The position numbers and the translations under genes were made by a program. A DNA stretch of 64,000 nucleotides. Origin: Fragilariopsis cylindrus CCMP1102 (Eukaryota; Bacillariophyta; Bacillariophyceae; Bacillariales; Bacillariaceae). The notes below the pieces were generated by a model. It had not been told where the DNA came from, made no database searches, and saw only the letters and a program-made list of their open reading frames with translations. Positions 1 to 64,000 of the stretch are shown piece by piece (position 1 is the stretch's first letter; the number at the start of each line of letters is the position of its first letter). The stretch spans positions 62,001 through 126,000 of the forward strand of contig FMBT01000394.1 in assembly GCA_900095095.1 (NCBI GenBank), in the 5' to 3' direction.

Positions 1-922
1 GAATGTACCCCATATTGGTCCTGCTGCCCAAAAAATTAAATCTATTCAATAAGAAGAGAAACGATGGATAAAATGCAAGTTGATGAGCATGAGGATGAGC
101 ATAAATCGCACGAGGGGAATAATATAAGACGTAATGCTATACAGGAGTATAATTGCTCTACGGCATTATACGTTGTGTTCGTGATCGTACGTTTGTTCGG
201 ATCCATTCGCACGTTACGTACATCAGCTAGTGCCTCTTCATTTACTTACCATGATAGGATGTAATATGATCATTTTTACCTGTATGACGATGATCTACTT
301 TATCTTCGTCATAAAAGTCGTCATCACCGATAACGTCATTGCCATTGCCATTGTCCTCATTACCGTCACCATTTTCACCATTGTCATCATTGTCAGCTAC
401 TGCCGCCGGCATATTATTAACCAAAGCCGCTCTTTTTGCAATGAAATATTTTTCTTTACGATATTCTACAAGTAAAGAAATCAATAAATTTTGTGTCCAC
501 ATTCCTGCACATGAAACTAAAATTAATAGGATGATAGCTGATATGATTAATAATATTTGTAGAAAAGAGATAGAGAAAGGAAAAATTAGTACAATAGTAG
601 TAAAGAACCTGTGATGGAATATAATAGAATCGTAAACGACATATTGTCTTCTCGACGTCGACTCACCTAAACTAAACCCCATATTAGCAAAGATCCATGG
701 CAATGTTAGAATAGACTGACCAATTTGTTGTGATGCTTCCATTAATACAGCATCAAAGAATGTACCACCACTGAACCATGACGAGAAAACGGACTTATTT
801 GAGGATGGAGGACTGCCTTTTTTCGTTCCACCATCAACCGACATTTCTTCCGAAATGCCATCAACGGCAGTTTCAGAAATGAATTTCGTACCACTTTCTT
901 TAACTTCTAGATCAGCTGACAT
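1..922 (-). CDS. Amino acid/auxin permease-like transporter (AAAP family), 5' part, gene runs off the left edge
   Basis: The protein starts MSADLEVKESG with an acidic, Ser-rich cytosolic N-terminus. It then reads EASQQIGQSILTLPWIFANM, the first membrane helix of AAAP/AUX1-like permeases, and later MWTQNLLISLLVEYRKEK, which matches the end of helix 2 (W-T-x-x-L-x-x-L-x-x-EYR). The family moves amino acids across membranes with protons. A hydrophobic stretch between these two blocks is open in frame; it could be the rest of helix 2, or partly an intron (a GTGAGT lies just after GFSLG). After an Asp/Asn/Gly-rich cytosolic loop, a strong GTAAGT donor (exon ends at 250) and an acceptor near 20-26 suggest that the next exon begins at the window edge. 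The remaining helices are outside. The family call is fairly safe; substrate is unknown. Confidence 0.7.
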
Positions 923-1260
923 GATAGGTAAATCAATTGAATGGATTAGTCCCTAGTGAGGGAGCGGGTGAGCGAGTGAGCGAGTGAATGAGATGTACGT
1001 TCTTACTATTCCAACTTTCCTATTTTTCTTTATTGTTGAGAGCGACAAACTAGAATTATGAGATCGATTTTCGATCACTTTTTGAGACGAGAAGAACACG
1101 ATTAATAAAGCTACAGCACTGTGTGTATCTAATGAACAAAGCTAAGAGGTTAGTGAGTGAATGCAAGTGATGAAGTACGACGTACGTGATGATGACAATA
1201 ATTGTATGTACGAATTTTTGTCACACTTTTGTTCTTTCATACAAGTATCACGCTAAAATA

Positions 1261-1337
1261 AAAAGAACAACACTGTCTTTTGAGATACAGAAAAAGAGCG
1301 AAAAGAACAACACTGTCTTTTGAGATACAGAAAAAGA
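1261..1337. repeat. Tandem duplication, 37-bp unit
   Basis: The 37-bp sequence beginning AAAAGAACAACACTGTC occurs perfectly at 1261-1297 and 1301-1337, separated by three bases. Confidence 0.9.
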
Positions 1338-1368
1338 CATGGATTTTTTGTACGTGCTACGTGCTCCT

Positions 1369-1566
1369 CCAGCGAACGCAAACTTAGCGTAAGATTTTAC
1401 ACGACAACTTTCAAACGATAAAAGGACGGAGATTGAGTGAAGATTAATTCGAGTCGAATGACCAATTTTACTTACTGTATTTATTAATTTCTTTTCTCTA
1501 AATACGCTTACGATTGCGTATAAAAAGTTATCAGCTAAAACCTGACACTAAGTTTGCTTTCGCTGG
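1369..1566. mobile_element. Small foldback (MITE-like) element, 198 bp
   Basis: The ends are inverted repeats of 22 bp with 20 matches. The left end starts CCAGCGAACGCAAACTTAG at 1369, and its reverse complement, with two differences, ends at 1566. The interior is AT-rich and non-coding. No clear target-site duplication is seen, so it may be an old MITE or just a foldback. Confidence 0.45.
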
Positions 1567-2067
1567 ATGAAGTATTATATCAATAATGCCTCCCATTTTC
1601 GAATTTTATCGTGTTCTTCAGAATAATACGATATTTCGCGATCAAAGATTTTGTCAGTGAGTCGAGTGAGTCGAGTGAGTCGAGTTCCGGAATGTAAAAA
1701 AAGCCAAGAACAGCGAAACAGAAAAAAGCAAAATTAAACCGACGCATTGCATACATTATTGCACACAACATTATTTCACATAACAACAATAACAACAATA
1801 GGATGACAACATACATGCGGGACCAATTCAGGATTGATACATCTACATCCTCCGTACAACGCTTGTTTCGTACGCGCTGTCGTTTGAAAATTTAGCGTGT
1901 GTAAATGCACGGAGGAAGTATTCGATTCTTCTTCGACTCATTCATTCACCAATCTTTGTTTGAGGCGCGCTGCAAAGTGAGATTGAGATTTCTGGGTTGA
2001 ATCCAGCATCACGTCCAACTCATTAGAAAAATTATGCATTCAATAGAAGGCAATGTAGTGATATGTC

Positions 2068-2432
2068 CAACTTAGCCAACACATAACAGAAATGTATGCA
2101 CGGGAATTGATTGATTCGATTGATTCCTTCGTTATACTAGTACAGTTTCCATTTGTGCAGGAAGAAAACAAGGTGAATGAGTCGAAACCATTTGAATAAA
2201 AATGAATGAAGGAATCAATCATCAAATTCGTCACGCCCCCGTGTTCATATTTTACGATTCATTAGAGTTGTGAAACAACTCTAAAATCGACCTTTGCTCT
2301 CTCATTCGTCGAAGCGATAGATAGATTGATTGATTCCCTTCATTCATTCAAGAAAATTAGAGAAATTCTTATTTAACAGGCAATCACAGAACAACTTAGC
2401 CAACACATGACAGGAATGTATGCACGGGAATT
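2068..2432. repeat. Pair of 41-bp direct repeats
   Basis: Copies at 2068-2108 and 2392-2432 (starting CAACTTAGCCAACACAT) differ at three positions. Each is followed within about 100 bp by a related GAATGAAGGAATCA...ATCAAAT segment, so the duplicated unit is longer than the core. Confidence 0.75.
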
Positions 2433-2779
2433 AACATGAATGAAGGAATCATCAAATCCCAGCCGTGCCAAATCCAGTGGTTAAGCGCTATTTGACGCCA
2501 TTGCTACTAATGCACGCGTTTTTCATTACTGTACATCGCGTTAAATAAAATAATAATATTATTACGTGTTCATATTTAACGCGCTCACGATTTAAAGAAA
2601 CTTCTCCAGTGAGAATTTTTGACAAGATCAGATTACCGATCAAAAATTAAGTTGACCACATAAAAGAATATTATCATAAAAGATAATTTGCAGAAACACA
2701 AACGCAAACGCAAACACAAAACGAGCTCATTAGCAATACAATACAACGCAACACTAAAAACTGCAACAGCATATAAGCC

Positions 2780-3787
2780 ATGTCTTCCATGATGATCGAC
2801 AACAATGCAACACCAACAACGACAATCGATTGGTCTGATCATAATAATGAAGATTCGTCAATCTTTGACCCATCGTATACATATTCAAATGACAAATACA
2901 GTTGCATAGTTGCATTTTATCATATTCATATTGTATTGAACTATATTATCTTCCTATCTGGATTAGCATGTCTAGTTACTCGATTAATTCCTGGAATATC
3001 TGGCAAATATAATTTACATTCATGGTTTGGACGAATTTATATACTAGCAATGTTATGGTCCACATCGGTTTCACTATTGATCAATAATGAAGGACTACCA
3101 ACAGCTGTACTTGTTAGTTTCATTGCAGTTATGAGTGGTCTAACTTTAGGGTGGATTCTTATAATAATATACAAACAAAATATCAATGCAGAAGCAACAC
3201 AAATTGTACAAAAAAAACTAGTTACAAAATTGAATATGAATGGGAACGAAAAAAAGAATAAAGGCAGCAATACTAATAAGGGAGAAGTCATCAACTTAGA
3301 CAAAATGATGAATGTGGCAACGTTGGAAATTGTCAACAGTAAAACCTTTGCTCAGCGTTTTTTTTCTCTCAAGGCGGCACATGGTATTCTTTTCTTTGTT
3401 TCATGGATGCAAATTGCTGGACGGATATTCAATAGTGGTGATGGTGAATTTAGTTGTCGCACATATCCAGCATTCAAACCAATATTTGACGCCAACAACA
3501 AAGAAAATAATAAACTCAAGCTTGTTCCAATACATGATCCACGTTGGGATGAAATGCCATGGTCCAATGGACCAGCTACGTGGGCATTGTTGATTATTAT
3601 GGCGAGTATCATTACGGCGATTGTTGGTGGTGCATTATTTTCATTGTTCTTTTTATGGCGTTCAAAGAAGCAAACAAAAGAACGAATAAATCAAACAGTA
3701 ATATCTATGATATCGTCTTCATTAAAAGATATTGAAGAAGAAGAAGATGTAAAAGCGAACAATAAAGACGAGAAGAACAACTTTTAA
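2780..3787 (+). CDS. Multi-pass membrane protein, DUF2306/b561-like
   Basis: The 335-residue protein has about five membrane segments: roughly residues 50-70, 80-104, 108-130, 196-215 and 262-286. His residues lie at membrane edges (HIHIVLNY, LHSWFGRIY and LKAAHGILFF). Paired membrane His residues and the NLHSWFGRIY pattern recall DUF2306-type and cytochrome b561-like proteins, where His residues can bind haem; haem binding here is inference. A charged, Lys/Asn-rich loop (residues about 135-180) and a Glu/Lys-rich C-tail are likely cytosolic. There is no clear N-terminal signal peptide. The start is the first ATG of the frame. No intron is needed. Confidence 0.65.
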   Translation: MSSMMIDNNATPTTTIDWSDHNNEDSSIFDPSYTYSNDKYSCIVAFYHIHIVLNYIIFLSGLACLVTRLIPGISGKYNLHSWFGRIYILAMLWSTSVSLLINNEGLPTAVLVSFIAVMSGLTLGWILIIIYKQNINAEATQIVQKKLVTKLNMNGNEKKNKGSNTNKGEVINLDKMMNVATLEIVNSKTFAQRFFSLKAAHGILFFVSWMQIAGRIFNSGDGEFSCRTYPAFKPIFDANNKENNKLKLVPIHDPRWDEMPWSNGPATWALLIIMASIITAIVGGALFSLFFLWRSKKQTKERINQTVISMISSSLKDIEEEEDVKANNKDEKNNF

Positions 3788-4332
3788 CAACCTCACTTCT
3801 GCCGAAGAAGAACATGAACACGTATACGCTTAAACATTAAATAGAAAAGATACCATAGACTAAAATATATATACAGTTTGCATTGGTTTGCTATATCTAG
3901 GTAAAAAAATAAAAAATATTTACGATTCGAATTTTTTAAAGTCTCTCCAAAGTTTGTTCGTACTATTTTGAAGAGTAGGACCTACAACATATCGCTCCAT
4001 GTACCCCCGAATTCAAAAAGAACGAAAGATCTAATTAGATATTTTGATTAGGATGCGCTGTTAAGCATACGATTTTTTTAACCGTAAGCTGACGCGTTGC
4101 TTTTCTGTACATATTATTATCTTCTTTTCTTCACAAACGACAGGGAATTCTTCATATTGGCAGTCCTTGTCCTATATAAATCGGTATCAACAAATGTGTG
4201 CTTATCATTCGATCGTAGGCACAATAGCAAGGCAATAATAAGAAAGAAGGACTTTTTTGAAATTGAATTATTAGATACTATAATACTGCGAGCAGGATCG
4301 TTTGTCACTACTACAACCTTATCATCAATACG
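3788..4332. other. Intergenic region
   Basis: AT-rich spacer of about 545 bp. Short ORFs on both strands overlap each other and show no domain pattern. It should carry the 3' UTR of the membrane protein and the promoter of the SDR locus. Confidence 0.5.
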
Positions 4333-5652
4333 ATGCGGTTATTTTTGTCATCGGTTCTTCTATTACTTCCTCCAGTAATAATTCTTCTACCACTTCTACT
4401 ACTACTCTTCCTAGTAGTAAGTCCAACACTTACGATACCATCATCGGCATTTATTCCGTCATCGTCGTCATCGTCGTCGTCGTCATCATCAATAAATAAA
4501 CATCACATTTTATTCTTACTGAAACAGAATAACGAGAAAGGAGTAACAATTATTAGTAGTACCAGGACGACGACTCGTAGTCATCTGACTCCTCCTTCTC
4601 CTCGAAGTAGTATTCGAATTTTGAACGCAGCAGCTGATGAATCAGAAATATCAGACAACGACAACGACGAAGATGTTGATGATGCAGATCTTATTTATGG
4701 TGAGTTATCGAATGAATTAATGCCACGTAAATTTTGGGAAACTACTAAGTTAAATTTACTTGGTAATATTATCGGACGAAGATACAACAATAACAATCCT
4801 AATCCTAACAATAACAATATGAATGATGATGGTGTATATATACCATCTATAGCATGTATGAAACAAAAAATTGTACTTATAACAGGTGGATCCTCTGGAT
4901 TAGGATTAGAATCCGCAAAACGATTAACACATTATGCTGGTGCTACTGTAATAGTAACAGCACGTACTATAGAACGTTGTGAACAGGCTGTAAAGGAAGT
5001 CAAACAGTATTGTTATGACAATGAGTCTTCTTCGTCTCTGGATAACAATCAGTTGGATAATGAGAATAATAATGTATTTGGTATACCACTTGATTTAGAA
5101 GATTTTTCATCCGTAAGAACATTCTCGAATCGATATCGTGAATGTATTATGGCTGATAATAATGAGTTGATACGTAAAATTGATGTATTAATGAATAATG
5201 CTGGTGCTGGTGGTTTCATATCCTTGCAAAAAAGTAAAGTAGATGGATATGAACGTACATTTCAATCATGTCATTTAGGACATTTTTTACTAACATCCTG
5301 TTTATATAATGAAAAATTACTCAATGATAATGGCGGTGTCGGTGGCGACTAAGGATCATCATCATCATCATGCCTTGTAATAAATGTTTCATCATTAGCA
5401 CATCAATCAGCACGTCTTGTTCATGGTAACAGCAAAGACAAATATGATGATGATTGGTTAACGTGTTGTTTCAACAACAACAACAGCACTGCTGCTACTC
5501 CTACTACTCTTGATATTATCGAAGGTGGACAACATTATAATGAATTTCAACAGAAGAAATTACTACCAAAATTTGCTACTAATTTAAAGGATCAAAAAAA
5601 ACTATGGAGGATTAGTGAAGAATTCACAAAAATGAAATTTAACATAACATAA
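4333..5652 (+). pseudogene. Plastid-targeted short-chain dehydrogenase (SDR), disrupted and internally deleted
   Basis: The N-terminus is a strong signal peptide (Leu/Val-rich, residues 1-33) followed by SSAFIPSSSSS, an ASAFAP-like motif used for diatom plastid import. The SDR core follows: glycine motif TGGSSGLGLESA, LDLEDFSSVR and NNAGAGG. An in-frame TAA at 5350-5352 ends the first frame. Downstream, in the same frame, come CLVINVSSLAHQSARLVHG (the catalytic-Ser strand) and KKLWRISEEFTKM, the usual C-terminus of RDH/WWOX-like SDRs. The YxxxK catalytic block and about 60-80 residues after it are missing between these two parts. Two independent lesions argue for a pseudogene rather than a sequencing error. 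A truncated expressed Rossmann protein is possible. Confidence 0.7.
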
Positions 5653-5933
5653 TATAATGTAGAATATAATTCAAGTAGGACTGTATGTAGTGAAACTTGA
5701 AAGGGGGGATTGTTTTGAAAATAAATGGGGAACCCTTAAATATAATATCCCAACCCCCAACTAAAATATTTTCAGCGCGCGCGCAGTAGAATGAATCCAT
5801 CCTGAAACAACCTCGAATCCTTGAAATTATTTGAAACCACCCTCGCCCGTTTTACAGATAAGATGTACGATTCATTCTAATAGTTGCTAGGGATTTGTTT
5901 TAATTTTTATCCTATATTCGATTCTATTCAATA

Positions 5934-6180
5934 TTACCCCGAACTCAACGTGGTCGTTTCTTCGAAGTAAACAGTTTGGTGTTGTTGCTGTTTTCCTCCA
6001 TACTATCCGCTTCCGTATCCTCCATTACTGCTGTTGAGGTTGTTGTCCTCCATATAGCCGTATTATGGCTGACCTCCGAAACCACCGTATTGATGATGTT
6101 GCTGTTGTTGTGGAGAAGTACCGTATGTGAAGTAACCGACACCACCAGGGTATACCTGCTGTTTGTGCTAGTATAATATG
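5934..6180 (-). pseudogene. Decayed Gln/Gly/Tyr-rich coding fragment
   Basis: On the minus strand one frame reads a low-complexity protein (YGTSPQQQQHHQYGGFGG, later GGYGSG and YGGKQQQHQ) ending TTTLSSG and TAA at 5934-5936. It is interrupted by TAA after GGQP and by TAG after GSG, both where the repeat would predict a Gln codon. It looks like the 3' end of a Gln/Gly/Tyr-rich gene decayed by C-to-T changes. Function unknown. Confidence 0.4.
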
Positions 6181-6225
6181 CGGGCTGCATTGTGGCATTT
6201 ATGTTATGGTCTATATACATAGAAT

Positions 6226-6278
6226 CGATTTCGATTTCAATTTCGATTTCAATTTCGATTCAATTTCGATTTCGACTC
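6226..6278. repeat. Short tandem repeat of TTTCGATTTCAA type
   Basis: Imperfect 6-12-bp tandem repeat. The rest of the 6181-6513 spacer carries CTAGCTAGCT palindromes near 6352 and 6441 and no gene. Confidence 0.7.
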
Positions 6279-6513
6279 TTACATATTATTATTGTTTATG
6301 ATTTATAATAGACGTGAAACGCCGGAGGCTTAACAACCGGACATGTCATTTCTAGCTAGCTAACTAGAGACTATGGCAGATATGATGGATTACTGTGTTT
6401 TGAACTATCTATTTCTTTTAATCTAGTTTCTCTACCTTAGCTAGCTAGCTTAAGTCAGTACATGCATAGGAACCATCATCAACAGAAAAGAAATACCCGC
6501 AATCACTACAATT

Positions 6514-8456
6514 TTAAATTCCACTATTATTACTATTATTGTCATCACTATCACAATGTAAACCACAATCACTAAACCTACTACTACAATTATTATTATT
6601 ATACCGTTTCTTTTTTTGTCTAACTTGTTGTCCTTCAAATAATGTTGTTGGTAACACCTTTTGTTGTTTTTGTTTTTTCTTTAACATTCTTGTACGAAAA
6701 CCAAGAAATGCATGATATATTTTAAATTGCACTTCATCTTCTGAATGAATGACTAACCACCATTTGTTTACTGTTATCCATGTTAAGAATCGTCCACCAC
6801 TGTTTAATATTTCATTTAATATTTCAATTTCAATCTCTTTACGTCGTGATAATGTTGTATCTGGATTAATAAAATATTCATATAAATGCGATTCAATTAA
6901 ATTTTGAAATTTGACATTCCCAGAATGAAAATTCATTGTTTTACCACGACGAAAAATAACATCATTCGATAATGGACATTCTACAATAATATTATTATTA
7001 CTATTTGTATTTGCATTTGTATTATGGTTGATTTTTTTTTCTTCTTCATATTCTAAATGTGTACGCAAATTAATCCATTGTTTGAAATAAATTAATTTAA
7101 TATTACCTGTATCAGTTGCTGGAAAATGTTCAATAGGAATACCTAAATAAAGGGATGGAGGTACGGAGGTATGGATTTTGACAGATAGAATAAAGCAATT
7201 TTATGAAGATAAAGAAAAAGAAAGGTAAAAGTGAGCACAAAATCATGCATGCATGCACAATCCTATGTGCTTAAAAAGCAAAGACAAACTAGAATCATCT
7301 CTCTGTCTCTGATTCTATTGCTTATCATCTGTTTTGCCCTTTTACTTCTGACCTTATAAAGTACTTACCAAATTGTTGTAACTTATAACGTATTTCAATA
7401 GGATTACCTAAATGAAATCTTACACGTGGTATTAATGGTCTAGATGAAGTACCATACACGGAATTTAACACGGAATTTAAAAATTGAGATAAATGTGAAT
7501 TAGGTACACAAAAATGTACAGCAACAATTCGTACTGGTATACATTGTGCTATACGTGAAATTGAATCTAATCTTTTTCTCGCATCTTTTATATCATTTCC
7601 ATAGGGAGTTGGAAAATTTACCATCACAACACCCTTTTGTTGTGTTTCTAAATTATTTTTATCATTATTTGATATATCAGAACCACAAATACAAACAAAA
7701 AATAGATATAACCATATTTTAGATAGAAGTTTCTGTGGTACTTTCTCATTTGATACACCAACAAATATACGTCGACCACATCTATCTCGGAATGGTAATA
7801 ATTGATATGCTCCTGATTTAAAAAATGATAATTCATCTGAATTAAAATCTTCTTGAAGTCGTATTGGTCTCTTTAAAACACATTCACCAAAAATTTCATA
7901 GATTAAATCTAAATATTTACTGTATCGTAATGCACTCTTACTTGGGTCAAATAATATCTTTAGTAAGTAAATAGGTTGATGAATCTTGTTGGGCTAATAC
8001 TTTAATATATGCAGTTTTATTTTCTATTGGTATTGAATTTAATTCTATATCAAATTGATACAATGATACTTCAATTAATATAGGTGTTTCAGTAATAGAC
8101 ATACAGGAGACACCATGTATTTCTTCTTCAATTTGATTACGATAGTTAAAACTTAAATTTAATAATGCACTAGCAAATTTATTCATATTCAGACTACCAT
8201 TATCATTAGCTTTACGTTTCTTTTCTTCATTTTTATGTTGCTCTTCTTCATACGTATGTGTTAGGTATCCACCTGTATCGGCCCCTGCCACGAAACCAGT
8301 TCCTCCACCCATCAGAAAATTGGTCGTAGTCGTATTATTTTTTTCTTGCTTATTTTCAATATTGTTATATTGACTGTCGTTTTCGTTGATGCTTTGTTCG
8401 CTATCTATACAGCTAGCGCTACACGCACTAGTAGAAGATGTTCCTCTCTTCTTCAT
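6514..8456 (-). CDS. CRAL-TRIO-like/DUF6824 protein (diatom-type), three-part gene with one frame break
   Basis: Exon order on the minus strand: 8456 to about 7950, continuing in another frame to 7369, intron 7368-7143 (GTAAGT...TTTAG), exon 7142-6514. The N-terminal part is Asn/Thr/Glu-rich. The middle (ALRYSKYLDLIYEIFGE, RDRCGRRIFVGVSN, CIPVRIVAVHFCVP, FGIPIEHFPATDTG) follows the CRAL-TRIO-like pattern that precedes DUF6824 in many diatom proteins. The C-terminal part (LSNDVIFRRGKTMNFHSGN, GGRFLTW, then AFLGFRTRMLKKK) is a DUF6824 domain; the usual GRGK is RRGK here. Near 7950-7995 the frame shifts by one base with no room for an intron; an extra T in ATTATTT would explain it. Function unknown; nuclear or lipid-related roles are speculation. 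Confidence 0.65.
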
Positions 8457-9443
8457 GGTGTTCTTCTAGCTATTTTGTTAGTTTAATTACTACTGTTCTT
8501 CTTTAGTTTGTTATTACTATCGTCGTTTTGATCTTGAATTTATGTTCTATTTTCTCATCGCGTTTCACTTACTTTTATTTACCTTGTGAGCTTGCGTCGT
8601 ACTGTGCGTCGTTTCTTGCTTCGACAGTGAAAAAGCTCGCGCGAGAGAGAGAAATTAATTTTCGAACCCTACGCGCGTCACAAACTGGGAATTCCAGTTT
8701 AATTTGAAATAATGATAATACACGCATTTTACGCAAAATAAACAAAAAATCTATGAATTTATGATGAAAAGTACTACTGTATGGAGTGTCTAATAAATCA
8801 AAGAGAACATGCTCAAAAGTGTTAATAGTAATATAACAATCTATTCTATTACATATATGGAAGAAGATAATGTAGTTGCTTTGACTTACTATTGTTTCAA
8901 GAGTGTACTGATATTGATTTAGTAGAGACTGAAATAACCATGATTTAACTAGTGAAAAACACTAGCAATTTTGGCCAAAAATACCACTTACTCACAGGTA
9001 GATTATTATCCATCTATATTTATAGATTGTTCAGAAAGCTTATATTTATTGATTTATTAACCTATTGCTACTGGTACAAACTTTAAAAAATGAAATAAGA
9101 TGAGCTAGTAAACTGCGTGCTTTTTTTGATAATTCCCAGTTTGTGACGTTCCCAGTTTGTGACGCGCGTAGAACCGCGTTTCATTTACTCTTATTTACCT
9201 AAAGCTTCATACAGCAAGCAAATCGACATAGTAGCGTTGGTTAGACTGCTTCGTACTCCTTTACAATAGCATTCTTCGCTCTTCGCTCTTCAACATCTAT
9301 TGAGATAGCTGAGATTGTTGTGATAATGTCGATTATTGAACGTCATTATTACTGTTATTGTCCCCATCAACATTATCACGTTGAATATTTTGTTCTTACT
9401 CTTGTTCTTGGTACAACTTCATCAAAAGTGTATGTAGTGTCTC
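8457..9443. other. Intergenic region containing an inverted-repeat element
   Basis: No gene seen. The DUF6824 gene promoter side holds CT/GA-rich and CGCG-rich DNA up to about 8660. The element at 8669-9171 fills most of the rest, and 9176-9443 is plain AT-rich sequence. Confidence 0.6.
8669..9171. mobile_element. Non-autonomous DNA transposon (MITE-like), 503 bp
   Basis: Perfect 23-bp terminal inverted repeats begin CTACGCGCGTCACAAACTGG at 8669-8691 and mirror at 9149-9171. Both sides are flanked by AACC (8665-8668 and 9172-9175), a probable 4-bp target-site duplication. The terminal motif is repeated directly once more just inside the right end (9131-9148). There is no coding capacity. A 4-bp duplication with GC-rich ends does not match Tc1/mariner (TA) or piggyBac (TTAA); the superfamily is open. 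Confidence 0.75.
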
Positions 9444-10470
9444 TTATTCTTCATCTTTTAATTCTGTTAGTATCTCATTTGTAATTCTCTCATCTTGTAT
9501 AACTTCTCGTTTTTGTCGCCAATTATCTGAAATAGCTCCAGTTGAAGTTGCATTTGCATTTGCGTGTGCAGTGGATGTTCCGGTTGCGGCGGTAGAAGGT
9601 CTAGTTCCAGCTGAGGTCTTATTAAGTGTAGTATGGATTGTTGTTCAAAGTTTCGAAGCATTATTATGACCATCTTCCTTAATGCTGCTGGTTTCTTCTT
9701 CTTCTCCAATATTACTTTCATTACGACTTTGATCGCTTTCATCCTAGTGCAGTTGGTTCGAACCACTAGAAAAAATTGATAAGCGGGTACGACTATTCGT
9801 TGTAGATGATGCTGATGTTGCTGTTGTACTACTACTGCTCCTATTGTTATTCGTATTAGTCGTCGTCGGCCCGCTGGTGACGATAAACTTCGATTTTCTT
9901 TTTCTTTTAGAAGAAGGTGATCGACGAAGGCTACTACGTGCTCTAGTGATTATGGACGTATAAGAAGGAGATGCGGAAATTTTAAGTTGTTGAGCCAGCA
10001 GCAGCAACAACAGTAATGTTAGAGTCATCAGTAGTAGAAGTAGCCGTAGCAGCTGTTACTGTTACTATTGATGTTGCTGTTATCTTGTTCTTTTTTAAAT
10101 ATTCATTTATTCTACTGATTGTGTTTTGGTGGTAATTATCATAGTCCACTTTTAGAATAACCTTTGTGTTACCATAATACGGAGTTTTCTTTCTCGTCTT
10201 GCTACTAATCTCAGGATGTAACTGTTGCTGTTGCTGTTGCTGTTTCTGTTAATGTTAATGTTGATGTTGCTTTCCATCCTCGTAGTCGTCCATCTTCGTT
10301 TTTGTAAGAAGGTTCTGCTGCCGATGTTGTTGTTGTTGTGATTTTTCCTTTTCCTTCTTTTGCTCTTGTTTCTGTAGGAATTATATACTACCGCCTGCAA
10401 AGTCAGATTTTAGTGTTATCGTAATGCCAGAATCATCATCATTATCATCATCATCGTGGACATCGTAGTC
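9444..10470 (-). pseudogene. Decayed low-complexity (Gln/Thr/Ser-rich) gene
   Basis: Coding-like minus-strand sequence continues for about 1 kb but is broken repeatedly. Readable pieces, in order, are HDDDDNDDDSGITITLKSDF, then stop, KEKEKSQQQQHRQQN, two TAA stops inside a CAT-CAA run (near 10250), SSKTRKKTPYYGNTKVILK with RINEYLKKNKI, a frame change near 9985, SSLRRSPSSKRKRKSKFI, a stop at 9744, ESNIGEEEETSSIKEDG, another stop, and DNWRQKREVIQDERITNEIL. Several stops replace expected Gln codons. It lies just downstream of the next DUF6824 gene on the same strand and could be its former 3' part or a separate dead gene. No family recognised. Confidence 0.45.
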
Positions 10471-10741
10471 GGAATATATATCAGCATAATATCAGCGTCG
10501 TAGTCACCAACAGCGGTAATAGTGCTAGTCAATAATGATCAACTGAGATTTGTATTACTATTATTATTCGGCAAACTTGACCAAATGTTGTTACTCCTAT
10601 TTCATTTTCACGTTCACTGTACTACGTCGTTTGTTATAACCTCCACTTTAGACTTAACTAGCTTATCAGAGACATGTTTTCATAATCGTCATTTTCTTTC
10701 CTTATTCTTCTTTGTCTTCTGACTTTTTACGTTCTACTCGC

Positions 10742-11389
10742 TTAAATTATTATATCTTCTTCTTCGTCATCCTCATCGTCGTCATCATATTCATTTGTAT
10801 AGTGGTTGCTGAAATATGGTGTCGAATCCTCGTCTGCTATAGATTTTGTTGCATGGGGAGTATTATTCGTTGTTGTTACGTTTGGTACTGCTGATGCTGC
10901 TTTAGATGCTGCTTTAGATGCTGATTTAGATGCTGATTTAGATGCTGATTTAGATGCTGATTTCCGTGCTTGAATCACTAAATCACGTAACGCATGTCCA
11001 ACTTTTTCTCTTGCTTGTTTTTCATTCATAACCTCATATCGTGGTGTTCCCTTATTGGGACGTTCAGTTATTGTCTTCTTATCATTCTTTTTTTTAATGA
11101 ATGTCTTTTTTAAAAATCTTGCACCAATATCTTCATGGAGCATCCATACAATACTTTTAATAACCTTTGTTTTATCTTCTCTTGTTGGTGAATCAATATA
11201 TCGTTGTAAATGCACTTTAACTGTAGCACGAAAACGACGATTACCAATACAATTATATGCACCAGAATTACGTCCACATACAATATCATATTGGGATGGT
11301 TGATTCACAACACTAACTGTACTAAAATGATTAGTACTACATGTTGAAAATGTAGTAATAGGTGTAGGAGGATGAGGAGGAGGAAGCAT
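10742..11389 (-). CDS. DUF6824 domain protein
   Basis: The 215-residue protein has a short Pro/Thr-rich N-terminus, then a DUF6824 domain at about residues 32-140. Visible blocks are QYDIVCGRNSGAYNCIGNRR (the xDVLxGRGxxxNxHxGNxxFR block with Ala-Tyr instead of the usual pair), RYIDSPTREDKTKVI, IGARFLKK and EKVGHALRDLV. A perfect tandem repeat of SASK/KAAS units (about residues 143-165) follows, then an acidic Asp/Glu tail. No intron and no signal peptide. The domain is common in diatoms and has no known biochemical function; a basic linker plus acidic tail is compatible with a nuclear protein, but that is inference. The start is the first in-frame ATG. Confidence 0.75.
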   Translation of the reverse strand: MLPPPHPPTPITTFSTCSTNHFSTVSVVNQPSQYDIVCGRNSGAYNCIGNRRFRATVKVHLQRYIDSPTREDKTKVIKSIVWMLHEDIGARFLKKTFIKKKNDKKTITERPNKGTPRYEVMNEKQAREKVGHALRDLVIQARKSASKSASKSASKSASKAASKAASAVPNVTTTNNTPHATKSIADEDSTPYFSNHYTNEYDDDDEDDEEEDIII

Positions 11390-12166
11390 ATTATTTTTCC
11401 GTGGGCGGGTGAAGTATCATAAGATCTTCTTCCTGCGACTTCCATCTAACGGACTAATTGTAATAACTATTGTGCAGTACGTACAAAGTAGTTAGGATAA
11501 TCTTTTGGTCTACCTACCTCCCTGAAAAAAACATCTAATATTTTTATCGAATGAAATCCATCGAATCAATCAATCAATGAAACAGCATCAAATAAATATA
11601 ATAATTTACTTTTTGGCTCTTTTTATTTTCTTTGGGCCTGATCTACAAATACCCTATCATGTATGTGTCGTTGCTTTATCTGAGATCGAAATGAAAAAAA
11701 TCGAAGAACCCAATACATCGCAGGCAACAAATAAATAATTTACTTTTTGGCTCTTTTTACAATATAGGGATATACTTCGTGGTGGCTTGAAACTGTGTTA
11801 TGCTTTACGTGTCATGGCATGGCGCTGGAATGGTTCAACACCAAGTCGTGATTTCATTTCATGGTATACAATAGCCCTTACATAGGAACATATAGATTTT
11901 ATAATCTATTCGTGGGGGTTATTTCGTTTAATCATCAAAAAATACTTATTGAATTCTTTCACTCGACGCACAAATCGTGGAATATTTCTACTACCATCTG
12001 CTGGTTCTTAATGATGTGTCTGGTGTTCTTGCGAAGAATGAATGACTCCACTAACACTGCTTTTTTTTGGATGAGAGAGGGAAGGAGGATATTGGCAACT
12101 GTTGTTCCTTAATGCACAATACAGTACAGTACATTCAAATCACAACTAACTCACATAAAATAAATA
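11390..12166. other. Intergenic region with a repeated 24-bp segment
   Basis: No gene recognised. ATAATTTACTTTTTGGCTC occurs twice (about 11606 and 11736). The segment TTTTCTTTGGGCCTGAT at about 11622 recurs near 55565 in this window, so it belongs to a dispersed repeat. Confidence 0.5.
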
Positions 12167-12601
12167 ATGAATAATACTAAGGCATCTAAATCTACAACAA
12201 CAACTACAACGACAATGACGAGTACAGCAATGGAACAACAACGGCAATCTATTCGTATGCAACAGCAGCAGCAACAAATACTACAACGTAATAATAGAAT
12301 TGAACTATGTTTTCGAATGAAACTTTCACATCGTGTACCACTATCACCACTTATTGAGCTTGGGGATATTGACTATAACAACGACTATAGACAGAAATCA
12401 TTATCATTATCAACATCATCACTGATTACATCATCATTATCACGTTCATCATCCTCTGATACATTATTATCAAATGTTAGTAATGCTAGTATTACTTCAA
12501 GTACTAATACTTCGACTAGTCCACCAGTACGACGTCAACAACAACTACAACGAATTCGTGTTCGACAACCTTTACCTGTACACATTGAATTGACATATTG
12601 A
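12167..12601 (+). CDS. Hypothetical low-complexity protein
   Basis: The 144-residue ORF has Thr, Gln and Ser runs with a less biased core (RIELCFRMKLSHRVPLSPLI, then ELGDIDYN) and a basic C-terminus (RRQQQLQRIRVRQPLPVHI). No family is recognised and no signal peptide or membrane segment is seen. Codon use resembles neighbouring genes (A/T-ending codons). It may be a real small gene or a fragment; support is only the open frame and the non-repetitive core. Confidence 0.35.
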   Translation: MNNTKASKSTTTTTTTMTSTAMEQQRQSIRMQQQQQQILQRNNRIELCFRMKLSHRVPLSPLIELGDIDYNNDYRQKSLSLSTSSLITSSLSRSSSSDTLLSNVSNASITSSTNTSTSPPVRRQQQLQRIRVRQPLPVHIELTY

Positions 12602-13184
12602 GAGCAGTATTGAGACTTTCGAGAATAATGACAACTTTAACAGACAGCTATTAGGGCCTATATTATAGAGCTAACATACAGTATTGACTCCATCTCGAAC
12701 TCGACTCGTGTTTAAATTATTAATACACGCTAGACAGGACATGCCGTTCCAGTCGATATTGACATTGATATCCACGACAACCAAAAGTAAGGTACTACTA
12801 CCGTATAGAAGCACCGGATGCATGCAATGCACGAAAACGAAAAAAATAGATGATGACGATGACGATATACAAAGTATATGATTCTTTCTTCTATTGTAGA
12901 CCTTGTCGACGTACCGTACCGTACTGCAGCATGTGCATACATACTTGTACCTCCTCCTCCTCAAAGAAGAAGAAGAAGAAGAAACGTTATCATCGATCGT
13001 ATGACATGACATGTCATGTTATGACATATCATTTACTGTATTTGAGAATAAACACTAATAAACATATTAATATCACAGCATACATCTATAAAACCATCAC
13101 TAAAACAATGATTTTTACTACAAGAAAAATTTAGTGATCATATTATATGTGCATATATTATACAAATTCTTATAGCTTACTATT

Positions 13185-13255
13185 AGTCTAGTCTAGCCTA
13201 GTCTAGCCTAGTCTAGTCTAGTCTAGCCTAGTCTAGTCTAGTCTAGTCTAGTCCA
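13185..13255. repeat. CTAGT/CTAGC pentanucleotide tract
   Basis: About 14 imperfect copies of CTAGT/CTAGC in tandem. Confidence 0.85.
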
Positions 13256-13318
13256 ATCTACAGTCCAATCCAATCTACAGTCCAGTCAAATCAAGACATA
13301 TACCGGTATATAGAGTTA

Positions 13319-13363
13319 TCGTATCGTATCGTATCGTATCGTATCGTATCGTATCGTATCGTA
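13319..13363. repeat. CGTAT pentanucleotide microsatellite
   Basis: About nine perfect CGTAT units. Shorter runs of the same pentamer recur near 32145, 37015 and 37380. Confidence 0.9.
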
Positions 13364-14154
13364 TACAAATCTCACACAGTTTGGAAAGAGAACTTTTCTA
13401 CAATATTTAACTGTCTTCCATAGTATCTTATTATTATTAAGTTTTTCGCACAATTGATATATTCGTGCGAAATTTCTCCGCGTCCGAGAGGGGGGGGGGA
13501 TTATAAACATCTTTTTTTGTGACAATTGCCCCCTTTTGTTCACAATGACACGCGAGAAAAAATAATAGTTTTTACAATGAAATTTTATTAACTTACCGGA
13601 TGCTCCAAGTACAACTTCTTGTAGAGATGATACTTACACATAAAATAGATCGATCGATAGTTAGGAGAGACATCGATCATGACTGCAACTCAAAATAAGA
13701 TATCAACACGATCAACACATCATACCAGTACAGTTGATGACTATTAAATCGTACAGTGGATAGATATATGTCTCCGAGTCATATCATTTCTATTGTCATT
13801 CATTGCTGTATCTACAATTACAATTGTGACTACTATATCGTAACGTTACGACTAACTATACCATAATCATAATCATAATCCTTCGCATTCGCAATTCGTA
13901 TTATTATTCATCTATCATCATTGCAACAGATACTGCTATTGATATCAGTAGTAGTAGTAGTAGTATCACAATCACTATTGCAACCAGTACAGTCATTCTC
14001 ATTTTCTCTGAATTATAATAATAATAATAATAATAACAACAACACCGTTCTCAACAATTCTATTTTATTGTCATTGCAAAAAAAAGTTAGTAGAAATCTG
14101 AGTATAACGAAAAAGAACAATAATATTACGACCACTATTACAACTACTACTACG

Positions 14155-17100
14155 ATGAGTGACCAAAATAAGCTGCAACTGGAAACGTTACGTCAAGAAT
14201 TATTAGATGTAATACCACCAAATAATGATAGCATTGGTAGTAGATCTATTTCACCAATCGAATTCATTAATGAACAATATCAAAATAATAATGATAATAC
14301 TACTACATTATTATTTCAATATAAATTACATCAATTTATTGTTTTGAATGAAATCTCAAAATCAACATCAAAATCAACATCAAAATCAATTGACGACTCT
14401 AATTCTGATTTATATTCGTCACAACTTGCGGTATCACGTCTATTCAAGAAACCGGTACTTCTAGAATTGATGTTATTAGCGGATGGTGCGATGGATGGTA
14501 ATTATGATAAAGCATTTGAAATATATAATGAAATTCGAAATGAAAGTGACTACTTATTGTGCTGTAGCAGTGATAATGATGATGATGATGATATTAGAGA
14601 AGGTGGAGAAGATAATCCTTATCCTGTACTGCATCGTTTAGCTATAGCAATTGCACTAGTACATGCGACACCTGTTGTACAAACAAATCCAATTGAAATT
14701 GACTGTAGTAACGACGACGACGAAGATAATAGTATCGAACCATCACCTGAACAAGAAGAATATTACGTGGATCCAGTACGACGATATTTAAATTATGAAA
14801 TTGCGTATCTGAATGGTGAATTAGATCCAAATTTTGATCAATTTACAATATTTGAATTACGTTTTGTGGTAGATGGTGATGAATCTGATGAAATATCCTC
14901 CTGGGGTCGTACCACCTTACAAAATTATTATCCGGATCATATAATCAATTCCATTATTGACAACAATGACAATAATTCATTCCTATATGGTACTATTGTT
15001 AAAACTGATATACCCTATGGTAGTAGTCGAGTTAGTAATGATTTACCGACAAATCATAAATATCAAAATATATTAATGAATGGTGGTATTTGTAAGTTCT
15101 ATATATATATATATATATATCTATATCTCACGTTCTCATATCCTTCCAAATGTGTATGATAAATATTCGTTTCGATTTCAACTCAGTTCGACTAGAGGTT
15201 TTAAGTCAGCTCGACTCGGGTTCTGTTGAACTTGACTCAGCTCGACTTGGTTTCGGTTCAAACTTGACTCGACTTGGATTCGGTTCAAACTTGACTCGGG
15301 TTCTGTTACTTGACTCCGTTTCAACTCAGTTCGGTTGAACTCGGTTCAACTTGACTCGATTTCAACTCGACTCGGTTTCAATTCAGTTCGGTTCCAACTC
15401 GGTCCCACTTGACTCGGTTTCAACTTGACTCGGTTTCAGCTTGACTCGGTTCAATATGACTCGGTTTCAACTCGGTTCAGCTCAACTCAATCCAACTTGA
15501 CTCGGTTTCAACGTGACTCGGTTTGGTTTCAACTCAGTTCAATTTGACTCGGTTTCAACTCAGTTCGGTTCAACTCGCTTCAACTTGATTCGGTTTCAAC
15601 TTAGTTCAAATTGACTCGGTTCCAACTCGATTCGGTTCCAACTCGTATCGATTCAACAGTAACCCTAACTTCATTTTTATACGTTTCTTCTCCTTTCTTT
15701 TTTCTTCCTTTTCTGCTAATTATATAGGTGGTCGACGTGCATTCTTTGGTCGTTTTATATTAAGATCATTTGGTATACCAACAACAGCGCGACCATCCAA
15801 AGGGCATGCAGCATTATGTCATTGGAATAGTAATGGTTGGGAAGTCAATTTAGGTGGCGGATGGGGAAAGGGTTGGACAAAGACACAGTATGTAAAAGAT
15901 ATTGATTTTTATTCAACAACACAAGCACGCGGCAGCACAATAATGTCAGAAAATGATGAGTATAAGAAAGTTAAATTAGCACAATGGATTGGTGATGTAT
16001 TAAATGAAAAACAAATATATGGTATATATGATATAAATGTTAAAGGACGTGATATGAATATTCCTATTGATTTAACATCAAATAATAGTAATACTGATAT
16101 TGGTATCTGGTATCGTACATCATTACAAATACAACAAACAATAATTGATAGTAATACTTCAAAAGTAAAAGATACTCCAAGACCTAACAAACCGATCACA
16201 ACGATAGCTGAAATTGTAAAGAAACAGAAGCAAAAATCTGGTTCCTATATTTATGAGATAACAAAAGATATCATTCGTATCACTATCCCAGCTGGATCGT
16301 ATGCTGATAAAAGAAAAACAAAAGATGTTAAAGTAATGAAAAGTTTCATTACAACAACAACATCAACTGGTGATAGAAATGATGAAGATATTAATGATAA
16401 TGAACAAATATATTTACCATCATTTTCAACACAAGGTACAACTATATTACGTGGTGGGACATGGAAAGATACTGCAAATGGATTATGTAATTCTGGTTCA
16501 CGTTTATTAAGTGGTGGATATGGAAGGTATGTATTTATGAAAATTGTACAAAACTGAATGCAACAATTGTTGCATGTGTGCCATTTATTGTTTTGTGACG
16601 TTGTTTGTTTGCTGTCGTTGATTTTTTTTGTTTCTGATTCTCTGTCGCTTAACTGTCGTTTTCAATAATAATTGTTCCGATTCGAATTGATTCGTTCAAC
16701 GATCTAACCTGATGCTGCTTGTTGTCGTTCGTTTCGTTTCGTTTCCACCAATTTTAATACTTTTTTTGTGCTATTACTTACGTCACCCACCGACGCTGAC
16801 ATGAAATCAAAAAACAAGGTATGAAAATTGGGGTTTTCGTGTTGCATTAACTATAGATAATGAGACTATGGACGTATCAGAATCATGTCCTGATCCTACA
16901 TTAATTATATCATTGAATAATGATGATGATAACAATGATGACAATATTGAATTTGTTTATATACCACCAGGTACATTTATTATGGGTGGTACATCTGACA
17001 AAGATGGACGATTTAATTGTGTTGAAATTCCACATCATCCAGTACAAATAACAAAAGGATTTTATTTAGGTAAATACCCTGTAACACAGAGACAATATAT

Positions 17101-18029
17101 GATTATCCGAAATAATAAAAATCCATCCAAATCAACGAAAGATCCAAATTGTCCTGTTGATAATATTAATGTTGAAGATGCAACACAATTCTGTTCAACA
17201 GCATCAGAAATTACAGGATGTGATATAAGATTACCAACAGAAGCAGAATGGGAATATTCTTCACGTGGTAGTACAAACGGTACTAGTGCAAATTCAAATA
17301 TGTGGTTTTTTGACTATGATAATAATCCAAAATTATTGGATAATTATGCATGGGTAAGTAATGCATGTATGTGAGAAGAAGTTCGTGCATTTTTTTCATA
17401 ATTATTACGAAATATTCTAACTTTTTTTCTTTACTTTTTACTACTATCTCTTGTACCGTAAGCATAAAGACAATTCAAAGGGTAAATCACATCCTGTTGG
17501 ACTAAAAAAACCAAATCCATTTGGTTTATATGATATATATGGTAATGTATGTGAACGTGTATCTGATACATATAAAAAAGAATACTACAATGAATGTTTA
17601 TTGACTGCTATCAGTAGTAGTAGTAGTAGTTGCTGTGTGAATCCAAACGGACCAAAACAAGGTATATCGTCGAAATTTAAATATACAAATATCAAGATCC
17701 CATCATCAGGATCATCAGGATCAGGTGATAAATATCAATTGACAGCTAAGGTATGTACTGTTACGATTGGTCAACGATTAAATGTATCATTGAATGAAAT
17801 CAACGATGATGGTACTAATGGTAGTAATGGGGGTGGAACTACTACTGTTATAATGGAATTACCATATACTTGTGGAGAATGGCAAGAATCAAAACCAGTC
17901 ATACTTCACTTAAAGAAGCAAAGTAATAATAATAGTGATACAAATAGTAATATAACATTATATTTTTGGCGTGATAATCCACCACAATATGGTGTATCGA
18001 TTAAAGAATTTACACTTACAAAGATTTGA
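14155..18029 (+). CDS. Transglutaminase-like / formylglycine-generating-enzyme-like multidomain protein, four exons
   Basis: Exons: 14155-15091, 15728-16526, 16819-17353 and 17463-18029; all three introns have GT...AG ends and consistent phases. The transglutaminase-like core spans the first junction: PYGSSRVSNDLP, NGGIC|GRRAFFGRF (likely catalytic Cys), SKGHAALCHW (His) and WEVNLGGGWGKGW. FGE/SUMF1-like blocks come next, the C-terminal type first (LRGGTWKD...ENWGFRVAL) and the N-terminal type second (VYIPPGTFIMGG, GFYLGKYPVTQRQY, RLPTEAEWEYSSRG, HPVGLKKPNPFGLYDIYGN). The protein ends in a beta-rich module finishing YGVSIKEFTLTKI. The Cys pair of true FGE is not seen in the RGGTW block, so sulfatase activation is unlikely. 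The architecture resembles planctomycete proteins as I remember them. Upstream, an ATG-less frame (13921-14154) encodes a signal-like Leu/Val stretch ending VQSFSFS, so the true start may be an unseen exon. Confidence 0.75.
15180..15650. repeat. Degenerate GACTCGGTTTCAACT minisatellite inside intron 1
   Basis: Most of the 636-bp first intron of the transglutaminase/FGE gene is an imperfect tandem repeat built from CTCGGTTTCAACT and TTGACTCGGTT units. Confidence 0.85.
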
Positions 18030-18355
18030 GTTGAGTTGGGGTGTGCAATAAAAACTACAGTACTGATACTGATACTAAATAATATATCTATATAATTTCA
18101 TAAAAACTAAACATATTCTACTCACTTTTTGATACTATGTTTATAGGATTTTTCACTAAAGGAGTGGGTTATTAACTCATATACGACTATAGAATAGAAT
18201 TACGTCCATGTATCTTTTTCTGATAGGCTTCCTCAGTAGTATCTGGTAAACTGTTTCACCTTACTACGTAGTACAGTACGAGAGGCAAGTTGGATAATTC
18301 GTTCCACACAAAACATAAATTTGAATTACTTTTACGTGTATACAAATTCAAAAAA
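18030..18355. other. Convergent 3' intergenic spacer
   Basis: 326 bp between two convergent stop codons. AT-rich, with AATAAA at about 18047; nothing else seen. Confidence 0.6.
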
Positions 18356-20464
18356 TCAAAATCGACAGAATGCAATACCAGCGATCTTGAACTCCTGACC
18401 ACTAACAAGTTTGGCATGTAGAATTAAAGTATCACCAGCTTTTGCTCCACCTAAAACTGGAATCTTATGCGGGAAGTGCACACTTGTTTTAATATCATGG
18501 TAGCCATCAATCAAGAATGTGGAATCTGCATCCCAGTCTACTGCCCTCACATCCGTTAGAGATGAATTGTTCAAATTATCTGTCTTCTTCACCACAGATA
18601 TCGATACTGCAAGTTTAGATCCGACCCATTTTTGGGAATATGATTTCATTGCCACGATGAGAACAAAATTTGTATCCAATTCTGTGTCTTTGATCATCAA
18701 AGAAAAGGTAGAATCGGGTGTATGAGTGTACCAACCAGCTCGAGGCTGTCGAATTGGATATCCTTCTGCTTTCCACCCATCCTTTTGGATTAGGTCCTTT
18801 GTCATTTTCTTATCGACCTGTCCCGCACTTGAAAACCCGATCATGTGGTTGATATACCAAGCGTAAGAACATCTCTGGATATTATCTTTACCATTCGTAT
18901 CAAAATCATCACAAAAATCCTTGTTCGCACGAATGTTAGCTTCCAATATCTCCCGCTCTTCATGGGCTGAACCCCGAACATTTGCTTGCATTCGTCCAAT
19001 ATGCTGGAATGGTGGTTCCCCTTTTTCTAAACTTGGCAGTAAATGTGGATCAATCATTTGATAAGAGATGGCATTCTTATTATGGCTATCCTCTTGAGAA
19101 TGGTGTTTTACGCTAACAGTATCTAATAATGCATCCTCTACAATGGGATGATTTTCAATGCCGATGGTGGCATCATTGCAAACATTGATGATAGAATTCA
19201 CAATATTGAACATTACGGTCCATGCCAGGCCCATATGCATACCAGAACCCATGTGAAGTTGATAATTACCGTTCAGCAGTGGCACTATAGGAGAAGTCCC
19301 GTTGAAGTCTTTTTCTACTTCAGCTAGAACTTTAAATTTGATAGTACTAGCATAGTCAACAGCCATGAAATTATTCCACGAAGAAAGCTTGAACACATTC
19401 GCAGTCTGCTCCGTTGCCCTAAATACCATATCACCATAAAAGTCATCTACCATCATAACAAGTGGAGCTTGATCATTGCAGGGGCGAAGACCCTGCGCCG
19501 CCTTGACAAATCCCTGCATGTTATTGTGTAGTACTGTTTGGAGGTCAGGTTCTTGAACTTCATTGGCTGAGAATGCAGATATGACAACATCCGGCATTTG
19601 GTCGGGATTAGGAAAAAGGCGATATTCAAGCACATGAGTTCCCATTTCATTTGTCTGACCTCCAGTTGCGATATTGTCAACCCTTACAATTTTTTCTCCA
19701 TCGAACAGAACATGATTAAGAAGTTTCTCAAGGCGAAAAGACCATGCACATTCTTCACCGGGATTAGCCCAGTGACTTGGTTTAGGTATGTTAAGATTTT
19801 CTGGCCAAGAACAGCCAATTCCAACTGTAACAGATCCTCCAAGAAGTAGAATACGAAGTACGCGCTTATCATTCTCTTCAGATACTTTTGCATTGTGGTG
19901 TTTGATTTCAGAAGCTAATTTCATAAGCTGTACAATCTCTTTTGGTGGTGCAGGGTTCATAATGCTTCGACGAAGCTTTGATGGTGTATAGAAAGAATAT
20001 AGTTGTTCAACCCAATCTTTGTAAGCATGTAGCTGGGTGGTGTTCAATGTCTCAATACGAGGATGTGCATGGTAAGAGGCGTTCAGTATTTCATCGTAGA
20101 GATTATGCCATACATTACTTGTAGATAATGTCTCTGCTCCTGCTCTCATAAGTGGCACAGGGCACCATAAATGTCCCTTGTCTGCTTCCGCTTCCTGAAT
20201 ATCATTGTCAATATAAGTCTTATCAACACCAGCAGTAGTGTGGATTTGATTACTACCTGCTGAATAATAAAGTGATGCGTCAATCATGGTGGGAAGTGTT
20301 CTGGTACTCGTAAGCACTTGCAGGGCAAAGACGAAACTCAATCCTATCAACACTACTATGGAACCCAGTCTGACCGGTTTGGTAGAGCTAGTGCTAGTGC
20401 TAGTGCTATTGCTGGAGGACTTCTTGTGACGGTGTCCCATCTTCGATGGTTTCGCCATTCGCAT
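18356..20464 (-). CDS. Membrane-anchored SGNH (GDSL-type) hydrolase-like protein
   Basis: The 702-residue protein is a predicted type II membrane protein: a basic/Ser-Thr-rich N-tail, one membrane helix (about residues 33-51, GSIVVLIGLSFVFALQVL), then a lumenal or extracellular domain. SGNH blocks are visible: LRILLLGGSVTVGIG (block I, nucleophile Ser), ATGGQTNEMG (block II Gly), SAFSANEVQ (block III Asn) and LHMGSGMHMGLAW in place of the C-terminal His block. The family cleaves esters, often acetyl groups on carbohydrates, so a role on glycans in the Golgi or at the cell surface is plausible inference. About 250 C-terminal residues form a second region with a jelly-roll-like pattern but no named domain. 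No intron. It has fewer homopolymer runs and more C/G-ending codons than its neighbours. Confidence 0.7.
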   Translation of the reverse strand: MRMAKPSKMGHRHKKSSSNSTSTSTSSTKPVRLGSIVVLIGLSFVFALQVLTSTRTLPTMIDASLYYSAGSNQIHTTAGVDKTYIDNDIQEAEADKGHLWCPVPLMRAGAETLSTSNVWHNLYDEILNASYHAHPRIETLNTTQLHAYKDWVEQLYSFYTPSKLRRSIMNPAPPKEIVQLMKLASEIKHHNAKVSEENDKRVLRILLLGGSVTVGIGCSWPENLNIPKPSHWANPGEECAWSFRLEKLLNHVLFDGEKIVRVDNIATGGQTNEMGTHVLEYRLFPNPDQMPDVVISAFSANEVQEPDLQTVLHNNMQGFVKAAQGLRPCNDQAPLVMMVDDFYGDMVFRATEQTANVFKLSSWNNFMAVDYASTIKFKVLAEVEKDFNGTSPIVPLLNGNYQLHMGSGMHMGLAWTVMFNIVNSIINVCNDATIGIENHPIVEDALLDTVSVKHHSQEDSHNKNAISYQMIDPHLLPSLEKGEPPFQHIGRMQANVRGSAHEEREILEANIRANKDFCDDFDTNGKDNIQRCSYAWYINHMIGFSSAGQVDKKMTKDLIQKDGWKAEGYPIRQPRAGWYTHTPDSTFSLMIKDTELDTNFVLIVAMKSYSQKWVGSKLAVSISVVKKTDNLNNSSLTDVRAVDWDADSTFLIDGYHDIKTSVHFPHKIPVLGGAKAGDTLILHAKLVSGQEFKIAGIAFCRF

Positions 20465-21096
20465 CTCTGTGGTTGGTATGTAGTGTATGTGGGTATGTTG
20501 TCTTCGTTTATATTATTATTAGGAGTAGTATTATTGGTCGTGATTTTGATGCTTATGCTATCGGGGTTGTTTAGGAACGCGATGCTTCTGATATCGTATC
20601 TTTGGTCCGTTGCCTACACTACCAGATTGTTTTCTTTCTTTCAGTCTGCTGCTTATTGTTACGCTACGGAATTGCTTCTTGCTTTCTTTCCTTTGAACTG
20701 GGTGCTGTTGCTGCCGGGTTCGTTTCTTTTTATTTTCAAAGATCTGAATATAACTAGTAAGACATCTACACTCGACTACAATGTAGAGTTATAACTGTGT
20801 TATATTTAGATTACTGTATGAGGATATCTCTTGCTATTGTTTGTTTGGCTTCCATTTATTGATGCTTTTGCTATCGTGATCTTCTGTTGCTATTGTTTGC
20901 TTCCACGATGCTTTTACTATCTTCCGGAACAAACGGGAGAACCTTTGTAAAAGAGAAGCCATTACCGTATTTTACATTTGGCAATTCGTGAATAAAAATA
21001 TATTTTATTTACATGAACGAATGAATGGCCCTCTTTTTCACTTAGGACTAAATGAATTTTGCGCTATCAAAATCTTTGTACTCTAACGTAATCCAG
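20465..21096. other. Intergenic region upstream of the SGNH gene, mostly dispersed repeat
   Basis: It carries the promoter side of the SGNH gene and then copy A of a dispersed repeat (20600-20935). The last 160 bp run up to the transposon target site. Confidence 0.55.
20600..20935. repeat. Dispersed repeat family, copy A
   Basis: It begins TTTGGTCCGTTGCCTACACT and continues through GATTGTTTTCTTTCTTTC, TAACTGTGTTATATTTAGAT and GCTATCGTGATCTTCTGTTG. The same ordered blocks occur at 31536-31800 (copy C), and the first third occurs at 29388-29505 (copy B), all in the same orientation. Confidence 0.7.
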
Positions 21097-21494
21097 TACC
21101 AGTAGATATCCTAAGTGCGTACGCGCGAAGAGACACCGACTGGTTTTTTTTGTCGTTATAATAAGCGGTTTGTAAATCAAACTAGATAGCTTTACTAGCC
21201 TATCCTATTATACAGTCTTCATCAACACATTAAAATGTGTTGTTTTGTATATATACATTTTTTAATCAAATCACTAATACGCGGTTATTTGTCAACGTTA
21301 CACTTGCCTTTTTTTGAAATTAATTTCATATTTACGCAGTTTGCGCCCTGTAGAAAAGTGTACTGAGCGCGCGTACAAACAGTGACACCTAATAAAATTC
21401 TGATTTTATTTTTGAAAAAAGGCAAATGGAACATCAACAACAACGACATGATCATCTATTAAGATGCGTTCCTCCTCTATTAAGATGAGTCGTT

Positions 21495-21526
21495 TTTGAA
21501 GAACTGTCACGTGACAGGTCTTCAAA
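21495..21526. promoter_or_regulatory. 32-bp palindrome with CACGTG core upstream of the transposase
   Basis: Two 16-bp arms (TTTGAAGAACTGTCAC and its complement with one mismatch) meet at CAC|GTG. It sits about 125 bp before the transposase ATG, inside the element. A dimeric binding site for the transposase, the second protein or a host bHLH/bZIP factor is possible. Confidence 0.45.
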
Positions 21527-21649
21527 GCAATGCGATTTCAAGCTTTAGCTTGTAACCCCAGTTCTAAATCAGTTACTCAGTTACTACAATATGATTCATA
21601 ATATTATTCTTTTTATTTGAACAAAGATGGTGATTGTTAAGCTGTTATC

Positions 21650-24600
21650 ATGGTTAAAGCATCGAATAGAGCACAACAACGACGTTCATTACCTTCTTCT
21701 CGCACTACTATCAAAAGAGGGAAACAATCGGCAGCAAAACAAGCAAAGCAAAAGGTAAATAACCAACAAAAAAAGGGCATTCACTTTCCAAATGATCAAA
21801 TAGCACAAGATCATATTCAAACTATTATCATAGAAATCCTAACGAAATGGCGACAGTGCGAGCCAAAGCAGAAGAAGAATGGTGAACCACCATTCGGTTC
21901 ACTTGCTAAGCTAGTTAAACAGTATAGTAAAACACAACAATGGCTAGAGAATGGAAATAAAGTAAAAATGAAGTGGAGAAATATGTCTGATATAAATAAA
22001 AATAGAATTAACATTGCTTTGCCTTTAGTAGAATTGAATAACAACAACAACAAGACAACTGTGGCACCAACTTCACCTACGACTGTGTCAGGCAAATCGG
22101 GTCGTCCTATTGGTACCACAAATAAAGCAAAGCAAGAGTTGACAAAAAAATTCTCACAAATGAAGAATGATATAGCACTGTCATGGGTTGAAAACAAGCT
22201 ACTACCAACTGATCATACGAACAAGATGACCCTCAAGCAGCTTATTGCTAACAAACAGCACGAGTACCAATTAGATCCTGATACATATCGCGTTGCTTCC
22301 ACTACTATCTACAGTAGAATCTGTCGCGATCGATTAGAAGTAAAAGGAACTGGTATGAAGAGCCCAATGCTAGATGCAGAACCTTTAATTGTAATGTACA
22401 TAAATCAATCAACAGATTGTAATGACACAATGAATCAGAGAGAAATAATTGATTATGCCAACTCCTATGTCAGTGGCACTCCTGTGGAAGATGATGTGAT
22501 TGCATGGAAACTACGACATCAAGTTGATTTGCGAGATCGCTATATCGAACATGGTATCAAGCCTACCTCAGCCAATCTAGGCAAAGGGTGGTTCGATGGG
22601 TTTATTAGGAGATGGGGGAAGGAGGTTCAATATAAAGGGTCAAGTAATGTTGATTTTTATCGAACTGAGCACTGTACATACGAAAAGTTTGTGGAGATGT
22701 ACGACAACGTATATGGTCTGCTTGTTAAATGGGGGTATGCTGAAGTGTTAGAACAACCTTTATATTATAATGGAAATGGTGAAGTTTGTGATATAGATGA
22801 TCCTGATCAATATGGTGAACCAGTTTATCATCGATTCAAACATCCGGAATTGTTCATGGCTGCTGATGAGTGTGGAACAAATACTAACATGTCAAAAGAT
22901 AAGATGTCAGCTGGCAACAAGAAACGCTGCTCAACAAAAGGAGTTATGGCAAAGTTGCCAGCATGTACTAGTGATTGTCATTTTACGACCATGGTATGGA
23001 CGAAATTAGATGGAAATCCGGCAATTTGTTTAGTTATTATAGAAAAAGATGGAGAACTTAGTTATTCCGAATTACATGGTTTAGATGTTAATGCATTATG
23101 GATTGGTGATGATACTATGTTTAATGAAATAAAGAATATCAATAATGATCTTGATAAAGAAAAGAAAATGAAAGAGATGTTGGCTGGTAGTGTATTTTCG
23201 GTTGAGTTGCTGCAACTCAACACAGGACCAGGCAAAGTGTTTCCAGGAGGTCCTATATGTACTGTCAATGGTATTGAAATACCAACACTTGTACGGCGTT
23301 CAGCTAGCGGTGGTATCACTCCAGAAATTCTAGTGGATGTCCTACGACTATACGATGCACTAGTTCCGCGAGTACCTGGTGATCCACCTCCTGGTGCGAT
23401 CTTAGATGGGCATGGCTCGCGTCTAAGTCCTGAATTCATGAGGTATATTAACAATCGTGATGAAGAAGGGAAGGTTGTGGCTGGAGCGAATCATAAGTGG
23501 AATATTTGTCTTGGTTTGCCAAATGGTACTGCCTACTGGCAAGTTGGTGATTCCTCTGAACAGAATGGAATGTATAAGAATCTTACACGAGAAGCAAAAG
23601 AAGTTATTCGAGTTGATCAACGGATTAACTGTGAGCGCATCAAAATCAGCAGACATCATGTTCTACTTATCATGTCTAAGGTATTCGATAGGAGTTTTGG
23701 CAATGTGGAGGGTAACAAAAAAGCAATACTACAACGCGGTTGGAATCCCCTTAATCGTGGCTGTTTATCTCATCCTGAAGTTTTGAAGTCGAAGAAGGTT
23801 ACTCTATCACAACAGACTCAATCACAACAGACTCTATCACAACAGACTTTATCTCAACTGACCGTATCTGACATGAGTGAATCACAGAGTGAATCACAGA
23901 TAGCTATGGCTGCAACGAATCGAGCTGATCCTACTCGATTGGCTGGTATGAATGTGTCAGAAGGAAAAGCACAGCACTATTTAAGTGTGCTTACCACATC
24001 CACCAATCGAAATGTAGCAAGAGAAAGGCATCACCAAGAAAAGAAAAAACTAGTACAACAACAGCGACTAGACAATTCTGATCGATCGAATTTGATTGAT
24101 AAGTTCACTGGCAGACTAACTTCTGGAGGGTTGACTAGTCAAGGTCATTGGGGTCTTGGGGAAACCACACTCTCGATTGTAGAAGGAAAAACAATCGCTA
24201 TGTTAGATAAGTTGGCAAAAAAGGCTTCTAAACAGTATATTCGTGATATGAAAACATATATTAGTGGTAAAGCTGCAATGGAGAAATCTAAACATCATTA
24301 TGCTGCACATGCTGAGGGTGGTGTATTGTATGGGGTCTCAAATGGTCCTATTAGGAATAAGATTGTTAATGGTTTAAGAAAAGCAAGTCGATGGTTGTTG
24401 AATGATGATTATGTAGATCTGATTAGATATAAACAACTTGGGTGTGTGAAGCAAAAATCGAAGATACCAAACACTCTTGCAGAAAGACGAGTTGCCTGGG
24501 ATAGTATTTATTATATTATGAACGAGCCATCTCCACCAGTAAAACCAGACAATTTTATTACTGTTGTTGAAGCTAATAATGATGTGGAAGTGGAAGAAAT

Positions 24601-24769
24601 TGATATAGAAGCTTTGTCAAGGGTGAATAGTGATTTGCCAAGAACTGACGCTTCTGTTGAGCATTTTGAAGCAGCTCAAAGCTTATTTACCCTAACTATG
24701 ACTGACGAGTGTGCAGATTCGAACTATCATGGTGGTCAAGTGTGGAATACCCAAATATCGGAGATCTAG
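21650..24769 (+). CDS. Pogo-like DDE transposase (DDE_1 superfamily)
   Basis: The 1039-residue intact ORF has a basic N-terminus with an AT-hook-like GKSGRPIGTTNKAK (about residues 148-161), then a helical DNA-binding region. That region ends in NLGKGWFDGFIRRWGKE, the CENP-B/pogo HTH signature. The catalytic core follows: FMAADECGTNTN (first Asp, about 403), GAILDGHGSRLSPEF (second Asp, about 586) and YWQVGDSSEQNGMYKNL (third acidic position, about 47 residues later). This order and spacing fit a DDE/D transposase that cuts and joins the TIR ends. A SQQT/SQLT repeat and a long basic C-terminal region follow. There is no intron. It faces the second ORF tail to tail inside the same TIRs. Confidence 0.85.
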   Translation: MVKASNRAQQRRSLPSSRTTIKRGKQSAAKQAKQKVNNQQKKGIHFPNDQIAQDHIQTIIIEILTKWRQCEPKQKKNGEPPFGSLAKLVKQYSKTQQWLENGNKVKMKWRNMSDINKNRINIALPLVELNNNNNKTTVAPTSPTTVSGKSGRPIGTTNKAKQELTKKFSQMKNDIALSWVENKLLPTDHTNKMTLKQLIANKQHEYQLDPDTYRVASTTIYSRICRDRLEVKGTGMKSPMLDAEPLIVMYINQSTDCNDTMNQREIIDYANSYVSGTPVEDDVIAWKLRHQVDLRDRYIEHGIKPTSANLGKGWFDGFIRRWGKEVQYKGSSNVDFYRTEHCTYEKFVEMYDNVYGLLVKWGYAEVLEQPLYYNGNGEVCDIDDPDQYGEPVYHRFKHPELFMAADECGTNTNMSKDKMSAGNKKRCSTKGVMAKLPACTSDCHFTTMVWTKLDGNPAICLVIIEKDGELSYSELHGLDVNALWIGDDTMFNEIKNINNDLDKEKKMKEMLAGSVFSVELLQLNTGPGKVFPGGPICTVNGIEIPTLVRRSASGGITPEILVDVLRLYDALVPRVPGDPPPGAILDGHGSRLSPEFMRYINNRDEEGKVVAGANHKWNICLGLPNGTAYWQVGDSSEQNGMYKNLTREAKEVIRVDQRINCERIKISRHHVLLIMSKVFDRSFGNVEGNKKAILQRGWNPLNRGCLSHPEVLKSKKVTLSQQTQSQQTLSQQTLSQLTVSDMSESQSESQIAMAATNRADPTRLAGMNVSEGKAQHYLSVLTTSTNRNVARERHHQEKKKLVQQQRLDNSDRSNLIDKFTGRLTSGGLTSQGHWGLGETTLSIVEGKTIAMLDKLAKKASKQYIRDMKTYISGKAAMEKSKHHYAAHAEGGVLYGVSNGPIRNKIVNGLRKASRWLLNDDYVDLIRYKQLGCVKQKSKIPNTLAERRVAWDSIYYIMNEPSPPVKPDNFITVVEANNDVEVEEIDIEALSRVNSDLPRTDASVEHFEAAQSLFTLTMTDECADSNYHGGQVWNTQISEI

Positions 24770-25140
24770 TTCTGTAGAATAATTATAGAAGTAACGAAAT
24801 TATAAGTAGTAATAGTAGTAGTACTGTATAGGATATATTTACTATAGTGTTTGTAGTTAGAATTCGATCGAAACAAGACCGTACCTCTATTGCTTTTTAT
24901 TCTACACCCAGAGAGAGCCAATGTGTGATTGAAAAGAAAATCCTATTATCAATCTTAACTATTTTTTTTTTAAAGTAGGCACTACTACTGTCAAGTAAGT
25001 TGGTGATTGAGTTGTTGAGTTTGATATATAATATTTTTTTTAATTTAGTTATTCGATTGGACTCGATTGATAATAACTAATACATACATGCATTCAAGTC
25101 TTCATTTCGTTATTACATAGGACTATCACCAATAGTTAGT
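24770..25140. other. Spacer between convergent transposon ORFs
   Basis: 371 bp of AT-rich sequence with poly-T tracts (about 24962 and 25036); probably the two 3' UTRs. No gene. Confidence 0.5.
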
Positions 25141-26109
25141 TTAAATAGTTAGTTTAAATGATCCATTAACAAAGTACTTGTCATCAAGTGGAAAGAACGC
25201 ATCCATTGATTCTTCATGGAATACAAACCGGGCAGGGTTGTTGTTGAGAAAATGGTTGCTACAAAGCTTTCCTTCAGCCCGTAAATGCTTGGGAGCAGGG
25301 AATAACTCTGTGAGGAGTTGCTTTAAACATTTGCCTGGTGGTTGTTTATCTTCTGACTTGATTAACATTTGATGGAATAGATGATAGTCAATTCTATAGT
25401 ATCGATTATTAAGCATGTCCGCCCAACCCCGAGCGTATCGACCATCCTTTTTAATCATACCAAACCTTTTGGCAATGACAAGTGAGTATGTGTTCATAGT
25501 TTTTTCAGTACAAGCAATATTACCACATTGAGTACAAGGTCTATTTTCCATGTACTCAGTAACTTGTACCAAGATAGTACCATATAAGTTCCAAGTATCA
25601 TGATCCAAGGGAGCACCAATACAAATATCTAAGTTCTTGTACAAGTGACCGTCGAACGCGTCAAGAGCTTCAACGTCATTGTACTTGATTGGATTCTTGT
25701 TAGAAGCAACAGGTGGTGTAGTTGCCTTCCTCTTCTTGTCATTGACAAAGCCAACTACCATACCAACCGCTTCGTACTCTGTTAGTGTCGTTACCGTCTT
25801 TACCGAAGCGTCGTCATAGAAGATAGTGGAAGGAATAGGAAAGTTACCAGCTACATAAGAAGAAGAAGAAGAAGATACAGTCAGTTCTGTTTCTGGGGTT
25901 TTTTGTCCTGGAATGTAATCTTTAACACCAGATTGAACAGAAGCAACAGAAGGTGGAGGACTATCGACATAACTCCATGAAGCCCACCCTTCAGTTAGTT
26001 GATTAAGTCCTTTGGATTCCTCCATGATTGATTGTTGTTGTTGTTGTATAATCGATTTTATTTTATGATAAGAAAAAGAGAACTGGAAATACAGCTTTTC
26101 CTTCCTCAA
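25141..26109 (-). CDS. Second transposon-encoded protein, unknown function
   Basis: The 322-residue ORF has an internal Met (MEESKGLNQ) at 26026 that may be the real start, giving 294 residues. No known family is recognised. The N-terminal third is Ser/Thr/Pro-rich. The central part has a Cys cluster, NRPCTQCGNIACTEK, compatible with a small metal-binding site, followed by a globular, aromatic-rich C-terminal half (ARGWADMLNNRYYRIDYHLF, PAPKHLRAEGKLCSNHFLNN). It lies within the same terminal repeats as the transposase and converges on it. It is intact, which suggests it contributes to transposition or regulation, as accessory proteins do in Mutator or CACTA elements; that role is inference. 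Confidence 0.65.
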   Translation of the reverse strand: MRKEKLYFQFSFSYHKIKSIIQQQQQSIMEESKGLNQLTEGWASWSYVDSPPPSVASVQSGVKDYIPGQKTPETELTVSSSSSSYVAGNFPIPSTIFYDDASVKTVTTLTEYEAVGMVVGFVNDKKRKATTPPVASNKNPIKYNDVEALDAFDGHLYKNLDICIGAPLDHDTWNLYGTILVQVTEYMENRPCTQCGNIACTEKTMNTYSLVIAKRFGMIKKDGRYARGWADMLNNRYYRIDYHLFHQMLIKSEDKQPPGKCLKQLLTELFPAPKHLRAEGKLCSNHFLNNNPARFVFHEESMDAFFPLDDKYFVNGSFKLTI

Positions 26110-26977
26110 TTCTTGTCCATTTCACATCTAACCAACGCTATACCTGTAGACCATGACCTTCCGGTGGGTTCTCCACCATTTTTCGTAACTTTCTACCACT
26201 CAATCATCTTTGAATCTACTCAAATATTGATTGATATAGGAGATGAAGTATGTGCAATAAGGAAATTTTGGTTGAAAGCGTATCAACGATAGGCTGTTAA
26301 TGACGATAGGAGATGGAAAAATAATTTAAATGGTGGATTCTGATTGGCTAATAGCGCATGGAGTGGCGCGCAAAATATTTTTTGGTGTCTCTCCGGATTT
26401 TTTGAATAATTCAACGCCAAAAAAGAACCAAGGTAGTAACCTATCTATACAGACATGAATATCGAATATAAACTTTATTCCTTCTATAGCATGCTTCGTT
26501 TATGTGTTATCTCTAATTGTATCTAATATCATAGAGTGATTGGAGCATGTTAACGGATGCTTAATAGAGATGGCACATTCGGTGTCTCCTCTTGTACGCA
26601 GTTAGCGCGCGGGTACGCACTTAGAATATCTACTGGTAGGAGAACTTTATAATTTATGTGCACAATCTTCGCGATGCAATCTTCGCTTGTATCGCACTCC
26701 ATGCCTCAATTAACGGTATTTTGCATTATTAAATTATTGTATTCCAATATATCGTATGTGTCGTTAAGGTATTTTGGAATAAAATGGGAGAACACTCGTG
26801 AAAACGCGTGAAAGCAAGGTCAAGTAATAGTCACTTAATTACTGAACAACAATAAACTTGTCTACAGTACAGTAGCATCAGAGCATTATCAGGTATCAGC
26901 CTTATCATATTGGCATCAGCATAATCATCGGCATTAGTTGAATTGGTATACAGTATCAAAATTCGTCGTTATTCATC
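26110..26977. other. Right transposon end and intergenic spacer
   Basis: 26110-26638 is the non-coding right end of the transposon, with GGTGTCTC motifs at about 26382 and 26581 and the terminal repeat at 26613-26638. 26639-26977 is host spacer and the likely promoter of the glycosyltransferase gene. Confidence 0.55.
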
Positions 26978-28339
26978 ATGTCGTCATTGTTGAGTAGCAG
27001 TAGTGGCAGTAGTGGCAGTAGAAAGAATCATCGATTGAATAATAACAATAGGATTAGTAAGACGAGTAACAGTAATAGTCACAATAGCAGCAGCAGTAGT
27101 AGTAGTAATAGCAGTAATCAAAATATATGGTTGATGCTGGCTGGTTGTATCATCTTCGTATTTGTTACCAGTTATCATAATTTTAAAGACGGTTCCAACT
27201 TTGATTATAAAGACTCTGCGTTAAGTAGTTTTGGTGTGCCACGACATGATGAATCACAATCACAACCACAATCGCAATCACAATCGCAACCACAACCACT
27301 ATTACAATTACAATTGAGTGAATTGACTCGGAGTCATATTCAAAATATTATATGTCCCGAACCACTTGTCCCAGTATATGATAGGATCATCCATGATAAT
27401 AATAACAATAGTAATAATAACAGTAGTGAACAAGAACAAGAACAATTAATTCCAAAATTCATTCATCTATCCATGAAAACACGTTGTATATCGAAAGATA
27501 TGATGGATATTGTAGATATATGGAAGAACCAATTTCCATCGTATAATGTTTATTTTCATGATGATAGTGCAGTAGATGCCTTATTTTATGATTCTGGTAA
27601 TTATTGGTCGGATATATTTCCACAATTACAACAACTCATGACGTCCTGTGTCAAATATGGTAGTGCCATGAAAATTGATATCTGGCGGGTTCTAATTTTA
27701 TATCGATATGGTGGTATTTATTCTGATATTGATAATGCACCTGGTCCAAAACTAACCGAGTTCACCATTGAAAAGAATGCTTCTGCTTTTTTTTTAAGTG
27801 ATGGTTGGGACCGACCAAGTCATTGGTTACATGGTATGGAACCCAATCATCCGATTTCCTTTCATACCATGTTAGTGATATTCGAAAATTTATTAAAATT
27901 AACAAATGTCTCCAAAGTACGACTGGTACACGTGACAGGACCCGAAGCATTACGACAGGGTTATACCACTGCCATATCCACTGGTGAGAATGATCGTGGT
28001 GAGGAACCATTTAAACAAATCTTTAATTTAGGTATACATCGAGTCAGAAAACCATACCAAGAGAAACTTGTTTATAAATTTGCATATAGGGATTATGTAT
28101 ATCAAAATAACAATGAGAAAGTACCATATAGTAGTATTATGAATAGTAATAGTAATGATAATAGTAATACAACAACAACAACAATGATTACCAAAAAAGA
28201 ACGAATTCAAATCGAAATGAATATATCACATTGGACAAAAATTGTGTACAAGGCTGTAGATATTCCAACTGGTATGTGCATTGATTATATATATGAGAAT
28301 GCTTTAAAACATCAACTCGAACGCCAATATGCAAAATAG
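26978..28339 (+). CDS. GT32-like glycosyltransferase (DXD sugar-binding family), type II membrane protein
   Basis: The 453-residue protein has a Ser/Asn-rich cytosolic tail, one membrane anchor (about residues 51-65, IWLMLAGCIIFVFVTSYH), a Gln/Ser-rich stem and a catalytic domain. Diagnostic blocks are PKFIHLSMKTRCISKDM, YGSAMKIDIWRVLILYRYGG and IYSDIDNAPGP, where DID is the DXD metal/nucleotide-sugar motif, then VTGPEALRQGY. This matches the Gly_transf_sug (OCH1/GT32) pattern, in which a hexose is transferred from a nucleotide sugar to a glycan in the Golgi. Donor and acceptor cannot be told from sequence. No intron. The short CTD insert (NSNSNDNSNTTTTTM) is low complexity. Confidence 0.8.
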   Translation: MSSLLSSSSGSSGSRKNHRLNNNNRISKTSNSNSHNSSSSSSSNSSNQNIWLMLAGCIIFVFVTSYHNFKDGSNFDYKDSALSSFGVPRHDESQSQPQSQSQSQPQPLLQLQLSELTRSHIQNIICPEPLVPVYDRIIHDNNNNSNNNSSEQEQEQLIPKFIHLSMKTRCISKDMMDIVDIWKNQFPSYNVYFHDDSAVDALFYDSGNYWSDIFPQLQQLMTSCVKYGSAMKIDIWRVLILYRYGGIYSDIDNAPGPKLTEFTIEKNASAFFLSDGWDRPSHWLHGMEPNHPISFHTMLVIFENLLKLTNVSKVRLVHVTGPEALRQGYTTAISTGENDRGEEPFKQIFNLGIHRVRKPYQEKLVYKFAYRDYVYQNNNEKVPYSSIMNSNSNDNSNTTTTTMITKKERIQIEMNISHWTKIVYKAVDIPTGMCIDYIYENALKHQLERQYAK

Positions 28340-29309
28340 GTACGTACTAACTAACTAGGCACTACAGCAAGTTTTAGTAGCCATATATGACAAAATGACC
28401 CAAATATAATGATTGCAACAAAGCCACAGTAGTCTAGTAGTAAAAGTAGTAATAGTATCAGTAGTAGTATTATTTAAACAAAGTACATGTAGCTACATTA
28501 CTGTAATTGTGTTTCTTTCTTATTTTCAATACAACTTTACCACGCCATATCTGTGCTTTTGTTAGAAGTTAAGTTACTGCACTACTACTGTACTAGACTG
28601 TAGGACTACTTCAGAAGTACTGTGGCCCAGGAAATGTATACACGCACCGCAGTATAAAAATCAATTAACCGTTATGTTTTAACTGGTCATGCTTTATTCA
28701 GACATGCAGCATGCACAAAGTGAAAAAGCACTGTAAAAATAGTAGTCGAATATATTTTTACAGCGCATTCAGTGTACGAATATTATTTATTTGTAATATT
28801 ACTTCCTGTACGAAAACATTCCCAATTCGTAAGTAAAAAAATGTGACACGATTGGTGAAAAATGGAAAATTATCCCATCATCGTCATGACAATGGGAATG
28901 TAACGAATCGAACCTCCATTAATACTGGTCTGTTTCATACATGAAGTGGGTCGAATTATTTTAGCGTTCACTATTCGGTCTGTTGAGGAAAATTCTGGGA
29001 CGACGGGGACGATATGGCAGGCAGATTTTCGAATCGCAGCAAGAGGTGCATTCGAATAATAGAGTATGAGCTAAACGAATGATACAAATTGCCACACTGA
29101 ATGTTTCTGGTCTTCCTCTCTGTAGTATAAAGTAAAATCTTATATTATAATGAAGTATGTATTATATTCAAATATCAATAGCAATATCAATCTACCTTTA
29201 TCATATGCTTTATATTGATCTTCCTTATTGCTGTCATCTCTACAACACGAGAAAAGATGTGTGCAGGAAGGGGGTCGACAAAGGACTTTTTGAAAGCCCT
29301 CATTAAACG

Positions 29310-29328
29310 ATAACTTGAATCCTGTTAA
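29310..29328. repeat. Solo terminal repeat of the TTAA element family
   Basis: ATAACTTGAATCCTGTTAA differs at one base from the right end of the elements at 38271 and 41023, including the TTAA. It may be the remnant of a decayed copy. Confidence 0.5.
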
Positions 29329-29387
29329 TCTTATTATTATTAATCTTGTACTGCGTATCGATTCGATTCAATTCGCTACAGTAATTG

Positions 29388-29505
29388 CGCTACCAGATTG
29401 TTTTCTTTCTTTCGGTCCGTTGCTTATAACGCTACCGGATTGCTTCTTGCTTTCTTTCTTTTGAACCATGGAACCGGGTGCTGTTGCTACCAGGTTCGTT
29501 CCTTT
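29388..29505. repeat. Dispersed repeat family, copy B (partial)
   Basis: It starts CGCTACCAGATTGTTTTC and ends after GGTGCTGTTGCTACCAGG; matches the first third of copy A. Confidence 0.65.
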
Positions 29506-29752
29506 CGATAACGTAAAGAAAAGGATGTATCTGCTAGTTCCACAGATGGTTACAATGTCAACTGTTCCTTTCGATACCTACAAAACTTTTTCTTTAGTTA
29601 AAAAGGAAATGGATTTGAAGGTTGGAGAAAAATAATATTAGTTCTATTATTATTGTTGTTACTGTACGTTACTTAAAAAAAGTGTTTTTCTTTTTTCATG
29701 CTTTGTTTGCCTTCTTATTCATCTGTCTCTACGTTTTTGCAACTAACTTAGC

Positions 29753-31357
29753 TTAACATGATGTCAATGTATTATAAATGCTAATATCAATTTCATTTCT
29801 TTTTTCAAGTACCTGCAGTAAGGTTACAGTATTATTATCATTATCATCGTTATCATTATCATTGCTATCGTTATCACTGTCATCGTTATTATAACTCGAC
29901 GATACAACTGGTGATGATAATAACTTTTTTGTGTCTAGAGGAACTAATGTATTTGCTAATTTAGATTTTTTAGAACAATATATGACTCTTGGTTCTGATA
30001 ATAATCCTGTAAAAATATCATCACCACCACCATCACTACCACCACCAAAATAATTTTCTACAGCTTCAGCATATTCTGGATACTTTAACCATTCTAGTAT
30101 AATAATTAAATCATTTCGTAATAATAACTTTTGTGATTCTTCTGATAATATCTTTCCAAATTTTGTTAATTTTTGTGGTTGTGTTTGCGTTTGGTGTTTT
30201 TGATTTTGCTTTTGCTTTTTTTGGCGTTGTCTTTGTTGTTGTTGTTGTTGTTGTTTCTTTTGTAGTAGTGATGAATCACCATTATTGCTATTATTATTTT
30301 TGCCATCATCATCATTCATTGTATTATTAATGTAGTAATAATAATTCGAATTTGGATGATATTTATCGTAACGATCGGTAGTAGGATAATACATACCTGT
30401 TACCCATCGGGAATAACAATTGGTAGAGCATGCCCAAAGTTTATCTTTTGAGTGATTTGATATTTTGAATTGTTCTAAACCAAATTCTTCCAATGACATA
30501 TCTTGATTTTCTAAAGTTGGGATGAAATATTCCTTCTTAGCGGCATTGCTAGAGTTAGTGTTGTTAGTGTTAATGCTTTTGTTGTTTTTTTTCTTCGTAT
30601 TCGTATCCATATTCATTCTTGGTAATTTATTCTCACAATTCCATCTTTGATCATATTTATAATTTGATATAATTCTTGATATTGGTTCACGTAAATGTGT
30701 AACATATAATGTTCGACCAGATCTATCCCTTGATAGTGTGTTTTCATTATGCGACGACGTCGTACTATTAGGACCGGCCTCCATATTATATCTATGATAC
30801 CCGTCATTATCATTATGTAATCCTAAACATTTTTTTTTACCTTCACAATGTAAAAATTCTTTGAAGGATGTTTTGTTTGATTTAACAACATTTTTTAAGA
30901 AGTTGGCTATAGAAGCACCACCAGCTTTTCTCATATGAAGGAATGCTAATCTAGTATAATTCTTATCTTTAATCGATAATGGTGGCATTGTCATATCGCC
31001 TCTGTAGTTAATAGTATTATTATGATTATGATCATGATTATTATTGTAGCGAGCTGCTATGACTGATGGGAACAATTTACAAGTCGGAGACGAGACGATT
31101 GATGATGCAGGTCGTCTAGTAGTAGCAGTAATAGTAGTACTAGATGTTCTACTAGTAGTATTACTAATAGATTTTACTGACTCTTCGTCAATAAATGGTT
31201 GCATAGTGTATTCATCATAACTCCGAATCATACCGAAGGCACAAAATAACAGGGTAAGACACTTCAATGCCGTTTTATTATTGATACTGCTCCAGTTTTG
31301 TTTTTGTTTTAGTTCTGGTTTTAGTTCTAGTTTCTGATTTAGTTGTCGTTGTACCAT
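29753..31357 (-). CDS. Sulfotransferase family protein, Golgi type II membrane
   Basis: The 534-residue protein has a basic Gln/Lys-rich tail and a short membrane anchor (about residues 30-46, ALKCLTLLFCAFGMI). The lumenal domain carries the two PAPS-binding motifs: LAFLHMRKAGGASIANFL (5'-phosphosulfate loop) and THLREPISRIISNY (3'-phosphate loop). Conserved-looking Cys residues (HCEGKKKCLG, WACSTNCYSRWVTGMYY) suggest disulfides. Such enzymes transfer sulfate from PAPS to glycans or proteins in the Golgi; the acceptor is unknown. Asn, Gln and Lys runs interrupt the domain, as usual in this genome. There is no intron. It is divergent from the following gene and close to the glycosyltransferase, but separately transcribed. 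Confidence 0.75.
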   Translation of the reverse strand: MVQRQLNQKLELKPELKQKQNWSSINNKTALKCLTLLFCAFGMIRSYDEYTMQPFIDEESVKSISNTTSRTSSTTITATTRRPASSIVSSPTCKLFPSVIAARYNNNHDHNHNNTINYRGDMTMPPLSIKDKNYTRLAFLHMRKAGGASIANFLKNVVKSNKTSFKEFLHCEGKKKCLGLHNDNDGYHRYNMEAGPNSTTSSHNENTLSRDRSGRTLYVTHLREPISRIISNYKYDQRWNCENKLPRMNMDTNTKKKNNKSINTNNTNSSNAAKKEYFIPTLENQDMSLEEFGLEQFKISNHSKDKLWACSTNCYSRWVTGMYYPTTDRYDKYHPNSNYYYYINNTMNDDDGKNNNSNNGDSSLLQKKQQQQQQQRQRQKKQKQNQKHQTQTQPQKLTKFGKILSEESQKLLLRNDLIIILEWLKYPEYAEAVENYFGGGSDGGGDDIFTGLLSEPRVIYCSKKSKLANTLVPLDTKKLLSSPVVSSSYNNDDSDNDSNDNDNDDNDNNTVTLLQVLEKRNEIDISIYNTLTSC

Positions 31358-32270
31358 TGTCCTGCTTATTGTTGTTTGTTGTCACCGGTTATTTTTTGTT
31401 ATGATTATTTACTCTTCTTCCTCATTCCTGTTGAAATGACTAATTCAAAACTACTAGATACTTCCCAATCAAATCTCCAGGTGATTCCTTTGGGTCTGTT
31501 GGTGTGTGACAAAAGGTTGTAAAAAACGTCGCTGCTTACGCTACCAGAGTGTTTTTTTTTCTTTCGGTCCGTTGCTTATATTACACCACCGGATTGCTTA
31601 TTGCTTTCTTTCTTTTGAACCTTTGAACCGGGGGCTGTTGAGAGAGATTTGAGTTCTATTATTAACTGTGTTGTATCTAGATCATAAGGGAATCTGTTGT
31701 TATTGTTTGTTTGCTTCCATTCGATGCAATTGCTATCGTGATCTTCTGTTGCTATTTTTTGTTTGCTTCCATTCGATGTAATTGCTATCGTGATCTTACC
31801 AGAACGCTAGTGAGCACCGAATACCAATCAACGGTTGTGATTCTGATGATTTTTTGGCTAGAAATAAAATGGGCTATTCATGCCCCTGGTAGCGCGAAAC
31901 TGGTGGCGCGAAACTGGTGGCGCGAAGTGAGAAGATCTGAAAATATGCGCAGTACTGTATCAATTCTGATTGGTGGGATTTTTTTTGATAAGCGATGCTT
32001 TAGGGCCTAAAATATCCTGATGATTTACTTGTCACGTGTTTCATAATCGACAATGATTTTTGTCAAACAAACAAAGAGAACAAGATAATAATAGATGGAT
32101 AAAAAGTAAGTAAATACTGTAATCCCAACGTGTAAAGTAATAGCGTATCGTATAGTATCGTATCGTACTTCTGAAGTCGTAGGAGGTAAAAACACAACAT
32201 TCGGCAGCGACGACAACGACGATGACGATGATGACGTATATGATGATATTATTGTCCGGTATTATTCCTG
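31358..32270. other. Intergenic region, 0.9 kb, with dispersed repeat copy C
   Basis: It holds copy C (31536-31800), a tandem GGTGGCGCGAAACT repeat (about 31889-31927) and a CGTAT run near 32144-32165. No gene seen. Confidence 0.55.
31536..31800. repeat. Dispersed repeat family, copy C
   Basis: It shares ordered blocks with copy A: CTTTCGGTCCGTTGCTTAT, TTAACTGTGTTGTATCTAGA and TGCTATCGTGATCTTCTGT. It is shorter by internal deletion and has its own tandem duplication of the last block. Confidence 0.7.
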
Positions 32271-35200
32271 ATGATGATGGCAACGAGTAGTAGGATAATG
32301 ATGGTAACTTCTATGCCCATTAACATCGACGATAGTAGCAATGATAGTAATAGTAATGACACCGTTGAAAGCAGCAACACAAGTACTACTATTCGTATAG
32401 AAGATATTGATATGAATATAATAATAGAATCAGAACGATTTGTGTCTAATGTATGGTTGCGATATGAACAATCAAATTGTTCATCATGGTATAATAATTA
32501 CTATAGCAGAGTACGGCGACTAAGCAGTAGTAGCAATAATCATCATAGCAATAATATGAACGAACAACAGCCAAGACGACGACGACGAAAACTACTATTC
32601 CAAGAAATGAATAAAGGAATGAATGGAAATGGAATGAAAAGCAGAAAAGGTGGAATGATATGTATTTGTCGTTTATTACATGACTTAGCAAAATCATCAT
32701 CTATTGTAATTCACGACCACGGACGACGTGCCGACGGGGAAGATTATGTAGTAGCTACGATAACGATTACGGTTACGATAATTACAAGGATTACTATAGT
32801 GGTGATCGTATGTTATTGCCATCATCTACCTTAACGTCGTTGACGTCGTTGGATAGTGGAAGTGGCAGTGGCAGTGGCAGTGAAGTGGCAATGAAGTGGC
32901 AGTGGGGAGTAGCATCACTACGAAGTCTACAGAAAGAAAATGACGACGGAGACCTCATTATTACGAGATAAAGAAGCAATGCCAACACTGAAAGTAAAAC
33001 AAATACAGATAGCACAATAGATACGAACACAGATGCAATAGATACAGATCAGGTATAGAAATCAATGTTGATAATTATATTGCAGCAGTATCAGCACAAA
33101 CAATAGAATTTGAATCAAATTGTATATATAAAAAAAATAAAAATCAAGCTTTTGCATTACGATTAAAACCAATTATAAGTAAAAATTTTGGTAATTATCT
33201 ATGTGAAAATATTGATTTATTGGTACATATACCATTAAAAACATATTATATAAAGAATAAAAATAATAGAAATGTGTTTCCAGAGGAAGGTTCAGATGTA
33301 TGGGGATGGTCATATGTAAATGAAACATCAAAGGATGTACGTGAATTTATTATATGGGCAGTTGATATTGGTAATATATTTATTGAAATAACTGATCCAA
33401 TTAAACCAATATTAATTGGCAGTATACCATCTGGTATATCAGCATTTGTACGTGATGTTAAAGTATTAGGTAATTTCGCATACATGATTGATGATAATAA
33501 GCTGGTGATTTCAATACTGAGGGGTAAGTTTTGAGTACTATTTGTATTATTGTATTAATTAATTGCAGTGTGTATACTGAATTTGTTGCAATTTGTTTGT
33601 AGAGTTGAGGTAGAGGTACAAGACTTGCTACCACTTCGATTATTCGTTCGATTCGTTCGATCGATCGATCGATCGATCGATTGGAAACGATTGCCTGCTT
33701 GATTGATTGATTGATTGATTGAGTGGCGTGCACCCTACTGTACTGTTTCTTTCCGTTACTAAAACAAACACGCACTACGTGCACACACACACACACCACT
33801 TCCCGTCACTCACATTCCTTCTTCTTCTCGTGTTTTCTTTTCTATCTCTACACTGTATCTTTCTCTTTTCCTCCTCTTCTTGTGTATCGCACACACTCAC
33901 ACTACATACAAACAAGACTACGTATATTTGATTTGACAATATTATTAGATATTGATGTCAATCCAGATATGAACTCAGAATATGATAAATATTCTGGTAT
34001 AAATTTTACACCAGATGTTATTTCATATAATGGCAATGATGCTGAAAGTGGTAATACAATAGATATTGCACATAATATTGTTACAAACAGTGATACTAAT
34101 ATGATATATTTAGTTGGCGGTTCTCGATTTGTTGCTTCGAACCGAAAATATGTAGAAGTATGTTCTGGTGGTTTATATATGATTGATGTATCAGATCCAT
34201 TACAACCAAAGTATGTTGGTTGCTATGGTGGTGATAATTATGTACATGATGCAGAATGTGTTATATATGAAGGACCAGATACAGAATATGTCGGACATGA
34301 GATATGTTTTTGTTTTAATGAAAATTCAATAACAATTGTTGATGTAACTGACAAAAAAAAACCAAGACAATTATCAAAAACAAGATATAAACAAAAGGCA
34401 TATACACATCAGGGTTGGTTATCATCAAATCAAAACTATATCATATTTAATGATGAAGTCGATGAAATTAAAAGAGGATTTAAAACACGTACAATGGTAT
34501 ACGATATAACAAATTTAACAGACCCAACAAATTTTCAAGAATATTCTGCTTCAACAAATGCTGTTGATCATAATTTATATGTTGTTAATGCACAAGTACA
34601 AGGCTACATAAAAGATGTTGAGTTAATATATCAAGCAAATTATCGTGCTGGATTACGTGTATTAAAAGTCAATGATTATAGTACAGCTAATTTTGAAGAA
34701 ATTGGATACTTTGATATGTATCCAACAAATGATGACCCAGATTTTGTAGGTGCGTTCTCTGTCTATCCATTCTTTAATAAATCTGGTAGACAAACTATTG
34801 TTGTTAGTACAGTACGAGAAGGATTATTTATATTGAAACCAAATAATACGTTTACTAATATATTAACACCTGACACAAGTAGTCCAACAAACAATCCAAC
34901 TGTTCTACCAAGTTCAGTACCGAGTACAATACCGAGTACAATACCAACATCATTTCCAAGTTATGTACCTACCGAGTCACCAACAAACAATCCAACTGTT
35001 CTACCAAGCTCAATACCGAGCTCAGTACCGAGTTCAGTACCGAGTACAATACCAACATCATTTCCAAGTTATGTACCTACCGATTTACCATCTACAGCTA
35101 CAATGTCGCCTTCAGTATCACCAACTGATTTGCCTACAGATCCACCTAGTACTTCACCGACAGCTTTATCTAGTAAATCACCTACTGATTCAACTACAGC

Positions 35201-35812
35201 TTCTCCAACTGCATTGCCTACAGGTTTACCTAGCGACTCACCTAGCGATTCACCTACTACCTCTCAAACAGCATTGCCTACAGATTCACCCAGCGACTCA
35301 CCTAGCAATTCACCTACTACCTCTCCAACAACATTGCCTACAGATTCACCTAGCGATTCACCTACAGATTCGCCTACTACCTCTCCAGCTTTCGCTCCCC
35401 GTGGTGACTGTGACAATCTTACCACGTATTTATATGAAAATAGAGATAATAAAGATTGTAACGGGTGGGTGGCAAAGAGACCAAAAAAACGATGTAAGAA
35501 AAAGGATTCTTTTCGAAAAAATAAAAAGGTGAGAAAATTTTGTCCATCTGTATGCAAAGAAAATGTAAAGAGGCAGTTGCACAAAATTCAATTGATTCTC
35601 CAGCGACAACATCTACTTCTACATCTACTTCCGCTCCCCGTGGTGATTGTGAAAATCTTACCACGTATTTATATGAAAATAGAGATAATAAAGATTGTGA
35701 CGGGTGGGTGGCAACGAAACCAAATAAACGGTGTAAGAAAAATGATTTTCTTCAAAAGAATAAGAAGGTGAGATATTTTTGTCCATCTATATGCAAAGAC
35801 AAATGCAAGTAG
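32271..35812 (+). CDS. Choice-of-anchor-B (LVIVD-type) protein with PT-rich stalk and two ShK-like domains; frame interrupted
   Basis: The core is a beta-propeller-like region: SDVWGWSYVN, VDIGNIFIEITDPIKPILIG, then after an intron (33524-33916) LRIFDLTILLDI, VVGGSRF-like LVGGSRFVAS, DVSDPLQPKYVG and HDAECVIYEGPD. A Ser/Thr/Pro stalk with PTxxPS repeats follows. Two C-terminal Cys modules begin APRGDC and end FCPSVCK/FCPSICKDKCK, like ShKT domains. Frame breaks: near 32750, a TAA at 32969, near 33050, one base missing before AGDFNTEG (about 33499) and one A missing in a run at about 35560. The last two restore perfectly with one extra A. The protein is likely secreted; no signal peptide is seen at this start, so the 5' end is uncertain. 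It may be a pseudogene or suffer assembly errors. Confidence 0.6.
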
Positions 35813-37486
35813 TAAGGGATATGTAGGTACAGATATAATAGTCTAGGTATAATGATGTCCTAGTAGTATAATACAATATAATATAATATAATATACTGAA
35901 AAGAATTATATAGAAAAATTTTGTTAATTCTGGATCCTACTTTCGCTTTGTGCTTAACGCGTGTGGTTCTCAAGGGGCATAGGTAACTGGGATGGAACAG
36001 AGAACTAGCCGCTTAATAAGGTCTTTCACCTGTGCTTCGACTTCAACACTGGTCACAACGTACACGCTGAAGAATGTGAGGCGATTATTGCGAAGATTAT
36101 TGAAAAAGAACAATAGAAACGACATTAACAGCAACAATGGAAAAAACTACGTACGAATAGGAAAATCAAATGTCGATATCGCTGTTTGGTATTCATATAA
36201 ATACCACAGCAGTGAATTTGTCAATCAACAAAATTACGCTTTGCGAGGAATGTTATAATCACTTAATGGTGTGCGAAATAAAGCCGTTGACAGGATGACG
36301 CCACTAAGAGGAAAGCAAAGCACAGCAGGATGGAAAACATCCGTGCCAAATAGGGGGGTTTGATGATATTTTGTGGAATAATGCAACCAACTTTATTGTA
36401 TCAACATGTAAAATTACTATAATATATTATAGCTACCAGTGGGGTATGACCAAGATCTGTATTTGAAGAAATACACATTCGATTTGACTATCACTTCTTC
36501 CTATATTCGTAAAACCATCATCATCAGAAGAAGGAAGAAAGAAAGAAAACTTATAGAAAATACTAGTGTAGCGTTTACAATTTCTTCCAGTATCGAATCA
36601 GACGGCAACGACGACGACTGACTCTTTTTGGAGGAGGTCGGTCTCACTCTCGATTAACATCTCAATAACGACAATATGAAACGACATTATTTAATTTATT
36701 GATTCGATGATTCGATTCCATTTATTCGTTTGAATGACGACGTATTATATATTATGATATGTCATTGGTTTTTATTTATTTAATTCGTCTTATCTCGTCT
36801 TTTTCTTCGGTTGATTTATGATTATTCAGTTGTTGTTGTTGCTGTTGCTATACTCAACGATAAAAAGGATGCAAATATCGTAGGGCACCAGCAAGAAAAA
36901 GTTCATCAAAAACATGACATTGATTGTTGAATTATTTTTCTAATCTCTTGACGACGTTTGATAAATTGTTCAACATTAATTATTGTCGTCGTCAATATAA
37001 GATTGACTTTCGTATCGTAACGTATCGTATCGTACTGATCAGCCATACAGCGACATACCAAAGTTTACCCTGCTATAGTTAGAAGGAATTGATATGGGGG
37101 GAGAAATAAGACGTAAAAAGAAGTAACAATAGAAATATTATACTATACAGTGTGAGTGAATGAAACGTTGTTAATGTTGTGAATAAGTTCAAATATAGTA
37201 TAGGAAGTAAGTAGTAGTGTACTCAGGTAAAATTGCATCGTTCATAGCTGCGCTCAGGGAACAGAAATCTATAATAATTGGTTTGTCCATCATAGTACTA
37301 CCACACTACTACTACTACTACTACTGCATGCAGATAGATAGATCTATATTATTAACAGAAGCACAACACGCAACGACAGTATCGTATCGTATCGCATCAC
37401 ATCGCATCACATCGAAGGGCACATTAATACATACGTTTTTTTTTTGAAAATTGTACTTACACATTATGTTTATGGCACGTCTTTGT

Positions 37487-37526
<40 letters not shown>

Positions 37527-38270
37527 TAATAACGCAGCATCATTGCATTGGTCGTGATGACTTTCTTTGTTCAACAACTTGTAAAGTATTACTGTACTGT
37601 ACTCGTATGGTCATCGATGGATCTTGCTTTGATTATTTATATTTTTTTGTTTCCATCATAACAATTGTCCTAACTTAGTCCTATTATTGTTTATTGTATG
37701 TATGTTGTGTTGTGTTGTGTATGTGCCGGTATGCTTTTTGTGTGGCTCTCACTACAAGTACAGTAATGAGTACAACTTTGGTGCGTTACATCCCTCAAAA
37801 CACTCATTCTTTTGAATTTTCGCGCCGGGGGATCTGTCGAAACCATTGAATAAATCTCCGCGTGGAATGCCCACATTTTACTAGTATTTGTTAGTGTAGT
37901 ATGTAATAATGACTTTAGCATCAAGTATATACACCTAAAAAGGTCATTTTTTCAAAAAATTGACTATGAAGTTTACAATTAACCTATTGGATGGGGAACT
38001 GTTGTATCCGTTGGTCATGTAAGCCTACTGGTATCTCACAATGTAGGCTCACACACGGCACACATCAAATAACCCCCCAAAATGGCCCATTTGCAGTGTT
38101 TTGTGGACATACAGTACACTCAAAAAGGTGAATCACCCCAAAATATATGGATGGGGTGCACCATCTATACTAAAGTGAACTTACTCATGGTGCTTTGTGT
38201 TGATGATCCAGCTTAGGTGCGCACAAAAGTGGAAAACCCTGTTTTGGGGCCTAAATGGCCCATTTTGTGG
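35813..38270. other. Gene-poor region, 2.5 kb
   Basis: No gene recognised. It includes short ATAT and TATAATA runs after 35870, CGTATCGTA runs (about 37014 and 37380) and a (CT)n tract at about 37490-37521. Small ORFs show no domain pattern. From about 37930 the base composition shifts (more GG/CC, blocks such as AAATGGCCCATTT), leading into the first TTAA element. Confidence 0.5.
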
Positions 38271-38832
38271 TTAACAGGATTCAGGTTATAAGGATTTTTG
38301 CAGTATTTTACGCGTGTTAATAACACGCGTTAATTTGAAGAAGAAATTTTCAAAAATAAGATGAAAATCTTTGGAAGCTGATAATAATAAAATACTAGTA
38401 CAAAATTGTACAAATTCGACGCATGCAAGAATTGAACCAACGTCCGTATATTCAACCGCGGTGGGGCATAGCCAACTCAACCACATCAGAGGTTACGTTG
38501 ACTCGTAGTAGAAAGAAAGAAATATTTTGAGTACTGAGATTATTCCCTCGCGCTTTTACTCGCGCCGGGTTCAATCCCTGCACCTCTTCGCGAATTTTCC
38601 TAGAGGGCTCTTCCGATTTATTATTATTGCCTCGTATAAACGCTGTAGGTGCGTCCGATACAAAGAACTTTCGTGTATTTTCACTAGGTAAGAAAGCACA
38701 CGCCCTTATTCGGAGACGCGCTGTGTCTCAATAGGGGGGCATAGGTCCGATTTTTGAGGGAAATATGCCCCTAAAAAAAATAGACCCCAAAAAGTGGCTC
38801 GCCACCGCGAGCCATAACCTGAATCCTGTTAA
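38271..38832. mobile_element. TTAA-flanked non-autonomous element, copy 1 (562 bp)
   Basis: It starts TTAACAGGATTCAGGTTAT and ends ATAACCTGAATCCTGTTAA, a perfect inverted repeat whose outer TTAA could be the target duplication, as in piggyBac-like elements. The interior matches copy 2 along its length, including a GGAGACGCGCTGTGTCTC hairpin near the right end. There is no ORF. Confidence 0.8.
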
Positions 38833-41022
38833 TGCAACCCTATACCTTCATTACCTCCATAGAAACCTAAGCATTATGAGGACCTTGCAGGTATAGACCT
38901 GTATAATGGATGCTAGTGCACCTGGGCCTTCTGGTTTTGTCCTCTGCAACCCTTTGAAATGAGATTTTTTATATTCATTTCTGATAGAAAATCTTGTTAT
39001 TTGTGAATGTGCAACAACAACAGCCAACTGTATTTCATTCCGCAACCACATGAATAAAAAACTGAAGGAAACAAACAAAATGTTCTAGTACTCTATGTGG
39101 ATGCTAGTATACCCTACCCATCTGGTACTGTCCTCTGCAACCCTTTGAAATGAGATATTTTATGTTCATTTCTGATAGAAAATCTTGTTATTTGTGAATG
39201 TGCAACAACAGCCAACTGTATTTCATTCCGCAACCACATGAATAAAAAATTTGTAGGAGGCAAACAAAATGTTCCAGTACTCTATGTGGATGCTAGTGCA
39301 CCCTACCCATCTGGTACTGTCCTCTGCAACCTTTTGAAATGAGATATTTTATGTTCATTTCTGATAGAAAATCTTGTTATTTGTGAATGTGCAACAACAA
39401 CAGCCAACTGTATTTCATTCCGCAACCACATGAATAAAAAATTTGTAGGAGGCAAACAAAATGTTCCAGTACTCTATGTGGATGCTAGTGTACCCTACCC
39501 ATCTGGTACTGTCCTCTGCAACCTTTTGAAATGAGATATTTTATATTCATTTCTGATAGAAAATCTTGTTATTTGTGAATGTGCAACAACAGCCAACTGT
39601 ATTTCATTCCGCAACCACATGAATAAAAAATTTGTAGGAGGCAAACACAATGTTCCAGTACTCTATGTGGATGCTAGTGCACCCTACCCATCTGGTACTG
39701 TCCTCTGCAACCCTTTAAAATGAGATTTTGTGTTGTTCAGTTTTTTTTTTCTGATCAACAATCATGTTGTTGTTTGTGTGCCTACCATAACAGCGTAATG
39801 AATTTCATTCCGCAACCACAGGAACAGAGGAGTTTTAGGAGGCAAACACAATGTTCTAGTACTCTATGTGGATGCTAGTGCACCCGGGCCATCTAGTGAT
39901 GTCCTCTAAAACCCTTTTATATGAGTTATTTTGTATTCATTTCTGATCAAAAATCATGTTGTTGTTTTTGTGCCTTCCAATGGTATGGTACAAATTCTGC
40001 CCCTTGGATACAAATGTATTTCTCCAGTCATTACGAACACAGTGCTGTTATGAGGCATTTGGTAAACCGAAATGAAGTCTTCAGTATCATCACATCATCC
40101 TGGTATATATATACAACAACAGCATAACTGTTCATCAGTAAACAGATGAGAGAGGTGTTGTTGCATCGTTATTGGCACAGCTCTGCATAAAATTATTGTC
40201 CACCTTCATTCAGTAGAATGATAGGGAGTAATTGTATTCGCAATCTGATAATAATATAGTGGTTTGTTTCTTCAAGTAATAGACTTGCATAGAGCATGCT
40301 ACAAATAATATGACAACAGTAAAAGTTTTTCTTTCCATTGTGGTCGAAAACCTCAAAAAATAGTGATGCTGCTGTGCAGCAAATAACAAATGATAATATT
40401 CATTGGATTTTCACATATAGAATTATTGGACTATGGATAATGAATCTAAATATTATTGTAAATGTTGTGAGTAGAGATATGATAAAAGGGTGGTGTATTG
40501 TTGTCTGTTTCTAATAATGTACATACAAAATTTAACACTACTTATCTCTTGGTGGAGACACCATGCTTTCCCATTGCAAGGAAAATTGCATAGGAAAATC
40601 CCACTAGAGCTTAGTGCATAAATTGGGGCAGTAGAATTCTGTGTGATACTCATGTAGTAAGTGTTACCAACAATAGTACAGGACACTGTGTGAACAGAAT
40701 GACTGCTTGTGGTGGTAAAATATCCAGCAACTATATCGTATATTGCACCAACTGGCTGGCACACATCAAGTTAACATTGACATCCCCTTAATGCACATTG
40801 TTTTTGGTGGTGGAATTTTACTGATGAGACAAAATTGTAGATCACACATTTATTTCTTGGCAGACAGCAAATGCATCATCATACATTCATTTCACACCAC
40901 AAAACAATCGCCCCTCATTGGAGCACATATATTGATGTGCATATCAGCTGAGATGCTCAACCTAGGTGATCATGCAGAAAAACACACTCATCACAATTAT
41001 GTCCTTATAGAATGAACTCTCT
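38833..41022. other. Segment between the two TTAA elements
   Basis: It holds the ~190-bp satellite (38880-39990), then about 1 kb of single-copy-looking DNA. Two small overlapping ORFs, 40453-40764 minus and 40743-41015 plus, have no recognisable features. Confidence 0.5.
38880..39990. repeat. Tandem satellite, about 190-bp unit, 5-6 copies
   Basis: The anchor TCCTCTGCAACC recurs at about 38940, 39131, 39320, 39512 and 39701, with a diverged copy at 39901 (spacing 189-200 bp). Units contain ATTTCATTCCGCAACCACA, GAATAAAAAA and CTCTATGTGGATGCTAGT. Middle copies are nearly identical; the outer ones are diverged. Confidence 0.9.
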
Positions 41023-41615
41023 TTAACAGGATTCAGGTTATAAGGTATTTTGCAGTATTTTACGCGTGTTAATAACACGCGTTAATTTGAAGGAAATTTT
41101 TTCAAAAATAAGTTGAAAATCTTTGGAAGCTGATAATAATAAAAATATTAGTGCAAAACAGTACAAATTCGACGCATGGAAGGATCGAACCAACGTCCAC
41201 ACATTCAATCTCGGTGGATTGTATCCAACTCAACCACATCAGTAGCTACGTTGATTCGTATAGATACTTAAAATTTTTGAGTATTTAAATTTTAATAAAA
41301 TCGCGCAGAAAATAACTGAGAATATTTCCACTGGCTTTTACACGCGCCGGGTTCAAACCCTGCACCTCTCTCGCGAATTTTCCTAGGGGGCTCTTCCATA
41401 ATTAATTTTTATGGGCTTATTACAGCTTAGGTGCGGCCCATACAAAGCAAACGGGACTTCTATTGAGTATATAAAAAGACACGTGCCCTTATTCGGAGAC
41501 GCGCTGTGTCTCAATAGGGGGGTGTAAGTCCATTTTTTGAGGGAAATATGCCCCTAAGAAAAATTGACCCCAAAAAGTGGCGCCCCGTGGGGAGCCATAA
41601 CCTGAATCCTGTTAA
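41023..41615. mobile_element. TTAA-flanked non-autonomous element, copy 2 (593 bp)
   Basis: Same terminal inverted repeats and TTAA flanks as copy 1, in the same orientation and similar throughout. On the minus strand it holds an A-box-like TGGTTGAGTTGG (41225-41236) and a B-box-like GGTTCGATCC (41182-41191), spaced as in a tRNA promoter. Copy 1 has the same A box (38472-38483) and a weaker B box (38429-38438). Confidence 0.8.
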
Positions 41616-44600
41616 ATAGTAATATGGATGCAGTAATATTATGGGGGATACACAATTTAAGGAAAGTGGTGCAGTGCATAGGATGGAATGAATGCACACA
41701 AGTGCTACCGGTAGAGCAAGAAGAAGTACAGGAATCTCCTTCATTCATTCATTACAATGTTATGCATCCCAAGTTGGGCAGGAGACATCTTCACAACATC
41801 TACACAACATCCATCTATCCACACACACACACATAATCCTACCCTGGACCATACCCCCTCACATTTGTAATGTTCAAATTTTACTCATATTATATACATA
41901 TACTGCAGCAAGAGCAGAAATAATCATCATGGACATAAAACCCTTGTAGCTTATGGTAGGCAAGGAGTTATGGTTGCATCCTACTATGCATTCTTCCTGT
42001 CAATTCAAGTTGCTATGCATGCACACCATCCATAGCTTTTTGGCAGTTCAGTGCAGTGCAGTTCAGTTATACCACATAACAGCAACAAAGAAGAAGAATC
42101 TTGCTGAACAAACTTTCTCCAATACTATAGAAGTTTGACATTCATAGTCCCAATTGAGTAGGATAACAATGTATTCCTAAAAAATGGTAGGGTAGCTCAA
42201 GGTAATGTGATGTTGGTCAGCATACCAATCATCAACTTGCCACATACTTTTGATTGCTTGCTTATTGCATGCTGCACCAGGACTATAGTGCTCACAGAAA
42301 TTGGTCCTGTTCTTTTCTTTTAGATTCTTTTTAAGATTGAATCACATTATCACTAGTTGTTGACTTGTAGTTGATTTGCATTGCTATATTATTGCTGCAT
42401 ACTATCATCTTTTCTCTCCCACCAAAAACATGGACTGGATGTTGTGCAGCAAGTTATCCCTATGAAGAGGAGGACACTGTTATATATGGCTATCATCTAT
42501 AGCGCACGCATATATATGCATATATAATATGAGCAACTGAATCCACTGTACCTACCTACCATACCTGACATAGTGCTGCATAATATCTATATCTAGCAAC
42601 ACTTTTATGTGACTGGCTTAGTTGTCCCTACTACTACTATTACTACTACTCTAATAATCTACTATTATTGCCTCATTCTGTCTCTCTCACTGCACATTTC
42701 ACCCATTCAGCCTTGACTAGCTAATGTGCTTCTATTCAAGAATTATTATTACATTTTTGTATGTACAGCAGGAGGAGGAGGAGGAGGAGGGGAGGGGGGG
42801 GGGGCTAGTGTGAAACATGATCTAGTGACACAGTACGACCCACATTTTCCCTCAAAGAGGGTCTAGGACTACACCACATGCAATTTTGCAACTACATACA
42901 CTCCACTGTGCCAAATAATTACTAGCCACACCCCATACACACCCTACAGGCACATGATGAGAGTAAGAGGACTATGCTGCAACACTTTCCTTAGTTTATA
43001 TGTGTCCCATCTCACATAGTAGGAATAGACACAATAATAATATGTATAACCATTCACACTCTACTGTGCCTAGTAATTACTACACACACACACACACACA
43101 CGACACACGACACACACACACACACACAATACATATGCATACATACACCCTTTCCCTCCTCTTGTTCCCCTCCGACATGATAGGATACACACACCAAAGC
43201 TGACATACCCTAAAGTCAATTATTGTCACCATATTATCATCCCGGTTGAAGATCCAATCCAAAAAACTTTTCGCCAGTGCTGGTGCTCACCGTGAATTAT
43301 TCACGTCATAGTTCTTTTCTCGGAAAAAGTAGGATTTTGATACGACGCGTCATAAATAAAATTCGACGAATCATATTATTATGGACGATACACGATTAGA
43401 AAGAACCCGAATTTATCATTAAACAACATACTGTAGCATGGGAGGTATAGTCGTATTACACACATCGTTTTTATTGATCATGATGTATTTTCTTAAATCA
43501 ATTGTTTTTTTAATGTTTCATCGACTCTTTTTTAAAACTATTAATTAATTAACTGCCTTGTCTTGAAGGTTCACCTAAATAAATTCTATCAGCTGCAGTC
43601 AAGTCCTATTTTACAATACCGTATTCTAGGTAGTGTAGCACAAGAAATTCTTTATTCTAGTAGTCTTTAATAGAGCGAAGTTCATTACACATTTATTTTG
43701 ATTTCAACCATTAAATAAATAAAAAGTGTTGGGTTGGGGTATCAGTTGTTAATTAATATTTTCAATTATCGTCCTTTTGGGATTGAAAGCAATCAACTAT
43801 CACGTTTAAAAATGTCTATGTTATATCGCGTTGCAGTATGCTTTCCTAACGTAACTGAGTTGGCTATATTCCTGAAATGTTTTTATTCATTTATTCAGTA
43901 CCTTAATTTCTCTTCATTCTTCTTTATTTTGTTATGATACAACTTTTTATAAATCGCTTTGAATTGAGACATGTTGCTTACTTAGCAAATAGGGGATAAA
44001 TGTACGTATTTATTATACAAGGTTCTTCAATAATATTAAACAGTTGAGTGTAAACCTCCCGTACAAAAAACTCTTATATAAACTCCCCAAAGAAAAAGAA
44101 GGTCGCCTTCACTTTCACATTCTTTTTTAATTGTTTGTAAGAATTGGACCGGAACACACACCAAAGAAGAGTAGCAGAAGTGAGGTGAAACTCAATGTAA
44201 ACGCAGTAATAATACCGTAGCAATAAATTCCAAAGCAATCCACGAAAAACCCACACGCGACGAAAGGCATGCGAAGAACACACTACGGTGCTGCACTGTG
44301 TGCTCACAATATTCATTAATAATAGTAATAATATAAATTAAAATTAAACGACACAACACAAAACGACAAACAAAGAACACACAAAAACAGAAACAACAAC
44401 AACAACAACAGCCCCCGTTCCAACTTGATTGTTTGCATGCATTGGGATTGATTGATTGATTCATTCATTCAAAAGGGAAGACATTTACAAAAAGCAAAAA
44501 AAAGTAAAGGTAAGTCCGCTATATAATAATAGCAATCACAAATACAAATAAATAATAACCACAATGAATAAATATATAAACGCACCGTTCCTTTCCTCAA

Positions 44601-44706
44601 CAATATCTCTGTCTGTCTGTCTATCTTTCTACACAATCTTCTCGATCAACGATACAGCTCTATTACTGTAGTCCGATTTAATTTCAATTTCAATTTCAAT
44701 AAATGT
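41616..44706. other. Gene-poor region, 3.1 kb
   Basis: No gene recognised. Composition to about 43250 is richer in TG/CA than elsewhere, with GGA/G runs at about 42771-42803 and (CA)n at about 43083-43130. From 43260 it is AT-rich again. 43301-43310 contains a CGTGAATTATTCACG palindrome. Small ORFs on both strands look random. Confidence 0.5.
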
Positions 44707-45717
44707 ATGTGTAACCCAATTGCGAAGATTATTAAGAAACAGAATCCGATGATTGACAATAACGACAATGCAGCCGCTGCTGCTGTTGCAGTTGTTGCAG
44801 TTGCTGCTGTTCCCACCGCAGTAGCATCATCATCCACATTAGAAGGTGATCCTCCTCCTCTTCCTACTACTACTACTGCTAATAATGATAACAGCAGCAG
44901 GCCAGCGAAGGTGAAATCGACAATGCTGCTGCTGTTGCAGTTGCAGTTGCTGCTGTTCCCACCGCGGCAGCAGTGGCAGCATTGTCATCCACATTAGAAG
45001 GCGATCCTACACCTCTACATCCTACTACTACTGCGAATAATGATAACAGCAGCAGCAGCGAAGGTGAAATCGACAAAGATGAAGGCGATGAAGATGATGA
45101 TGATGATGATGATGAAGAAGAAGTAATAGCCAGTACTCCCGTGAACGATAATGTCAATGATAATGTCAATGATAATGTCAATGGAAGTGAGGAAGAAGAT
45201 AATGGGACTACTACTACTGGCGACAACGACCACGATACAGACGACGACGATGATGGGACGACTACTATCGATCGTTCTACTGCTCGTGTCTCCTCCGCTG
45301 CCGCTGCCGCTGCCCGCCGCCGAGTACGCCGATGGGACTAATACGACTTCAACTCCAGCTCCAACTTCAATTGTTGTTGACAACGTCGACAATAATGATG
45401 ATCAAAAGATGACGATTGTCCTCAAGAATAAGAATAAGAATAATTATGATGATGATGAAATCGATAACGGAAACGAGAATGAGAATGAAAAAGACACTAT
45501 AATGATGCTGAATGTTCCGACCGAAGAAGTAGAAGTAGAAGATGGAGACGGAATAGATATCAAAATGAATGATGTTGTTGTCACTCCTACTACTGATACC
45601 ATAGACGACACCACTACTATGGACATCACCACCACTGCTATGGACACAGCCACCACTACTATGGATACGGACACGAACAACACTCCTACCACCACTAATA
45701 TTTCCGTTATGAAAGCA

Positions 45718-45750
<33 letters not shown>

Positions 45751-48618
45751 GCTACTACTACTACTACCACTATGGCCACGGACACGGACACTAATACCAC
45801 ATCCAATAATGTCCCCATTACGGCTCCTACTCCTACTCCAGCTCCTACTCCAACTACTCCCTCCATTACGGCTTCTTGTACTCGTACGCCTACTGCTACC
45901 ATTATTATCCCTGCTACTCCTCCTCACACTACTACCACTACTGGATTACGTGAATATGATATCTTAATGGGAAGAGGATCAGGTCCTAATAGACATTCGG
46001 GTAGGTTTTTTGTTTGGTGTTTTTGTGTTTGTTGTATATTTAAAATGAATCAATCGAATCGTGTATTTCTTTTTCTTTATGATTTCAATTTCCATTTCGT
46101 TTTCAATTTTGTCTTTAAAATCCATAACAATCTAACCTATATACAAAACGTATGTTCTGTGTTTTCGTTTACTACTATTATATATTCATATTCATCCACT
46201 CACTTTACTACAATAGGAAATATTCATTTTCGTGCCATTGTTGGTAAAGTCTTTCTAGAATTTTTAGATCATTCTAATTGTGTTGGTGGTGGTAGTGGTG
46301 TCAGCACTTCTTCTTTTTCTTCTCAGCCGAACAACCTTGCGGCTGCCACTGTTCTTGGTAGTAGTACATCTACACCTATTTCGAATACTACTCCTGCTAT
46401 GCATCCGCATAATAATCAGCATAATCAGCTTACTAGTATTCGACAACAAGTTAAGAACAGTGTTACTACTATTCGACAACAAGTTAAGAGTAATATTATT
46501 AAGAATAATATTGGTAGTAATAATAAGACTAATAATAATCATCATCAACAACAGCAACAGCACCAAAAACTTCGTATTGATCCAACAACAAAGAATCGAT
46601 TAGCACAAGCTGTATTAGATAAGATAACATTGGAAAAAAATGGACGTTTTTTAAGGAAATTATCACGTAAGGAAGTTCATCAAATGTCATCATCATCATC
46701 AACATCAACTAATAATAATAATTCCGGTGTTGTCGGGTCTTCTTCTACTTCAATGGCAGCAGAATCAAAGATGTCAATTCATCATAAGGATATAATTGTT
46801 GTAACAAGGACAGCATCTTCTATATCTCATCACCATGATGGTAATAGTGATGATGATATTGATCATCAGCATCAGCATCCGCATCAGCATCTTGATGATA
46901 AGGATCATCATGGACAAAAGGAAGTTGGTGGAATTATTACGCAAACATTATATTATAAAATGATATCTGAAAAAGAAATCTTGGCTAAGATTAAACAAAC
47001 ATTCCGTTTCTTACGTGATCAACATGATGCCGCAACTGCAACAGCTAATCCTACACCATCTGGTAGTTCATCATTATTATTATCATCTTCAAAATATCAC
47101 GGACATGGACATGGACATGGATTGCACCACAACGGATCATCATTACTATCATCATCGTCCTCCAAGACAAATAATAATACATCATCAAGACGAGTACCTC
47201 ATCATCATGGACTATTACGACAACATCAAGAACGACAAATTCGGGAATTACAAAATATAGCTCAATTACGTACATCAATGGGTATGCCAGTTGGATTAGG
47301 TGGCATGGGCTTATTAGGTGGAATTAGTACTCCTACCAGTAATACTCATTCTCATTCTCATGGTGTTGGTGTTGGTATTGATACTAGTAACATCGCTGCT
47401 GCCACTCATGCTGCATTAATGGCAAAGATGGGTGTTGTTGGTGTTGGTCTTCCTTCTCATCATCCTTCTTCGAACAACAACAGTAATAATCATTCAAATT
47501 TGAACGGTATGATGATGTCAAACGGTATGATGATGAATGCTGGTATGATGATGAACGCCGGCGGTATGAACTCAAATAATAATAGTGCTGTAACAGCAGG
47601 AGGATTAAACCTTAGTGGAGGTGGTGGTATTGGTGGTATTGGTGGCATCGCAACGAATCCTACTACTATCCAGATGGATGGACTACTTAATGGTACTAAT
47701 CATCATCGTAGCTGGGCAGCAAGAAGTAGGCATCAAATGGTCGGTGGCGGCGTTGGTGGTGGTGGCATTCCATCACATCAAACGAATTTGATGGGTGCTG
47801 GTACTACTGGTATTGGTTCACTCTGTGGTCCTAATGATTTATTATTGTCAAGTATAGGAACAACTTCTGTACCGTCACGGATGTTAGTTGATCTTCCTGC
47901 ATCTAAAAGTGTACTACCAATAACATCAACGGGTGGACCGATTCTCTCTCTTCCTTCTTTTCCTCAAGCAGTATCAGCAGTCGCAGCAACAACATCATTA
48001 ATATCAAGTAGTGGTGGAGCTGGTGGTAGTGTTGGTGTTGGTACTGGTGGTGCTGCATCCATTGTGAATGATGGTGCTAGTAAACGTTTACTTGAAGAAT
48101 TGACTTTAAATCGATTAGCTAAATTACGAAAACAAAGTGAAGATACGATTAATGCATTCTTAGCAATTCGTTCAACACCAGCAACAGAAGGGAATGGTGG
48201 TATTGGTACCAATTGTTCTTCATCATCATCGATGTGTGGGGATGTCAGTGGTAGCGGTAGTGCTGCTACTGTCGGAGCAGCAACAACAGGAATGCAACAA
48301 AACCAGAAGACACATCAACAGATAGAGCAACAGGAACAACTGCGTAGTATTATGAATAATGCACCTACTGGATTCGGACCAGCAAATAATGATGACCCTA
48401 ACGGACCATCAAATAATGCTGCATTATCAAACACCACCAACGATGTTTTTAGTAACAGTGTTAACTTAGATTTGATGATGAGTGCTTTGGCTGGTAGTAG
48501 TGGTAATAATAAACGTTTACTATCATTCGGATCGCCAATGGAGGGTACAACAAATACACAGCTTTCATCTTTTTTTCTACAAAAATTAAACAATAGTAAC
48601 AAGAGTAGGTATTGGTAG
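44707..48618 (+). CDS. Large DUF6824 protein with low-complexity flanks
   Basis: A DUF6824 domain is split by a 216-bp intron (46001-46216, GTAGGT...ATAG, length divisible by three). It reads EYDILMGRGSGPNRHSG|NIHFRAIVGK, then TKNRLAQAVLDKI, KNGRFLRKL and ILAKIKQTFRFLRDQ. A long N-terminal Asp/Thr/Ala/Asn region precedes it, and about 600 residues rich in Gly, Ser, Asn and Met follow, ending SSFFLQKLNNSNKSRYW. The N-terminal part needs two frame changes (near 44907 and 45320) to join MCNPIAKIIKKQ... to AEYADGTNTTSTPAP; this lies inside a duplicated STLEGDP...TTTANNDNSS segment. The frame from 45151 on is open. Domain function is unknown; the MGRG motif is intact. Confidence 0.7.
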
Positions 48619-49852
48619 TTTTTTTTCACGAACTTAACAGCAAGAACAAGACACAAGAACAAGACACAAAATACAAGACGATGCTATGACACATACTGTA
48701 CCTCAATAGAACGGGCATCTAGAACTTTTTGAAAATTTAACGGAGTCTCTACTGAAGACTCTTACTTCTAGATCGTCGAACTCGATCCTTGGTTTATATG
48801 TCGAGATATGGTTGTATATTCGAAAGAGATGATACATCGATTGCATATAAACCATTTCGTCACAACAAAAACAAGAACAAGAACACAAAACAAGGATAAG
48901 AGCAAACATCAACCTTTTCCCTTCCACCTATTTTAAATTTCGAACTATACAATAACTAACCTATCGAGATAACACGGTGATGATAATTACATTTTTCATT
49001 GAAACATTCCACATTCCACACATATAAACTATATGTCATTTTTGACCTGAATATAAAGTCTTCGAACTTCTACACACACGCAAACTCACACTGACATAAA
49101 CATGAAACAAATGAAAAAACCCCAATGAATATTTACGATTTTACGATCTACTATTATTAAAGTGAATGCTTTGATTATAGGCCAAACAGTATGGTAGCCA
49201 TAACAATTCATTCACTCTCTGGTAAAAATAAATTGCTTGTGAACCCCAACAATACGGTCGGAATGGAAGGAACGGAAATGGAAGAGGCAGGCTTCACAAG
49301 CAAACCGATCACTGCTCGGTGTGTCCGGCAGGGGCGGATCGATTTATTTTACCAAGCGAATAACCTGTCTGATGAGATACAGAAGACCAGGTAGAATGCA
49401 ACAGCAACAAACAGACGCGCAGCGAACAACAAATTAGAGAATACTCTACAGCTACGACAGACAGCTGAATACAGTTAATATTTAAATATGCATGTTATTA
49501 TAGTATCATTTAAATTATCACAACTTTTTTTGTCTCTAAGTTAGTGCTATTTATATTATTTACCTACTGTAGTTAATCATTTCGTCGTGACCGTAACGTA
49601 CAAGTACCATGGACAAGTTACATTTTAGCTTCGGACCTACCAGTACTTATTGTACGAGTAAGTACTACCGTAGCTTTTATAACACAAATGGCTAAATCTC
49701 ACAAATAATAAAATAAACTAGCATTTTGACTTCAATAAAAATACTGTAAATTGATGTCGAGCTTTTTTCAGTTTCCTGAGATCGAACCACACTACTACTG
49801 TTTATTTTAACGTATAAATACTTGCAGCTTGCTATATACACGCTATTACCCA
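48619..49852. other. Intergenic region, 1.2 kb
   Basis: Convergent spacer, AT-rich. One stretch (49190-49395) is richer in GC than its surroundings and has a 67-codon ORF without recognisable features. Confidence 0.5.
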
Positions 49853-50683
49853 CTAGTAAACCAGAGATAATAACATAGCGGCGGTCACGCCCACAAAAGA
49901 AGAGGCTGTATAGAAAGTAGTTGACAACAACGACGAAGACGACGATGATGATATACCATTAGCAGCTGTATTCGTAATTGGCTCATTACAAATAAGTTCA
50001 TCAGCAGCTTCACCTGATTCAGCAATATTACAACCGAATTCATCACAAATTTCATCATAATCATGATATGCAACCTCAATAGTCCAACTTAATGTATCTT
50101 TTGGACATTTATCATGCACTGCTTTAATACGACGAAAACTACTAGCACAATCTGTGCTTGAACAATCTGATAAACAATTTGAATCATTTACAATTGTTTG
50201 ATACGCATCATCAACACCACCACCATCCATTGTACAATCAACGGGTGGACATTTCCTTGCATCCAAATCAAATTTTGGATTAATTAAACAATGATTTGTA
50301 CATGATTCCTCATAAATATGTATAACACGTTCAATTGTTTCTGGTACTTCTTCATGATAACAAAAATCATGATGAGATTGAATAATTAGAAAATTCTTTA
50401 CACAATCTGGATTAGAATTGCATACTGAAGAAGAAGATGATGATGATGATGATGGCGATGAACAATCATTGATTTCTAATACACCAACTGCTGCTAACAT
50501 GGCATCTTGATTTGAACAATCAATATTAAAACTTAGTCGTTGTGCTTCACAAGCACATGTTTTACCACTACCATCATCAGTATTAGCGCCATCAACGACG
50601 ACGATAGCAGTAGAAGATGATGATAGTGATAACAGTAACAACAATGCTACTCTGGCGATAATATCAGCGATAGAAGATTTCAT
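49853..50683 (-). CDS. Secreted Cys-rich protein, probably GPI-anchored or C-terminally membrane-attached
   Basis: The 276-residue protein has an N-terminal signal peptide (about residues 1-33) and a C-terminal hydrophobic tail after a Ser run (FVGVTAAMLLSLVY), the layout of a GPI-anchored surface protein. Two related Cys-rich repeats are visible: ACEAQRLSFNIDCSNQDAM...IIQSHHDFCYHEEVPETIE...CTNHC, and CLSDCSSTDCASSFRRIKAVHDKCPKDTL...EICDEFGC. The HHDxC/HDxC-P pattern resembles the extracellular domain that precedes ZIP transporters in some stramenopiles as I recall, so metal binding is a possibility; no ZIP helices are present here. No intron. Confidence 0.6.
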   Translation of the reverse strand: MKSSIADIIARVALLLLLSLSSSSTAIVVVDGANTDDGSGKTCACEAQRLSFNIDCSNQDAMLAAVGVLEINDCSSPSSSSSSSSSVCNSNPDCVKNFLIIQSHHDFCYHEEVPETIERVIHIYEESCTNHCLINPKFDLDARKCPPVDCTMDGGGVDDAYQTIVNDSNCLSDCSSTDCASSFRRIKAVHDKCPKDTLSWTIEVAYHDYDEICDEFGCNIAESGEAADELICNEPITNTAANGISSSSSSSLLSTTFYTASSFVGVTAAMLLSLVY

Positions 50684-51040
50684 CCTTTCTTTTTGCTTTT
50701 GCTTTCTGTTTTATTCTTATATTTATACTCCAATACAATACTGTATCACTATATAATTTGTAAGTGCTGTGAATGCTGTAGTAAAAGGCTATAACACTGT
50801 ATAGAATAATGTTCAAAATTAATGATGTTACCGGTACGACGTGTGGGTTATTTATAGTAAAATAGGCCAAATGAAAAGGAATAAAAGTAAAAGATAAAGG
50901 GACAGCACTATGCTACTACGTACATACCTACGGCACTGTAGTTCATTATTATTTGATTTGCATTTTTCCTACTCAATTGATTTATTCATCGTAAAATATT
51001 CGTATTGGCCTCTCCCTAATTAAAAAAGGCCATTTTTGCC

Positions 51041-51109
51041 AATTTCTTTGTTGATATAAATATAAGGCCATTAAAAAACGAAATTTTTAATTTTCTACTA
51101 AAACGTGGC
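51041..51109. repeat. 69-bp direct repeat, upstream copy
   Basis: Begins AATTTCTTTGTTGATATAAA and ends AAAACGTGGC; identical to 51890-51958. Confidence 0.95.
51055..51067 (+). promoter_or_regulatory. TATA-like box of the SHOCT-like gene
   Basis: TATAAATATAAGG lies 118 bp before the ATG inside the upstream direct repeat. The same motif recurs at 51904-51916 in the downstream copy, where no gene follows. Confidence 0.4.
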
Positions 51110-51184
51110 AGACAAAAACAAAAGACAACGAACACAACACAACACAACACAAGAACAAAAGACACCCAAAGCAACTACACAAAC

Positions 51185-51880
51185 ATGTCATCCGCAAGAA
51201 TAGAGTTAACAAGTGGCACATGTTGTGGCAGCGCTGGTAGTATTGACCAAACAAAACCAGCCATCCTACAGCCTTACTTGCAGGACCGTGAATGGGAGAA
51301 GTTTTGCAGCAAGATAGACGCGGCACTCCAGCCAGCAAACACTGCCAAGACTATTTCCATGGGTATTTTTGGTGTTACCTTTATCATATTTCTTGGTGTC
51401 ATGCTCTCTGGCTTTTTATCCATGGGCCTAGAGGACACTCCAATTTTTGGCCTGCCAGCTGTAATGATGGTGGTGGTATTCATATCCTTTGCTTGCTATT
51501 TTTGTGTGATGTGTGCAGTCAAGGCGAAAATGCAACAGATTTGCCAGAGCATTTCCCACTATCACCCTCAGTTGAGCTTCCATGTCCGTTCTGAACGATA
51601 CCGTGGTGGGCGCAATAATTCCTACACAACCCAATACATCGCGGTGTCCATTAACAATACTGGCAACAATGTGCCCAACAACAACAACAACAACAACACC
51701 GGCAATAATAATCACAATACAGAAATTCCCATGGCACAGGCAGATGCAATTTGTGTTGCTGATTCCACTGCTCACGCTTCTTCGCCTGCGGAACGGCTGG
51801 CAGAGTTAGACAAAATGAAATACAGCTTGACCACAGGAGAATTTGAAACGAAGCGAGCTCAGATTCTCGATTCCGTATAA
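51185..51880 (+). CDS. Two-helix membrane protein with C-terminal SHOCT-like motif
   Basis: The 231-residue protein has two adjacent membrane helices (about residues 57-80, SMGIFGVTFIIFLGVMLSGF, and 91-113, AVMMVVVFISFACYFCVM) in a hairpin. A loop, an Asn-rich linker and a C-terminal ERLAELDKMKYSLTTGEFET (then KRAQIL) follow, matching the SHOCT pattern (short oligomerisation helix pair). SHOCT segments usually help proteins oligomerise; the overall function is unknown. Codons end in C or G more often than in neighbours, with a clean CA-rich leader, which may mean high expression. A perfect 69-bp repeat brackets the gene, the second copy starting nine bases after the stop. Confidence 0.7.
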   Translation: MSSARIELTSGTCCGSAGSIDQTKPAILQPYLQDREWEKFCSKIDAALQPANTAKTISMGIFGVTFIIFLGVMLSGFLSMGLEDTPIFGLPAVMMVVVFISFACYFCVMCAVKAKMQQICQSISHYHPQLSFHVRSERYRGGRNNSYTTQYIAVSINNTGNNVPNNNNNNNTGNNNHNTEIPMAQADAICVADSTAHASSPAERLAELDKMKYSLTTGEFETKRAQILDSV

Positions 51881-51889
51881 GATAATTAA

Positions 51890-51958
51890 AATTTCTTTGT
51901 TGATATAAATATAAGGCCATTAAAAAACGAAATTTTTAATTTTCTACTAAAACGTGGC
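51890..51958. repeat. 69-bp direct repeat, downstream copy
   Basis: Identical to 51041-51109, including the TATA-like motif. Sequence beyond it (from 51959) does not resemble the SHOCT-like gene. Confidence 0.95.
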
Positions 51959-53288
51959 TAGTAAATAAATTGTAAAAAGAGGACAAAAAAAAAACCTTCT
52001 CTGATGCGATGATAGTAGCGTCCATGCTGTAATTAGATTGATTGAACAAATGAATGAATGAATCAATCAATCAATCAGGCGCTATTACAGTACTACCTCC
52101 TCTTGCGAGCGATCAATCAATATCTTGTTCCAGTTTTTATAGAAAAAGCATTACTATAGCTAGCTAGTAGAGAGATGAAATATTAGGTATGGCATGCATG
52201 CATGCATGTGCAGCATGCGGTCAACATGAAATATGAGTATTACAGTGCGTACACTCCTCATCTTAAAGAGCAGCGTAGAGTAGAGCAGTATTTTATTTTA
52301 TTTTTATAAATGGTAATATAAATATACTATCCTGTTATAAAAAGTACATTGTAGCTGGTTAGGTAACTGCATAATAATAGTAGGAATATGACAATGCAGT
52401 AGACGATGTTCGTCTTTGCTATGATATTAACAGTACAAGTAGAAGTATTATAGGCTACCGTTAGCACTAGTCGATATTTTGTTTGTTATTTTGTTTGGGG
52501 AGCTCTTGTCACGTGCGTGTGATTTTTTGCGTTGTATTCGCTTTTACGTATCACAGATAGTGATTACGTCGTACTGTAGCGAATGAATGAATGAGTGAAT
52601 CGAATCAATCCTTTTTTAGTGGCGGATTTAGAGAAAATCGGTTCTCCTAAAACATAGTTTTAAAATGAGAGCGGTAATAATTTATCATTGCTACAGTACG
52701 TATGTGTGATTGATTTAGATAGGGGAAAGAATAATGTCATAATTAAATAACAGTATGTGAGATTGATTAGTTAGGAGAGAGAGTATTGACATAAATTTAA
52801 ATAACATTTTCTTTTTTGCGCGGTTTTTAAAATACTTAGTACCATCACATTTTTCAAGTCCTTAATTTACCACATCACAAATTTGAAAAGAAGTTCATAA
52901 TGATCTATGTGTGACTGATTAGTTAGATGACAAAACGTTGTCTTTCTCGCACACGCCAATAGTTTCAAAAACGAAGCATTGATAGGGGGAGGGAGGGAGG
53001 GAGGGAGGGAGGGAGGGAGGGAGGAACGGAAAAATTTCAAACCTTTCATCTCTCTAAATACGATAGTACATTGTAGTTTTCCTACCGTAGCTAAGCTATT
53101 AGGCAAGAGTCAAGAAAGATACAGTAGGATAGAAGATAAAGCATAGTGTATGTATATAGTAAAAACAAGAATGTTTAATTATATTTATATTATGTTATAT
53201 TATGTTGTATTTTAGCAGCACATGCTAGTAGCTTGTATTGCAGTAGCCTTTGTATTTCATTTCATTTGATATATCTCTATTTTCTTCT
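51959..53288. other. Intergenic region, 1.3 kb
   Basis: No gene recognised. It includes AATGAATGAATCAATC runs (about 52049), a GCATGCATGC run (52193), a (GGGA)n tract at 52985-53024 and (TTATATTATG) repeats near 53185. Confidence 0.55.
52985..53024. repeat. GGGA tetranucleotide microsatellite
   Basis: About ten GGGA units; G-rich strand could form a G-quadruplex. Confidence 0.9.
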
Positions 53289-54473
53289 TTATTTTTCCTC
53301 TTCCTCATCAGTACACATTACTTTATGCAATAGGGTACATTCAATTGAACTAAGTATACTATCCATTTGAAAATCAAAACAACCGCCACTACCATGGTTG
53401 GTTTTGGGAGGAGAAAGAGGAGGAGGATGATAGATTGTACTAGTCGGTGATGATGACGACGATGACGATGATGATGATAGTGGCTTGTTATTGTTGTTAC
53501 TGTTGCTACTACTTCTGCTGTCTCGTGTGAACTCTGATTCATCATAAAAATCAAGAATATTTTTCTTAATTGTTGTTGCTGTTGGAATTAATGTACCAGT
53601 TGATATTCGTTGTTTCATCTGGTGATTATTATTATTATTATTGTTATTATTATTTTTAGTATCGGGATCAGCAGCAATACACAAATCACCATGATGTTGT
53701 AGTTGTGGTTGCGGTTGCTCTATTTGCTGCTGTTGACACACAGAGGCAGACGAAGGAGAAGACGACGAAGACAAAGACTTAGATGTTGTTGTTGTACCAA
53801 ATGAAACAATAATCGGTGATCGTCCAATTTTTGTGGCAATTGTTTCAACTGATAATCCGAAACAACCTGCTACTACTGCACCTCGTCGACGCCGAGCACG
53901 AGCATTTCTTCTTTCTGGTAACCATTCTTGATACGTAACTATATCATTTTCATTTAAAAATAAAGGAGACTCGACATTATCGTCATCGTCATCGTCATGA
54001 TTGTTTCCATTTTCATTTAACAAGAGATCATCATTGATATTCTCGTTTTCGTCTTCGTCGTCTTTCTTCGTCCCAATTTTTCCTTGAGGAGGATAAGGAA
54101 TAGTATCAGCTTGTAGTTCTACTCCTTGTTGTTGTTCTACTCCTCCATCTATTATTGACGACATCAGCGATGATACGACTACTATAGGTGAATGTGGGGA
54201 ATGTTCCTTTACAGCGACGAGGGAATTACTATTATCATCATCGTCATCATCGTCATCATCGTCATCATCGTCATCGTTGACGTGTAGGGAATGAGAATGA
54301 TTATCGATATAATCAACAGGCTTACAGGCAGCTAAACCGTCTGTTAATGCAATTGGATAACAATCGAATCCCTCTACTGCTCCACATCCACCTGCTGTTT
54401 CATCTACTGCTGGTACTATATTGACATGACGACGTTGTTCTGAATTATTCCCTTCTAAGGGCAACGACGACAT
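53289..54473 (-). CDS. Hypothetical acidic, low-complexity protein
   Basis: The 394-residue uninterrupted ORF is not recognised. It has a 15-residue Asp run, Asn and Ser runs, and two less biased blocks. The first is NDIVTYQEWLPERRNARARR with RRGAVVAGCFGLSVETI following; the second is the C-terminal GSGGCFDFQMDSILSSIECT. The basic RNARARRRRG could be a nuclear localisation signal. There is no signal peptide or membrane segment. The two ordered blocks and normal codon use support a real gene. Start is the first ATG; no intron needed. Confidence 0.5.
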   Translation of the reverse strand: MSSLPLEGNNSEQRRHVNIVPAVDETAGGCGAVEGFDCYPIALTDGLAACKPVDYIDNHSHSLHVNDDDDDDDDDDDDDDNSNSLVAVKEHSPHSPIVVVSSLMSSIIDGGVEQQQGVELQADTIPYPPQGKIGTKKDDEDENENINDDLLLNENGNNHDDDDDDNVESPLFLNENDIVTYQEWLPERRNARARRRRGAVVAGCFGLSVETIATKIGRSPIIVSFGTTTTSKSLSSSSSPSSASVCQQQQIEQPQPQLQHHGDLCIAADPDTKNNNNNNNNNNHQMKQRISTGTLIPTATTIKKNILDFYDESEFTRDSRSSSNSNNNNKPLSSSSSSSSSSPTSTIYHPPPLSPPKTNHGSGGCFDFQMDSILSSIECTLLHKVMCTDEEEEK

Positions 54474-56197
54474 TACAGTAATGAGCCAGTACCGTACTAT
54501 AGTGTTATAGTATTGTACTGAGTGAGAGATAGACCGGGCAGGTTTATTGTAGCTATGTCTGTACTAAAGTTACTATACTGAATGTAAAAATAATGAGAGA
54601 ATAAGACAGTCTCGTGGTGTTGCCGCATGTCATTTATGTGTAGGACACGTGCTCTAATATTATTGTAACATTTGAATGCCGTGTGCCATTCTGTTCCTTC
54701 TACCCTAACCCTCAACGACGCAATGCAATATTGTACGACAACCGTCGTTCAAGTCGCCATGTGTATGCCATCTGCTATTGTACTCCTCTGATTTTTTTCT
54801 GTGTGTTTACAAATTATTTTCATTTAGATGATTTTTTTTGTGGTAAATTGTGTGAGCCTAGCTGTACTTAGTGAGTTCAAATCGAATGGATCACGTTGTT
54901 AAAAATCACTTAATGGAAGGATGGTTTTACTCGGATTGACGAACGTAATTAATTTTTATTTTTGAAATTACTTAACTGGATCTAAGCTCTGCAACTTCTT
55001 TTACGTCGTTTGATAGAGCCAGTCTTCTAATATTTCCTAAGTAAAATAGGGCCCAATATATGAAAGAGCGCTCTGAGCGCGCCAAAAAATTAACAAAAAA
55101 CCCTTTGTCCTTTATTTTTGCTTTATGACAATCTACTCGCCGACATGTGACGTAACTTTGTCAGCGACCCGAAATACAAAAATAAAAATAACACTACTTT
55201 TGTACTCCTGTACTACCATGCCATATGCAATACAGGTACATCTAATGAGTTTTAACTCAATTTTACTACCGTGAACTACATAAACGGTTGGTAGTTGGAA
55301 ATTGATGTGAGTAGAGGTCAAATTGTTTACTCATTCTTGTACTCAAACAGTTTTTGCAAAGCAGCCTAGCATACCCTAAGAAGAACATCAAAAGCCAGTT
55401 GTCAGGACCATCTTCCGCTCGGCAAGTTCAAAAAAATTGTCTGGAAAAAATAAAATCACCGGACCACAATTTTCGCGCGGTAAAAATATATGACCAATCT
55501 TGTTTAGCAATTATTAAGCATTGGTCATAATTAAGCATCACTAAGCAATTGGCGATAATATTTCTATTTTCTTTGGGCCTGATTTACACATATATGGCCG
55601 TATCAAAAAGTTATCTTGCAAGACAAGGAAATTGTCGAAATATATCCATAATGACTTAAAGTTATTAAATAGCGGTTCGGAAAATATGATTGTTTGTTCT
55701 TTTTAAGGATCGTTTGAAAGCTCGATGAGGAGAGCGCATTCGCTTCCGTTCGATATATCATTGCTGTGATGTCAGTTCCTTGATTAGACATAAGCTGTTT
55801 TTGTAACGACACAATACAATCTCCGTTTAGGGATCGTTTGAAAGCTCGATGGGCAGAGCGCATTCGCTTCCTTTTGAAGTCATTGCTGTGATGTCAGCTC
55901 CTTGATTAGACATTAGCTGTTTTTGTAACGACACATTACATCTCCGTAACCTGAGAGAAGCATACATTGTAACGGTGGAATACGGTCATCTTTTGTGTTG
56001 CAATCTAACAATCTAAATTACTGGTACATTATTCCGTACAATTGCAATTCCTCATAAAAAATTAAATTTCGTTTCTCCATAAAGATACATACATTATCGC
56101 GCACATTTCGAATCGAATCAAGAATCGAATCGAAAAAGCACAATAAACAAAGACATACAAAACAAACAAGAAAAAAACACCCAACTTTTTGACCAGC
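54474..56197. other. Intergenic region, 1.7 kb
   Basis: No gene recognised. It holds a tandem duplication (55707-55948) and a copy of TTTTCTTTGGGCCTGATTTA near 55567 that is related to 11622. The last 50 bp, rich in AAACAAAC, look like the leader of the next gene. Confidence 0.55.
55707..55948. repeat. Tandem duplication, about 120-bp unit
   Basis: GGATCGTTTGAAAGCTCGAT begins units at 55707 and 55831. Units share CATTGCTGTGATGTCAG, TTGATTAGACAT and TGTTTTTGTAACGACACA with a few differences and one short gap. Confidence 0.9.
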
Positions 56198-58226
56198 ATG
56201 AAGATTTCTTCTACCATTTCTTTATTTGTCCTTATCTTATTGGCACCTATTACTGGTATCAGTGCATATGGATGGAATTCTTCCAAGGCAATGGCCGATG
56301 AAATTGAATTATCAGCAAACATCAACAAGGCAACCGTCTCCACTCGAACATTGAAAAAAATTATTAGAGAGGAACGTCGTTTTGTTTTATTTAATTCACG
56401 TCGTTTGAATGGAGAATGTCTTTCGATTTGTGAAGCTGAAGCTGAAGCTGGAACACAAAATCCTATTAATGAACCGACAGATAAACCATCGATTTCTCCA
56501 ACGAAATCGCCAACGGATCGTCCATCAAAGAATCCTACGAAATCACCGACAGACACACCATCGGTTACACCTACGAAATCACCGACAGACAAACCATCGG
56601 TTTCTCCAACGGTTACACCTACGAAATCACCGACAGACAAACCATCGATTTCTCCAACGAAATCTCCAACAGCTTCTTCTACAAAATCACCGACAGACAA
56701 ACCTTCGGTTACGCCTACGACATCACCGAGTTGCAAACCAGTTTGTGACGATCAACAGGAAAATTTAGGTGATGGATTCTCTGCCGCGACTGGTGTTGGG
56801 GGGTATTCGTCAGAACAATGTTATCCTCCTATCGTGCAACTTGATGCAAATAATTTAGCAGGAATTGATGATTCAGTTGCAGTTTTTGTTGGTGGATCAT
56901 ATTATGGTCGTCGCGCAGCGGAAGTTGAAGGTAACATGGTTGTGTTGGGTGATCTATCCGTTGAATCAAATGGTACGTATACCTGCTTTATATAGTATTG
57001 CTTCCTTTATTCTTTGCTCATCTCGTTCTTTCTTACTCTACCTATGTCGATATCACGATATGATACACCAACTCACACTCTCTTTGTTACGTTTCTTTTA
57101 TTCAGGTCCTGGTAATTTCGTTTCTGTCGGTGTTGGTACACACGTCCTACCTACAAGTGGTGGAGAATGTATCAAAGTAGGTGGATCAATTAGTGCTGCA
57201 CGTGATATCCAAGTCTTCAATCAAGTCCCATCAATGTATTGTGATATTGTTTATAAGGGATCTGCTACCAACAACAATCGATGGAAAACAAATGGTAGTG
57301 TACGACGTGATGCTAATTTAGATTTAAGTGAATATGAAAAAATGAAAACTGTATTAGCTGAAAAATCACAGTATTGGTCGACATTGCCATCTACCGGTCA
57401 GGCGATCTACGAAAGTTGGGGTAATCCAACAGGACAAACAACATACGAGTGTGGTTCTGAGGATGTTCAAGTATTTAACATTTTACCAAATGAACGTGAA
57501 AAAATTGAAGGTGTACATACTATTTATTTTAGTAAATCTTGTTTAGATAAAACAATTCTTATTAATGTTCATGGTGATGGCAATCGTAACATTGATGCAG
57601 CTGCAATGCATTATGAAGGGAAGATGGGATTCGGACCCGGTGGATTTCCAACCTGTATCACATCATCTTTGCTATGGAATTTCCCAGATGCTGATTCTGT
57701 TGATATTGGTAATGGTAGAACATCCGAATTTCATGGTTCTGTTTTGATAACTGGTGATATGACACTTTCTACGTCAGGTCAATCAGGTCGTACTATGGTA
57801 TTAGGTGATATTATTCATGATAGTGATTCAGGTAGTGAATTCCATTCGTACGAATTCAATCCACCAACATCATTACCAAATCCTGCTTGTGTCGACGAGT
57901 CGACACAAGCTTTGACTGAGTCCTCAGTCAAAGCGTTGGAAGCTCCAACGAAATACGAGTCGACACAAGCTTTGACTGAGTCCTCAGTCAAACCGTTGGT
58001 TTCTTCAACGAAATCTCCAACAAAATCTCCAACGAAATCTCCGACAACGGCATCGTCATCTTCTGCTCCCAGTAAATGCACGGCAATTCCACAAAATAGA
58101 TTACCGAGTGGATCTTGGAAAACTACTAATAGCAATTGTAATAAATGTAAACCACCCAATAACAAAAAATGGTGGCCATGTAATTTGAATCCACCTATCT
58201 GTGAAGGAAATTGCATCTTCAAATAA
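56198..58226 (+). CDS. Secreted choice-of-anchor-A surface protein with PT-rich stalk
   Basis: Exons 56198-56972 and 57106-58226; the 133-bp intron has GTACGT...TTCAG and joins N-G-P-G-N. A signal peptide (residues about 1-22, ending GISA) is followed by a diatom-type SPTKSPTDKPSVSPT repeat stalk, then a choice-of-anchor-A-like domain. That domain reads GFSAATGVGGYSSEQC, NLAGIDDSVAVFVGGSY, VEGNMVVLGDLSV, PTSGGECIKVGGSI, FHGSVLITGDMTLSTSGQSG and GRTMVLGDIIH. After a duplicated ESTQALTESSVK segment and more PTKSPT, a Cys/Trp-rich C-terminus follows (NCNKCKPPNNKKWWPCNLNPP). In bacteria this domain occurs in adhesins and ice-binding-type surface proteins; here a cell-wall or extracellular role is inference. 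The ATG at 56198 directly precedes the signal peptide. Confidence 0.75.
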
Positions 58227-58708
58227 AAGAGTAACGCAATACCGCAATACGCGACGCGACGGACAAGTAATGTAATGTAATGTTAGCACGTACTACTTAA
58301 GATAAAGCACGATACATAGACATATCACCAAATCATCATCACAGCAATGCATCAAAACTTTCTATTTAAACTATAATGATAAGGAAAAGACAAGATAGGA
58401 CGAAAATACTAAAAAGTAAACAACATCGGGAACGAACGAAGACGAAGCTCTTAATAATAAATAATAATAAATATACGATGATTAAAGAAATGAATTTATG
58501 TACAGTAGTGTAAAGTAGTTGTTGTAGCCTAGACCTTACTAGTATCAATAGAGGATAACGATGATGAGGATTATCTTCACATCTACTATTCATTGCGTTT
58601 TGCACTCGCAAATTGCATATTCCTCTTCGTCTTCTCCTCCAATTTAGAATACACCGAACTCTCATTTAGCTATCATTCAAAAAGCCATCAGTAATCTGTT
58701 TTCATTTT

Positions 58709-58739
<31 letters not shown>
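58227..58739. other. Convergent spacer with AT microsatellite
   Basis: 513 bp of 3' sequence of two convergent genes; (AT)n at about 58711-58739 ends right at the methyltransferase stop codon. Nothing else seen. Confidence 0.6.
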
Positions 58740-58742
<3 letters not shown>

Positions 58743-60120
58743 TCCATAAAAATCTTCATCAAGTTTCAAAAATGCCAATTCCATTCCTAATTGCCCATTT
58801 GGATCTCTATTAAAAAGTACATATCCATTATCTTTAAAATCTTGAAAATAGTCAGTAACGTTCATCGGATCTTGATACCATCGACCCTTTCCTCCCGTTG
58901 GTTGCGGTACGCCGTGGGTTTCTACTAAAATTTGACGGAATCCTATAGTATATAAGGAGAAAAAATTAACGGTAAAGGCATTATTAGTATTGTTATATTA
59001 ATAATAGGACATAATTATTTAGACAAGAACAACAGTAGAAATTAAATTTAGTTTTACGAATTTAGGTCGTATAGAAATGGAATAAAATAAAATAATATAA
59101 AGTAATATAATATAAAATAAAACGGAAACGAGAATAAGAAACAAGTAAGTCAAGTAACTTATTCATTTACAGTATTTTTTTTTGACTTGTTTTTTTTTTG
59201 TAAAACTTACCGAATCCAATCCAATCCTTATGCGTGGACCATTCACAACCCTCACAGTCGATTTTGAATATGTCCACTGTACGATTTTGATGTCCCAGTA
59301 TATCTAACGATTCTTGAAAGGTTTTAAAGCCACCACCACGACCTTTCGGCCAAACGACACTCTTATGATTCTTATCGTAGGTACTAACAAGTCCCCAGGG
59401 ATGGTAATGTATATTCTTATTCTCGATATCATTTTTTCTGGTCCAATCCGCTGGATCAAACACATGTATTTCACATTCTTTGTTATACTTTAGAGACATG
59501 GCATCCTCGAAGTTAAAATCTCCAGCACAACCAACAGAATAGATAAGACATTCTTTCTTTTTCGTCACTTCAGGACGATCCACTAATCGATGTGGATAAC
59601 ATAAGAATTTTGTACCCTCACCTCCACCGACACGTTCAATATGTGGACAATGAAAATTTGGATACAAGTTATTGCCCAGCCAAAATGATTCATCTTTTAC
59701 TTTGTACAGTGGATTTGTTGGATTTGTATACCATCCTGTTCGTTTTGCTGTATCACGCATCCGATTCCACATGGGTTCCGATATATCATCAAACAAACCA
59801 AATGATTGTTTGTATGCTGCTGCCGACATAGAAAAAGAAGAAGCAGCAGAAGAAGAAGAAGGTCCACCATCACCAGCGTTTGTTTTTTTTGGAATGATAC
59901 TGTTTTCTTCATTATTATTGATATTAGTAGTAGTAGTAGATGACAAATAATTATAATCATCACGATTGGTAAAGAAGTTGACATGCAAATAAAGTATGGT
60001 AGCAGAAACAAGAAAGACTAATAACAGAGATCTGAGTCCCAGTAAGCTGACCCCCCCACCAAGACAATTATTATACAATCGCGGTGTTTGCCGTGCGGAT
60101 GATTTTCGAATTTTCGCCAT
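58740..60120 (-). CDS. FkbM/METTL24-like methyltransferase, type II membrane protein
   Basis: Exons on the minus strand are 60120-59211 and 58942-58740; the 268-bp intron has GTAAGT...TATAG and restores the conserved GFRQILVETHG. The N-tail is basic with one membrane anchor (about residues 24-48, VSLLGLRSLLLVFLVSATIL), so the domain is probably in the Golgi lumen. Motifs: CLIYSVGCAGDFNFED (SAM-binding glycine loop), EIHVFDPA (acidic ribose-binding end of strand 2), DIFKIDCEGCEW and ILVETHG, typical of the Methyltransf_21/METTL24-like group. The C-terminus DYFQDFKDNGYVLFNRDPNG completes the domain. Likely substrate is a sugar or glycan hydroxyl, by analogy. Without the splice the first exon would end in a Lys-rich read-through. 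Confidence 0.8.
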
Positions 60121-60945
60121 CTTTATATAAAGAAGCTATATAGTACAGTACAGTAGTTCCTGCTAAAGTTTTGCTTGGTTTGCTTTTGTTTGCTTGCGAT
60201 GATGACTATTATAATATTATGGTGTTGTTACAGTTTGGGATAGTGCAGAGTTTGTGATAGTGAAGAGTATACAACTTTTGGTGGCGCTACTTCATCGTCT
60301 TCTCCTTTTGGTAGCGGAAGACATTAGATGATCTCGCTTAATATATAATTCTTCCTAAAGTAAACTACAAACATACCGTACACTGATAGGATCTAGTCCT
60401 AGTACTTCCAGTACACATATGAACGTACCACCAATAAATAAACGCGCACTTGCGCGACAAAGATAATTGTAGTACGACTACAATCATAGAGTAACTTACT
60501 AAGTACGGTACAGTAGATAATATTGAATAAAGTACTCGGTTAATTACTGTGTATTCAAAAAAATTAACGGAAATAATCATAACGACGGCAAGAGATACAA
60601 TTGTACGTGTAGAATAGAATAGAATATAAGATAAGATAATGTAATATAATAGCTTGTGTGATTTATATACATTATAGTAGACTACGAACTGCTTCTAATA
60701 TTATGGTGGGTTTTCTTGGCTTCTTTTGATATTGGTGTACATTATGATTGGCCTTGCTTTGGTGTGTTGCCATAATACGGTATATGCAAAACATGTAGAG
60801 TAGCCACTTCTGTAGTAGGAGTACAGTAGTATCGTTAGTATCGATTCTCCGTTTTCCGTTTTTCTTTCTATCCTATTAATGTCATACCATAATGTTCTCG
60901 CCGAGCGACGATGACGACATTATATTGTATGCAAAAATGATTTCG
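60121..60945. other. Intergenic region, 0.8 kb
   Basis: No gene recognised. AT-rich, with GTACAGTA repeats near 60145 and ATAGAATAGAATATAAGATA near 60613. Confidence 0.55.
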
Positions 60946-63773
60946 CTACCAGAATGTACCACCACCACCACCTGGTTGTTGTTGCTGCTGAGGTGATTGT
61001 GGCGGTGATTGTGATTGCTGTTGTTGTTGTTGCTGTTGAACTGGACGTTGTTGACCTTGATTTTGACTCAAACGTAATTGTTGCTTAAAATAGGAATGAC
61101 GTAATATTTGATTTACATTAATACGATATCTTGGATCAACTTGAAGACATGAACGTATCAGATCGATTAAATGTTTATCTTGTATTACTATTGCTTCATT
61201 GTCATTATTATAATTACCATTACCAGCATTAATATTTGTCATAGCTGATAATGGTGGTTGAAATCCACCTTCTGTTGATGAACGTCCTAATATTTTCATT
61301 ATTTGTGGTGGTGTTTTCCCTTTAAAGTATGCACGTCCAGTTGCTAATTCATATGCTAACATACCAAAAGACTGTATTGGTGAAGGTGATAGTGAGTGGT
61401 GTGGTGTGGTATGATGGATACCAATAACAATGTTAGGCAGATACGACGATCGATAGATCGATCGATGAATAAGAGAGAGAGAAAGATAGGGACACGGAGG
61501 AGAAGAGAGAGATTCATTGTTAGTCAATTTTTGATTCACATTGCAAGAAAGAACAACTGAAACTAAAACCAAAACTATTTACTTACCCATATATCATAAC
61601 TATATTCTAATGTAAAATCATATGCTTGTCCATTTAAATGTTTAATAGCAAATTCTGGTGGACATGCTTCAGGTGTATAATCTAATGGATGACCTTTTAC
61701 TGGTATACAACTTTCTAAATCAATACCTTTAATATTAATATTAGCATTACTAAGTTGTTGATCATTGGATGACATAAAGATTAAATTTTCAGCTTTTAAA
61801 TCAGTATAGACAAGACGTGCTTTATTATGTAATGTATCTAAACACTTTGCGGCACTTAATAATGATGATTGTACTAATATTGGATTCATTATACCATCTA
61901 CTTCCTGCGTCTTTGTATTTGTTAGATCATTTTGATTTTGATCCTGTCCATTTTGATTTTGATTTTGTGTTTGTAATTTATATTCATAATCACGTAAATC
62001 TTCATATCCTTTTTCTAATATTAATGCCGAATGTTGTGCATATATAATTGATCCTTCACATACTGGTAAAAAATCGTAACATTTTACAAATGGAGAACTA
62101 TTTGAATTTGAATTACTACTGCCGTTATTGTTATTGTTGTTGTTGTCACCAAATAACATATTTGTCATACCACCCATCCAATCATTGCTGTTGTTGTTTG
62201 TTACATCATTGTTAGTTTGTTGTGATGGTTGTTGATTATTTTCTTGTACACGACAATAATTATTATATTCTCTCTCTAGTTTTTCCTTAAGTTTACTTAA
62301 TTTTACAATATATACATCACCACTACCGTTACTATTACTTCCAGTATTCAGAATGGGACGTGATTGTTCATCCGCTTTATAGGCCATAATAATTTCACAT
62401 CGTCCTGATGGTTTCCGTTTTGGTATACCCGCTAATAAATATTTCGTCCCAAATCCATTGGATATGGATTGTCCTGTTAATTTATATTCTAAATTTGGAT
62501 ATAATTTATTGGATGGATGTAATGGTGGTGGTGGTTTGTTATTGGATGGTGGTGTTTGTTGTTGTTGCTGAGAAGATGGCTGTGACTGTGACTGCTGTCC
62601 AAACTGTGACTGTGGCTGTTGTCCAAACTGTTGTTGTGACTGTGACTGCTGTTGTATCTTTTTTTCACCTAATTGATATTTTGATCCGGATTGTGTCGTT
62701 ACAATAGTTGCTGGTGTACCTTCTTGTTTATATATAACATTATAATTTTCATTCAAAACTTTACTTTTTGTATCATCAGTATTTGTATCAGTAAGACCCC
62801 ATTGTAACGATGATGTGACAATAGTGGTACCATCTGGTATAGATGGATGACATGTCACAGTACCAGTAATTTCATCGGAATTTGTATTGATGGACCAATA
62901 GGATATTAATGGATATTGTCTTTCTTTGGATGTTAATGGTGGGTATTGCCATGGTACAGGTGGGAATACTGTGGTTGTTGATTTCTTATTTGATGTTGAT
63001 ACTGATGTTGCTGTTGTTTGTTTGTTGACAGGCAAAGATGGTGGTCGGGGTGGTCGTATTGGTTGATTTTTACTATTATTCGTATTAAATGATGCATTAA
63101 ATTTTTGTTCCAGTTCTTTTAATTTTTGATCTTTGATCGCTAATGATTTTTTTTTCGTTTCTAATCGTTTCTTTTGTTCGGCAATCACAGATTCTGCATT
63201 TGCTAATTTCACTGCTAATGTCGAGGCTTTTTGTTGTTCGGCCGCTAATGTCGATTGTAAGGAATTGACGGACATTGTTAAATCATTATAAGATGATGCA
63301 TCACATTCATCATCCTCAACATCATTATTATTATTATTTGGATCATCATTATTATCATCATCATCATCACCAAATAATATTTCATCAATTCGACGTGTCC
63401 GTCGTGGAGTATTAGCATACAATTTAAATAATGACGATGATATACCGACTGATGGTTTCGGCGGTTGTTGCAGTCGAAGTAATTTTCTATTTGTAGTCGG
63501 AAGATGATGCCCACCACTGATTATTAAGGCTTCTATGGTGCTGCTGCTGCTGTTGTTATATGTCAATGATATTAGTAGTGTCAGTATTAGTATCAGCAAC
63601 AACACGAAGGGGGATGATCCCATCAACGAATAGTGATGATGATGCGTCCGTCGTCGTCGTTGTTGTTGTAGAGATTGTTGCTGTCGTTGCTGTTGTCCAT
63701 CATCATCACAAGAATAACTTCTTGTTTGGATGATTTGTCTTCTTCTTTTCGAACGATTATGATCTGCCATCAT
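60946..63773 (-). CDS. Protein kinase-like protein with signal anchor and degenerate DFG motif
   Basis: Exons on the minus strand are 63773-61587 and 61371-60946; the 215-bp intron has GTAAGT...TACAG and joins SYDIW|SFGMLAYELATG. The N-terminus has a Gln/Arg/His-rich tail and a membrane anchor (about residues 56-71). Next come an acidic run, a coiled coil (about 165-225, LQSTLAAEQQKASTLAVKLA), Pro- and Gln-rich linkers, and the kinase domain. Visible motifs: EIIMAYKADEQ (possible VAIK Lys), LVYTDLKAENLIFM (catalytic loop, Y-T-D for H-R-D), KGIDLESCIP where DFG is expected, and EACPPEFA for APE. Catalytic Asp and Asn are kept, so activity is possible but the metal-binding loop is unusual. The C-tail is Gln/Pro/Gly-rich. 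A secretory or plastid route is suggested by the anchor only. Confidence 0.7.
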
Positions 63774-64000
63774 TATTTATCTAATTTTTTAACCCGTCTT
63801 CTTCCCGCCCTGTCCTGTTGATGCTTGTTTTTAACCCCCCGTCTGAAAATAGTGAGTCAAAGTCAAGTCGAATCAAGAAGTAAGGAAGCAATTTGATTGA
63901 TTTATTTATTTTCAAATTGTCTCTAAGGTGAAAATTTCCTTTAGGTTTAAACGATGTAACGTAACGTAAAGTAACGTAACGTTGATTCGATTGAATTGAA
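63774..64000. other. Upstream region of the kinase gene
   Basis: 227 bp, AT-rich, ending with GTAACGTAACG pentamer-like repeats at about 63956-63983. No gene. Confidence 0.5.

Follow-up and report, generated by a model that had tools for sequence, protein, structure and literature searches.

A recently active, TA-targeting two-gene transposon of pogo-like design with a putative DDE/D transposase in the diatom Fragilariopsis cylindrus

Introduction

Transposons that carry second genes include Harbinger, CACTA, and MULE elements. Among autonomous IS630-Tc1-mariner elements, a single ORF is usual (PMC8533490). The pogo superfamily (Tigger, Passer, pogoR, Lemi, Mover, and Fot) is described in a published survey as elements of 1.2-5.2 kb that have short ends, duplicate a TA in most families, and contain one or two ORFs (PMC7386202). 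The transposases have 300-977 aa, with an HTH_Tnp_Tc5 DNA-binding domain and a catalytic triad of variable spacing (reported as DD29-59D); the first-pass annotation of the locus studied here, which spoke of one protein of 300-600 residues, understates this range. The same source reports pogo from Stramenopiles and lists Mover as confined to red algae and Chromista and without a DNA-binding domain detectable by hmmscan (PMC7386202). In ciliates, the Tec/TBE elements of the Tc1/mariner group have multiple ORFs, one of those of Tec being on the complementary strand; by description, they have a DD34E transposase, three ORFs, and ends that are very long in Tec and telomere-tipped in TBE (PMC7325037). 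In KolobokP, a DDD/E transposase is reported together with a second protein encoded downstream on the opposite strand, and Kolobok lineages include accessory proteins (PMC9587614).

In this work, we describe an element of Fragilariopsis cylindrus CCMP1102 that works like a pogo/Tc1-mariner transposon. It shares with pogo the TA duplication, the short ends, and a number of ORFs within the described range, with Tec/TBE the presence of more than one ORF, and with KolobokP the second protein on the opposite strand; it may also share the pogo triad. Unlike the described pogo elements, it has a first ORF (ORF1) that is unrecognized by the DDE_1 profile and a conserved convergent second gene (ORF2) without a library match, and it slightly exceeds the maxima of the survey in both kilobases and residues. 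Unlike Tec/TBE, it has two ORFs, short ends, and a putative triad spaced as DD47D rather than DD34E. The element is best read as a TA-targeting DDE transposon with two genes and a pogo-like design that was active recently and represents a deep lineage that is not modeled in the libraries searched.

Structure of the Element and Its Copies

The window, which is the whole stretch of 64,000 nt analyzed (contig FMBT01000394.1, positions 62,001-126,000), contains a 5,542-bp element at 21097-26638 (Table 1). The assignment to a diatom agrees with 27 matches to the silicon transporter PF03842 in the genome (exon pieces counted singly, all above the cut-off), compared with a match below the cut-off in one of 14 control genomes. 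The ends form an inverted repeat (21097-21127 and 26608-26638) of 31 nt including the TA, in which 29 of 31 positions (94%) are complementary and the two arms are separated by 5,480 nt. Each end opens with TACCAG. The near-perfect inverted ends bounded by TA, the uninterrupted ORF of 1039 residues, and the second intact convergent ORF of the first-pass annotation are all confirmed. The subterminal motif GAGACACC is a putative transposase-binding repeat, and the related GTGACACC occurs at 21382.

Table 1. Features of the element in the window (aa, residue numbers in ORF1).
Feature	Position	Strand	Basis
Left TA (target site duplication)	21097..21098	.	One dinucleotide (CA) at the paralogous unoccupied site on C724
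Left terminal inverted repeat	21099..21127	+	End comparison and pattern search
Subterminal GAGACACC motif, left	21130..21137	+	Motif search
ORF1, putative transposase, 1039 aa, uninterrupted	21650..24769	+	Open frame, alignment of relatives, dN/dS
ORF1 GRP	aa 151-153		Conserved in alignment
ORF1 HTH_Tnp_Tc5-like stretch	aa 302-323		Sub-threshold match
ORF1 putative catalytic residues	D406, D586, D634		Motif assignment
ORF2, 294 aa from likely ATG	25141..26025	-	Convergent to ORF1; open in relatives, dN/dS
Right subterminal GAGACACC motif, inner	26384..26391	- (inverted)	Motif search
Right subterminal GAGACACC motif, outer	26581..26588	- (inverted)	Motif search
Right terminal inverted repeat	26608..26636	-	End comparison and pattern search
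Right TA (target site duplication)	26637..26638	.	Flank comparison across elements; C724 site

The genome search proposed in the first-pass annotation was conducted on the 67.9-Mb assembly (818 contigs) with the terminal 26 nt, TACCAGTAGATAWYCTAAGTGCGTAC, and up to three mismatches allowed. It gave 14 matches (12 exact and two with one mismatch), whereas the reversed pattern used as a control gave none, which rules out a chance inverted repeat. A match with one mismatch on C464 (386513-386538) lies outside every element examined.

For copies of the whole element, 20 regions around the matches of a genome search were taken for inspection of ends. Of these 20, 16 have one or more TACCAG-type ends, and L023, L024, L027, and L028 have none. 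Ten elements have both ends, with TA flanks in all ten. Four are longer than 5 kb, namely, the window copy (C343, 5542 bp), C490 (5531 bp), C184 (5410 bp), and C139 (5393 bp), and the shorter ones are C253 (3002 bp), C88 (1218 bp), C613 (1187 bp), C299 (796 bp), C640 (541 bp), and C401 (540 bp). C253 is a copy with an internal deletion; the five shortest (540-1218 bp) retain their ends and look like non-autonomous derivatives. The ends of the ten elements belong to three families (TACCAGTAGATA; TACCAGTAAAAAACTAAA; and TACCAGTTAATAATATAAC together with a near variant of it). A fourth end type was found at the lone end of C315. C357 departs from the TACCAG reading at its left end.

The further copies sought by the first-pass annotation include a second full-length one on C490, which differs from the window copy over 5.5 kb by two substitutions and four indels (1, 1, 6, and 3 nt). 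This search rules out a single decayed copy. The ORF1 of C490 is broken by a single-base length difference in an A-run, such that the window copy is the only one in its subfamily seen with both genes intact. Two other loci, C514 and C377, have identical bases beyond the right end, as far as these are shown, and therefore probably represent two haplotypes or a duplication rather than separate insertions.

The gene adjoining the element in the window (26978-28339) encodes a Gly_transf_sug domain. DNA similar to this gene is present on C312, C709, C724, C534, and C91, and C724 also has the paralogous unoccupied site listed in Table 1. Elsewhere in the window, an open frame at 56865-58226 encodes a putative ice-binding-like adhesive domain (PF20597, E = 1.1e-16).

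Target Site and Empty Sites

The sequence outside the TA varies among the ten elements, and the two flanks of the elements have the TA alone in common. Kolobok elements duplicate TTAA, and membership in Kolobok is ruled out on this target site. The bases adjoining the target TA in the ten sites are G or C in 18 of 20 cases, compared with 39% around all TAs of the window (P = 3e-6, from a post hoc comparison).

Empty sites were searched for by comparing the joined flanks of the ten elements with the genome, and seven matches span the junction (C134, C147, C421, C391, C648, C34, and C724). Six of these were inspected, namely, C134, C147, C421, C391, C648, and C724. The strongest empty site is C134, the unoccupied counterpart of C490, which has one TA with more than 30 identical bases on each side and is identical to the C490 flanks in 324 of 332 ungapped columns. 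For the window copy, C724 is a diverged paralogous unoccupied site with 25 identical bases, CA in place of TA, and then eight identical bases. A single-TA empty site, as called for by the first-pass annotation, is therefore available for C490, and that of the window copy has a changed base. The junction has a 5-nt gap in C147 (for C613) and in C421 (for C253), an 18-nt gap together with divergence in C391 (for C139), and 27 extra bases that start like a transposon end in C648 (for C401); with gaps or extra bases at these four, two of the six inspected sites are clean, one of them (C724) with the changed base. At C648 (150287-150630, L064), the extra bases together with those preceding them form TACCAGTT, a sequence resembling what imprecise excision would leave of a transposon end. 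A match to the flanks of C640 on C561 falls into two pieces.

The near-identical copy on C490, the common ends, and the empty sites bear out the earlier description of a young, unusually large, TA-duplicating two-gene transposon, and what had been called possibly active can be stated as recently active.

ORF1

The three acidic motifs named in the first-pass annotation, ADECG (D406), LDGHGS (D586), and VGDSS (D634), are present and invariant in the four ORF1 sequences aligned, and their assignment as catalytic is an interpretation of these motifs. The spacing between D586 and D634 corresponds to DD47D. Between the window and C184 proteins, blocks with at least 85% identity over 20 residues are found at aa 17-41, 403-457 (with ADECG and D406), 541-565 (RRSASGGITPE), 617-647 (LPNGTAYWQVGDSSEQNG, with D634), 681-715, 858-881, and 898-935. 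LDGHGSR around D586 is invariant yet lies outside these blocks. The block at aa 17-41 and those after residue 858 coincide with unusually similar DNA, such that both constraint and exchange may account for them.

Purifying selection on ORF1 is strong. Based on the open pieces of six copies (window, C514, C454, C253, C184, and C139; 15 pairs), dN/dS is 0.10-0.15 in all seven close pairs (window, C514, C454, and C253 with one another, and C184 with C139) and 0.14-0.33 in the eight distant pairs, for which dS is near saturation (1.2-2.8).

For the CENP-B-like helix-turn-helix reported in the first-pass annotation, what we found is a weak HTH_Tnp_Tc5 match in the window ORF1 (14.1 bits, E = 0.046), which is below the cut-off of 22.2 bits; the C184 stretch scanned has no match to this profile. 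A part of an 820-aa open frame on C770 (L043, 325-2784) is 41% identical to ORF1 aa 140-232. This frame also has a helicase-associated domain (PF03457, E = 3.9e-14), and a DNA-binding domain common to the transposon and a host gene is possible.

ORF2 and the Two-Gene Plan

The ORF2 frame is open over 25141-26109 (minus strand) from a TTG, and the alignment of relatives places the likely ATG at 26025. Six of ten loci were compared, the others being C490, which is near-identical, and the shorter pieces at C253, C377, and C501. The six aligned copies have in common TEGWASWSYV near the N-terminus, KRKA in the middle of the protein, and PCxxCxxxxC. ORF2 is under purifying selection that is weaker than that on ORF1. 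Among five type-B copies, dN/dS is 0.41-0.77 in 10 of 10 pairs, and the bootstrap interval is below 1 in seven of these pairs, which are not independent of one another. Comparisons of the window ORF2 with the others gave dN/dS of 0.26-0.51 at dS of 1.3-2.3, a distance at which these ratios carry little meaning.

It is improbable that ORF2 is host sequence captured by the element, or a frame open by chance, rather than a working transposon gene. Such an origin would fit the low identity of its C-terminal part (25-29% when the window type is compared with the other one) and a dN/dS higher than that of ORF1, but the frame is open in all six copies compared, the N-terminus and CxxCxxxxC are common to the copies, and the dN/dS below 1 in every type-B pair, together with nine to 30 stops in each of the other five frames of the type-B copies, rules out a chance frame. 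Among the ORF2 matches found in the genome, the window-type C-terminus is present only in the window and C490 copies. Judging from the common TEGWASWSYV, KRKA, and PCxxCxxxxC motifs and from the transposons with second genes named above (Kolobok lineages, TBE and Tec, Harbinger, CACTA, and MULE), ORF2 is most likely a nuclear accessory protein with an end-binding or regulatory role.

The same two-gene plan is found in the C184 element, in which both frames are open. Its ORF1 (992 aa) and ORF2 (323 aa) are 54 and 37% identical to those of the window, respectively, with one terminal residue omitted from each alignment. In C139, a near relative of C184, a stop interrupts ORF1. The DNA identity between the window and C184 elements is uneven, being 71% up to element position 250, 87-88% at 251-750, 62-70% at 1251-3000, 84-90% at 3001-3500, and 90-91% at 4751-5500, with no detectable similarity at 3501-4750. 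Also, C514, C546, and C377 (the last by pieces) combine a right end of the window type with an ORF2 of the other type. The simplest explanation for this mosaic pattern is exchange between subfamilies.

Affiliation

Neither ORF1 nor ORF2 has a match above the cut-off in Pfam or NCBIfam. Two ORF1 proteins, those of the window and of C184, were scanned with the DDE_1 profile and gave no match; the positive control L056 scored 83.7 bits. A genome-wide DDE_1 search with E up to 10, in which scoring was confined to the 10 candidates from a loose first look, yielded no element copy among its 10 matches. The pogo/Tc1-mariner membership given in the first-pass annotation is thus not established, as the predicted catalytic domain fails this profile test.

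The ORF1 core was also compared with four DDE_1 proteins of the genome against shuffles, and L056, L058, and L059 were no better than the shuffles. For L057, hhalign gave a score of 26.4 compared with at most 25.0 in 60 shuffles (above 60 of 60), at a probability of only 5%. Pairwise scoring under two gap settings found two and 11 of 400 shuffles as good, and the z of 2.9 compares with 1.9 for the best of 12 decoys (from a set of 13 proteins, one of which was excluded as a piece of an ORF1 copy). BLASTP between ORF1 and L057 was not significant (E = 0.45), and hhalign found nothing between ORF1 and L056, a clear pogo protein. The computed alignments of L057 place D586 alone in register, with VRSSPNGSMT...LLDSHVSR of L057 aligned to VRRSASGGIT...ILDGHGSR of ORF1, whereas D406 and D634 are out of register. 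The motifs of L056 can be aligned by eye around D406 and D634, without support from a computed alignment. Homology of ORF1 to DDE_1 is suggestive rather than demonstrated, with a similarity too weak to align for a DDE_1 phylogeny. L057 itself (C297:267100-268000) has an open frame of 1339 aa, in which DDE_1 scores 33 bits; together with a relative on C354 that is 66-67% identical, it represents another large pogo-like family in this genome.

Searches of PDB sequences gave chance-level matches only, and no sequence-related solved structure was found for ORF1. No relative of ORF1 was found in viral, prokaryote genome, phage, and plasmid collections, nor one of ORF2 in a viral contig collection. 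These are not collections of eukaryote genomes, such that this absence says little about other diatoms. Our literature search found no description of this element, which may still exist elsewhere.

We consider it an even chance that the element truly belongs to the pogo superfamily, as a very diverged member that has gained a second gene and long insertions within its DDE domain. This would account for the TA duplication with ends below 40 bp, the DD47D spacing within the reported DD29-59D, the presence of two ORFs where one or two are reported for pogo (PMC7386202), the sub-threshold HTH_Tnp_Tc5 score, and the D586 region in register with L057. It is more difficult to reconcile with a DDE_1 profile that misses ORF1 yet passes at E 0.001 at eight other loci in the same genome, with the weak shuffle statistics for L057, with a C184 stretch devoid of an HTH_Tnp_Tc5 match, and with 5.5 kb and 1039 aa compared with the reported 5.2 kb and 977 aa (PMC7386202). 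That TA-targeting DDE transposons of this two-gene kind form an undescribed superfamily of their own is a more doubtful proposition. The lack of library matches above the cut-off for both proteins, the two-gene plan common to two families with ORF1 only 54% identical, the CCAG termini, and the TA targets flanked by G or C would be in line with it, but the weak HTH_Tnp_Tc5 and DDE_1-like signals speak against it, and with a search confined to this genome and to collections of viruses, prokaryotes, phages, and plasmids, the absence of relatives elsewhere may stem from sampling.

Proposed Mechanism and Implications

The explanation that we prefer for the whole, with a probability of about 0.85, is a cut-and-paste, TA-inserting DDE/D transposon with ORF1 as its transposase and ORF2 as a second gene. 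According to this model, ORF1 would be a large DDE/D transposase carried by the element itself, with N-terminal helical domains that may bind the 29-nt ends and probably also the subterminal GAGACACC repeats. A predicted RNase H-like core with D406, D586, and D634 would excise the element and insert it at a TA, which thereby becomes duplicated, and the preferred target would be a TA flanked by G or C on either side. ORF2 is a genuine gene of the element as well, and its product most likely aids the binding or regulation of the ends in the nucleus.

A broader interpretation, which we regard as tentative and on balance unlikely, is an undescribed eukaryotic superfamily of TA-targeting DDE transposons defined by a transposase of ~1000 residues together with a convergent second gene on which the life cycle depends, with subfamilies that swap ORF1, ORF2, and end modules by recombination. 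Under the preferred explanation of a cut-and-paste transposon with two genes, the element may be a branch that is not covered by the protein-family libraries searched, and diatom genomes would hold recently mobile elements that are unrecognized by Pfam and NCBIfam profiles. Because autonomous IS630-Tc1-mariner elements usually have one ORF, a TA-targeting element whose second gene is maintained by selection would allow the function of such a gene to be tested. The element is also a candidate for a diatom-native basis of gene-tagging tools.
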